Position numbers and translations under genes: made by a program. From a virus, in IMG/VR virus record IMGVR_UViG_3300045912_000479, positions 1 through 37,568 of that record: a stretch of 37,568 nt of DNA, one strand, 5' to 3'. Below are positions 1 to 37,568 of the stretch, piece after piece. How positions within the stretch are numbered: position 1 is the stretch's first letter; every line of letters begins with the position of its first letter. The notes beneath the pieces are model-generated. The model made no database searches. It was not told where the DNA came from and saw nothing but the letters and a program-made list of their open reading frames with translations.

Positions 1-1141
1 CTTCAATTTGATTTAAAAGGCCAGGAACCTCTTGCTCTAAAGTTTGGGCTTGTTGGATTTCAACAGTCTTCTTTTTTGCCTCAGCAACAAGCGTATTAAT
101 CTCGTCGTGCCCTTGATGCCATGTTTGTTTACATGTAGGGCAGATACCGTTTTTGATAGATAGGATTTTTGATTTAAGATCTTCAAGTTTTAGAGAAGCA
201 AGTTTGCCATTGTCGATAGCTCTTTTGTATTCAAAAACCTTAGACTCAAGAACAGAAAGCTCTTGCATTTTTAGATTCCAGTTATCCATCGCGATTTTTC
301 GCTCAGCATTTTCCTGAGCCTTAAGGTGGGCCACTTTGTCAGATAAGGGTTTGAGCGAAGCTTTTGAGACACCAGGAGGAGGCTGAGGCTTTTCTATGGA
401 GGATAGGGCCTGTTCAAGCTTAAGACATTCGTCCCTAAGTAGGTTTTCCGATCTCTCTAAGTTATTTTTAAGAGTGGGAAGTATTGAAGGCTCCCAATCA
501 AGAGAGGGTTGCTGTAGCATCGACAGGCTGGCCCTGGAGGCTTCTAAAGCGGATCGTACAGCGTCAATAGCCGATTGCGTATTCTGGACTTCCTGGTCAA
601 ACTTCTTAGCGTCTTGTTCCGCTGCCAAAAGCCTTTGGGTCCAGGTTTTAAGATCTAAAACCTCAGCAAGGAAAGCGTGGCACTCTTTAGGAGTTAAACT
701 TAAAAAGAAACCGCCTTCTTTCTGTCGTTTGTGGGTCATCTTTCTTAGAAGTTCTCTAGGAATACCTAGAATCTCATCAAGTTTTTCTTCTGCAGCCTTA
801 TTGCTTCCACTTACAATTTCTACACCATCAAGAACGATAGACAATCCTTCTGATTTTGATCTTTTTATGGTAAGATTTTTTCCTTTGTAATCAAAATCTC
901 CCTGTACGGCCATAGAGTTTTTTGTTAGACGAGACTGGAGAATCGTAGAGGGTAGCGCGTTAGTGCCAAGCAAATACTCCAAAGAGTTAAAAATTGTACT
1001 TTTTCCAGAACCTGAGGAACCGTTAGTATTTTTGTTTAAAGCATCGACCTGGATAAGGTTAGGTCGGCCCTCAAAATTAATGTCATGCGAGCCTACGAAA
1101 CGGCCCACGTTTGAGATGATTAGCTTTTTTAGTTTGAGCAC
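1..1141 (-). CDS. SbcC/Rad50-like recombination ATPase (gp46-like), C-terminal part outside window
   Basis: This is the large subunit of an SbcCD/Mre11-Rad50 (T4 gp46/gp47) type nuclease complex, which processes DNA ends during recombination-dependent replication. About 380 residues are visible. The Walker A motif GSSGSGKST is at residues 41-49, after the N-terminal strand that starts LKKLIISNVGRF. A long charged coiled-coil region follows and leads to the zinc-hook motif CPTCKQTW near residue 332, where two subunits dimerise through zinc. The returning coil, signature motif and Walker B lie beyond base 1. I chose the GTG at 1141 because a GGGGAG ribosome site precedes it and the nearby ATG at 1143 runs into a stop after three further codons. 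The partner SbcD is six genes upstream in the same transcription direction. Confidence 0.93.
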   Translation of the reverse strand, partial: MLKLKKLIISNVGRFVGSHDINFEGRPNLIQVDALNKNTNGSSGSGKSTIFNSLEYLLGTNALPSTILQSRLTKNSMAVQGDFDYKGKNLTIKRSKSEGLSIVLDGVEIVSGSNKAAEEKLDEILGIPRELLRKMTHKRQKEGGFFLSLTPKECHAFLAEVLDLKTWTQRLLAAEQDAKKFDQEVQNTQSAIDAVRSALEASRASLSMLQQPSLDWEPSILPTLKNNLERSENLLRDECLKLEQALSSIEKPQPPPGVSKASLKPLSDKVAHLKAQENAERKIAMDNWNLKMQELSVLESKVFEYKRAIDNGKLASLKLEDLKSKILSIKNGICPTCKQTWHQGHDEINTLVAEAKKKTVEIQQAQTLEQEVPGLLNQIE

Positions 1142-1142
1142 A

Positions 1143-1397
1143 TCAGTCTCCCCTATTAGGCGGTTTAATCCGATCTTCTTGAAGCTCAACTATGTTGGAG
1201 TTGACCTCAACAGCTCGGGCTTGACCGTTATCTATCGTTATTTTAGACGAAGATGTAGGGGCTGACAAGAGTCTTTTTGATTCTTTTCCACATTTTTTAC
1301 AAGGAGCAGATTCCTTGACATCCTTTCCCGACTTATAAAAAATCGGGAAGGATGTGTTGCATTCTTTATCTAAACACCGATATTTAACCAGAGGCAT
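1143..1397 (-). CDS. FmdB-type zinc-ribbon protein, 84 aa
   Basis: A small zinc-ribbon protein. The N-terminus MPLVKYRC with a C-x4-C knuckle (C8, C13) and a later C-x2-C (in APCKKCGKE) is typical of the FmdB/CxxC regulatory-protein family; the C-terminus is charged and looks disordered. The ATG at 1397 shares its A with the TAA stop of the protease gene upstream (TAATG), which supports it over the longer reading that would start at 1430. The stop lies two bases from the SbcC GTG, so the three genes look translationally coupled. Members of this family are usually annotated as putative regulators without a demonstrated target. A role as transcription or nuclease accessory factor here is inference only. 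Confidence 0.75.
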   Translation of the reverse strand: MPLVKYRCLDKECNTSFPIFYKSGKDVKESAPCKKCGKESKRLLSAPTSSSKITIDNGQARAVEVNSNIVELQEDRIKPPNRGD

Positions 1398-2398
1398 TAT
1401 CGTTCTGCGCCTTCTACCACTGTACGGCAAAATTCAATAATCTCGACATCATTAGTAAGGTTTTGTGTGCATTTTTTCAAAAATAAGCTTCTTGCATCTT
1501 TTACGCTCATTTCTTCTTCGTCCAAACTTTCAGTTTCATCTTGCATCCAAGGACGATCTTTAATGCCTGAAGAGATCATTTTGGTAGCTTTTTCTATAAA
1601 GTTTTTTACAGCTTCAAAAGGAACAATGTAAGCATAACTTAAACCTCGAGCATTTCCAGCAAAAACAAGACCTGATAAATCTCCATCTTTATTGAGCACA
1701 GCACTTCCAGAGGAGCCTCCCATGATCGTAGCCGACACTACTTGTGACTCATAGTTTCTGACAATAGGTGCAACGCCAAAAAATCTACAAAAAGGCCCAA
1801 GCTTTGGATTGTTTAATTCCGAGTCTTTGCATTTTCGAACACCAACAACTATTGATATGATTTGCCGCCCACCAAAATGACCTTTTGTAATGATATTAGG
1901 CATAAGAGCAGGGTGGCCTGTAATTGTAGCCTCAGAATAAATTTCAGGGGCCTTGCTTGCTAATTCAATGCTATTTTCTAAATCGGCAGCAACCGTTAAA
2001 ACGCAAAGATCGTGTTCAATATCTGTGAGAAAACCAGTGACAATATGCTCTTTACCGTTTACCAGTCTTATTTTTCCGCCCTTTTTAAGGGCGCCGTCAC
2101 AAACGTGTTTGTTAGAAAGAATAACAGACTCGCTTGCAGTGTTACTTACGATGACACCAGAACCTCCGCCTGTTCCTGCCATGTTTGTAACCATTACAGT
2201 GTAGCTAGAAGGGTGAGAGTTTTTTCCAAGGTAGTACATATATCCAGCTAAAGCAATTGGCGCTACGGCCAAAAGCACAGCTAGGCTGGTCCCTACTGTT
2301 GAGGGAAGGCGTTTGAACAAGAGTTCTTCGGCTTTCCGGTAAATTGATTGTACCGCTTTCTTTGCCTTATTAAGGCGACTTTTAAGGCGGAGATTCAT
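1397..2398 (-). CDS. Membrane-anchored trypsin-like (S1/HtrA fold) serine protease
   Basis: A 333-aa protein with a basic cytoplasmic N-terminus (residues 1-34, many K/R), one hydrophobic segment (about 35-57) and a chymotrypsin-fold protease domain. The triad can be read as H98 (SNKHVC), D130 (EHDLC) and S230 in MGGSSGSAV, the equivalent of the usual GNSGG nucleophile elbow. LSGLVFAG follows in the position typical of the S1 fold. No PDZ domain is visible; the C-terminal 70 residues are acidic and then helical. The topology (positive-inside rule) puts the protease in the periplasm or outside the membrane. The start at 2398 has a strong AGGAGG site. It is encoded with recombination genes, not lysis genes, so its job (envelope remodelling, superinfection exclusion, cleavage of a host factor) is open. 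Confidence 0.88.
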   Translation of the reverse strand: MNLRLKSRLNKAKKAVQSIYRKAEELLFKRLPSTVGTSLAVLLAVAPIALAGYMYYLGKNSHPSSYTVMVTNMAGTGGGSGVIVSNTASESVILSNKHVCDGALKKGGKIRLVNGKEHIVTGFLTDIEHDLCVLTVAADLENSIELASKAPEIYSEATITGHPALMPNIITKGHFGGRQIISIVVGVRKCKDSELNNPKLGPFCRFFGVAPIVRNYESQVVSATIMGGSSGSAVLNKDGDLSGLVFAGNARGLSYAYIVPFEAVKNFIEKATKMISSGIKDRPWMQDETESLDEEEMSVKDARSLFLKKCTQNLTNDVEIIEFCRTVVEGAER

Positions 2399-2425
2399 TT
2401 TTCCTCCTAGATGCCCTTTCGGGGG

Positions 2426-3082
2426 TTATTTGTTTTCTCTCTCTTCTCTAAGCTTAGCCAGCATTTTGAGGACATCCCCAAGTTTTGACTTGTCATCCGA
2501 CAGAGAGGATAACGGAGACACTTCTACTGTATTATCATCGATTTTCTTTAGAATCCCACCATTTGGCAAATTTAATCCCATTTGTGGTGTTTTCCCGTTT
2601 CCGGAATCTGGATTTTTAATTTTTTGTAACATTTCCATACACTTCATGTACATTTTAAAGTTTTCAAAATCGGCACTTTCTATAATTCTAGGGTCTTTAG
2701 TAACAGCATAACGATCTAAGATATCCCTGTAATAATTTTCCAAAGTCGACATGGCGTCAACAAGAAGGCTCACACTTCGGTTCTGGGTTATTTCTACCTT
2801 TTCGGCTAGGTTTCTTGCCATGTTCTCGTAATGCTCAATTTTACTTTGGTAAAAATTATTCTTATAAGATATATAAAGTACGATATTTTTCTTAACTCCC
2901 AGCTTGAGAGCTATGTCGTGATAAGTTTGGCCGTTGTAATACATTTCGATCATACGAGAGATCTTCTCGCTTGGCACGTTAAAAATCCCAGGCAGTCCGT
3001 CTTCGATAAACTGCTCAAGAGATTTTATCTCTTTATCCGTCATGTCTATAGGGTATTCACCCTTTGGAACTATGTTTGACAT
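2426..3082 (-). CDS. Helix-turn-helix protein, possible small terminase or regulator
   Basis: A protein of about 218 aa. In its first third a helix-turn-helix can be read (MIEMYYNGQTYHDIALKLG, then VKKNIVLYIS), followed by a long amphipathic helical region and a flexible C-terminus with NLPNGG and acidic/serine-rich stretches. The layout, a DNA-binding HTH followed by helical oligomerisation segments, fits phage small terminases and also simple transcription regulators; I cannot separate these. The ATG at 3082 overlaps the previous gene by 26 bases. A GTG at 3103 and an ATG at 3043 are also possible, and none has a strong ribosome site. The large terminase is on the other strand at 9178. Confidence 0.55.
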   Translation of the reverse strand: MSNIVPKGEYPIDMTDKEIKSLEQFIEDGLPGIFNVPSEKISRMIEMYYNGQTYHDIALKLGVKKNIVLYISYKNNFYQSKIEHYENMARNLAEKVEITQNRSVSLLVDAMSTLENYYRDILDRYAVTKDPRIIESADFENFKMYMKCMEMLQKIKNPDSGNGKTPQMGLNLPNGGILKKIDDNTVEVSPLSSLSDDKSKLGDVLKMLAKLREERENK

Positions 3083-3422
3083 CTTTAAAGTTATTCCCGT
3101 CACTGTCGACTACAATCACCTCAACCTCAGGCCATAGTATGGTATGGACAGTTCCTATGAGAGCTTGAAGTCTTTTTTCATGATATTGATCAGGTTTGTA
3201 TTTTTCTTTGAAGCTTAAAGTAAACTTGACCATAGATCCAAGACCTGGCACTGAAGCTTCCGGCGTGGTTACGAGATTGTAAGAAACAGAAACTTCGGCA
3301 ATATCATCAAAGAAAATAAAAGGGGCTGTTTGAAGCGTTTTTACGTGCATCTCGCTAAGTCGACCACTTAAAATAGCACCTGTCTTTAAATCTTTAAGTA
3401 TGTTAGGATCTACCTGGCGCAT
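3057..3422 (-). CDS. Uncharacterised 121-aa protein
   Basis: I do not recognise this family. It is a soluble-looking protein with no membrane segment, alternating strands in the middle (AEVSVSYNLVTT, MVKFTLSFKEKY) and a final strand EVEVIVVDSDG, so probably a small alpha/beta fold. It starts 13 bases inside the end of the SbcD gene and its end overlaps the HTH gene, so it is expressed in the recombination/transcription operon. A role as accessory protein of that module is inference from position only. Confidence 0.6.
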   Translation of the reverse strand: MRQVDPNILKDLKTGAILSGRLSEMHVKTLQTAPFIFFDDIAEVSVSYNLVTTPEASVPGLGSMVKFTLSFKEKYKPDQYHEKRLQALIGTVHTILWPEVEVIVVDSDGNNFKDVKHSSKG

Positions 3423-4366
3423 AATTCCTCCAGATAAGACTTTACACCTTTTTTGTCAGTTATACCAGGATAATTTTCTAGGTACTCAAATATGGTTCTA
3501 AATGATTTGGCCTGCATCTTTCGCTCAGAACTGTCGGTAGGCCTTGCTACAACCTTACATTTACCTTTGAGTTTTTTGCTTGTCTGTGCTATCCATGTCG
3601 AAGGCCCCTCGAGTTCTACGAATGTTTTGGGTCCAAGATTCAGAGAAGCAAGGTCTGTATCGGGAGTAACCTTGTAAGTTCTAATTGGCTCCAAAACTAA
3701 AGAAGTATCAACGAAGCTCCACTGGCCGTCGAAAGTCCAGATGCCTTTGATCTCATTCGCATCGGAAAGACTGTCCCACTTCGGTGTTCCTGGGTAAAAT
3801 ACCCGTCCTACTGTCTGAGACTTGTGTATATGTCCTGAGATTATATGTGTAAAGTTTAGACGATTTTGATCAACGCCGTGTGGTGCGTAGAATCCGTTCT
3901 CAAATTCAGAGCCGTCAAAAGTTTGATGGCAGAAGAGTTTTTTTGCACCAAGTTCAGCGAGCTTATTTGCCTCTTCAACAAACTTTTCATTATCTGAAAA
4001 ATAGGGCATAAATCCACAGTTGCCATATTTTTGGGGCTTGTCGATTATCATGATATTGTCAATGCCCATTTTAAGGGTATCAAGAGCAGACATCTGACCC
4101 TCTCTTTGTTTATCCCCAATCTGGTCATGATTACCAACCAAAAGAATGACTTTATCAAACAGGGTCGACATCTTTGCAATGGTTTTTTGCCAAAAACTTA
4201 CAACCTCAAGCCTAAGAACCGCATGCGTATGAAACAGGTCGCCACCAACAACAAGAGCGGTGGCTTGAAATGTTTCCTGGGTCTTTTCGACCAAGGAAAA
4301 AATCTTCTCAAGATCTGAGAGATTGTTTGGCTGTGCGTGTGGGTCACCGATGAAAATCGTCTTCAT
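3410..4366 (-). CDS. SbcD/Mre11-like metallophosphoesterase nuclease (gp47-like)
   Basis: The nuclease subunit partnering the SbcC-like ATPase. The five metallophosphoesterase motifs are present in order: GDPHAQ (D8, H10), GGDLFH (D43), GNHD (N79, H80), CHQTF (H147) and GHIH (H179, H181). These ligate two metal ions for phosphodiester cleavage. The 318-aa length and the C-terminal region match the phage gp47 branch, not long bacterial SbcD. The ATG at 4366 overlaps the TAA of the co-chaperonin-like gene (TAATG). With SbcC, these proteins resect DNA ends for recombination-dependent replication or host DNA breakdown. Confidence 0.93.
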   Translation of the reverse strand: MKTIFIGDPHAQPNNLSDLEKIFSLVEKTQETFQATALVVGGDLFHTHAVLRLEVVSFWQKTIAKMSTLFDKVILLVGNHDQIGDKQREGQMSALDTLKMGIDNIMIIDKPQKYGNCGFMPYFSDNEKFVEEANKLAELGAKKLFCHQTFDGSEFENGFYAPHGVDQNRLNFTHIISGHIHKSQTVGRVFYPGTPKWDSLSDANEIKGIWTFDGQWSFVDTSLVLEPIRTYKVTPDTDLASLNLGPKTFVELEGPSTWIAQTSKKLKGKCKVVARPTDSSERKMQAKSFRTIFEYLENYPGITDKKGVKSYLEELCAR

Positions 4367-4668
4367 TATTCTTCCTTCTGTTTTACAGCCGATACATACC
4401 GGCTTTCAACGATGATGAACTCGCCCTCGATACCAGGAGCTTTACGGGTCAACTTAGCCCATTGGGCTGTCATCAGAATATCCTCTTGGATATAAGCAAT
4501 GGAGCCAGATTTGAAAATTTGACCATCAACCTTAGAGTCTGCCATAAGCCTAAGCGGTACAAGATTTAATTTTTGTCCAGGAAGAGCTAGGCCTGCCCTA
4601 ACTTCTGTTCGGATGCCCTGTCCTTGCTGATAAGGTTCCAATATGAATAACCCATTTAAAGCTATCAT
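4366..4668 (-). CDS. Divergent GroES/gp31-like co-chaperonin candidate
   Basis: A 100-aa protein whose plan matches GroES. An N-terminal strand (GLFILEPYQQ) is followed by a polar loop holding AGLALPG, which resembles the mobile-loop core GGIVLTG of GroES, with a hydrophobic tripeptide between glycines. Then come a beta-rich barrel, the SGSIAYIQED turn that fits GroES VGDIVIFND, and a C-terminal GEFIIVESRYVSAV that fits the GroES EEVLIMSESDILAI strand. Overall identity is low, so this is a fold-level call. A GroEL homologue is encoded 2.7 kb away on the other strand, which gives the co-chaperonin a partner. The AAAGGAG ribosome site lies in the end of the sigma gene and the start overlaps its stop (ATGA). 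The alternative is an unrelated small beta-barrel protein. Confidence 0.55.
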   Translation of the reverse strand: MIALNGLFILEPYQQGQGIRTEVRAGLALPGQKLNLVPLRLMADSKVDGQIFKSGSIAYIQEDILMTAQWAKLTRKAPGIEGEFIIVESRYVSAVKQKEE

Positions 4669-5714
4669 AACTTAACTCCTTTTAGTCTTAAAACTTTCTG
4701 TTGCAATATAGGAAGCTTTCTCGCAGCGTCAATCATCTTCGACATCAAATCTTGTTTGAGAAGAATATCTTCAGGTGTATCGGAGCCATCTGAGGTCCCT
4801 TCAAGGTTAGAATATATGGCATCATCATTATCCGATGAAGATATGGACGCGTCAATAGATAAAACACTTGCGGCGTTTAAAAGACTAGAAAGCTGATCGG
4901 GAGTAACTTTTTGTTTTGGGACCCTTATTCCGTTCTTTTCATCTTCGATGTAGCTTTTATTTATAGCCTCTGCAAGTTGATTAAGATCTTGGATATCATG
5001 TTTAAACCGCAAAGAATTTGCACGGTACAGTATAGAGCTATCGGAAGGGTAAAAATGGATTGTTGTTTCGGAGTAGCTATCGATCATGTTTCCGGTCATG
5101 CGGCCAATACAGACACCATTGAACACCTTAGAATATTCACCTACCCATTTATCTACACCGGAAACCAGGCCCATAGAAGCAATCCCGATCATGTCCATTA
5201 GGGTTAGGTGGTTTCTTGGAACCTTCCGGTAAAAAAGTTTTGCCCTATTAATCGCTAACGGCATGTTGTTTTCTATAAGCTTTCTTCGGGCTTCAACAAA
5301 CTGATTGTAGATTTTTTCAGACTTTTCTGGAAAAGGACCTTTCCAATTGTCTCGTATGAATTTTATAAGGTTGTAGTTAATGTGGAAGCTTTGAAGCTCT
5401 TTAATGTCACCATTCTTAATGGCAGGCGTGATTCGGCTACTGAAAACTTTTGACTTTTCTCTAAAATAAGGACGTGCGCTTAGAATTTGTCTGTTGGTGA
5501 CAGCTACCAAAAGTATAAACTGCTTGTAGATCTCGCGAGACTGAGCAAATACGATGATACTCTTCCTAAAACGCTCTTCGAGCTTCATGACGAGTTCAAC
5601 CTGAGCTTTTTGATCGGAGCCGTCCTTATTAAAATTAAGGATAGCCGTAAGCTCTTCGGCAAGCTGCCTCAAACTGTTGTCATATTCTTGGTTATTCGTC
5701 GCCTTTTTCTTCAT
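4665..5714 (-). CDS. Sigma-70-family factor lacking region 4.2 (possible late sigma, gp55-like)
   Basis: A 349-aa RNA polymerase sigma-family protein. Region 2 is readable from about residue 150 to 217: NNMPLAINRAKLF, then the core-binding and -10 recognition stretch LMDMIGIASMGLVSGVDKW and GRMTGNMIDSYSE. Region 3-like sequence follows (IHFYPSDSS; VTPDQLSSLLNAASVLSID). The protein ends in a region 4.1-like helix, ARKLPILQQKVLRLKG, and stops there, so the -35-binding helix-turn-helix 4.2 is absent. The end is real: its last bases form the ribosome site and ATGA start of the next gene. T4 gp55 likewise lacks a sigma-70 region 4.2 and drives late promoters with coactivators, so a late sigma is a reasonable inference. 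The ATG at 5714 follows AAGGAAG; a TTG at 5717 is also possible. It overlaps the helicase gene. Confidence 0.8.
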   Translation of the reverse strand: MKKKATNNQEYDNSLRQLAEELTAILNFNKDGSDQKAQVELVMKLEERFRKSIIVFAQSREIYKQFILLVAVTNRQILSARPYFREKSKVFSSRITPAIKNGDIKELQSFHINYNLIKFIRDNWKGPFPEKSEKIYNQFVEARRKLIENNMPLAINRAKLFYRKVPRNHLTLMDMIGIASMGLVSGVDKWVGEYSKVFNGVCIGRMTGNMIDSYSETTIHFYPSDSSILYRANSLRFKHDIQDLNQLAEAINKSYIEDEKNGIRVPKQKVTPDQLSSLLNAASVLSIDASISSSDNDDAIYSNLEGTSDGSDTPEDILLKQDLMSKMIDAARKLPILQQKVLRLKGVKL

Positions 5715-7353
5715 CAACTTCCTTAGTTGGATCTTGTCCTCCTATCCATTCTATCACCGTTCCGGAAGACCTGTAAAACTCAACCCTTGTTTTGAGGTGT
5801 CTAACCATAGACTCAATACCCTTTACGTGAAAGTCATAAATTATAGACTTCTTTTTAGGTGGATGAAGGTCTGCAAACTTGCTGATCTCAAGCCTTCTAA
5901 CGCTTCGTCCAACAGCTCCCTGTTTTGTCCTGATCTCGCTCGTCCCACCTTGCCAGTTTATGGTGTGGTGTGTCGGGTAAATATTGGTACCAGTAGATAT
6001 GCACGATGTCCCGATTAAAACCTTAACTTCTCCCCTGTTAAATTTTTCGACAGCATCCATAGGGTCACTGTTCTTAATTTGGTCATACATCCTTTTCTGC
6101 TCATCGCTCATCGAATTTATGAGCTTTTCAAGGATGTCGGGCTTGTTCTTCATGGCTTTTTTTATCTTAGTCTTGTCAACACCTAAGATAACTGAGACGA
6201 TCGTTAGTTTATCATCGGCACTTGTTGCTAATGCGTATGGAACTTTCAAAAACGGTGCCAACATAAGTATTTGAGATAACTCATCTATCAAGACAAGGGT
6301 TGATTCGTTTCGAGATTCGGCCACAGCATTAGCAAGCTTGGCCGTAAAAGCTGCGATGTTTATGTTGTTTAAAAAATGTACACGTTTCATCTCCAAAGCA
6401 TCTTGACTGTAAAATGTAGGGTTTGATGTTTCAACCGGTAAAATCTTAAAAGAATGGTCGCAGATATATCCACCTTTAATAGCGTCTTCAGTGCTTAATT
6501 TGTAGACAGTCTTTCCTATGATGGCCTTTAAAAGCTTTTCGGTTCCATCTCCTCGAGTCTGGGTACCGGACAGAAAAAATCGATATGGTATGTCCCTTAA
6601 AACTCCATGACATACGCTTTCTAAAGTTTCGGCAGGTATGGTATGGGATTCGTCGGCAAGCAAGACCTGGGCTTGTGAGATTTCTTCGTATTCCTTGGTT
6701 CCTGGTTCAAGATTTGTTAAAGAATCAGAAATACATATCATGAAATTTTTACCAAATTTTTTCTTACCATCACCAACCATGCCTATCGCAGATGGTCCAA
6801 GGTAGTGTTGAAATCTTTCCACCATCTCCGTAAATATGGAAGCAGAAGGCACCATAATTACGGTTTTAAGGCCAAGTTTTTGAGCAATCATCAATATGAT
6901 AAGAGACTTTCCAGCACCCGTACAAAGCTCGACGTTTCCGTGTTTTATATTTATAAGTTCTTCGATAGAGGCAGACTGGTAGTTGTGAGGGGTCATATCC
7001 ATACGGCGATACCACGGGTAAGGCCTAGGCCTTGGATAGTTTATATTGTTTGTAATTTCTACATCAAGCTTATCTTGAAGATAAGGTAGATATCCTGGGC
7101 GGATACAAGCCTGTCCATCTTCTTGGAACATTACAGACTTTTCTATCTTAGATTTTAGCATTTCTCCGTGAGCTTTCCATCCTTCAGGGTCATATGAGGG
7201 CCAGCGCCTATTTTTCATATGACGCTTATACTGAAATTCTATAGACTTATTTCTATACTTTGTAAAAGTTTCAAGCTTGCTAATTTCCTCGTCCGAAGCA
7301 GAAGATAAGTCTAATATTGCTTTTGAACCAGATACAATTGTTGCCTTGATCAC
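5692..7353 (-). CDS. SF2 DNA helicase, UvsW-like
   Basis: A 553-aa superfamily 2 helicase. Motif I is TGAGKS (residues 145-150), motif II DESH (234-237), motif III SGTQ (262-265), motif V LIGTSCISTGTN (446-457) and motif VI QGAVGRSVRR (478-487, arginine finger R483/R486). An N-terminal domain of about 115 residues precedes the helicase core. This plan resembles T4 UvsW and bacterial RadD/XPB-like proteins that unwind branched DNA and R-loops, fitting a recombination-dependent replication programme with the SbcCD genes downstream. The GTG start at 7353 has a TTGGAGGT ribosome site. It is the first gene of the leftward operon, 20 bases downstream of a candidate -10 element. Confidence 0.88.
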   Translation of the reverse strand: MIKATIVSGSKAILDLSSASDEEISKLETFTKYRNKSIEFQYKRHMKNRRWPSYDPEGWKAHGEMLKSKIEKSVMFQEDGQACIRPGYLPYLQDKLDVEITNNINYPRPRPYPWYRRMDMTPHNYQSASIEELINIKHGNVELCTGAGKSLIILMIAQKLGLKTVIMVPSASIFTEMVERFQHYLGPSAIGMVGDGKKKFGKNFMICISDSLTNLEPGTKEYEEISQAQVLLADESHTIPAETLESVCHGVLRDIPYRFFLSGTQTRGDGTEKLLKAIIGKTVYKLSTEDAIKGGYICDHSFKILPVETSNPTFYSQDALEMKRVHFLNNINIAAFTAKLANAVAESRNESTLVLIDELSQILMLAPFLKVPYALATSADDKLTIVSVILGVDKTKIKKAMKNKPDILEKLINSMSDEQKRMYDQIKNSDPMDAVEKFNRGEVKVLIGTSCISTGTNIYPTHHTINWQGGTSEIRTKQGAVGRSVRRLEISKFADLHPPKKKSIIYDFHVKGIESMVRHLKTRVEFYRSSGTVIEWIGGQDPTKEVDEEKGDE

Positions 7354-7367
7354 ATGACCTCCAAAGT

Positions 7368-7379
7368 TATGATATCATA
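7368..7379. promoter_or_regulatory. Palindromic bidirectional promoter/operator, TATGATATCATA
   Basis: The 55-base gap between the divergent helicase and chaperonin genes centres on a perfect 12-bp palindrome. Read on either strand it supplies TATGAT, one mismatch from the TATAAT -10 consensus, followed by a short leader and a ribosome site (about 29 bases to the chaperonin GTG, about 20 to the helicase GTG). No clear -35 element is visible in the gap. It may act as a shared promoter, an operator, or both. A related element sits in the other divergent gap at 25512-25528. Confidence 0.5.
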
Positions 7380-7408
7380 TTTAAGCAAAGAGTCATGGAG
7401 GTTTTAAA

Positions 7409-9178
7409 GTGTCTATAAGAAAAGCTAAAACATCGGCAAAAATGTTCATTTCAGACCAGCAGCGCCTTCAAGATATCGTTCTTAAAACCATGAACCGTAT
7501 CAGTGAAATCGTCGGCGCTACCTACGGACCTGGTGGCCGAAACATCCTTATTGAAAGCGATATTCCTGGAATCCCCAACACCAATACTAAGGACGGGGTA
7601 ACAGTCTTTCAAGCATTAGGAGCTTCAAACTCATATGAACACCTCATCATCGAACAGGCTAGAGACTCAGCAAAGAGAACCGCGACGGAAGCCGGCGACG
7701 GAACGACTACCGCAACTATTCTTTCGGCAGCTATTATTAATTATTTGTATGAGTTCTGTAACGAAAACCCCAAATTTAGCCCACAGAAGGTAGCTCGAGA
7801 CGTTGCCTCCGTTGTTCGTAAAAAGCTCGTCCCTATGATCAGGGAGAGTTCTATTCCTATTAGTACAGAAAATATCAAACTCCTTAGGCTTGTTGCTAAG
7901 GTTTCAGCGAACGGTGACGACGACATGGCCGATGCGGTCATGAAGGCTTTTGAAGAGCTTGGCTATGGTGAAAACGCACACGTAACTATCAAGCAGGTCA
8001 GTGGTCCATACGGATATGAAGTTGGCCTGATCGAAGGTTTTCCTATTCCTATCGGATACGAAGAATCTATCGGAAAGTTTCACCCAGCTTTCGTAAATGA
8101 CCCAGGCAACCAAAGATGTATTCTTCAAAATCCAAAGTTTCTTTTATTTGATGGTCAGATAGGAGATCTGATCTCGCTACAAAACATCACAGATCAAGTT
8201 GGGCAAAAATATAATGATGGAGACGCGGACTATAAAAATCTCGTTATTTTTGCTCACGGATACAGCGATTCTGTAATCAACGCCCTTGCTTATAACTTTC
8301 AAGATCCAGCGACGATAAATGTAGTTCCGATGGTTACACCCAAAGCCCCTTTTATAAACGCTCAAACACATTTTATGCACGATTTAGCAGCGTTTACTGG
8401 AGCAAAAGTATTTGGAATGAAAGATAGTTTGGCGAAAGCTACAATTGCAGATCTTGGTTCTGGTATGACAACATTTGAAGCCTATCGATTCAGATCGACA
8501 ATAGTTGGCGATCCAGATCCTGTAAACATCGAAGTAAGAGCTGACGAGCTTGCACAGCAGAAAAAAGTAGCAGAAAGCAAGGAAGAAGGTATCTGGCTTG
8601 AAGAGCGTTTAGGTAAGCTTACTTCTGGTATCGCAAAACTTACGATTTACGGAGGCTCTAACGGAGAGCTTAAAGAAGCTCACGACCGATGCGAAGACGC
8701 TGTGTGCGCTGTTCGGGCCGCTATCAGCAAGGGCGCTCTTCCAGGTGGATGTCGCATTCTTTTAAATCTTTTTGATTATGTGGTTTCGTCTAAAGATGTG
8801 CCAAATCATGTAAAAAATGTTCTTGCGCCATCTTTGATGGTACCAATTACAAGACTCTTAAACAACGCCGGAGTCAACGATGAGGAATCGCAACAAATTA
8901 TCGAAAAGCTTTTGGCTGATAAGAACCTTGTATACGATGTGGAAAACCAAAAATTCGGAACAGCAGAAGAGCTTGGGGTATTTGATTCGCTGCCTGCTGT
9001 AGAAGAAGCACTAAAAAATGCAACGTCTATAGCAACTGTAATGGGTACACTTGGTGGCCTTATTGCATATCCTAGAGATGAGGTCTTTGAAAGACAAGAG
9101 GCCGCAGCAGATGCCGAAATGCAGAGAATCATCGAAAATCCTACAGCTTTTACAAACGAAGCCAACGAGAGGATTTAG
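7409..9178 (+). CDS. groEL: Phage GroEL-type chaperonin
   Basis: A 589-aa group I chaperonin subunit that should form ATP-driven folding rings for phage proteins in the host cytoplasm. The equatorial nucleotide-binding motifs are present: ATYGPGGRN (37-45), KDGVTV with D62, AGDGTTTAT with D97, and EDAVCAVRAA with D430, the counterpart of the ATP-hydrolysis aspartate D398 of E. coli GroEL. The return motif ERLGKLTSGIAKLTIYGG is clear. The apical domain is divergent and the protein is longer than bacterial GroEL (about 548 aa). The usual GGM-rich C-terminal tail is missing, and the last glycine motif reads LPGGC instead of AGGG. The GTG start follows GGAGG. The stop TAG overlaps the GTG of the terminase gene by one base. 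Confidence 0.95.
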   Translation: MSIRKAKTSAKMFISDQQRLQDIVLKTMNRISEIVGATYGPGGRNILIESDIPGIPNTNTKDGVTVFQALGASNSYEHLIIEQARDSAKRTATEAGDGTTTATILSAAIINYLYEFCNENPKFSPQKVARDVASVVRKKLVPMIRESSIPISTENIKLLRLVAKVSANGDDDMADAVMKAFEELGYGENAHVTIKQVSGPYGYEVGLIEGFPIPIGYEESIGKFHPAFVNDPGNQRCILQNPKFLLFDGQIGDLISLQNITDQVGQKYNDGDADYKNLVIFAHGYSDSVINALAYNFQDPATINVVPMVTPKAPFINAQTHFMHDLAAFTGAKVFGMKDSLAKATIADLGSGMTTFEAYRFRSTIVGDPDPVNIEVRADELAQQKKVAESKEEGIWLEERLGKLTSGIAKLTIYGGSNGELKEAHDRCEDAVCAVRAAISKGALPGGCRILLNLFDYVVSSKDVPNHVKNVLAPSLMVPITRLLNNAGVNDEESQQIIEKLLADKNLVYDVENQKFGTAEELGVFDSLPAVEEALKNATSIATVMGTLGGLIAYPRDEVFERQEAAADAEMQRIIENPTAFTNEANERI

Positions 9179-11694
9179 TGACTTTAGAAGAAAAAGAAGA
9201 ACAGCTAAAAAAAGAGCATTTTTTAGATGTTTTAGAAAACGCTGAACAGCTTTCAGATTGGGTTTATACCTATCTAGGTATACGTTTACCGTCAGACACA
9301 ATCGACCCAGACTCTAATAGTAACCCGATTAATGCTATGTGGGAAATTTATGAGGCTGTAAAGTTAAATAAAGGTGAAGATATACCTGGCTACATCATGC
9401 TTTCTGCTCGTGAAGCCTACAAAACTTTATCCAGTTCTATCCTTGAGGTTTTAATCCTATCTCACTTTCAGCTTTCTATCGCCCACATGGCGGCGATCGC
9501 ATCTCAAAGTAATAAAGCGATCAGCTATATTCAGTCATTTCTAGTTAAATTAAAACCATATTACGATTATCATGGTTGGACAAAGGTCGGAGATTCTAAG
9601 ACTAAAATTCAGTTCCAAACACCACAAGGAAATTCTCCATATATTGCGGTGGTTATCTGTACCCTTCAGGGGGCGAACTGTATTGCAGGGGATTCTATTT
9701 TAGAGCTAGAAAACGGAAAAACGATAAGAGCCGCAGAGGTTTCTGAGGGTTTGAAAATAAAAACGTGGGACTATAGAAATCAAAAAGATACCTACGTTGT
9801 CTCTAAAGGCATTTCTTTAACAAAGAAACATGCAAGAAAGCTTATCTTTTCAAATGGGTCTGAAATTATACTGTCTGACGATCATTTGATTTTTACCCAA
9901 AACGGGTGGGTATTTGCCGATTCTGTTAAAATTGGAGACAAGCTAAAAGCAAGCGATATAGTTTCTAAAAGTTTTGCAATTAAAAAAGATCATTATCAAG
10001 GTTTTGATAACAAAAAACTGCTTTCTTATAGAACCAATAGGGGTCTGACTGTAGATTCTGGCGAGTGGTTTTGTTCTGATAAAGATAAAGAAGGCTTTTC
10101 CTATTCAAAAGAGCCTACCAGCAAATTAGAAAAAGACTTATTTAAACAAGTAAGAAACTCTCTCAATATAGAGGTCACAAAAATTGAGCTATTAGGGCTT
10201 CAAGAATTGGTTGATTTACATATAGATAACGAAGATCCTGTTTTAAGATCTTTTTACGCAAACGGCGTTTTTGTTCATAATTCCGAGCATGTTCCTATCA
10301 TGTTCCTGGATGAGGTTGACGTTGTTCGCGACCCTCAAGCTTACGACGAAGCAAAGATGATTCCTGGTATGGAAAGAGGAACTTATCCAATAACAATAAA
10401 ACTTTCTACCAGAAAATTTGCTTTTGGCATGATGCAAAAAGAGCTTGAGCTTGCCAATACAACAGGCGAGGTCATTAAAAGATGGAACATTTTAGATGTA
10501 ACTGAAAAATGTTCGCCTGAACGTCATAAGCCAAATGAGGACGGTAGTAAGGTCGAACTTTACGTAAATAAAAAACTCCCATTAAGATCCTCATCTGAAA
10601 GCGACTATCAAGCTTTGCCAGATTCGCAAAAATCAGATTGGGAGAAGGTTAATGTCCATCCAGGGTGCGTCAAATGTTCACTTGTGGCTGTTTGTAAAGG
10701 GAAACTTGCAGATAAACCAGATACGGCAAAATTCAAAAAATATAGTCTTTATAAGCCAATAAAATCTGTTATTCTCAGTTTTAAGAAAATCCCACCAGAC
10801 ATGGCAGAGGCTCAGCTTATGTGTTGGAGACCTTCAACCAAGGGCTTGATATACCCAAGGTTTGAGGCTACCCAACAAAACGGGAACATGGTTTCTATTT
10901 CCAAGGCATGGGAAATAGTTACGGGTGATAAAAAAGAAAATGTAAATATTACACAGTTTGTCGGTATGCTTCACGATATTGGTGCAAAGTTCTATGCTGG
11001 AGTCGACTGGGGATACACCCACGAAAGCACGATTGTTGTCATGGCCGTCACCGCATCTGGGTACTCGTTCATAATTGACACCTACGGAAGCCCAGGTCTT
11101 GAGATTCATGATTTTGTAGAGATTTGCGCTACTTACCAGGAAAAATACGGTATCGGACGATGGTTTTGCGATAACGCAGCTCCAGCAAATATTAAAACCC
11201 TTAAAAAACGCCTTAAAATGATAGCAACCCATGTAGTAGTTCCTGATTTTAAAAAAGATGTCCTTGGAGGAATCGAAGCTATTCGCAGCCAAATTGTAAC
11301 TTCTACAGGGTCTAGAAGGCTTTTAGTCTTAGACACCCCTGAAAACAAAAAGATCGTTCAAGGTTTTAAGGTACATCACTTTAAGCTGGACATGGCCGGC
11401 AACCCGACAACGACACCAGATGACGAAGAATATGCGGATATTATGGATGCCTTAAGGTATATCGGGCAAAACGTGTTCTCCGTAACTGCCCAAAAGCCCC
11501 TTTCAGGTCAGAGTGTAGAGCCGACAAAAGCTATTCATCAGGCGGCCCAGGCAGACCCAAAGGTTGCCCAGGTTGCTCAGGGCGTAAATACTGAGCTTAT
11601 GAAGCACGAGATTTCTAAAAGAGCAACCCAACCTTCGTCCCAGATCGATGATAATATAAAGAGGAACCGTAAGCTGTTCTGGAACACGGAATAG
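9178..11694 (+). CDS. Terminase large subunit interrupted by an intein
   Basis: The DNA-packaging motor and headful nuclease. The 838-aa precursor contains an intein at residues 168-368; splicing would leave 637 aa. The ATPase carries a deviant Walker A, SAREAYKTLSS (K82), upstream of the intein and Walker B IMFLDEVD (D378, E379) just after it. The RNase H-like nuclease acids are D610 (GVDWGYTH), D665 (FCDNAAP) and D754/D757 (DIMDALRY). A cysteine cluster (GCVKCSLVAVC) between the two domains may bind zinc. The GTG start overlaps the chaperonin stop and follows GAGAGG. The C-terminus is A/Q-rich and probably flexible. Splicing is required for function, since the insert lies ten residues before Walker B. 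Confidence 0.95.
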   Translation: MTLEEKEEQLKKEHFLDVLENAEQLSDWVYTYLGIRLPSDTIDPDSNSNPINAMWEIYEAVKLNKGEDIPGYIMLSAREAYKTLSSSILEVLILSHFQLSIAHMAAIASQSNKAISYIQSFLVKLKPYYDYHGWTKVGDSKTKIQFQTPQGNSPYIAVVICTLQGANCIAGDSILELENGKTIRAAEVSEGLKIKTWDYRNQKDTYVVSKGISLTKKHARKLIFSNGSEIILSDDHLIFTQNGWVFADSVKIGDKLKASDIVSKSFAIKKDHYQGFDNKKLLSYRTNRGLTVDSGEWFCSDKDKEGFSYSKEPTSKLEKDLFKQVRNSLNIEVTKIELLGLQELVDLHIDNEDPVLRSFYANGVFVHNSEHVPIMFLDEVDVVRDPQAYDEAKMIPGMERGTYPITIKLSTRKFAFGMMQKELELANTTGEVIKRWNILDVTEKCSPERHKPNEDGSKVELYVNKKLPLRSSSESDYQALPDSQKSDWEKVNVHPGCVKCSLVAVCKGKLADKPDTAKFKKYSLYKPIKSVILSFKKIPPDMAEAQLMCWRPSTKGLIYPRFEATQQNGNMVSISKAWEIVTGDKKENVNITQFVGMLHDIGAKFYAGVDWGYTHESTIVVMAVTASGYSFIIDTYGSPGLEIHDFVEICATYQEKYGIGRWFCDNAAPANIKTLKKRLKMIATHVVVPDFKKDVLGGIEAIRSQIVTSTGSRRLLVLDTPENKKIVQGFKVHHFKLDMAGNPTTTPDDEEYADIMDALRYIGQNVFSVTAQKPLSGQSVEPTKAIHQAAQADPKVAQVAQGVNTELMKHEISKRATQPSSQIDDNIKRNRKLFWNTE
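9679..10281 (+). mobile_element. Mini-intein in the terminase (201 aa, no endonuclease domain)
   Basis: An in-frame protein-splicing element. It starts with C168 in block A (CIAGDSILELENGK), has a block B-like LSDDHLIFTQNGW, and ends with blocks F and G (LVDLHIDNEDP and GVFVHN, N368) followed by the extein serine S369. Removing it joins LQGAN to SEHVP. No LAGLIDADG, HNH or GIY-YIG motif is visible inside, so it is a mini-intein, somewhat longer than the minimal size. Its block B has SDDH where many inteins have TxxH. A free-standing GIY-YIG endonuclease gene lies 1.4 kb downstream and might supply mobility in trans; that is inference. Confidence 0.9.
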
Positions 11695-11709
11695 AGGCAA
11701 TCTTTAAAG
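11693..11709 (+). repeat. Intergenic motif copy 1, AGAGGCAATCTTTAAAG
   Basis: Starts within the terminase stop codon (TAG) and ends four bases before the ATG of the GIY-YIG gene. The same motif, in the sense direction of the gene that follows, occurs at 25479-25495, 30435-30450 and 35055-35070. No separate Shine-Dalgarno site lies between it and this ATG. Confidence 0.6.
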
Positions 11710-11713
11710 TGAT

Positions 11714-12430
11714 ATGGGTGGATTAATTTATAAAATAACCAATAAAATCAACGGTAAAAGCTATGTAGGGCTCACAACCCGAAAGCTTTCAGTTCGTTTT
11801 TATAAACATTTAAGTTCCAGTGGCTGTACGGCCATATCTGCAGCTATTCAAAAGTATGGAAAAAACAACTTTGAAGTTGTTGCTATAGACTCTTCCGATT
11901 CTTTGGAAGAGCTGAAAAAGAAAGAATCTTTTTACATACAGACCCTCGGTACCCTTTCTCCGGACGGATACAATCTGACTTCCGGTGGAGAAGCGCCATC
12001 TCCTTCGTTGGAAACAAGAGAGAAACTATCTCAGGCATTTAAGGGCAAGAAGCGATCGAAAGATGCCAGAAAAAGAATGGCAGAGGGCAAAAAAGGCAAG
12101 AAGACAGGGCCCTGCTCTGAAAAAAGAAAGAAAGCAATTTCTGAGGCCCTAAGAGGTAGAAAGCTTTCAATAGAACATCGTCAGGCACTTTCTATGGCAA
12201 AAAAAGGCAGAAAGCTGCCAGCTTTAGCTATCAAAAATAGAATAGCAAACATATCTAGACAAATACTCTGTCATCAAAACGGAAAGATCTATGATAGTAT
12301 AGTTAAGGCTGCTAGAATTTTAAATCTAGACTCTTCTAGTATTACTAAAAATTGCAAAGGAAAACAATCAATAGTAAAAGGATACTCTTTTGAGTATGTG
12401 AAAAAGGAAACTGCGAATGAGCAAAGCTAA
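11714..12430 (+). CDS. Free-standing GIY-YIG homing endonuclease
   Basis: A 238-aa endonuclease of the SegA/I-TevI type that cuts intron-, intein- or gene-less alleles to promote its own spread. The GIY-YIG domain begins at the N-terminus (GLIYKITN, then KSYVGLTTRK, with Y and R in catalytic positions) and runs to about residue 90, ending in DGYNLTSGGE. It is followed by two NUMOD3-like basic helical repeats (SLETREKLSQAFKGKKRS; RKKAISEALRGRK) and a NUMOD1-like C-terminal DNA-binding domain (NGKIYDSIVKAARILNLDSS, ending KGYSFEYV). It sits between two structural/packaging genes, and its last 14 bases overlap the next gene, whose ribosome site it contains. This fits an insertion that kept downstream translation intact. 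Confidence 0.92.
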   Translation: MGGLIYKITNKINGKSYVGLTTRKLSVRFYKHLSSSGCTAISAAIQKYGKNNFEVVAIDSSDSLEELKKKESFYIQTLGTLSPDGYNLTSGGEAPSPSLETREKLSQAFKGKKRSKDARKRMAEGKKGKKTGPCSEKRKKAISEALRGRKLSIEHRQALSMAKKGRKLPALAIKNRIANISRQILCHQNGKIYDSIVKAARILNLDSSSITKNCKGKQSIVKGYSFEYVKKETANEQS

Positions 12431-13355
12431 CATATTGGTTTATTTGAATATTTATAGAGATAGTAATCCAACAAATTCTCCCAATATGTCCCATACTAAG
12501 TGGCAAAGGGAGCTTCAGGGAGTTTCTGCTGAGAAGCCCCAAAGTATCGAGTTCAGCCTCGCACCTGGCGAATCTCGAGTCATGTTCGATGGCCAAAGAA
12601 CGCTTTCATCAGACAACACCACTGTTTACTCTCTTACTCTCAAGTCTGGAAGTACTTATATGCTAAAAAACACTAGCGGTACTTCTCCTGCTTTTAGGAC
12701 TCTTCGAAATATAGGCTCTGATGCAACCTCTCAGATAACAGTTACGGTTTCAGGAAGCCTTATGACCCTTCAGGGTACGGGAGGCACTATCATATCTACG
12801 GCTTCGGTTGTTGTAGGAGATGAAATCTCTATTGGAAATATTTTTAATGCTGCAAACCGTGGCAGGTTTAAGATTTTGTCAAAAACAACCAACAGCGTTA
12901 CCGTTGAAAACTCATCGGCTATCGCTGAAGCTTCTATCACTTTAGGTTCTAACTATGCCGACGAAATTAGAATTTACTCCGCATCAGGAGTGCAGAAAGG
13001 CGACAAAATTAAACTTGGTTCTGGATTTTTTTCGACTAATCAAAGTACATACGAAGTTACAGGGGTACAAGATAATTTGGTCGAATTTTTCTCTGCTGGT
13101 GTATTGGCCACCGAAACAGGGCTGGTAAACCCTTCAGTTACTATTTATTCTTCAGCAAAAAAGCTTGTGTATGTAGAAACCGATAAGCCTGTAAATGTTA
13201 CTGTTAACGGTATCGCAGAATCTAAGATCGAGCCTTTTATAGAAGGTAATAATTCACTTCCTGGTATGCTCTTAAAGCGTTCTACGATGTGGGAGATGAC
13301 GATCACTAATAACGGTACGGATATGGCAACCCTTTACTTTGTAAGTATCGAGTAA
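12417..13355 (+). CDS. Beta-rich virion structural protein
   Basis: A 312-aa protein lying between terminase and portal. Most of the sequence is short beta strands separated by Ser/Thr/Gly/Asn-rich turns (GSLMTLQGTGGT, SITLGSNYADEIRIYSAS, NVTVNGIAE), with no membrane segment, as expected for a head, neck or fibre-type virion protein. The repeated pattern of VQKGDKIKLGSGFF and VVGDEISIGNIF suggests a duplicated small beta domain. I cannot assign an exact role. The ATG at 12417 follows AAGGAA located inside the endonuclease gene and lies within its last 14 bases; an internal ATG at 12486 has no ribosome site. Confidence 0.65.
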   Translation: MSKANILVYLNIYRDSNPTNSPNMSHTKWQRELQGVSAEKPQSIEFSLAPGESRVMFDGQRTLSSDNTTVYSLTLKSGSTYMLKNTSGTSPAFRTLRNIGSDATSQITVTVSGSLMTLQGTGGTIISTASVVVGDEISIGNIFNAANRGRFKILSKTTNSVTVENSSAIAEASITLGSNYADEIRIYSASGVQKGDKIKLGSGFFSTNQSTYEVTGVQDNLVEFFSAGVLATETGLVNPSVTIYSSAKKLVYVETDKPVNVTVNGIAESKIEPFIEGNNSLPGMLLKRSTMWEMTITNNGTDMATLYFVSIE

Positions 13356-13358
13356 TCT

Positions 13359-16300
13359 ATGTCAGAAGATCAGCAAAAAACAAAAAAGAATGTGATTTTT
13401 GCGGCAGGAGAAATCGACGCAGCCGTATTAGAAGCCAATAACTTAGTAAAAAATGAAGGTGAGGGACCCCTTACGTTTGCCATCAAGCATGCGATGGGGA
13501 CGGCTAAAAAAAGTGCTGCTCCTCGTATCGGTTTTACAGAAGACCCAGTATCGACTGATCACTATGCAGGCGTTTATAAAATTAAGAAGAAGCTTCTTCC
13601 TGATTCGGTTCTTAAACTTGTTCGCGTCCAAAACCACTTGGTGGCATCAATACTTAGAGCACGGGCAAACACGATATCCATGTTTGGACACATTAAGAAA
13701 GATCGTTTTGATGTAGGTATTGAAGTTTCTATCAAATCAGAATTTGAAGAACACATCAAGCCAGAGCAAATGGTTAAGGTTAAAGACCGTATCGAGAGAT
13801 TTAAAAAAATGTTGGTCAATTGTGGCCACACTGAGGGCTTGCCAGAAAATGAAAAAATGAGCCTTTCAGACTTTTTCTATCTCCAAACTATGGACGGATT
13901 ATCTTTAGGCCGTTTCGCTACCGAGATTGTCTACGAAGAAAATGACAACGGCGACGGTCCAAATCTAAAAGATCGCGCCAAAAAATTTAATCGTTTTCGA
14001 CCTGTTGACGCAGGCACTGTATATAGAACGGTAAAAAAAGGCGAAACAGCTCAGGGTTTAAGACAGTCTGGTATCAGACTTCTTGAACAGGTTACGGGCA
14101 AAAAAATTAATGGGGCCGCCTTCGAAAAAGATGAATACGCGTATGTTCAGGTTATAGAGGGCACGCCAAAACAGGCTTTTGCACCAGATGAATTGCTGGT
14201 TCACAACCTTTTCCCATCAAACGATATTGATCATAACGGTTACCCAGTAACCCCTATCGATACATGTATTAGTTCAATTACTACACATCTTTCGATTGAT
14301 GCCTACAACAAGCTTTACTTTCAGAACGGAAGGGCCGCTAAAGGTATCCTGGTAATCAAGTCTGAAGAGCTTGATCAGAATACTTTAAACCAGTTAAAAC
14401 AAGACTTTATGGCATCCATCAACAATGTAGGCAACTCTTTCAGAGTCCCTGTATTTGGAGTCGGTAAAGAAGACGAGATAGGCTGGACGCCTATGGTTTC
14501 AAGTGCAGGAGATGGAGAATTCCAATTCTTGTACGATGCGGTCGCAAGAAATATCTTGTCAACTTTTAGTATGTCGCCTGATGAACTTCCTGGCTATGGA
14601 CACTTGTCAAGGGGGACGAACGCTCAGACATTGTCTGAATGTTTCGATATAGACTCTCCTTTCTTGTCCAGTCTCGGATATAAGACTGCTAGACAAATTC
14701 TTGGAGAAAAAACAGAAGCACCTCTTATGGTGTGGACTGGTAAAAAATGGCAAGAAGGTAGGGTATTTAAAACTGGAACCAAACAATTGGCCCAAACAGT
14801 TACAACTAGCGGTTTAACCGTAAGAACGTCTCCAGACCACAGATTTTTAGCTTTAGGTGAAGACGGATCGCCTGCATGGGTTCACCAGTCAGATTTAAAA
14901 GAAGGTGATTACGTTCTAGTTAACGCTCAGCCTATAAAGGGACACGAGGATTTCTTACCTTCTTTTAACGGCAAAAAAATCACTAAAGAACTTCTTGAAG
15001 TTCTAGGCTGGATGACAGGAGACGGTTCTCTTATTGCTCCTCGTTTTAGAGCAGGTGGAAAGATAGCCTTATTTTATCATCACGATAAAGAAGCAGACGT
15101 ACAACAAAGACATTTAAATATACTGACTTCTTTTGGTGTTAACGCCAAAGAAGACAATAAGCCCGTTTCTCCAGAAGAGCAAGAAAAAATTAAGGGGCGC
15201 TATGGATTTAAAAATGTAGCAGAGTTAAGAAGGCGCATAACTATCTATGATACCGATTTTGTTAGATTTTTACTAGAAAATGGATTTGAAACCTCTTCAA
15301 ACGGTAAATCCATCCCAGAATTCTTGCATCTAATACCTGCTGAATATAAGGCTGCCTTTTTAAGAGGACTATTCTCCGCCGATGGACATGCGACCACCAC
15401 AGGACAGATTATTTTAACTATACAAGAAGATCATTTAAGAAATGAAGTTAGAGGGCTCTTATACGAATTGGGTATAAGATCTAATGGGTATAAAGGAGTC
15501 AAAAGGGATAATAGCAGACCAGATAACCTATCTGGAACTCAAGATTTTAGCCATAAAATCTCTGTAAGAGACACTGAAAAATATTGGGAAATGATCGGTT
15601 TTGTTCAAGAGCATAAAAACTTTAGGAGAAAAGAGAAAAAATGGCTATTGGATGAACTTCCTCATTCTACCGTAAATCTTTTATGCTCTACGATAAAAGA
15701 ATCGGAAGGTTTCAAGCTATTAGACAAGGCAGAAAGAGATGGTTTGACCGCAGCCATTAAAGGCACTATAAACCTAAGTTTAAATACCATAAAAAGGTAT
15801 GCGGCTAAGGCTAATGTTATCTTGCCTGAATGGATTAGCGAGTATAACGTAGAAAAGATAAAAAGCACAAGTCTTCTTGGCGAATCATGCGAGATGGTCG
15901 ATGTAGAGGTTTTTGATGACGAACACGCGTTTGTATTGAACGGGTTTGTAGTCCATAACTCTTCAAACGAGTTCAAGCTAACAGCCGCTCGAGACACTGG
16001 TTTAAGACCGCTTATTCTTCAGTTTCAATCATTCTTAAATGAAAAACTTTTCCATATTATGGACCCTGAGCTTGCCCAGCTTTGCACGATCAAACTTTCC
16101 GGTTTAGATGCACAGTCAAGAGATCAGGAAACAAATAGGCTTCAGCAAGCAATGCCGATCCATATGGACTATGATCAGGTTTTGACCGATGTCGACAAGA
16201 AGCCTGTTGGGGAACGAATGGCCGGAAAGGTGCCATTTAACGAACACTGGCAAATTATCGCAGACAAGTATGTGGATGTTGCTGAAATTATGGCCGAATT

Positions 16301-16496
16301 CATGCAAAGCCCAGCGGCCTTGGCTGATCCTCTCTTAAAGTATAAGAGAGATCCGTTTTGGATTCAAAATATGCAAATTTTGATGCAGATTAACCCTGCT
16401 GCCGTAAAGGCTTATTACGCAACAAAACCTTATGCTATTGAGATCTTGAAGATGATGATACAAGATTATCTAGAAGAAGATTCAGAGAGGAAGTAA
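13359..16496 (+). CDS. Portal protein interrupted by a LAGLIDADG intein
   Basis: The portal forms the ring at the capsid vertex through which DNA enters and leaves. The 1045-aa precursor would splice to 605 aa by removing residues 428-867. Portal character comes from its place directly after terminase and before a MuF-like protein, and from the host sequence: an N-terminal helical region (VLKLVRVQNHLVASILRARA), the ISSITTHLSIDAYNKLYFQ stem region, the FSMSPDELPGYGHLSRGTNA segment typical of phage portals, and a C-terminal part ending in acidic residues. The extein junction reads AQTLSE/SSNEFKL. Translation of the next gene is probably coupled: GAGGAAG at the portal end serves its ATG. Confidence 0.9.
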   Translation: MSEDQQKTKKNVIFAAGEIDAAVLEANNLVKNEGEGPLTFAIKHAMGTAKKSAAPRIGFTEDPVSTDHYAGVYKIKKKLLPDSVLKLVRVQNHLVASILRARANTISMFGHIKKDRFDVGIEVSIKSEFEEHIKPEQMVKVKDRIERFKKMLVNCGHTEGLPENEKMSLSDFFYLQTMDGLSLGRFATEIVYEENDNGDGPNLKDRAKKFNRFRPVDAGTVYRTVKKGETAQGLRQSGIRLLEQVTGKKINGAAFEKDEYAYVQVIEGTPKQAFAPDELLVHNLFPSNDIDHNGYPVTPIDTCISSITTHLSIDAYNKLYFQNGRAAKGILVIKSEELDQNTLNQLKQDFMASINNVGNSFRVPVFGVGKEDEIGWTPMVSSAGDGEFQFLYDAVARNILSTFSMSPDELPGYGHLSRGTNAQTLSECFDIDSPFLSSLGYKTARQILGEKTEAPLMVWTGKKWQEGRVFKTGTKQLAQTVTTSGLTVRTSPDHRFLALGEDGSPAWVHQSDLKEGDYVLVNAQPIKGHEDFLPSFNGKKITKELLEVLGWMTGDGSLIAPRFRAGGKIALFYHHDKEADVQQRHLNILTSFGVNAKEDNKPVSPEEQEKIKGRYGFKNVAELRRRITIYDTDFVRFLLENGFETSSNGKSIPEFLHLIPAEYKAAFLRGLFSADGHATTTGQIILTIQEDHLRNEVRGLLYELGIRSNGYKGVKRDNSRPDNLSGTQDFSHKISVRDTEKYWEMIGFVQEHKNFRRKEKKWLLDELPHSTVNLLCSTIKESEGFKLLDKAERDGLTAAIKGTINLSLNTIKRYAAKANVILPEWISEYNVEKIKSTSLLGESCEMVDVEVFDDEHAFVLNGFVVHNSSNEFKLTAARDTGLRPLILQFQSFLNEKLFHIMDPELAQLCTIKLSGLDAQSRDQETNRLQQAMPIHMDYDQVLTDVDKKPVGERMAGKVPFNEHWQIIADKYVDVAEIMAEFMQSPAALADPLLKYKRDPFWIQNMQILMQINPAAVKAYYATKPYAIEILKMMIQDYLEEDSERK
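14640..15959 (+). mobile_element. Full-length intein with LAGLIDADG endonuclease in the portal (440 aa)
   Basis: The protein-splicing element begins at C428 (CFDIDSPFLSS), with block B LTVRTSPDHRFLALGEDG, and ends with block F EMVDVEVFDDEHAFVLNG and block G VVHN (N867), followed by extein S868. Between them sits a dodecapeptide homing endonuclease with both LAGLIDADG motifs: LEVLGWMTGDGS (546-557) and LRGLFSADG (668-676), each with its acidic residue. The element is therefore predicted active for both splicing and homing. It is unlike the terminase intein, which lacks the endonuclease. Confidence 0.93.
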
Positions 16497-16497
16497 C

Positions 16498-17109
16498 ATG
16501 CAAGGAAATGATGGAGTAGACTACAAAAAGAAGTACATGGATTTAAGAGCCCGTTTCGTAGAAGCTCTTGATATTGCTTTCCGTACAGGTTACGAACAAG
16601 GCTCTAACGAGACTCAAGTTCAAAACATGGCACAACAAGCCCAGATGCAGGCCCAACAAGCAGCTATGATGCAAAGCCAAATGGCCGCAGGACCTGCGAT
16701 GAATCAGCCCCCTGGTGCTGAGATGCCTCCTGGAATCGATCAACAAGCACCTGTTCCTGAAGCAGGTGGAGACGAAATGGATGCTGCTATTGCTGAGCTA
16801 GAGCAGTTGGTTAATAAATCGGAGCCCTCAATTGAAGATATGAAAAAATCTTTAGAGGTTATAAAAAACAACCGAATGTTTCAAAAACTTGAAAAGGCTA
16901 CCAAAGAAGCTAGTAAAAAAATGGGTCAACCTCCAAGACCTCTTTCGTTTTCATATAAGGTAAACCTTCCTGAGGATGCAAAACAAGCAGTGTCTATGCA
17001 AGCTAAAATCGTTGACGATATCTTAAAGAAGTGGGAACAAGAAGCACAAAACTCGGCAAAAGACATAACTTCTATCTTGAGTACAGAAGCCCTAACAAAG
17101 AAAGAGTAG
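16498..17109 (+). CDS. Q/M/A/P-rich protein after the portal, scaffold-like
   Basis: A 203-aa protein of unknown family. Residues 1-35 are helical, about 40-90 are low complexity (Q, M, A and P; NMAQQAQMQAQQAAMMQ), and the rest is charged helix (DEMDAAIAELEQLVNKSE; KAVSMQAK-like segments near the end). It lies one base after the portal stop and before a MuF-like head protein, so a head assembly or scaffolding role is plausible from position and composition. There is no enzymatic motif. A GAGGAAG ribosome site precedes the ATG. Confidence 0.6.
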   Translation: MQGNDGVDYKKKYMDLRARFVEALDIAFRTGYEQGSNETQVQNMAQQAQMQAQQAAMMQSQMAAGPAMNQPPGAEMPPGIDQQAPVPEAGGDEMDAAIAELEQLVNKSEPSIEDMKKSLEVIKNNRMFQKLEKATKEASKKMGQPPRPLSFSYKVNLPEDAKQAVSMQAKIVDDILKKWEQEAQNSAKDITSILSTEALTKKE

Positions 17110-17115
17110 GTCACT

Positions 17116-17883
17116 ATGCGTGGCATCAGCTCGGCTTCTAAAAACAAGATTCACGAACTTATAGATGATCTGTTTGATAGGATGGCTTTACAGCTTGTGG
17201 GTGAGATTCCATCTTTAAGAAATAAAAAATCCATAATATTTACAAGTAAACCAAATTTAACCTTGGCTCATATCTTCCTAAAAACCTTAGGATCTGAAAG
17301 ACCTTTGCCACAGGAACGAGAAGCTCTTAAAAATCTACTGTCAACAGCCGAAGAATATATCTCTTCTTTAAGAGCAAAGACAAAAGCTCAGATGACTGAA
17401 AAGATCGATAGCTATGTTAAGGAACAACATCTAAAAAATCAAAGGCCTTCTACGGTAGATATAAAAAGCATAATAAATGAAAATTTAGAAAAAGCCAAGA
17501 GCCATTTTAAAACTATCGCAGAAGCCGAAAGCACCAAAGCTAGAAACATGGGGAAAGCTCTTCAGATCGGTAAGGTCGCGGCTTCTCAGGGGGTTAGCGA
17601 TCCTAATGTTTATTTTGTGGTAGTTAGAGACGGAAAAACTTGCAGCGAATGTGTCCGCTTGCATTTGATGCCCGATCTAGTTACACCAAGAGTTTGGAAG
17701 CTGAGCGAGATTGGTTTTGGCTATCACAAAAAAGGCGAAAACAACCCTAAAATCGCGGGGTTACATTGTCGATGCCGTTGCTCCCTCGCATTCCTAGCTC
17801 CTGGTTTTGGCTTCAAAAATGGCCAAGTAGCTTGGATAGGTGAAGGACACGACGAATACAGAGCACAAAGAGGCCAGCAATGA
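17116..17883 (+). CDS. MuF/SPP1 gp7-like minor head protein
   Basis: A 255-aa head morphogenesis protein. The N-terminal two thirds are helical. The C-terminal domain carries the pattern of the Mu gpF/SPP1 gp7 family: RDGKTCSECVRLH (C176, C179, H183), a tryptophan-containing link, then GLHCRCRCSLAFLAPG (H217, C218, C220, C222). These Cys/His residues probably bind a metal. Proteins of this family sit near the portal, are packaged in few copies, and may enter the cell with the DNA. The position two genes after the portal fits. The end overlaps the next gene by four bases (ATGA). Confidence 0.82.
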   Translation: MRGISSASKNKIHELIDDLFDRMALQLVGEIPSLRNKKSIIFTSKPNLTLAHIFLKTLGSERPLPQEREALKNLLSTAEEYISSLRAKTKAQMTEKIDSYVKEQHLKNQRPSTVDIKSIINENLEKAKSHFKTIAEAESTKARNMGKALQIGKVAASQGVSDPNVYFVVVRDGKTCSECVRLHLMPDLVTPRVWKLSEIGFGYHKKGENNPKIAGLHCRCRCSLAFLAPGFGFKNGQVAWIGEGHDEYRAQRGQQ

Positions 17884-18503
17884 TCAAGATCATAATTGAA
17901 ATTATCAAGATGTTTATGGGCAACTCTCAGTCGGTAGCTTCAGAAGCTGTTAAGGACGTGGAGAATAAGTCAGAACCTAAAAAAGAAGAACCTCCAGTTA
18001 AAGAAGAAAAGAAACCGCAGGTTGCCGTAAAACAGTTTGTAACCATCGAAGACATCTTGATGGGTCGTGCAAAATTTGAAGAGCTTCCTGAAGAACATCA
18101 AAAGAACATGGAAGAACTGGTTGAGAAGATCAACAAGTTTTTTGAAGGCTACACCTGGCCAAAACAGTTACCTAAAAAGGTAAACGACGGGTACAGAAGA
18201 CCTCAAGACAGTCCTAAAAACGGATCGGCTACAAGCTGGCACTTCAAAGGAGCGGCCATCGATCTAGATGACGACGCCTCTGGCATTACCTGGAAATATG
18301 TTTGGGAAAACAGGTTTAAGCTTAAAGAGCTGGGCCTATATGTTGAACACCCGTGCTGGACCAACCATAAGGGTGGTTCCTGGATTCACTTACAGATAAG
18401 AGCGCCAAGATCTGGCAAGCGTTTTTTTGTACCTTCTACTCAACCTAATCCTAACCCAGCATTTTGGGACGGCAAATACGAGGCAGATCTAGATAAAGCT
18501 TGA
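17880..18503 (+). CDS. M15-family peptidoglycan peptidase
   Basis: A 207-aa protein with a zinc D-Ala-D-Ala-type (VanY/M15) peptidase domain in the C-terminal half. GYRRP is followed by SWHFKGAAIDLDDD, giving zinc ligands H121 and D128, and by GGSWIHLQIRAP, giving H170; the catalytic acid is probably the E of YVEHP. The N-terminus (MIKIIIEIIKMFMG) is hydrophobic, and a K/E/P-rich linker follows, so the enzyme may be tethered or exported. It would cut cell-wall peptides, either as endolysin or as a virion-associated enzyme used at entry; the location within the head gene cluster fits either. No holin-like gene is adjacent. Confidence 0.82.
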   Translation: MIKIIIEIIKMFMGNSQSVASEAVKDVENKSEPKKEEPPVKEEKKPQVAVKQFVTIEDILMGRAKFEELPEEHQKNMEELVEKINKFFEGYTWPKQLPKKVNDGYRRPQDSPKNGSATSWHFKGAAIDLDDDASGITWKYVWENRFKLKELGLYVEHPCWTNHKGGSWIHLQIRAPRSGKRFFVPSTQPNPNPAFWDGKYEADLDKA

Positions 18504-18533
18504 TTTTATCACAAGATATGCTACATTTTGTGA

Positions 18534-18797
18534 ATGATAATCGAGTCTTTCTACTTATCTGACGAAGCTAATATACCAAAAGCGTTAGAGCTTACAGGTC
18601 TTTCCATGGACGAGCTATCCTCTATCGTCGGAAGGTTCATCAAAACATCATGGAGAGCAGGCCAGATGCGTGGTGAGGTGGTTGTGTACTCTGATGGTAG
18701 GGTAAGGATTAGGCACCATTTTAATAAAAAGAAACTATGGGAGTCTGACTCATTTTTTCATGAGTTCGATGAGCGCCTTGATTCCAGAATTTTCTGA
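18534..18797 (+). CDS. Small 87-aa protein, unknown
   Basis: I do not recognise this family. The protein has a helical N-terminal half (IPKALELTGLSMDELSSIV) and a basic beta half (RGEVVVYSDGRVRIRHHFNKKKL), suggesting a small nucleic-acid or protein binder. No ribosome site precedes the ATG; instead a -10-like TATGCT (18517-18522) lies 11 bases upstream, so the mRNA could be nearly leaderless. Its last 48 bases overlap, tail to tail, the end of the Nudix gene on the other strand. The reading frame looks protein-like but is the least certain gene on the plus strand. Confidence 0.5.
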   Translation: MIIESFYLSDEANIPKALELTGLSMDELSSIVGRFIKTSWRAGQMRGEVVVYSDGRVRIRHHFNKKKLWESDSFFHEFDERLDSRIF

Positions 18798-19154
18798 TGG
18801 CTTTATATGTAGATCTTCGCTAGGAATTGTAAAAGGATCTCTCCAGTATATCGATTGAAACTCCATATCTGGATCTTTTTCAAGACTTGGTTTACCGTCG
18901 ATCTCTGCGGTGCAAACGTAAACGATGATAGGCTTGCCTTGTTTATCTTTTTTCTTGTATAAACCAACAAGTTTGAAGTTTTTACCAGAAAAACCAGTTT
19001 CTTCTCGAAGTTCCCTCTCGGCCCCAACTTTTGGATCTTCTCCATCGTTAATACCACCAGCAGGAAAATTTACTTTTCCGTTGTCCTTACGAGTTCCCAT
19101 TAGATAGGTAGATCCCTGTCCTTTGACAAGAACGACAGCGTACCGGCTACTCAT
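18750..19154 (-). CDS. Nudix hydrolase
   Basis: A 134-aa Nudix-fold pyrophosphohydrolase. The Nudix box fits the G-x5-E-x7-R-E-U-x-E-E-x-G-U rule exactly: G33, E39, then RELREETGF (47-55). Such enzymes cleave nucleoside diphosphates linked to another group (damaged dNTPs, NAD-type compounds, ADP-ribose or capped RNA); the substrate cannot be read here. The gene starts 8 bases inside the end of an ADP-ribosyltransferase-domain gene, so an ADP-ribose or NAD link is a tempting but unproven idea. Its end overlaps the small plus-strand gene. Confidence 0.9.
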   Translation of the reverse strand: MSSRYAVVLVKGQGSTYLMGTRKDNGKVNFPAGGINDGEDPKVGAERELREETGFSGKNFKLVGLYKKKDKQGKPIIVYVCTAEIDGKPSLEKDPDMEFQSIYWRDPFTIPSEDLHIKPSENSGIKALIELMKK

Positions 19155-21234
19155 TTTCTTCCTCGCTAGCTGCCATCTTCTTAGGAGCCTTCATGGTCCT
19201 CATGATATCTTTGACTGCTGAAGGAAGAGGCTTTGTTTCTCTAACTAGAGGGTATTGTTTTGTAGATCTGAAACCAGACTTATCCTGTTCTCCACGGTAG
19301 TTAATTCTTCCATGAAGGTCTTTTTTGGGGTCCGTTTGTGCCATCTTAGTTCTAGTTGGAGTATGGATTGCATAATACCTTTTGACGTCGCCTTTCGTAG
19401 CACGATCGGAAGTATGTGGAGCCACGATAATTTCATGCTCAAAACTATAATCGTTTTTGCCAGGCTTATTTTTATCGGGAGTGTAAAACTTTCCGGCGTT
19501 GTCCATGTCCATTTCGATGGACGGCATTTTTCCGTACATGTGAGGAGCCGAATGGATTTTATCCTCATCTATCCACGCCGCTATAGTTTTTGAAGAGCCA
19601 TCGTCCTTTATATCATAATCTTCCTCAAAACCCCTTGCGGCTGCAATGTGGGGAGTCCAGCTAGAATGTTCATTGTGTCGAACCAATCCTCGATTTAATA
19701 CGTTTTCTTTTTCATCTCCACTAATACCTCTAAAAAGAAGAAACTGTCTTTTTCCTGTTTCAGGATGTATTCGGGTAAGTGTTTTATTTGAAAGCTTATT
19801 TAAAGCCCTAAGCCTTAATCCGCCTTCCATTTTAGGAATTTCGCTTCGAACTTGTCTATGGGTTTCGTCATCGTAGCTGCTGTCCATATCTTGTAGGAAA
19901 CCAACGGATTGTTGCCATTCGTTAACCTTATCTCGACCAGGAAGTTTATTTGGGTCAAGTTTACCAAAAATACGACGTGCAGCGCCTTTCTTCATCTCTT
20001 CAGAAGCTGCCATCTGCTGGTTTTCCATGGAGGTTGTGATATCTTCAGGCTTGATTGATTGTGCAACTTTGTAAGCCTTTTGATGGCCACGCTTTAAGTT
20101 CTTCATGTGCTGATTAAACAGGTTATCGTCTTTAATGTAGCGTTTAAAATCTTCTCTTTTCTTAGGATTGACCAGTAGATCTCGAGCATGGGCCAAGATC
20201 TCTTCTCCGAAAAAAGGACTGTCACGCTTGTACCTTCTGGTATCGGCGATAAAATTACCAACAGCCTTGATAGCATCTGGATGATGCTGTTCAAGCAACT
20301 TTTGTTTTACCCTTACCGCAGCGTTTGGTCCATACCGGTCAGAGATTTGATCGATAAGACTGTGGAAACCCTCATGCTCTATGGTGCTATCTACAGTCCG
20401 ACCTCTAAGTGTCGCCTGTTCCGGTGTGAGCTGCTTGGTATCTTTTGCTTTTTTAGATGGAGTCCTTGGAAGCTTAGGCTTCTTAGGCTTTGACGCTATA
20501 TGGTCTTCGTAAGCTTTCCTGTTTTCAGGTTTTGAAAAATCCAGCTTAGATAGCTCGTAAGCTTTTGATTGCCAGTCCTGATAGGCCTGGCCGTAATCTC
20601 TGATTACCTGACTTTTTTTCTCTTCATAGGCTTGAACCTTCTGTGCGTATTCGTCATCGCCCTCTTCATACTTGGAACGCATCTTGCCTGCAAGTGCTGC
20701 AGGTTTAGGCCCTCGTGGAGTCTGATGATTTAGACCAAGAGTGTTTCTGTCAAACTTGCCAGCTACTCTTTTTCCGTAAGCATCAATAAGCTCACTTGTG
20801 TTGTTGAGCACCCTGCTTGAGCCTTTGAGTCTTGTTTTTCCTTCTAGCGGCTTTCCGCCATACTCAGCGTTTGCAACCTTTTTTCCATAAAGATCTTTTT
20901 GTCTTCCAGTCTCGATAAGCTGAACATCCTGGTCAGGTCTGGTTGAGACTTGTTTAAGGTTTGGAAACGTAATGCGAGGACGAGACATCTTTTGTAGGGA
21001 TGTATTTGTTTTTTCAGATTTTTGAATATCAATCTCATTTTCAACATATGCTTCTAAATGATGGTTACTTAAATATTCAGCAAAATCCCGAACGATTGTG
21101 GCTAAATCTTCCGAAGGATGAGATCTTAAAAAATCGATAAAACCATACTTTTCTTCTAGCCATTCCGATCCTTTTTTGTCGATTGGAACCCTATAAATTT
21201 TTCTAGTTTTATGGTTTTTTATAACAAGTTTCAT
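19147..21234 (-). CDS. Multidomain protein: HExxH peptidase-like domain plus R-S-E ADP-ribosyltransferase
   Basis: A 695-aa protein with separable modules. Residues 1-280 are charged linkers. A metallopeptidase-like motif HEGFH (287-291) follows, with a candidate third ligand in GEEILAHA (E344/E345). Residues about 495-625 show the R-S-E ADP-ribosyltransferase pattern: R502 in LLFRGIS, S524-S525 in HSSWTP, and the catalytic E-x-E at E599/E601 in YSFEHEIIVAP. MAASEE occurs between the two modules (408-413) and again at the C-terminus (687-692). Large multidomain proteins of this type (polyvalent proteins) are thought to be packaged and injected to modify host targets; that role is inference here. 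It begins in a four-base overlap (ATGA) with the 1000-aa gene and ends overlapping the Nudix gene. Confidence 0.75.
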   Translation of the reverse strand: MKLVIKNHKTRKIYRVPIDKKGSEWLEEKYGFIDFLRSHPSEDLATIVRDFAEYLSNHHLEAYVENEIDIQKSEKTNTSLQKMSRPRITFPNLKQVSTRPDQDVQLIETGRQKDLYGKKVANAEYGGKPLEGKTRLKGSSRVLNNTSELIDAYGKRVAGKFDRNTLGLNHQTPRGPKPAALAGKMRSKYEEGDDEYAQKVQAYEEKKSQVIRDYGQAYQDWQSKAYELSKLDFSKPENRKAYEDHIASKPKKPKLPRTPSKKAKDTKQLTPEQATLRGRTVDSTIEHEGFHSLIDQISDRYGPNAAVRVKQKLLEQHHPDAIKAVGNFIADTRRYKRDSPFFGEEILAHARDLLVNPKKREDFKRYIKDDNLFNQHMKNLKRGHQKAYKVAQSIKPEDITTSMENQQMAASEEMKKGAARRIFGKLDPNKLPGRDKVNEWQQSVGFLQDMDSSYDDETHRQVRSEIPKMEGGLRLRALNKLSNKTLTRIHPETGKRQFLLFRGISGDEKENVLNRGLVRHNEHSSWTPHIAAARGFEEDYDIKDDGSSKTIAAWIDEDKIHSAPHMYGKMPSIEMDMDNAGKFYTPDKNKPGKNDYSFEHEIIVAPHTSDRATKGDVKRYYAIHTPTRTKMAQTDPKKDLHGRINYRGEQDKSGFRSTKQYPLVRETKPLPSAVKDIMRTMKAPKKMAASEEENE

Positions 21235-24233
21235 TTTAATCCTTCTTCGCTTGCAGCTAATTTTTTAGGAACTTTACTTGTAGTATGTTTTGTTTTCCCA
21301 ACATTTACCTCTCCCAATCGAGATTTTGGGGAAAACATTTCATAATAATTTTCGTTATTAAACACGTCGTGCACACTTTTCATTCTTTGTTTAAAATTGG
21401 AAGCTATATGATTTTTTAAACCCTCATCTTTAATATGAGCCAAATTTTTATCAAAAGTTTCTTCTATTTTTTTACTATTGTTATTCCACCAGTCCGCCAA
21501 ATCGTCTGCATGCTCATGCATTTCATAAGGCTCAAATTTTGAAGCTATTGAACCTAAGCTAGAATTCCAAAGATAGTCAGATATAGCGTCCTTGTTTTTT
21601 GTTGGATCGTTTTTACCAAACTTATTTCTTATGCCTCTATTATATTGAAAATTTCTTTCATGGTCAATCAAAAGAGGGCGAGAGAAACCTTCTTTTTGAC
21701 TATTGGATTTGTCATCTCTATGTACAGGAAACTTATCTTTACTTAGCATTATATTGCCCGCGTGTCTATCTACGTTATTTGTCAGATAATCCATTATGGC
21801 AATTTTCTGTACATCTAATGGGTGAGCTTTACCTTCGCCAGAAGGTAAGTCTACATAATCGTGGTTAAATTTATGAACAGTAACAGGCACACCTTGATGC
21901 TCATAATAGCTAACATCTTCCGCCATATGTCCCATATCTGCCGCGTGTAATAAATTTTTGGTAGTTAATGTTGCCCATCCCTTAATTGGGTTTTTAGTGT
22001 ATGTTTTGGTGCTAGATTCTAAATGCCCATAGTAAGGTTTAATCATAAAGGTTTTGGGTTTTGCTAGTGTTACGTTTTGACCTTCTTCATCTTTATAGCT
22101 TTTAATATCAAAAATATTTTTAGACGAAATACCTTTTGTATAAGATTTAGATTGATCTTTAAAAATTTGTGGACTTTTAACAATATGATCTAAAAAATGC
22201 TCGTCTGCCATAGGATGGTTGGCTCCATGAGCATTGTTGTCAACTATAGGAAATTTTACCTTGTCATGACTGTTTTTAATCCTTTTAAAGGAATTGGGGT
22301 CAATAGCCTTATCTAAACTTCTTCCTTCTCTGTTATCTTTTGCGGAAGCAGCTTGCCAACTCTTTCCAAGATATAGTCCACTTCGTCTTTCAAGACGACT
22401 TTTAACCAATCTATCCATAGACTGGATATCTTGCATATTTTTATCAATTCCTCGTTCTTCATTTTGTTTGTATTTAATGTAGCTTGGGTTTTCAGCTATA
22501 GCACTACGAACACTCTGATCCTCATCATTTGCAAGTTTTTCGTGATGTTTCGGATCTAGGTTTGGGTCATGCTTCATATTGTGATAGGCGTCAGCAATCT
22601 TTTTTCCGTGCTCAGGATTTATGTTGACCTTTGGGGCTGATGAAAGAGAGGCTTTTTGTAAGGATTTACCAAATTGACGATTAGGTTGTGCCCATAGCTT
22701 TTTCGCATCTGCAGATCTATTTCCTACAGAAGAGTGTAGTTTTTTGCCAGTTTTTTGTTCAATAACTGAATAAGCTGCTGAGGCAAGCCCCTTTCTTTGA
22801 TGATCTGGGTCTGTACTACTGAACGTAACGTGTAAAAGACCTTTATGCTCTGAAGCCTCAGGCCATTCTGAAAAATAATAATCACCGACCCTGTTTCCTT
22901 TAGGATCGTGGGCCGTGACTCTGTGAGAAGTTATGTCATGTTTGCCGTTAAACATCTCGACTTTTGGTGGATGAAATTTTAGAGTGTATCCCTCTTTCTT
23001 CCAGTCTCCCTTGAGTCCTTTTTCCATTTCACTAGCCGCCAAATAGTAATCCGAATCTTCGGGAGACAATCTTCCCCTAACCGAAGCGTTAGAAGTATGC
23101 GGATCAGCATGTGTTGCGACCTTATCCCAAGCCCTTGTCGCTGCCTTGCTGCGCTGATATCCTTCGGACATGATACCCTTAGAACCCAAAGATTTTACAT
23201 GATCTTTGGCCATGTTTAGCATGTTTTGGTATAGTCCTTTTCCTTGGTGCTCAGGCTCAATACGTCCAAGTTCAACTCGGTGGTATCCAAAATCTTTTGA
23301 AAAACTATTTGAAACAGGATTTTTCGTATAAGCTAAATGACCAACCTTTTTCCTATCTTTAAAAACTTGAATTACGTGATATATAGGATTTCGGCCATAA
23401 TAACGAAACTTGTACCCCTGAGCTTTAAGCTCCTCTGGAGAAAGAGCTTTTTCAATCTTCTCAGGCAAATCCTTACCTTTTGATTCTTTATCCCAATGTT
23501 CTACAGCTTTTTTGCCACCTAAAGCTTTTATCCCAGCAGGGGTATGCGCCCATCTTCTTTGAGCCTCTGAAACATAAGGCTTCATAAGAGGTTCAAATTT
23601 GGGTTTGGATTTTTCAGATTTTGGAAGTTTTGGAATAGGCGAATTTCTTATCTGGCGAAGCTTTGCTCGGTGCATGAATCCTGCGATCTCTCTGTTCTTG
23701 GAAGCTCCAGATGCCATGCCGTAATTTTCTTTTTCCCAAGAGCTTTGTCTTTCTGCTCTGGCCGATCTTTTTTCTTCAGGACTCTTTCCCTCATCAATAC
23801 GAGCTTTTTTGAAAGGTTCTGCAAAATTAAAATTATGAGTAAAAGTTGAGCCATCCGGTAAAACCGAATACATATCTTTAGGTTTTGCCTGATGGAACTC
23901 TGTACCTTGACCCATTACAACCTTGCCAGAATTGGGTCCGTGGTTGTAGATCATTTTATGTGTGTAGCCGTCAGATTCAATGTGAGATTCTTGCCCCGTC
24001 ATGTGAGCAAGGGTGCGAGCGGCTTCTTTTTGTTCGTCAGATGGGTCGGTAATCAGAATAGATTTTTCAGGCTTGCCATAATAGCCATCAAGAGAATAAA
24101 CTTTTCCACCAGAAACATTTTGTTTTAAAAATTGTATGGCTTCCTCGTGCGCAAAGGGAACCTGAACCTTATCTGGATAAGGAGAATTCTCAACCGAAAA
24201 GATGATATGTGGCTGACTAATCAGATGTCTCAT
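21231..24233 (-). CDS. 1000-aa multidomain protein: two GNAT acetyltransferase domains plus PI3/4K- or HipA-like kinase
   Basis: The modules in order are an N-terminal alpha/beta region (1-140) and a basic linker; a GNAT domain (about 265-380) with acetyl-CoA loop RIEPEHQGKGL (324-334); and a second GNAT domain (about 412-520) with TDPDHQRKGLA (474-484). A leucine-rich-variant/HEAT-like repeat, LANDEDQSVRSAIAENP (567-583), comes next. A kinase-like domain (about 725-930) follows, with MDYLTNNVDRHAGNIML (catalytic D822, R823, H824, N827) and LLIDHERNF (metal ligand D857), the pattern of the PI3/4-kinase and HipA families. LAASE motifs lie at 398-402, between the two GNAT domains, and at the C-terminus. 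A polyvalent host-modifying protein is the best reading; targets are unknown. The ATG at 24233 follows AGGAGAGG. Confidence 0.78.
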   Translation of the reverse strand: MRHLISQPHIIFSVENSPYPDKVQVPFAHEEAIQFLKQNVSGGKVYSLDGYYGKPEKSILITDPSDEQKEAARTLAHMTGQESHIESDGYTHKMIYNHGPNSGKVVMGQGTEFHQAKPKDMYSVLPDGSTFTHNFNFAEPFKKARIDEGKSPEEKRSARAERQSSWEKENYGMASGASKNREIAGFMHRAKLRQIRNSPIPKLPKSEKSKPKFEPLMKPYVSEAQRRWAHTPAGIKALGGKKAVEHWDKESKGKDLPEKIEKALSPEELKAQGYKFRYYGRNPIYHVIQVFKDRKKVGHLAYTKNPVSNSFSKDFGYHRVELGRIEPEHQGKGLYQNMLNMAKDHVKSLGSKGIMSEGYQRSKAATRAWDKVATHADPHTSNASVRGRLSPEDSDYYLAASEMEKGLKGDWKKEGYTLKFHPPKVEMFNGKHDITSHRVTAHDPKGNRVGDYYFSEWPEASEHKGLLHVTFSSTDPDHQRKGLASAAYSVIEQKTGKKLHSSVGNRSADAKKLWAQPNRQFGKSLQKASLSSAPKVNINPEHGKKIADAYHNMKHDPNLDPKHHEKLANDEDQSVRSAIAENPSYIKYKQNEERGIDKNMQDIQSMDRLVKSRLERRSGLYLGKSWQAASAKDNREGRSLDKAIDPNSFKRIKNSHDKVKFPIVDNNAHGANHPMADEHFLDHIVKSPQIFKDQSKSYTKGISSKNIFDIKSYKDEEGQNVTLAKPKTFMIKPYYGHLESSTKTYTKNPIKGWATLTTKNLLHAADMGHMAEDVSYYEHQGVPVTVHKFNHDYVDLPSGEGKAHPLDVQKIAIMDYLTNNVDRHAGNIMLSKDKFPVHRDDKSNSQKEGFSRPLLIDHERNFQYNRGIRNKFGKNDPTKNKDAISDYLWNSSLGSIASKFEPYEMHEHADDLADWWNNNSKKIEETFDKNLAHIKDEGLKNHIASNFKQRMKSVHDVFNNENYYEMFSPKSRLGEVNVGKTKHTTSKVPKKLAASEEGLK

Positions 24234-24240
24234 ACCTCTC

Positions 24241-25071
24241 CTATATAGTTGTTACAAACATCTTTTGGCCCATCAATCTTTGGAGCTGTTTTAAGATTTC
24301 TTTCTTTTTAAGTTGAAGCTCGTTAATTCGAGTTTGGAAGATAGCAGGACCAGGATTCGAAGAACTCTGACCGATACCGTCTTGGCTGATGCTGACCGAA
24401 GTGTTCGAATTATTGGGCGCGATACTGCTTAAAATATTTAACGCAGCATATATTCCAATCAGGTTGTTAACAACGATAGGAACCTGACCTGCATCTTTTG
24501 AAAGGCCGGCAGTAATAGTAATTTGCCAGTAGGTAGGAACCCATTGAAGACCATCCATAACAGTTAAAAAAGCAATACCTGCATTTCCAACGGCTCCTGT
24601 TACAGAGTTGACTCCGTAAGCAGCAAGCAAAGGAACAACATTGATAAGTCTTTGGTGGAAGTTTCCTGTATCAATCCATTCTGATGGGATTTCGAAAATA
24701 TTTTCCCTATTAGCAGAAACAATCGCAAGCTGTTCGATAGAAATGATAGGCCCTGCATTTGATCTCAAATGAATATATGACTTGTAATCATTATAATGGA
24801 AAGGAAGTCTTTCAACAAACTGCTCAGCAAAAACTGGAACTTTAAGCTCGATCTCAATTTCATTGATCGCAAGGTTGATCTGATCTTTAAGCTCGTCGTT
24901 TGAATAGCTTACGCCTGCAGGAAGTTTTTCAAGAATACCTTTTAAGTATCTGCTTTTTAGCTTTGCAGGAGTAAGAAGAGGCTCTACCCTGGAAAGAAGG
25001 CCAGATGTTCCATTTGCTTGAACAGGATAGGTTTTTGTGTTTATAGCTTTTGTTTTTGTGTAATCAGCCAT
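24241..25071 (-). CDS. Head-tail connector-like structural protein
   Basis: A 276-aa virion-type protein. The first half contains amphipathic helices resembling connector proteins (YLKGILEKLP; SNDELKDQINLAINEIEIEL). It is followed by beta segments (YIHLRSNAGPIISIEQLAIV, LQWVPTYWQITITAG), a Ser/Asn/Gly-rich linker and a C-terminal coiled coil (RINELQLKKKEILKQLQ). I infer a neck or connector role from the helical pattern and neighbours; no enzyme motif is present. The ATG at 25071 shares its A with the preceding TAA and has GGGCGG at a better distance than the ATG at 25077. Confidence 0.6.
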   Translation of the reverse strand: MADYTKTKAINTKTYPVQANGTSGLLSRVEPLLTPAKLKSRYLKGILEKLPAGVSYSNDELKDQINLAINEIEIELKVPVFAEQFVERLPFHYNDYKSYIHLRSNAGPIISIEQLAIVSANRENIFEIPSEWIDTGNFHQRLINVVPLLAAYGVNSVTGAVGNAGIAFLTVMDGLQWVPTYWQITITAGLSKDAGQVPIVVNNLIGIYAALNILSSIAPNNSNTSVSISQDGIGQSSSNPGPAIFQTRINELQLKKKEILKQLQRLMGQKMFVTTI

Positions 25072-25457
25072 TAGCATCCGCCCTGATTAAACATTTCCAC
25101 AACAAGACCTTGTAACACAACAAAACGTCTTGTGACGCCGCCTTCGGTAAGGATAAATTGAACGTTTCCTGAGCTTGGTTTTTCTGTACTCAGAAGGTCT
25201 ACTTTCCATAGGGAACCATCGAGAGTAGAGGCTGCGGTTGCTGTTTTTGTGATAACGTTGTCTGGGTTTACCGCTGGGAAAACAACCTGAACAGAAGGAC
25301 TTGCTCCTGTAGGGATATATCTCAATCCGTCTTGGTCAAGATCAATGAGCTGAAAATAGAGGGTATTAGGCTCATCATGTCTAATTGTCCACTCAGAAGA
25401 CTTCTGAAAAGAGTTAACGTTTTGAAAATTTTTCAAAGTTTGTGCTGAAAGTCTCAC
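25071..25457 (-). CDS. Small beta-sandwich structural protein
   Basis: A 128-aa protein. The pattern EWTIRHDEPNTLYFQLIDLD, followed by short strands (SVQVVFPAV, LWKVDLLST, GNVQFILTEGG, RRFVVLQGLVVE), resembles the small beta-sandwich domains at the N-terminus of baseplate or neck proteins that start with a value-range formula. It is the first gene of a short leftward operon with the connector-like gene. The start is a GTG at 25457 with TAGGAG. The intergenic motif AAAGGCAATCTTTAAAG lies 22 bases upstream. Confidence 0.55.
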   Translation of the reverse strand: MRLSAQTLKNFQNVNSFQKSSEWTIRHDEPNTLYFQLIDLDQDGLRYIPTGASPSVQVVFPAVNPDNVITKTATAASTLDGSLWKVDLLSTEKPSSGNVQFILTEGGVTRRFVVLQGLVVEMFNQGGC

Positions 25458-25478
25458 GGAATACTCCTATGGTCTACT

Positions 25479-25495
25479 CTTTAAAGATTGCCTTT
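25479..25495 (-). repeat. Intergenic motif copy 2, AAAGGCAATCTTTAAAG
   Basis: On the minus strand, upstream of the GTG at 25457 and in its sense direction. In this copy a normal ribosome site (TAGGAG) lies between the motif and the start, and the neighbour upstream is divergent, so the motif does not depend on a preceding stop codon. Confidence 0.6.
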
Positions 25496-25511
25496 GACCA
25501 CCTCTACTGTC

Positions 25512-25528
25512 TATGATAAGATATCATA
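25512..25528. promoter_or_regulatory. Inverted repeat TATGATA-AGA-TATCATA, likely bidirectional promoter/operator
   Basis: Seven-base arms with a three-base spacer in the divergent gap between the 128-aa gene and the dNMP kinase. Each strand shows TATGAT as a possible -10. The plus-strand copy ends 29 bases before the TTG start of the kinase, which has AGGAGG. It resembles the palindrome at 7368-7379, with the two TATGAT half-sites five bases apart here and abutting there. Confidence 0.5.
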
Positions 25529-25546
25529 TATTGCAGGAGGTTCAAA

Positions 25547-26164
25547 TTGATTATCGGTTTATCAGCTTGGAAAAGATCGGGCAAGGATGCCGCTTCAGAC
25601 CTATTGGTCAATGAATTCAAATTTAAGAAGGTTTCGTTTGCTAATACCCTAAAAGATATGGTTGCGGAGCAGTATGATATCCCCAGAAGCTCTCTGGATG
25701 ACCAAAACCTAAAAGAGGCCCCCTTGTTCCAATATCCCGTAGCCCCTCAGGACGCCTTTTCTAAGATGATCGCCGATTTCCTTCAAAAGGAATTCAAGGC
25801 GGACGGGAACGGAAAGCTTTACTGGACACCTAGGGCTTTAGCTATCCTTGAAGGCTCAGTTAAGCGCAGTGTAAATGCGGCGTATTGGACAAGCAGAGCT
25901 TTAAGTCAAATTAAGCCAGGCGATCTGGTAGTTATTTCAGATCTTAGATACAAGTCTGAGGCTTCTCAGATCAGAGGGTACGCTAACGCCATCGGCCAGA
26001 AGTCCTTGTTAATCAGGATTAACCGTTTTGACGAATCCCCTTCTAGCGACCCCTCAGAACGCGACCTGGATGACTATCAGCAGTTTGACGCCGTTATCGA
26101 GAACCGTGGCACTCTAGAAGAATACCTTGAAAAGGTCTCAAGTCTTGTTTTCTCCAAACTTTGA
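25547..26164 (+). CDS. Deoxynucleoside monophosphate kinase (T4 gp1-like)
   Basis: A 205-aa P-loop kinase that phosphorylates dNMPs to dNDPs for phage DNA synthesis. The P-loop is LSAWKRSGKDAAS (G12, K13), very like the dNMP kinase family signature with KRSGKD. A later VVISDLRYKSEA fits the Walker B/substrate region, and IRINRF the expected following strand. The start is a TTG at 25547 with an AGGAGG site seven bases upstream. It is a single-gene transcription unit: a divergent promoter-like element precedes it and a strong terminator follows 11 bases after the stop. Confidence 0.85.
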   Translation: MIIGLSAWKRSGKDAASDLLVNEFKFKKVSFANTLKDMVAEQYDIPRSSLDDQNLKEAPLFQYPVAPQDAFSKMIADFLQKEFKADGNGKLYWTPRALAILEGSVKRSVNAAYWTSRALSQIKPGDLVVISDLRYKSEASQIRGYANAIGQKSLLIRINRFDESPSSDPSERDLDDYQQFDAVIENRGTLEEYLEKVSSLVFSKL

Positions 26165-26174
26165 TATGCACACC

Positions 26175-26203
26175 ACACCCCCTAAAGGGGGTGTCCATTT
26201 TTT
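26175..26203 (+). terminator. Rho-independent terminator of the dNMP kinase gene
   Basis: A perfect 8-bp stem ACACCCCC/GGGGGTGT with loop TAAA (26175-26194), then CCA and six T (26198-26203). The stem begins 11 bases after the kinase stop codon. Confidence 0.93.
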
Positions 26204-26362
26204 GTGAAATGGTATTTATTTTTGAAAAATCAGATAGGGTTGTTTTGTAGTCAAAATCAGATATATGTTTTTCTATTTGATCTATGGGTGTTTTTTGTTG
26301 GCATATAGCTATATTATCACGATTGGGAAATTAGGATCTGCAGAAATGGCTCCAACATAAAA
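26204..26362. other. Gene-free spacer between two terminators
   Basis: An AT-rich stretch without a convincing gene. It holds an 11-bp direct repeat AAAATCAGATA (26226-26236 and 26253-26263) and a perfect 12-bp palindrome ATATAGCTATAT (26303-26314) followed by TATTAT. These could be regulator binding sites or a promoter for a short RNA, but no -35 element or stable fold is obvious. Confidence 0.4.
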
Positions 26363-26389
26363 AATAAAGCCCCTAAAAGGGGCTTTATT
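26363..26389 (-). terminator. Rho-independent terminator of the leftward tail operon
   Basis: A perfect 12-bp stem AATAAAGCCCCT/AGGGGCTTTATT with a three-base loop. On the minus strand the T-rich tract TTTATTTTTTATG completes it. It lies 26 bases after the stop of the tail-tube gene and ends the long minus-strand structural block. Confidence 0.93.
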
Positions 26390-26415
26390 AAAATACCTGT
26401 AAGTATTTAAAATTA

Positions 26416-26862
26416 TTAAGGAAGGCTTGTTGCGCCCGATTCTTCTTGGTCACCTGACTCGTCTGTCACCTTCAGTCCAATATATGTTACTGAAATTCTA
26501 GACGTAGCGCGAGCATTTACGCCTGTGCTATAGCTGTTGGGAATACAACCGATGGCGTTCATGATCAGCTTTCCAGTTTGGCGATCTCGAATGGAGATGC
26601 TGACAGGTCCAAGATTTAAAAGATCTTGGAGTTTTGGCATTTTTGGAAGCAAGTGTACGCCCTGATCAACAACTCTGAAGCCAGAACAGTTGATAGTGAC
26701 GGCCTCGGCGCTTACGGGGGCAATTTCATCTGGTCCAAACCTACCTAAAATATGAATGGGTTCAGTTCCAATATTTACTCCGTATGTGCAGCTTTCAAAA
26801 AGCCCAACAACTTGGTTATCTACGCTGACTACTGCCCTGGGACCTGTAAGTGTCTTTGCCAT
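26416..26862 (-). CDS. Tail tube protein
   Basis: A 148-aa protein encoded directly after the sheath, the usual place of the tube of contractile tails (T4 gp19 type). The sequence is mostly strands (RAVVSVDNQVVGLFESCTYG; SAEAVTINCSGFRVV; VSISIRDRQTGKLIMNAIG; TSRISVTYIGLKVTDE), as expected for the tube beta-barrel. The tube surrounds the DNA channel, and the sheath contracts around it. The start has AGGAG. It is the last gene before the terminator, so the tape-measure and baseplate genes must lie elsewhere. Confidence 0.75.
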   Translation of the reverse strand: MAKTLTGPRAVVSVDNQVVGLFESCTYGVNIGTEPIHILGRFGPDEIAPVSAEAVTINCSGFRVVDQGVHLLPKMPKLQDLLNLGPVSISIRDRQTGKLIMNAIGCIPNSYSTGVNARATSRISVTYIGLKVTDESGDQEESGATSLP

Positions 26863-26879
26863 TTTATACTCCTAATTCC

Positions 26880-29018
26880 TTATGCAGCCTGTTCGACCTG
26901 ACTAATATCTATAGAGATTGGGATGAAGAAGATGGTAGTAGCGAGCTTGATCTCAACCTTAATAGTCATGGTTGGCCCACTAATAGTCACGTCTTCATTT
27001 TTGTAACCGAGAGGAGCGTCGTCGCTAGACGCGATAAGCTTGATTCGTCGGTAAATGTCCATCTTTTGTGCCAAGAAAGCAAGTCCGTCGGCCCGTGTGA
27101 CGTCAGCCAAAGATTTTCCAACAAATTGAGTTTGGAAGCTTTCAGCTAAGTCAAGAGCAAGAACGTCAGCAGCGTAAACAGCTTGTAAGCTGTTGTATAC
27201 GAAGTTCGAATCGATTCCGTATGTTGACTGGTCACTTACCCACTTAACTCCAGCGGTAGCAGATTGCAACAACAGAAGGCCTGCAAGAAGAGCTTTTTCA
27301 ACATCACCAGGAGAACCACTATCAAAACCAGCAGGATCTTTGTAAGCAATTACGTTAGCTAGTTTATTTGTAAAAGATTTATAGAAACCAGCAGCCTGCA
27401 TTCCAGCAGCTACACAAGCAGAATACCAAGGTGCAAAAGTTTGCTTTTCACCTTTTGAATCTATTTGATCAACGTCTTGGAATGTTAAATAGCATCGGTA
27501 GCTAGCTAAAGAAGCGGCTTTTGCTTCAGCGTCAGCGTAGTCGCCTTTAAAGGATAACATAGCTACGCGGTGTCTCTTAAGCTTAGCTGTGCTCATTTTA
27601 AGAACATGGCTCTTAGTAGCAGCATGGATAGCGTCGATAGTATAAGTAGAACCAGACTCAGTCAAAGCATCTGCAATGTCCGCAGTAGCGTCTCGACTAA
27701 AAAGAGGGACAACAAAGTTAACTGCAATACCTTCAAGTTTTGTTAAAGCGTCAACAATGTTTGCTCCTGTAGTAAAGCCTTTAGTTCCACCGCTTAAGAA
27801 AACGTAAGCAGACATAGGAGACGGAAGTCCTTCGTCGTCTGTAGCCGTAAATTCAACAGCAGAACTTGTAGCGATCGCATCTTTAAAATTTTTAAAAGAT
27901 TTTTTAATACGTCCAGGTTTCAAAGAAGAGCCAGAAGCACAAATTCCGATGTTTGCAACCTTGTCCAAATCTTTAGGGTTCATTTGAGCGCCAAAAGTTG
28001 TGGCCGAAGCAGTGTACCCAGTTTGAGAAGAGATGTAAGAGGCAAGGTCTGTCACAGTGGCGTACTGGGTGATATCAATAGAAAGGTTGGAACCAGAACC
28101 GCCTGTTACTGTGGTGGTTAAGATATTTCCTGCAGAAATCGAAAGGGTGGCTGTAGTTCCAGCATATCCAACTTCTAATGCGACTTGGCCTTTTGCTTCT
28201 ATGGTTTCATCCAAACCAATGTCAGATCGAATAACAGACACTTCAATTTCAGATTCAGCAGCAGATTTATAAAGTCCAGCAGTTAAAGCAAGAGCAGCAA
28301 GAGACCCAGAAACAATCTCAAGAGTTTTACCCCAACCTTTTCTGTAGTTAGCAGTGTCAGCATCTATGCTGATCTCAAAAGTATTGGGAGCAGTACCGGC
28401 AGCAGCAGTAACGCCAGTTGGTAACAAACCGTTAAGCTCTGTGACTAAAGTAGCGATGTTTGAGTGGTTAGCAGGGACGTTACTCAGTGTAATAGTAGTA
28501 ACAGCACCACCGTTAATTCTCAGATCTAAAGTAGCACCGTCAAGAGCGGCACCAAAAGCTGGAACGACCCCAGACACAACAGTAGGAGTGTCTTCTAGTT
28601 GGCTAGCAGTAATTTTATATTTGATCTTGTTTCCATTCTTTCCAAAATTTTTGGCTTTAAGGGTACCGTAGTTTGTGTCCACGATAGCCTGTGCCTTTGC
28701 GCCAGAATTCGTCTTTAGGATGTAAACACGGTTTACAGAACCAGTAATGTCTGCATCAGCAGAAGGTGCGCTTAAAGCACGAAAAGCGTCAACGATGGGG
28801 CCAGCAACATATTTTTGCTGAACCTGAGAAACTTGATCAGGAGTGAAGAAGTTGTCCTTCAAAACTTCGTCTGCAAAGCCTTTGCCACCATCGGCTTCAC
28901 CGATGATAGCAATAACTCCTGTAGCGCCAATTCCGACAGGGGTAGATCGAACGTTTTGTTCGAAGTAGGCCCCTGGAGTAACCGTATTGATAAATGATGT
29001 GGTAAGTCTGATTGCCAT
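26880..29018 (-). CDS. Contractile tail sheath protein
   Basis: A 712-aa sheath protein. The N-terminus TVTPGAYFEQNVRSTPVGIG followed by GVIAIIGEADGG is the classical sheath opening, and the C-terminal domain (about 480-710) has the conserved order with ARAD-type region GLAFLAQKMDIYRRIKLIA and an ending of alternating strands (TMTIKVEIKLATTIFFIPIS). The middle part (about 150-380) is a Ser/Thr/Gly-rich beta insertion that probably decorates the tail surface. Its presence makes the phage a myovirus. A GGAG site precedes the ATG. Confidence 0.95.
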   Translation of the reverse strand: MAIRLTTSFINTVTPGAYFEQNVRSTPVGIGATGVIAIIGEADGGKGFADEVLKDNFFTPDQVSQVQQKYVAGPIVDAFRALSAPSADADITGSVNRVYILKTNSGAKAQAIVDTNYGTLKAKNFGKNGNKIKYKITASQLEDTPTVVSGVVPAFGAALDGATLDLRINGGAVTTITLSNVPANHSNIATLVTELNGLLPTGVTAAAGTAPNTFEISIDADTANYRKGWGKTLEIVSGSLAALALTAGLYKSAAESEIEVSVIRSDIGLDETIEAKGQVALEVGYAGTTATLSISAGNILTTTVTGGSGSNLSIDITQYATVTDLASYISSQTGYTASATTFGAQMNPKDLDKVANIGICASGSSLKPGRIKKSFKNFKDAIATSSAVEFTATDDEGLPSPMSAYVFLSGGTKGFTTGANIVDALTKLEGIAVNFVVPLFSRDATADIADALTESGSTYTIDAIHAATKSHVLKMSTAKLKRHRVAMLSFKGDYADAEAKAASLASYRCYLTFQDVDQIDSKGEKQTFAPWYSACVAAGMQAAGFYKSFTNKLANVIAYKDPAGFDSGSPGDVEKALLAGLLLLQSATAGVKWVSDQSTYGIDSNFVYNSLQAVYAADVLALDLAESFQTQFVGKSLADVTRADGLAFLAQKMDIYRRIKLIASSDDAPLGYKNEDVTISGPTMTIKVEIKLATTIFFIPISIDISQVEQAA

Positions 29019-29031
29019 CTTTTTCTCCTAC

Positions 29032-29319
29032 TTACTTCTTAAGTCCAAAGTGTTCTAAACCTTTTTCAAAAAGCTCAGGCTTGTCAAAGCCTGACGCTTT
29101 CAGATGAGCCCACAGAATGTCCTCAAGGTCTTTTGATTTTCTATAATCCTTCTTAGCGATTGCCCAGAAAGCTGCAAAAGCCTCTCTAGTATCCTGGGAA
29201 CTTACGGGTGCCTCAAAATTCGACTGACGAGCTGAACGAAACTCAGTTTGTTCTTTCTCAAGAGCTTCTCTCACAATCTCCTCCGTCGTTTTTTTATCAG
29301 GATTTCTTTTTCTTCCCAT
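29032..29319 (-). CDS. Small helical protein upstream of the sheath
   Basis: A 95-aa charged helical protein with a basic start (MGRKRNPDKK), a middle EIVREALEKEQTEF and a C-terminus of short helices (DLEDILWAHLKASGF, ELFEKGLEHFGL). Family not recognised. The ATG at 29319 lies two bases after the previous stop (TAA) and behind AGAAAGAAG; a TTG at 29337 would extend it into the previous gene. Expressed with the sheath, so a tail assembly role is possible. Confidence 0.55.
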   Translation of the reverse strand: MGRKRNPDKKTTEEIVREALEKEQTEFRSARQSNFEAPVSSQDTREAFAAFWAIAKKDYRKSKDLEDILWAHLKASGFDKPELFEKGLEHFGLKK

Positions 29320-29321
29320 AA

Positions 29322-29765
29322 TTACTTCTTTCTGCAAGACCCTTCTGAATATGGCTTTTTACCAGGAACTGGTTCGTAACCCTCCCAGCATCGGCCTTCG
29401 GCTTTTGCCATTTTTTTAGCTTCTCGCCTTTCCATAAACTTTTTTAATTGAAGAGGCTGTTTGGCGATAGCTTTAGGTTGACCTTCCGGTACTTTAGGCT
29501 GCGGAACTTTAACCTCTGCCATCTGAGCTGAGTTTTGGTTTCTTGGGTCTGCCTTATCCATTCTCAGTTCTTTTAAAACATCATCACGCTTATCAGGGGC
29601 TACTTTTGGAAGAACCTCGTTGACTTTCTTGTCGCCCTTAATTTCTTTGGCAGCCTCTTTTACAGACATTTCGGCTTTCTGAAGTTGATCTTTAGCCAAC
29701 TCCTTAGCTCTAGCAAGGATGCCCTCAGCGACTTCTTTTGCTGTGTATTCCTTCTTTTGTTCCAC
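29322..29765 (-). CDS. Lys/Glu-rich protein with LKKFM motif and C-terminal Cys/Gly motif
   Basis: A protein of about 147 aa. The N-terminal part is a charged helix (YTAKEVAEGILARAKELAK), the middle a Pro/Lys/Gln linker. Near the C-terminus is QLKKFMERREAKKMAKAEG, one of four LKxF-type motifs in this block, followed by a compact ending CWEGYEPVPGKKPYSEGSC that looks like a small conserved module with two cysteines. Function unknown. The GTG at 29765 is preceded by GAGGAG; the longer reading from 29819 has no ribosome site. Confidence 0.55.
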   Translation of the reverse strand: MEQKKEYTAKEVAEGILARAKELAKDQLQKAEMSVKEAAKEIKGDKKVNEVLPKVAPDKRDDVLKELRMDKADPRNQNSAQMAEVKVPQPKVPEGQPKAIAKQPLQLKKFMERREAKKMAKAEGRCWEGYEPVPGKKPYSEGSCRKK

Positions 29766-29823
29766 TCTTAACTCCTCAACACAAAGATTCGTGCGCCATA
29801 CAAAACCCAATGATTTCAAGTAG

Positions 29824-29843
29824 TTCCGAATACTATTTCGGAA
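29824..29843 (-). other. Stem-loop at the end of the 199-aa gene
   Basis: A 7-bp stem TTCCGAA/TTCGGAA with loop of six bases, covering the stop codon (29833-29835) and the start of the 67-base gap. No T-run follows on the minus strand, so it is not a typical terminator; it may slow ribosomes or protect mRNA ends. Confidence 0.4.
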
Positions 29844-30432
29844 GTTTTGTTTTGGGTTCGTTTCTAATTTGCTCCAACTTGTCTTGGTGTATTTTTTTTG
29901 CTTGAGAAATTTCCCCTCTTCTAACCTTTACACCTGCAAGGCTTTCTTGATGCATTCTTCCTAATTTGCCGTCTTTTACATCGCCATATTCTCTAATTGG
30001 TGGATTTGCATCTTCAAAATTAGAAGTTTTTTGTTTTTGAGCTTTTTTCATGGAGCTTTTTTCCATGAACTTCCTAAGCTTTCCAATACCTTTCTCAGGA
30101 GCTTCCATACCTTGCTCTTCATTTACCATTAACCCCCCATAACCAGTCTTTTTAATTGCTGGCATTTTAGGTGTTTTAGGCATTTTAGGGGTCATTCCAA
30201 GCTGCGCTTCTGCTTGAGCTTGTTTCTGTTGGTGTATTTCGGCAGGAGATATATCCTTTTGAAGGACATTTTCTTTTTGAGCAGGTATGTGATTAGAGGG
30301 TGCCTCAGGAATCATATTTGGATCAAGGATATCTCGGACAATATGCTGAGCAGCATGGGCTTGGCCTTGCTTAGAACCTAAAGCCTTTTTGAAGGCCTGA
30401 TAAAGTGATTTTTTTAAGTTATTGCTGCTCAT
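29833..30432 (-). CDS. Uncharacterised 199-aa protein with LRKFM motif
   Basis: A mainly disordered or helical protein: a basic amphipathic N-terminus (LKKSLYQAFKKALG), a Gln/Ala-rich region, repeated short MTPKMPKTPKMPA units, then GKLRKFMEKSSMKKAQKQ (third of four LKxF-type motifs), then a basic C-terminus. No domain recognised. The low complexity and basic character resemble phage internal head proteins or capsid-assembly cofactors; that is inference. The ATG follows the intergenic motif at 30435-30450 by two bases, without another clear ribosome site. Confidence 0.55.
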   Translation of the reverse strand: MSSNNLKKSLYQAFKKALGSKQGQAHAAQHIVRDILDPNMIPEAPSNHIPAQKENVLQKDISPAEIHQQKQAQAEAQLGMTPKMPKTPKMPAIKKTGYGGLMVNEEQGMEAPEKGIGKLRKFMEKSSMKKAQKQKTSNFEDANPPIREYGDVKDGKLGRMHQESLAGVKVRRGEISQAKKIHQDKLEQIRNEPKTKLPK

Positions 30433-30434
30433 AT

Positions 30435-30450
30435 CTTTAAGATTGCCTCT
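30435..30450 (-). repeat. Intergenic motif copy 3, AGAGGCAATCTTAAAG
   Basis: On the minus strand between the TAG stop at 30453 and the ATG at 30432, two bases from the start codon. It matches the copy at 11693 except for one missing T. Confidence 0.6.
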
Positions 30451-30452
30451 TG

Positions 30453-31451
30453 CTAGTCGTTCTCGCTATCGTCATCTATTGTGGTCCAAATATCATCCTC
30501 AGTATCAAGGGAGTCTGGGCTGTTTAGGTTGGACAAAATCTTAATTCCAGAACGAAAACCATTTTCGGTTTCCTCATCAATTTCAACAGCTTCCAAGATT
30601 CTGAATGGCGTTTTAAGCCAACTATTTTCTACCTGTCCGGTTAGGGTTATATAGCGACTAAAAACATTTTCACCACCAGGGCCTTCGAAATTGGGATTCT
30701 GCATAAAATCGCTGCTACTTACCGAGCTTTGCATAAACTGTCTTCCCTCTAAAAGGCTTTCTCGGTATCTTAAAATTGTATAAAGCACAATTGCATGGAG
30801 CCAAAGAAGGGTCGCAGGATCACCGTGAACATGGCATCCAATCGAATAGGTCTCTTGGAAAAAGGTGTGCTCTCTTCTTGCCTTATAAAATTGATATTTA
30901 GGTACAATACCAGCCTTTGTAAGGGTAAGATCAAGATCAGGTTCTAGCTTTAGGCCGCCCGAAACTACTTCTTGGATGATATACCCGTTTCCAGTATTTG
31001 GGTCAACCAAAATTTGACCAGCCCGAACACCTCTAAGTTTTACGGATTTGGGTACGGAAAGGATTCCAGTTGTTTGGTTGTAAGAATCTGGAATAAAGGG
31101 TTTTACTATGTACGGAATAGGTTTTCCGATCTGGTTAGGCATTAAAGTTTCAACTTCTGTTGAAAGATCGGCAAGATGCTTCATGTCTTCTTTTTCAGCA
31201 GAACTTCCAAGAGCTATTGTTACACAGGGAAACTGATCTTTGTCGTTTCGGTAGCGAAGATTAACTTCGATCTTATTGTTCATGAACCAGTCTTTGGCTG
31301 CGTCGATCTCTTTTTGGCCGTACTTATCTTTTAAAGCAGGCTCTTTTGTAAAACTTGCAAAAACGTCATCAAGAAGCCATAGGTTTTTCCTCATGTCTTC
31401 TAGACCTTGGCGTATTGCCTCAGCTATGATTACGTCTCCAGCAAAGATCAT
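30453..31451 (-). CDS. Neck or tail-completion-like structural protein, 332 aa
   Basis: I do not recognise the family with certainty. A helical N-terminal region (AIRQGLEDMRKNLWLLDDVFASF) precedes beta-rich middle segments (KIEVNLRYRNDKDQFPCVTIALG; ILVDPNTGNGYIIQEVV) and a helix WLHAIVLYTILRYRESLLEG that resembles the C-terminal helix of head-tail joining proteins. The C-terminus is very acidic (DTEDDIWTTIDDDSEND). It overlaps the gp10-like gene upstream (ATGA), so the pair are probably made together as neck or tail-terminator components. Confidence 0.55.
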   Translation of the reverse strand: MIFAGDVIIAEAIRQGLEDMRKNLWLLDDVFASFTKEPALKDKYGQKEIDAAKDWFMNNKIEVNLRYRNDKDQFPCVTIALGSSAEKEDMKHLADLSTEVETLMPNQIGKPIPYIVKPFIPDSYNQTTGILSVPKSVKLRGVRAGQILVDPNTGNGYIIQEVVSGGLKLEPDLDLTLTKAGIVPKYQFYKARREHTFFQETYSIGCHVHGDPATLLWLHAIVLYTILRYRESLLEGRQFMQSSVSSSDFMQNPNFEGPGGENVFSRYITLTGQVENSWLKTPFRILEAVEIDEETENGFRSGIKILSNLNSPDSLDTEDDIWTTIDDDSEND

Positions 31452-32206
31452 TTTGTATACTTCTCCAAAATTGAAGGGAGGATCTCATCGTTAAAGATTT
31501 TCTCTGCCCATTCCAAAGCTTCATCCATAAATTTCTTACCATCAGACCCTGGATGAATCCACTTAGAACCCTTATGTTTAGAACTTACAACCCTAAATGT
31601 CATAATATCACGTCGAACCTTACCGGACGGCAGTTTTCGTTGATATATCGTAAGACCGTCTAGGGCTCCGTGTGATGCTCTAGCACTGGGTTTTAAGGAG
31701 CTTATATCCTTTATGGTGTGAAGCCTGCCAAGCCTAGGGCTGCCATCACTGTTATATTCAATTTTTTTATAGGGTATCTTTCTAGCTTTAAGCTCAGACT
31801 TTATCTGATTCACAAACATCAAAGCACTTGCAGATGTTTGGCTAGGAGCCTTTGCATGGTCGAAAGGTATTGCTTTATATTTCGAGCCGTCTTTTGCTGT
31901 CTTAGCGTTCTTTCTGAGCAGATCTTCCGTCATATCGCCAGCTTTTCTTCCCTCTTCAATCCAAAGGGCAGGCTGATCGAGACTCACAACCCAAATGCCA
32001 TTTTCAATTTCTTGAAATTCAAGATTGTCTAAATATATCTGTCTAGTTGAGTGCAGTTTTTCAGATGCAAGCTCTTGTGTTTTGGCATAAGTCATAGATG
32101 CCACTTGCTTTACACCTTGGGTAATAGCTTCTTCGATTTCTTTTTTAAGCTCGCCAAATTCCTGAGCAATTGCTTCGGCGTTTACAAAAAATCTAAGATT
32201 TGACAT
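31448..32206 (-). CDS. HK97 gp10-like neck/tail-completion protein
   Basis: A 252-aa protein. The N-terminal helix (FGELKKEIEEAITQGVKQVASMTYAKTQE) followed by the strand containing WVVSLDQPALWIEEGRK, and the C-terminal TFRVVSSK, then KWIHPG and a final helix with MDEALEWAEKIFNDEI, follow the plan of HK97 gp10-like proteins, which link head and tail or complete the tail. It starts with TAATG, sharing its A with the stop of the -1 reading frame extension of the upstream gene. It therefore probably receives ribosomes from the frameshifted product. Confidence 0.65.
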   Translation of the reverse strand: MSNLRFFVNAEAIAQEFGELKKEIEEAITQGVKQVASMTYAKTQELASEKLHSTRQIYLDNLEFQEIENGIWVVSLDQPALWIEEGRKAGDMTEDLLRKNAKTAKDGSKYKAIPFDHAKAPSQTSASALMFVNQIKSELKARKIPYKKIEYNSDGSPRLGRLHTIKDISSLKPSARASHGALDGLTIYQRKLPSGKVRRDIMTFRVVSSKHKGSKWIHPGSDGKKFMDEALEWAEKIFNDEILPSILEKYTK

Positions 32207-32415
32207 TAGTACCTCTCGTGAGTAATGTCGCCACCATTATCCAATAACATTCCAATTTTTGCATCTACATATTTCATTCTTCCGGTTTGATTATCAACAA
32301 CTTTTATGCGACCATCGTTTGTGACGAAACCTTCGGGTTTTTCCGGTTTGGCGACATGACGTGTCGTTTGTTTGGCTGGCAGGCGTCGCGTGCCTATCCC
32401 TGTCAGCCGTTCTGC
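32206..32415 (-). CDS. -1 frame extension (69 codons) of the GGDEF/mCpol-like protein
   Basis: No start codon opens this frame near its beginning; the first ATG is at codon 47. Read by -1 slippage at CCCAAAG (32421-32415) it adds 69 residues to residue 413 of the 416-aa product, giving 482 aa. The extension begins AERLTGIGTRR, continues through a basic and proline-containing linker (RHVAKPEKPEG) and ends in a compact GRIKVVDNQTGRMKYVDAK segment with LLDNGGDITHERY. Its stop TAA shares its last base with the ATG of the gp10-like gene. Codon use and composition look coding all along. The alternative, a separate small gene with a rare start codon, has no ribosome site. Confidence 0.75.
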   Translation of the reverse strand, partial: AERLTGIGTRRLPAKQTTRHVAKPEKPEGFVTNDGRIKVVDNQTGRMKYVDAKIGMLLDNGGDITHERY

Positions 32416-32421
32416 TTTGGG
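32374..32421 (-). promoter_or_regulatory. Programmed -1 ribosomal frameshift signal
   Basis: On the minus strand, heptamer C CCA AAG (32421-32415) fits the X XXY YYZ rule in the zero frame. Six bases follow, and then a hairpin: arms GGCTGACAGG (32408-32399) and CCTGCCAGCC (32383-32374), nine of ten pairs with one A-C mismatch and a 15-base loop. The zero-frame stop TGA (32405-32403) lies inside the first arm, so both products diverge at the structure. Confidence 0.78.
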
Positions 32422-33653
32422 AGTTGCTGCTCCAACTGCTGTTGTTGAGGGATATTCCCAGAAGGAACATCGATCATCTCTTCTTCCTGTTCTGGTGACA
32501 CAGCGTCAGGACTGATCATCTTAGCAAGTTCGATCATGTTATGAAGAAGCCCCAACATGGAAGCGTAAAGCTCCGGTTTAGCTTCTTTGATTTGGTCCAT
32601 AAGTTCTTTGTTTTGTTTAAAAGCATCAAGATTTGCGGCGATTCTTTGTAGAATATCTTCGTTAACGTCAGCATCTGCAAGGTCCGCATCAATACTGTCT
32701 TCTTCTGTCGCCATTTCAGGGTCTGCTTTTTCAGCATTTGGATCTTCCTGATTTTCATCAAGAACATCCTCACCCTCAAGAGCGATAGTCGGCTCTTGTT
32801 CAAATTCAGATGGTTCTGATTGCTCATCCTCAGTCATGAAGTCTTCTTCTATATCAGACTGATCTTCATTTAAATCAACTAAAAATTCTCCATCAGACTC
32901 TGCATCTTCATTATTTTGATCTTGGTATTCGTCATACTGATTTTGGTATTCGTCATACTGATTTTGGTATTCGTCATACTGATCTTGGTATTCGTCATCA
33001 TCCATAGGAATTTCTCCGTCAGGAACGACGTCTTCATCTACAGGAACGACGTCTTCATCTACCATCTCATCTTCTGGCAAAGAATCTTCCATACCCTCAG
33101 GTAATTGCATCATATCTTCTGGAGATTCTTCGTAAAATTCAGAATCCTCATCTTGAGGCATTTCTTCGTCTATTGGGGCCTGTTGGTCCTCTGCAATTGC
33201 ATGAATATAGTGATCATCCATTTTTTGCTGTTCTTCATTAGCGGTTCCGGCCCGAGCCGCCTCATGAGCTTCGTTCAGTGCGTCCTCAACTGATTGGTCA
33301 TATCGAACAGATTTGTTTTTTCCGGTGAGCTTAGCGGCAATCAAGGCCTTTCCAGCTTGGCTTAAGCTATTTCCTAAGCCAACAGAGGCAGAAAATCCTG
33401 TAATCTCTTTGTATTTTTCTCGCATGTCTTCTATTTTTGATTCATGCTCAGGATCTAAAATTGCAGTCAGCTCATCTCCGCCAGAACTAATAATCTGTCC
33501 GCCCAAAGCAAGTATCATGTCTTTCACAGCTTTGCTTCCTGCGTCAATTTTTCTTGACATATCATGCAGCATCTGAACGTCATCCATCAAAACAGCTTGT
33601 CCGATGTGCTGCCCTGCGTTATCTCCATCTAAGGCTATGAACAAACGATTCAT
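32403..33653 (-). CDS. GGDEF/mCpol-like palm-domain protein with acidic repeats (zero-frame product, 416 aa)
   Basis: Residues 1-120 read as a nucleotidyl-cyclase palm: FIALDGDN (metal ligands D9, D11), SSGGDELTAIL (G58-E61, second metal site), TGFSASVGLG (90-94) and AKLTGKNKSVRY (107-118), the order seen in GGDEF and mCpol (minimal CRISPR polymerase) domains that build cyclic nucleotides. Residues about 150-320 are extremely acidic, with tandem YDEYQNQ and VDEDVVP repeats. A helical domain follows (ILQRIAANLDAFKQNKELMD; LYASMLGLLHNMIELAKM). The gene ends at 32403, but a -1 frameshift should make a longer form to 32206. Activity is unproven: the domain may be a degenerate structural relic. 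The ATG at 33653 overlaps the previous stop (ATGA). Confidence 0.75.
   Translation of the reverse strand: MNRLFIALDGDNAGQHIGQAVLMDDVQMLHDMSRKIDAGSKAVKDMILALGGQIISSGGDELTAILDPEHESKIEDMREKYKEITGFSASVGLGNSLSQAGKALIAAKLTGKNKSVRYDQSVEDALNEAHEAARAGTANEEQQKMDDHYIHAIAEDQQAPIDEEMPQDEDSEFYEESPEDMMQLPEGMEDSLPEDEMVDEDVVPVDEDVVPDGEIPMDDDEYQDQYDEYQNQYDEYQNQYDEYQDQNNEDAESDGEFLVDLNEDQSDIEEDFMTEDEQSEPSEFEQEPTIALEGEDVLDENQEDPNAEKADPEMATEEDSIDADLADADVNEDILQRIAANLDAFKQNKELMDQIKEAKPELYASMLGLLHNMIELAKMISPDAVSPEQEEEMIDVPSGNIPQQQQLEQQLPKQNG
32922..32999 (-). repeat. 21-bp tandem repeat, 3.7 units, coding YDEYQNQ
   Basis: Three full units (32922-32942, 32943-32963, 32964-32984) and a partial fourth, nearly identical at DNA level, so recent expansion or slippage is likely. 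Being a multiple of three, copy changes keep the frame. Confidence 0.9.
33021..33062 (-). repeat. 21-bp tandem duplication coding VDEDVVP
   Basis: Two identical 21-bp units (33021-33041, 33042-33062) in the acidic region, of the same length as the neighbouring repeat but different in sequence. Confidence 0.88.
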
Positions 33654-34582
33654 TTTTTACTCCTGTTTCTTCTCTCTCGGAGAACCTCAAGTAACATTTC
33701 AATGTTTTCTGGGTCCCATTGCTTAGAAAAACTAAGCTGAAGTCCGGTTTCACTTTTCCTGATATGAATCTTTTTATTTCGATCGGGGCCGAAGCAGATA
33801 CATCCAGAAAAACCACTTTCATCAAATATTTTATTTCCGCAATCTGGACAGGTTACGGATTCGCTTTTTTCAATTTTAATTTCATACGAAGGATTGGAAG
33901 CTTTTGCAGCTTTCTTTTCAAGAAACTGTTTTAGTTTTAATGGCTTCTTTTCCATGGTAAGCTTTTTTTCTTCCTTCTCTTGCGAGCTATTTAACTTTTC
34001 TGAAGAACCCGAGCTTTCAAGTAGCATCTGGGAAAGCCTCATCTTAACAAGCTCTTCAATAGCCTGTCTTTGAGAAAGCTTTTCATCAACAACTTTAGAC
34101 ACAAGATCTCTAAGCCTAAGCTTTTCATCTATGATGTCTTGAACACGTTCAAGATCCAAAAGATCGGAAGAAGATTGCTTACCCATGCGGCTAAGATCAT
34201 CAATGTCGTATAACTCGAAAGCCGACATGATGACGAGACCGACCCCAGGTAAGGACCGATATTTAAATGAGCTTACGATCTCGCTTTTTTGCCGGATTTC
34301 TCCAGAGTAGACGTCATTTGCAAATTTAGTGACGCTCAAAAAAGCCTCGGGCTCTATCGGAATTTTGATTTCCTTTCCTTCGTTCTCCTTCATTTCTCCA
34401 AGTTCTTTTTGTAAAAAACTTAGAATTGTTCTCGGTACAATCTGAAGAGCCGTTTTAATCTCTTCAGGGTCTAAGACCGTATTGGTCTTTTTTTTATATA
34501 GCTCTACCTTGTTAAGCTCCTCAAAGCCGTCTTCACCTAAAGTTTTTTTCAAAAAAATGATAGCTTGAGGTTTATAGGTCAT
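33650..34582 (-). CDS. Helical protein with LKQFL motif and C-terminal zinc ribbon
   Basis: A 310-aa protein. The first 200 residues are helical and charged (LGEDGFEELNKVELYKKK; VQDIIDEKLRLRDLVSKV). Then KPLKLKQFLEKKAAKASN, one of four LKxF-type motifs, precedes a zinc-binding module with C-x2-C (VTCPDCGNKIF) and C-x-C (FSGCICFG), ending in a basic C-terminus. The family is not recognised. The order of a targeting-like motif directly before a separate domain is notable. The ATG lies behind AAGG, and the end overlaps the mCpol-like gene by four bases, so the two proteins are probably made in fixed ratio. Confidence 0.6.
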   Translation of the reverse strand: MTYKPQAIIFLKKTLGEDGFEELNKVELYKKKTNTVLDPEEIKTALQIVPRTILSFLQKELGEMKENEGKEIKIPIEPEAFLSVTKFANDVYSGEIRQKSEIVSSFKYRSLPGVGLVIMSAFELYDIDDLSRMGKQSSSDLLDLERVQDIIDEKLRLRDLVSKVVDEKLSQRQAIEELVKMRLSQMLLESSGSSEKLNSSQEKEEKKLTMEKKPLKLKQFLEKKAAKASNPSYEIKIEKSESVTCPDCGNKIFDESGFSGCICFGPDRNKKIHIRKSETGLQLSFSKQWDPENIEMLLEVLRERRNRSKK

Positions 34583-34584
34583 TA

Positions 34585-35034
34585 TTAACCTTGTTTCTGA
34601 GAGCTGATATAAGTTTCGTCTTCAACTACAAAAGTTAGCAAAGCTGCCGCTGTTGTCCTGATGAACGTCTTGGTATTTGTTGATATGTAGGTCCATGAGT
34701 TAGGTGGGCATGGGATACCTACATTCCCATTTGAGTCCGTAGTGCCAGCAGCCAAAGCTGCCATAGAAGGCGAATCGCCACAGGTAATAGCCCCTAATGT
34801 TCCCGAATTGTTGTAGATTGCTATTACAGAACCTTTTCTAACGCCCCGAGCGGTGGTAGCGTCTGTGGTCCAAGAGTTGGCGCCGATTCTGATCGGTTTT
34901 AAAAAGGGTCCAATCTCAATACTTTTATACGCACCAGAAGCCTCGTTATAAACCAAGTTTTTTATGCTTAGTGGGTCTTCGATAGCTCGTCCATCTATTT
35001 GTCTAATCTTTTTATCTGGTTTTTCTACAGCCAT
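34585..35034 (-). CDS. Beta-rich virion protein, 149 aa
   Basis: A small beta-rich protein with Ser/Thr/Gly/Ala-rich turns (WTTDATTARGVRKGSVIAIY; DSNGNVGIPCPPNSWTYIST) and no membrane segment; it resembles head decoration or fibre-tip domains in composition. Family not recognised. The start is preceded by AGGAG, and the intergenic motif copy 4 lies 20 bases further upstream. Confidence 0.55.
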   Translation of the reverse strand: MAVEKPDKKIRQIDGRAIEDPLSIKNLVYNEASGAYKSIEIGPFLKPIRIGANSWTTDATTARGVRKGSVIAIYNNSGTLGAITCGDSPSMAALAAGTTDSNGNVGIPCPPNSWTYISTNTKTFIRTTAAALLTFVVEDETYISSQKQG

Positions 35035-35054
35035 TTTAAGCTCCTACTATTCAT

Positions 35055-35070
35055 CCTAAAGATTGCTACT
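35055..35070 (-). repeat. Intergenic motif copy 4, AGTAGCAATCTTTAGG
   Basis: On the minus strand it covers the TAG stop of the 307-aa gene (35068-35066) and runs into the gap before the 149-aa gene. It is the most divergent copy: the core GCAATCTTTA is kept, the ending differs. Confidence 0.5.
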
Positions 35071-35989
35071 GATCGTCCCCGTCGCCGATATCTCCCATGT
35101 TTACCCTAATTTGGGCTGCATTTGGAGCTATACTTTCGGTTGGTTCTTCTCTAGTCCTTCGTTTTTCTTCAGGTTTTAGATTTGAAGTTTTTGAATTTAT
35201 TTGATTTTGATAAACGTATTCACGTTGGATGACCGCATGAGAGGCCATTCTTTCAGGGGCTCTAACTTCACCATTTGTTACGTTTGTAATTCTTACCTCA
35301 TTAGGTATCTGTACGATATACCAAAACGCTTTATACAGGTATCTGACAGAATAAATTCTGCCTTTTTTAGTATCTGGGTCAATTCCAGGGTTACTTCCTC
35401 CAGGGACCCAGCGTATATCGCCGGCTGTAGTTATTGTAAAATCTACACCTTCTTGAAAAACTCGACCTTGGCTATCTTCAATATATTCCATTTTGCAAAT
35501 GGGAAACATTGGGCGATTATCTTGATCGAACTCATAATCCATTCTTTGGAAATTTGGAACAAGAACATCTGCATTAGGATCTGCAATGTAAACACGGTCG
35601 CCTGGACTAAGATAAATCCTGTCGCCACCGGCGACTTCTTGGCCCTTATCGTAAAACCTAGGCATGATTATTCTGGCAGTAGATTCGTCTAAAAAGCCGC
35701 CGTCTGAGGACTTTCTTCTTCCTGAGTTTCCAACCATTGTAGCGGTAAAGCAACCTGCTTTTTTATAGATAAAGCCGTTTGAACTAATTGTGTCAATACC
35801 GTCAGAACGACGGTAATCTCCTTTATCTTTCAATCCTATCGGAGAGGGAAGAGCTTTATAATGTAAAAATTGCACACCTAAAGACGTGACAAACTGGTCC
35901 TGTTTTCTCAGGTCAAACGAACCCTGGAAGAGGTCTCCCTCTCTCGAAATCGTATCCAGTTGTTTTCCTTTGGGTGCGCGCTTAGGCAT
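35066..35989 (-). CDS. Virion structural protein, 307 aa
   Basis: A beta-rich protein with several turns of the type expected in neck or baseplate components (AGGDRIYLSPGDRVYIADPN; EGVDFTITTAGDIRWVPGG; RIYSVRYLYKAFWYIVQIP). An N-terminal basic segment and a disordered C-terminus ending DIGDGDDQ flank it. The motif of a value specification followed by RVFQEGVDF looks like a ligand- or peptide-binding beta domain common in phage neck proteins. The exact family is not recognised. It overlaps the previous gene by eight bases. Confidence 0.6.
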   Translation of the reverse strand: MPKRAPKGKQLDTISREGDLFQGSFDLRKQDQFVTSLGVQFLHYKALPSPIGLKDKGDYRRSDGIDTISSNGFIYKKAGCFTATMVGNSGRRKSSDGGFLDESTARIIMPRFYDKGQEVAGGDRIYLSPGDRVYIADPNADVLVPNFQRMDYEFDQDNRPMFPICKMEYIEDSQGRVFQEGVDFTITTAGDIRWVPGGSNPGIDPDTKKGRIYSVRYLYKAFWYIVQIPNEVRITNVTNGEVRAPERMASHAVIQREYVYQNQINSKTSNLKPEEKRRTREEPTESIAPNAAQIRVNMGDIGDGDDQ

Positions 35990-36341
35990 TGTGTTTTTCC
36001 CTTATCGTAAGGATAATATCATTAAGTCGAGATTCTAGGTTGGCCTGGTTCTTTACGATCTCTTTTACCAACCATGTAAGAGCTGCACGCTTTGAGGCGC
36101 ACTTGGCTTTTCTTGCAATCCGCGCCCCGACTATCGTATTTTTATGGTCCACCTGTATCTCTACAGGGGGCAAAACTAGGTAGCTTGGAATGTCGCAGAC
36201 AGCCGAAAGAAAACAGTCTGCTTTTTGTGTATTATCAACCTCGATCTTAACGATAGAAGCGTTAGATAGCTGGGCAACAACACACTCGTTTTCGGTGAAA
36301 TCTTTGGTCTTTCCGTCCTTGTAAAAGATCTTTACGCTCAT
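35982..36341 (-). CDS. Uncharacterised 119-aa protein
   Basis: A small alpha/beta protein: N-terminal strands (VKIFYKDGKTKDFTENE, VVAQLSNASIVKIEVDN), a middle section with two cysteines (ADCFLSAVCDIPSY) and C-terminal helices (ALTWLVKEIVKNQANLESRL). No recognised domain. It is coupled on both sides (ATGA with the upstream gene, eight-base overlap downstream). Confidence 0.55.
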   Translation of the reverse strand: MSVKIFYKDGKTKDFTENECVVAQLSNASIVKIEVDNTQKADCFLSAVCDIPSYLVLPPVEIQVDHKNTIVGARIARKAKCASKRAALTWLVKEIVKNQANLESRLNDIILTIREKHNA

Positions 36342-36898
36342 GATTTCTTTAAGACAGATTTTGGATCGTAGCGTTTCCCACCTGTAACAATCCCTGTCTT
36401 ACCCTCGTCGATAGCGACCATTGCAGCCGCAGAACTCACCGCCGAGACAGCAGGAACAAGGTCGTTAGTTATAAGTTTATCTGTTTTAGAAACAACAAGA
36501 TCTGAATCAACAAGATGTCCATTATATCTTAAAACTTCGATCTGAGATTTGGTAAGGATAAAATCGACTTCATTAGACTTCTTTACGACGTAAAGATCGT
36601 AACCGCTGCTTCGCATCTTCAATGGCAACAGGTCGGTCATTCCGGCAACAAGGCTTTCTTCACCAGATTCGCTTTTCATCATAGAAGGCCGAAACTCAGA
36701 AAAAGATTTCTCGATGTTGTATCTGACGATAGCAGGGTGTGAGCCTGCTGCGATAACCTCTTCTTTCTTTTTTCCACGAGGGCGACCAACTGCGATATAA
36801 AGGCCTCCCTTAGTTTTTACAAGTTTAACCTGTTCTCCGGCAAGATCGCCGATGGAATCTACAGAATCTATTTCACTGGGCTTGATCTCAATTGACAT
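36338..36898 (-). CDS. Uncharacterised 186-aa protein
   Basis: A two-part protein: an N-terminal beta segment with a basic loop (LYIAVGRPRGKKKEEVIAAG) and a C-terminal region with an alanine-rich helix (PAVSAVSSAAAMVAIDEG) and a basic end. No catalytic motif recognised. GAGGT lies before the ATG, two bases after the upstream stop. Neighbours suggest a virion or assembly function. Confidence 0.55.
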   Translation of the reverse strand: MSIEIKPSEIDSVDSIGDLAGEQVKLVKTKGGLYIAVGRPRGKKKEEVIAAGSHPAIVRYNIEKSFSEFRPSMMKSESGEESLVAGMTDLLPLKMRSSGYDLYVVKKSNEVDFILTKSQIEVLRYNGHLVDSDLVVSKTDKLITNDLVPAVSAVSSAAAMVAIDEGKTGIVTGGKRYDPKSVLKKS

Positions 36899-36900
36899 AA

Positions 36901-37566
36901 TTACCTCAACTTGGTTTCTTTTTTAACTGGTTGCGAGTGATAAAGAGCTACGACGTTTCTCATATCTTCTCGGGGATGCTTTGAAGCCGTAAAACCATGA
37001 TGGCCACCCTGCTTGATAAGCTCGTGCATCATGTCCATATTGAAAGCTCCGTTGTTATTTTGTCGAACCTGCTCAGCATATCCCATGGGATCTTCGCTAA
37101 TATCGTAAATGCTTGCTTCTTCTGGGATCTCAACGGTATATTTTGATCTAGCGACTGAAGCAACGATATGCTCTGGCTCTGTTCCTGCTATATAGTAAAA
37201 ACTATGGGGGTGTTTCGTATCTCTACCCTTAACGCCACGATCTACACCGGTTTGCCTATAAGAAGGGTCGATAGATTGTAAGTTTTCCTGAGGAGAATAG
37301 TGTTCAAGTTGACGTTTCGATTCAACTTTACTCATAAACTGTTTAAGCTTTTCAGATTTGTCCATGTCCTCAGATTTAGAACACTTCCAACGTTTAAGAG
37401 CTGCGCCCTTAGGAGTTAATTTTCCATCTTTAGATGTAGGAGCTTTGATCGCAGACATTCTGGCACAAAAACTCTTTCGGCGTTTTGCTGCCTTAGAGCC
37501 AGGCTTAACATCGCCAGTTACCGGTCTTTTAAGATTTGAGCCTGTTTCACGGTTGTACTTCTTACG
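36901..37566 (-). CDS. Protein with basic AAKRRKSFCARM motif and polyvalent-type domain, 5' end outside window
   Basis: The reading frame stays open from the stop at 36901 to the right edge, and the ATG at 37458 has no ribosome site, so the gene starts beyond the window. About 221 residues are visible. The upstream part has GSKAAKRRKSFCARM and, later, KGAALKRWKC, a pairing I recall from phage structural proteins as a small conserved module. Then comes EKLKQFMSKVESKRQ (fourth LKxF-type motif), then a domain opening HYSPQENLQSIDPSYRQTG and containing YTVEIPEEASIYDISEDP and a glycine-rich helix end. This order resembles a domain found in large polyvalent phage proteins, possibly of ADP-ribosyltransferase fold; confidence in that is low. 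Confidence 0.6.
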   Translation of the reverse strand, partial: RKKYNRETGSNLKRPVTGDVKPGSKAAKRRKSFCARMSAIKAPTSKDGKLTPKGAALKRWKCSKSEDMDKSEKLKQFMSKVESKRQLEHYSPQENLQSIDPSYRQTGVDRGVKGRDTKHPHSFYYIAGTEPEHIVASVARSKYTVEIPEEASIYDISEDPMGYAEQVRQNNNGAFNMDMMHELIKQGGHHGFTASKHPREDMRNVVALYHSQPVKKETKLR

Positions 37567-37568
37567 AT

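Follow-up and report, generated by a model that had tools for sequence, protein, structure and literature searches.

The stretch of DNA analysed here, which we call the window, comprises the 37,568 bases of a virus record and carries tail sheath, terminase and GroEL genes, and on its minus strand lies a gene (32403-33653) for a protein of 416 residues composed of a domain of the minimal CRISPR polymerase (mCpol) family, a long acidic linker and a predicted C-terminal helix. The gene ends in CTC CCA AAG CAG AAC GGC TGA and its protein in ...LPKQNG*; within this end a sequence-only reading had picked out CCCAAAG as a candidate slip site, and when the window is read base for base the heptamer C_CCA_AAG (32415-32421, minus strand, read from 32421 to 32415) does stand in the X_XXY_YYZ phase, with the zero-frame stop TGA (32403-32405, minus strand) as the fourth codon after it. 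The -1 frame had also been described as open as far as the next gene, and from the CCC onwards it runs for 71 codons, giving 69 new residues (the extension, 32209-32415, minus strand), down to a TAA (32206-32208, minus strand) that closes it and overlaps the following ATG as TAATG. This ATG opens a structural-operon gene (252 aa; 31448-32206, minus strand) that had been called gp10-like and that matches phrog_16819, a family of unknown function, and is weakly matched by SPO1 gp7.1-like genes; the mCpol gene lies directly ahead of it, and ends some 3.4 kb before the start of the sheath gene. On the other side, the upstream neighbour (33650-34582, minus strand) encodes 310 aa with a C-terminal CPDC...CICF stretch that by eye is zinc-ribbon-like, and in several further loci, too, a relative of it lies ahead of the mCpol gene. 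The neighbours with PHROGs matches are virion genes or genes of unknown function. Between the tail genes, on the opposite strand (25547-26164, plus), there is an ORF of 205 aa that by eye resembles a P-loop kinase (GLSAWKRSGKDAAS). The same layout is found in three other IMG/VR contigs (L001-L003) with three different metagenome ids, and thus an indel of a single assembly is an unlikely origin for it.

The first part of the protein (residues 5-118; 33300-33641, minus strand), with the motifs ALDGDNAG and SSGGDE, had been labelled GGDEF/mCpol-like, a label that is right and that can be narrowed to mCpol: the Pfam family PF18182 (mCpol) matches at E 2.5e-18, with 66.9 bits against a curated cut-off of 26.4, and the PDB OptS/mCpol chains 9nwn and 9mnr are matched over nearly their whole length at E 7e-10 and 9e-10. 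Two hand-picked alignments, A4 (33 members) and A5 (36 members), were taken from the 43 full-length upstream ORFs. All 33 members of A4, window included, match mCpol at E <= 0.01, and in A5 the aspartate at window residue 11 is kept in 36 of 36 domains and that at residue 60 in 35 of 36, Mx1 being the exception, while the first D of DGD is an N in 8 of the 36 aligned. The seven ORFs outside A5, judged by reading, comprise three that are normal, one that is altered (L050) and three without an mCpol domain (L054, L060 and L061); with these added, 39 of 43 have D at residue 11, which is changed in L050, where NAN takes the place of DGD, and has no counterpart in the three that lack the domain. 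The predicted catalytic acidic residues, whose role is taken from the mCpol family, are thus conserved in the window and in A5, with the exception of Mx1, and are not conserved in L050.

At the level of the known collections, none of the 33 upstream mCpol proteins of A4, the window's among them, has a match in PHROGs; a search of GenBank phage proteins gave no match with the window mCpol protein as query, and Mx1 as the only match when the query was the in-frame fused protein of locus L077. PADLOC 2.0.0, run on nine window proteins, found no Panoptes-type effector gene (2TM/S-2TM-beta, CARF, SAVED), its sole match being CARF_HEPN_mCpol, which covers the mCpol domain itself.

After the domain comes the acidic linker with its tandem DQYDEYQ repeats, whose number (window 32915-33000) varies between the window and the nearest contigs, and then a conserved stretch, FKQNKELMDQIKEAKPELYASMLGLLHNMIEL (32529-32642, minus strand, limits approximate), predicted from its sequence to be a helix, in which L342, P360, Y363, L370 and I374 are conserved in A4. 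In one locus, L005 (contig of L003, 299-2533), the C-terminal half of the mCpol gene is almost identical to that of the window, the N-terminal domain is divergent, and an ORF of 309 aa, HNH-like by eye, precedes the gene; this is likely a recombinant with a swapped enzyme domain. In L049 the mCpol gene is present without the extension.

The comparison across phages was anchored on the downstream 252-aa gene, whose profile matched 74 viral loci and two in MAGs; L035, L039, L085 and L096, which start inside the downstream gene, were left out and Mx1 and the window added, so that 74 loci were tested. The extension was found in 65 of these 74 with an 8-sequence model that recovers its own source loci by construction, and four of the calls as fused (L021, L063, L082 and L088) rest on weak matches to this model (E 0.0027-0.048); the extension of Mx1 matches a 49-sequence model at E 5.5e-5. 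At 95% identity the loci form 62 clusters. The extension sits in the -1 frame in 34 of these and in the +1/-2 frame in 3; 15 are in-frame fusions, one is truncated and nine are without it, the last figure still counting L041 and L045, in which the extension is present on the opposite strand. The phages that carry this gene are tailed and nearly all uncultivated, and the cultured Myxococcus phage Mx1, with the protein WNM70340.1, is one of the 15 fused lineages. In 13 of 16 long records, hand-picked for the extension and mCpol search and up to 177 kb in size, the extension is present once per record. As a separate observation, 600 nt ahead of the matched part of the downstream-type gene in L097, a stretch that by eye resembles an intein or homing insert seems to interrupt the gene.

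When these homologues are compared, the heptamer, the hairpin and the -1 frame of the sequence-only reading are found to be kept far beyond the near relatives. Within the ORF overlap, a canonical in-phase heptamer occurs in 34 of 34 non-redundant -1 loci, which are related and thus not independent events. Given how often these heptamers fall in phase across the same genes (162 times in 25,196 codons), 3.2 such loci would be expected, and each wrong phase has a heptamer in just 5 of the 34. Loss of the heptamer beside an intact -1 frame, which had been named at the outset as speaking against a slip site, has no case among the 34. The last heptamer is CCCAAAG in 18 of them, AAAAAAG in 13, CCCAAAA in 2 and AAAAAAA in 1, and five loci have two heptamers in the overlap. 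Among the C_CCA_AAG-like sites, the codon preceding CCCAAA(G/A) ends in C in 20 of 20 loci against a mean of 18% among its synonyms in these genes; these 20 were picked by their heptamer, yet every -1 locus has some heptamer. In E. coli, with the stimulators of insertion sequences, C_CCA_AAG, G_GGA_AAG and A_AAA_AAG are described as the most efficient heptamers (PMC4066793).

A hairpin starting six bases after CCCAAAG had been predicted, and the window bears this out (32374-32408, minus strand): following CAGAAC, a spacer of 6 nt, GGCTGACAGG (32408-32399) can pair with CCTGCCAGCC (32383-32374) across a loop of 15 nt, with 9 pairs and one A.C mismatch. Across the -1 loci, the 50 nt 3' of the heptamer fold better than their shuffles, with a mean z of -2.64 and 23 of 34 loci below -2, whereas at eleven other offsets the mean z is only -0.80 to +0.12; the best stem, among starts tried from 3 to 11 nt after the heptamer, begins at 6 nt in 18 of 34, at 5-9 nt in 26 and at 3-4 nt in 8. 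In L073, L075, L080 and L078 these 50 nt fold no better than shuffles. In the window clade (nine sequences) 98.8% of the cells of the hairpin are paired, against at most 44.4% when it is slid along, and the covariation there is modest, with a double change at a single pair and a score that 51 of 500 shuffles equal or exceed; as this covariation is by itself too weak to prove the hairpin, it is the offset control that carries the case. On the 5' side, the window has a weak Shine-Dalgarno-like TGGAGC (32429-32434, minus strand), with 4 of 6 matches to AGGAGG, and a stretch with 5 or 6 matches precedes the heptamer in 22 of 34 -1 loci against 15 of 340 control stretches from the same genes.

These stimulators also bear on the idea that the long form is made by transcriptional slippage on a run of A and not by the ribosome. 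RNA polymerase is able to slip on runs of A, and the last heptamer is AAAAAAG or AAAAAAA in 14 of the 34 loci; in the remaining 20, among them the window, the site is CCCAAA(G/A), which has no more than three or four A, all 34 loci preserve the codon phase, and both the hairpin 3' and the Shine-Dalgarno-like stretch 5' fit ribosomal slippage. Slippage of the polymerase seems to us quite improbable. The comparison of sequences strongly supports a programmed -1 frameshift, and likewise supports the view that both the slip signal and the -1 coding frame have been selected.

The extension is itself, by its pattern of changes, under purifying selection in the -1 frame. Past the zero-frame stop, the nine window-clade sequences differ by 675 synonymous and 125 non-synonymous single changes when read in the -1 frame, and by 89 and 725, respectively, when read in the zero frame, these being pairwise counts and not independent. 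As for what the extension could be, a PDB fold search with the extension model gave no match (best E 2.5), and an AlphaFold2 model contains two beta strands and little else (pLDDT 73, pTM 0.42). Pfam, applied to 49 extensions, gave weak matches only, the best being to SUKH-4 at E 0.011 in one member, which we do not believe. In L019 (692-3958), a protein of 1089 aa and of another kind, adjoining the end of a diverged mCpol-like gene, ends by eye in a similar helix motif and an extension-like tail that the extension model misses, so that the C-terminal helix/extension module may be shared between proteins.

A reading frame under selection could also be a small gene of its own, whose translation starts internally or resumes once ribosomes have terminated at the mCpol stop, with the heptamer incidental. 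The end of the extension at the TAATG of the next gene makes translational coupling plausible, the Shine-Dalgarno-like stretches upstream of the heptamer could be taken in the same sense, and in five of the 34 -1 loci (L040, L044, L051, L067 and L070) an ATG or TTG lies near the conserved core. The window had been said to offer no usable start, and so it is: from the opening of the -1 frame to 30 nt into the core there is no ATG, GTG or TTG, and the first ATG comes only at residue 49 of 71. The same absence is found in 29 of the 34 -1 loci, which makes a separate gene with its own start, the arrangement that had been named as counting against a fusion by slippage, unlikely; the in-phase heptamer in all 34 and the in-frame fusions in 15 lineages further oppose an independent gene, and we consider it very improbable. 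The tie to the downstream gene that the sequence-only reading had seen is weakened by L041 and L045, in which the mCpol gene and its extension are inverted, on the strand opposite to the downstream structural gene; since the two are inverted together, the extension goes with mCpol and not with the downstream gene.

L041 and L045 are also close relatives that have the junction sequence TTAAAAAAAAAGCCTTAAAA in common, the former being fused and the latter split, with its extension in the -1 frame at A_AAA_AAG. Such a pair, and a quick tree of the downstream protein on which split and fused forms interchange at least nine times (and the type of heptamer at least five), would be what is expected if a gene once fused had been broken by a recent frameshift mutation or an assembly indel, its extension now decaying or being read by chance slippage. 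However, the same arrangement is present in contigs of several metagenome ids, the -1 frame is under purifying selection, and the slip sites are of the efficient types and come with stimulators, so that this origin is, in our judgement, extremely improbable.

In three lineages (L065, L092 and L094) the extension lies in the +1/-2 frame, and here an in-phase CC_CCA_CAG precedes the stop by 1, 1 and 5 codons, respectively, an octamer with a background of one in-phase occurrence in 15,857 codons. The hairpin that follows is strong in L065 (z -4.3) and L094 (z -4.0) and just -0.9 in L092, and a perfect AGGAGG precedes the octamer in L065 and L092. Apparently, a slip of -2 would re-pair CCA CAG on CCC CAC, and slippage of this kind is known from phage Mu (PMC5009743).

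The fused lineages are also informative in this respect. In five of them (L077, L098, L083, L064 and L054) an in-phase heptamer precedes the core by exactly 12 codons, and a -1 slip on it would run into a stop after 1 to 14 codons; in L077, L098 and L083 this is accompanied by a hairpin (z below -2.5) and a Shine-Dalgarno-like stretch of 5 or 6 matches, and in L054 and L064 the stimulators are weak. A further fused lineage, L068, has CC_CCA_CAG with AGGAGG and a hairpin. Counting any canonical heptamer in 44 codons gives 6 of 15 fused loci where 4.2 heptamers are expected, which alone is not significant, and the case for a kept site is thus made by the common distance of exactly 12 codons in five of them and by the stimulators in three. 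In nine of the 15 fused lineages no slip site of such a type was found at that place, and it follows that a fixed ratio is not always needed. The few fused relatives that keep the signal, which would now give early termination, suggest that both lengths matter, and that some lineages retain both while swapping the default product.

The mCpol part has altered motifs in Mx1, L050 and L089, it has diverged greatly in L086, where the match at E 0.009 falls below the cut-off, and in the fused L054, L060 and L061 it is absent, with the linker, the helix stretch and the extension retained; the record of L060, searched for mCpol, gave no match at E <= 0.01. In L060, L061 and L054 several CxYC-type repeats stand before the helix stretch and the extension. 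The C-terminal part can therefore outlive the enzyme, and all of this, as well as the N in place of the first D of DGD in 8 of 36, would suit an mCpol fold that acts as a virion scaffold making no nucleotide, with both lengths structural as in the two-length phage coat proteins. Against this, the aspartates at residue 11 (36 of 36 in A5, 39 of 43 overall) and residue 60 (35 of 36 in A5) are so conserved that it is hard to explain them without catalysis in most lineages; a scaffold role for the domain is a real possibility, while falling short of a probable one. Judged by these conserved residues, the domain would work as a nucleotide cyclase in most of the phages.

The reading that we prefer, and that we hold to be probable as a whole, is of a frameshift-extended mCpol gene in a virion operon, with a short and a long product, for which docking of the extension and activity of the enzyme are inferred. 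The signal at the end of the mCpol gene would consist of C_CCA_AAG, the hairpin 6 nt further on and, in most relatives, the Shine-Dalgarno-like stretch before it. Most ribosomes would terminate at the TGA and release the mCpol-linker-helix protein, and a fraction would slip back one base and add the 69-residue extension. This would be a putative docking or packaging module, by which some of the mCpol/helix protein would be anchored in the head-neck region of the virion, and the rate of slippage would set the ratio of anchored to free protein. A bolder form of this proposal, which we put forward as rather unlikely, is that the frameshift tag packs active mCpol into the particle so that it would be delivered with the DNA, and that its cyclic dinucleotide would inhibit Panoptes-type effectors or otherwise mislead nucleotide-based immunity; slippage would then set the number of copies packed and of those retained in the cell, and some lineages would swap the default and keep both.

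Phages are already known to use frameshifting in virion genes, the described cases being tail chaperones and those head and tube proteins that bear Ig-like extensions (PMC5009743), and published accounts place mCpol in operons of the Panoptes and related types in bacteria and archaea (PMC12657218, PMC12657230). A literature search for phage mCpol, for this frameshift or for the extension found no paper, nor did one on Mx1; the accessible portions of PMC12657218 and PMC12657230 do not mention an mCpol in a phage virion operon, and in that of PMC7824862, on jumbo phages, the word mCpol is absent. What the present loci contribute is a link, seen in a broad range of phages, between the frameshifting of a virion gene and a protein related to a defence enzyme whose products are cyclic nucleotides. 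They also offer a natural comparative experiment, in which the slip site is swapped among C_CCA_AAG, A_AAA_AAG, C_CCA_AAA and apparently CC_CCA_CAG, with the default frame giving the short product in some lineages and the long one in others. If mCpol were active and in the particle, virion assembly would be linked, in a testable manner, to the arms race of nucleotide signalling.

Among the known systems, the signals of the E. coli type (dnaX and the transposases of the IS3 family) are similar in having an in-phase heptamer of the most efficient types, a Shine-Dalgarno-like stretch before the site (22 of 34 here) and a stem at 6 nt (the best stem in 18 of 34 here). In dnaX the -1 frame ends early, as it does in some of the fused relatives. 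The differences are that the gene that hosts the signal is here the mCpol gene of a phage virion operon, and that the site alternates among CCCAAAG, AAAAAAG, CCCAAAA and, in three lineages, apparently CCCCACAG. The tail-assembly chaperones (G/GT of lambda, and -2 in Mu) resemble it as phage late genes that gain a C-terminal extension by slippage, and in them too the direction of the slip can change between phages (PMC5009743); however, the mCpol gene precedes an SPO1 gp7.1-like gene and does not lie between the major tail or tube gene and the tape measure gene, and is set apart both by this position and by the absence of PHROGs matches (33 of 33). The head and tail proteins with Ig-like extensions (T3, A2, PSA, A118) also carry a C-terminal extension on a fraction of a virion protein, and their state (fused, -1 or +1) varies between phages (PMC5009743), but here the extension is not Ig-like by Pfam or fold search, and the base protein is an mCpol protein and not a coat or tube protein. 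To the OptS/mCpol of Panoptes (PF18182) the likeness is that of a whole-domain match with conserved acidic motifs, from which it differs in being encoded by a phage amid virion genes, fused to an acidic linker, a helix stretch and a frameshifted extension, and with the effector model absent among the nine window proteins. The nearest logic is found in viral frameshifting that joins an enzyme to some copies of a structural product; the order is reversed in the present case, where the gene starts with the enzyme and slippage would add the presumed anchor.
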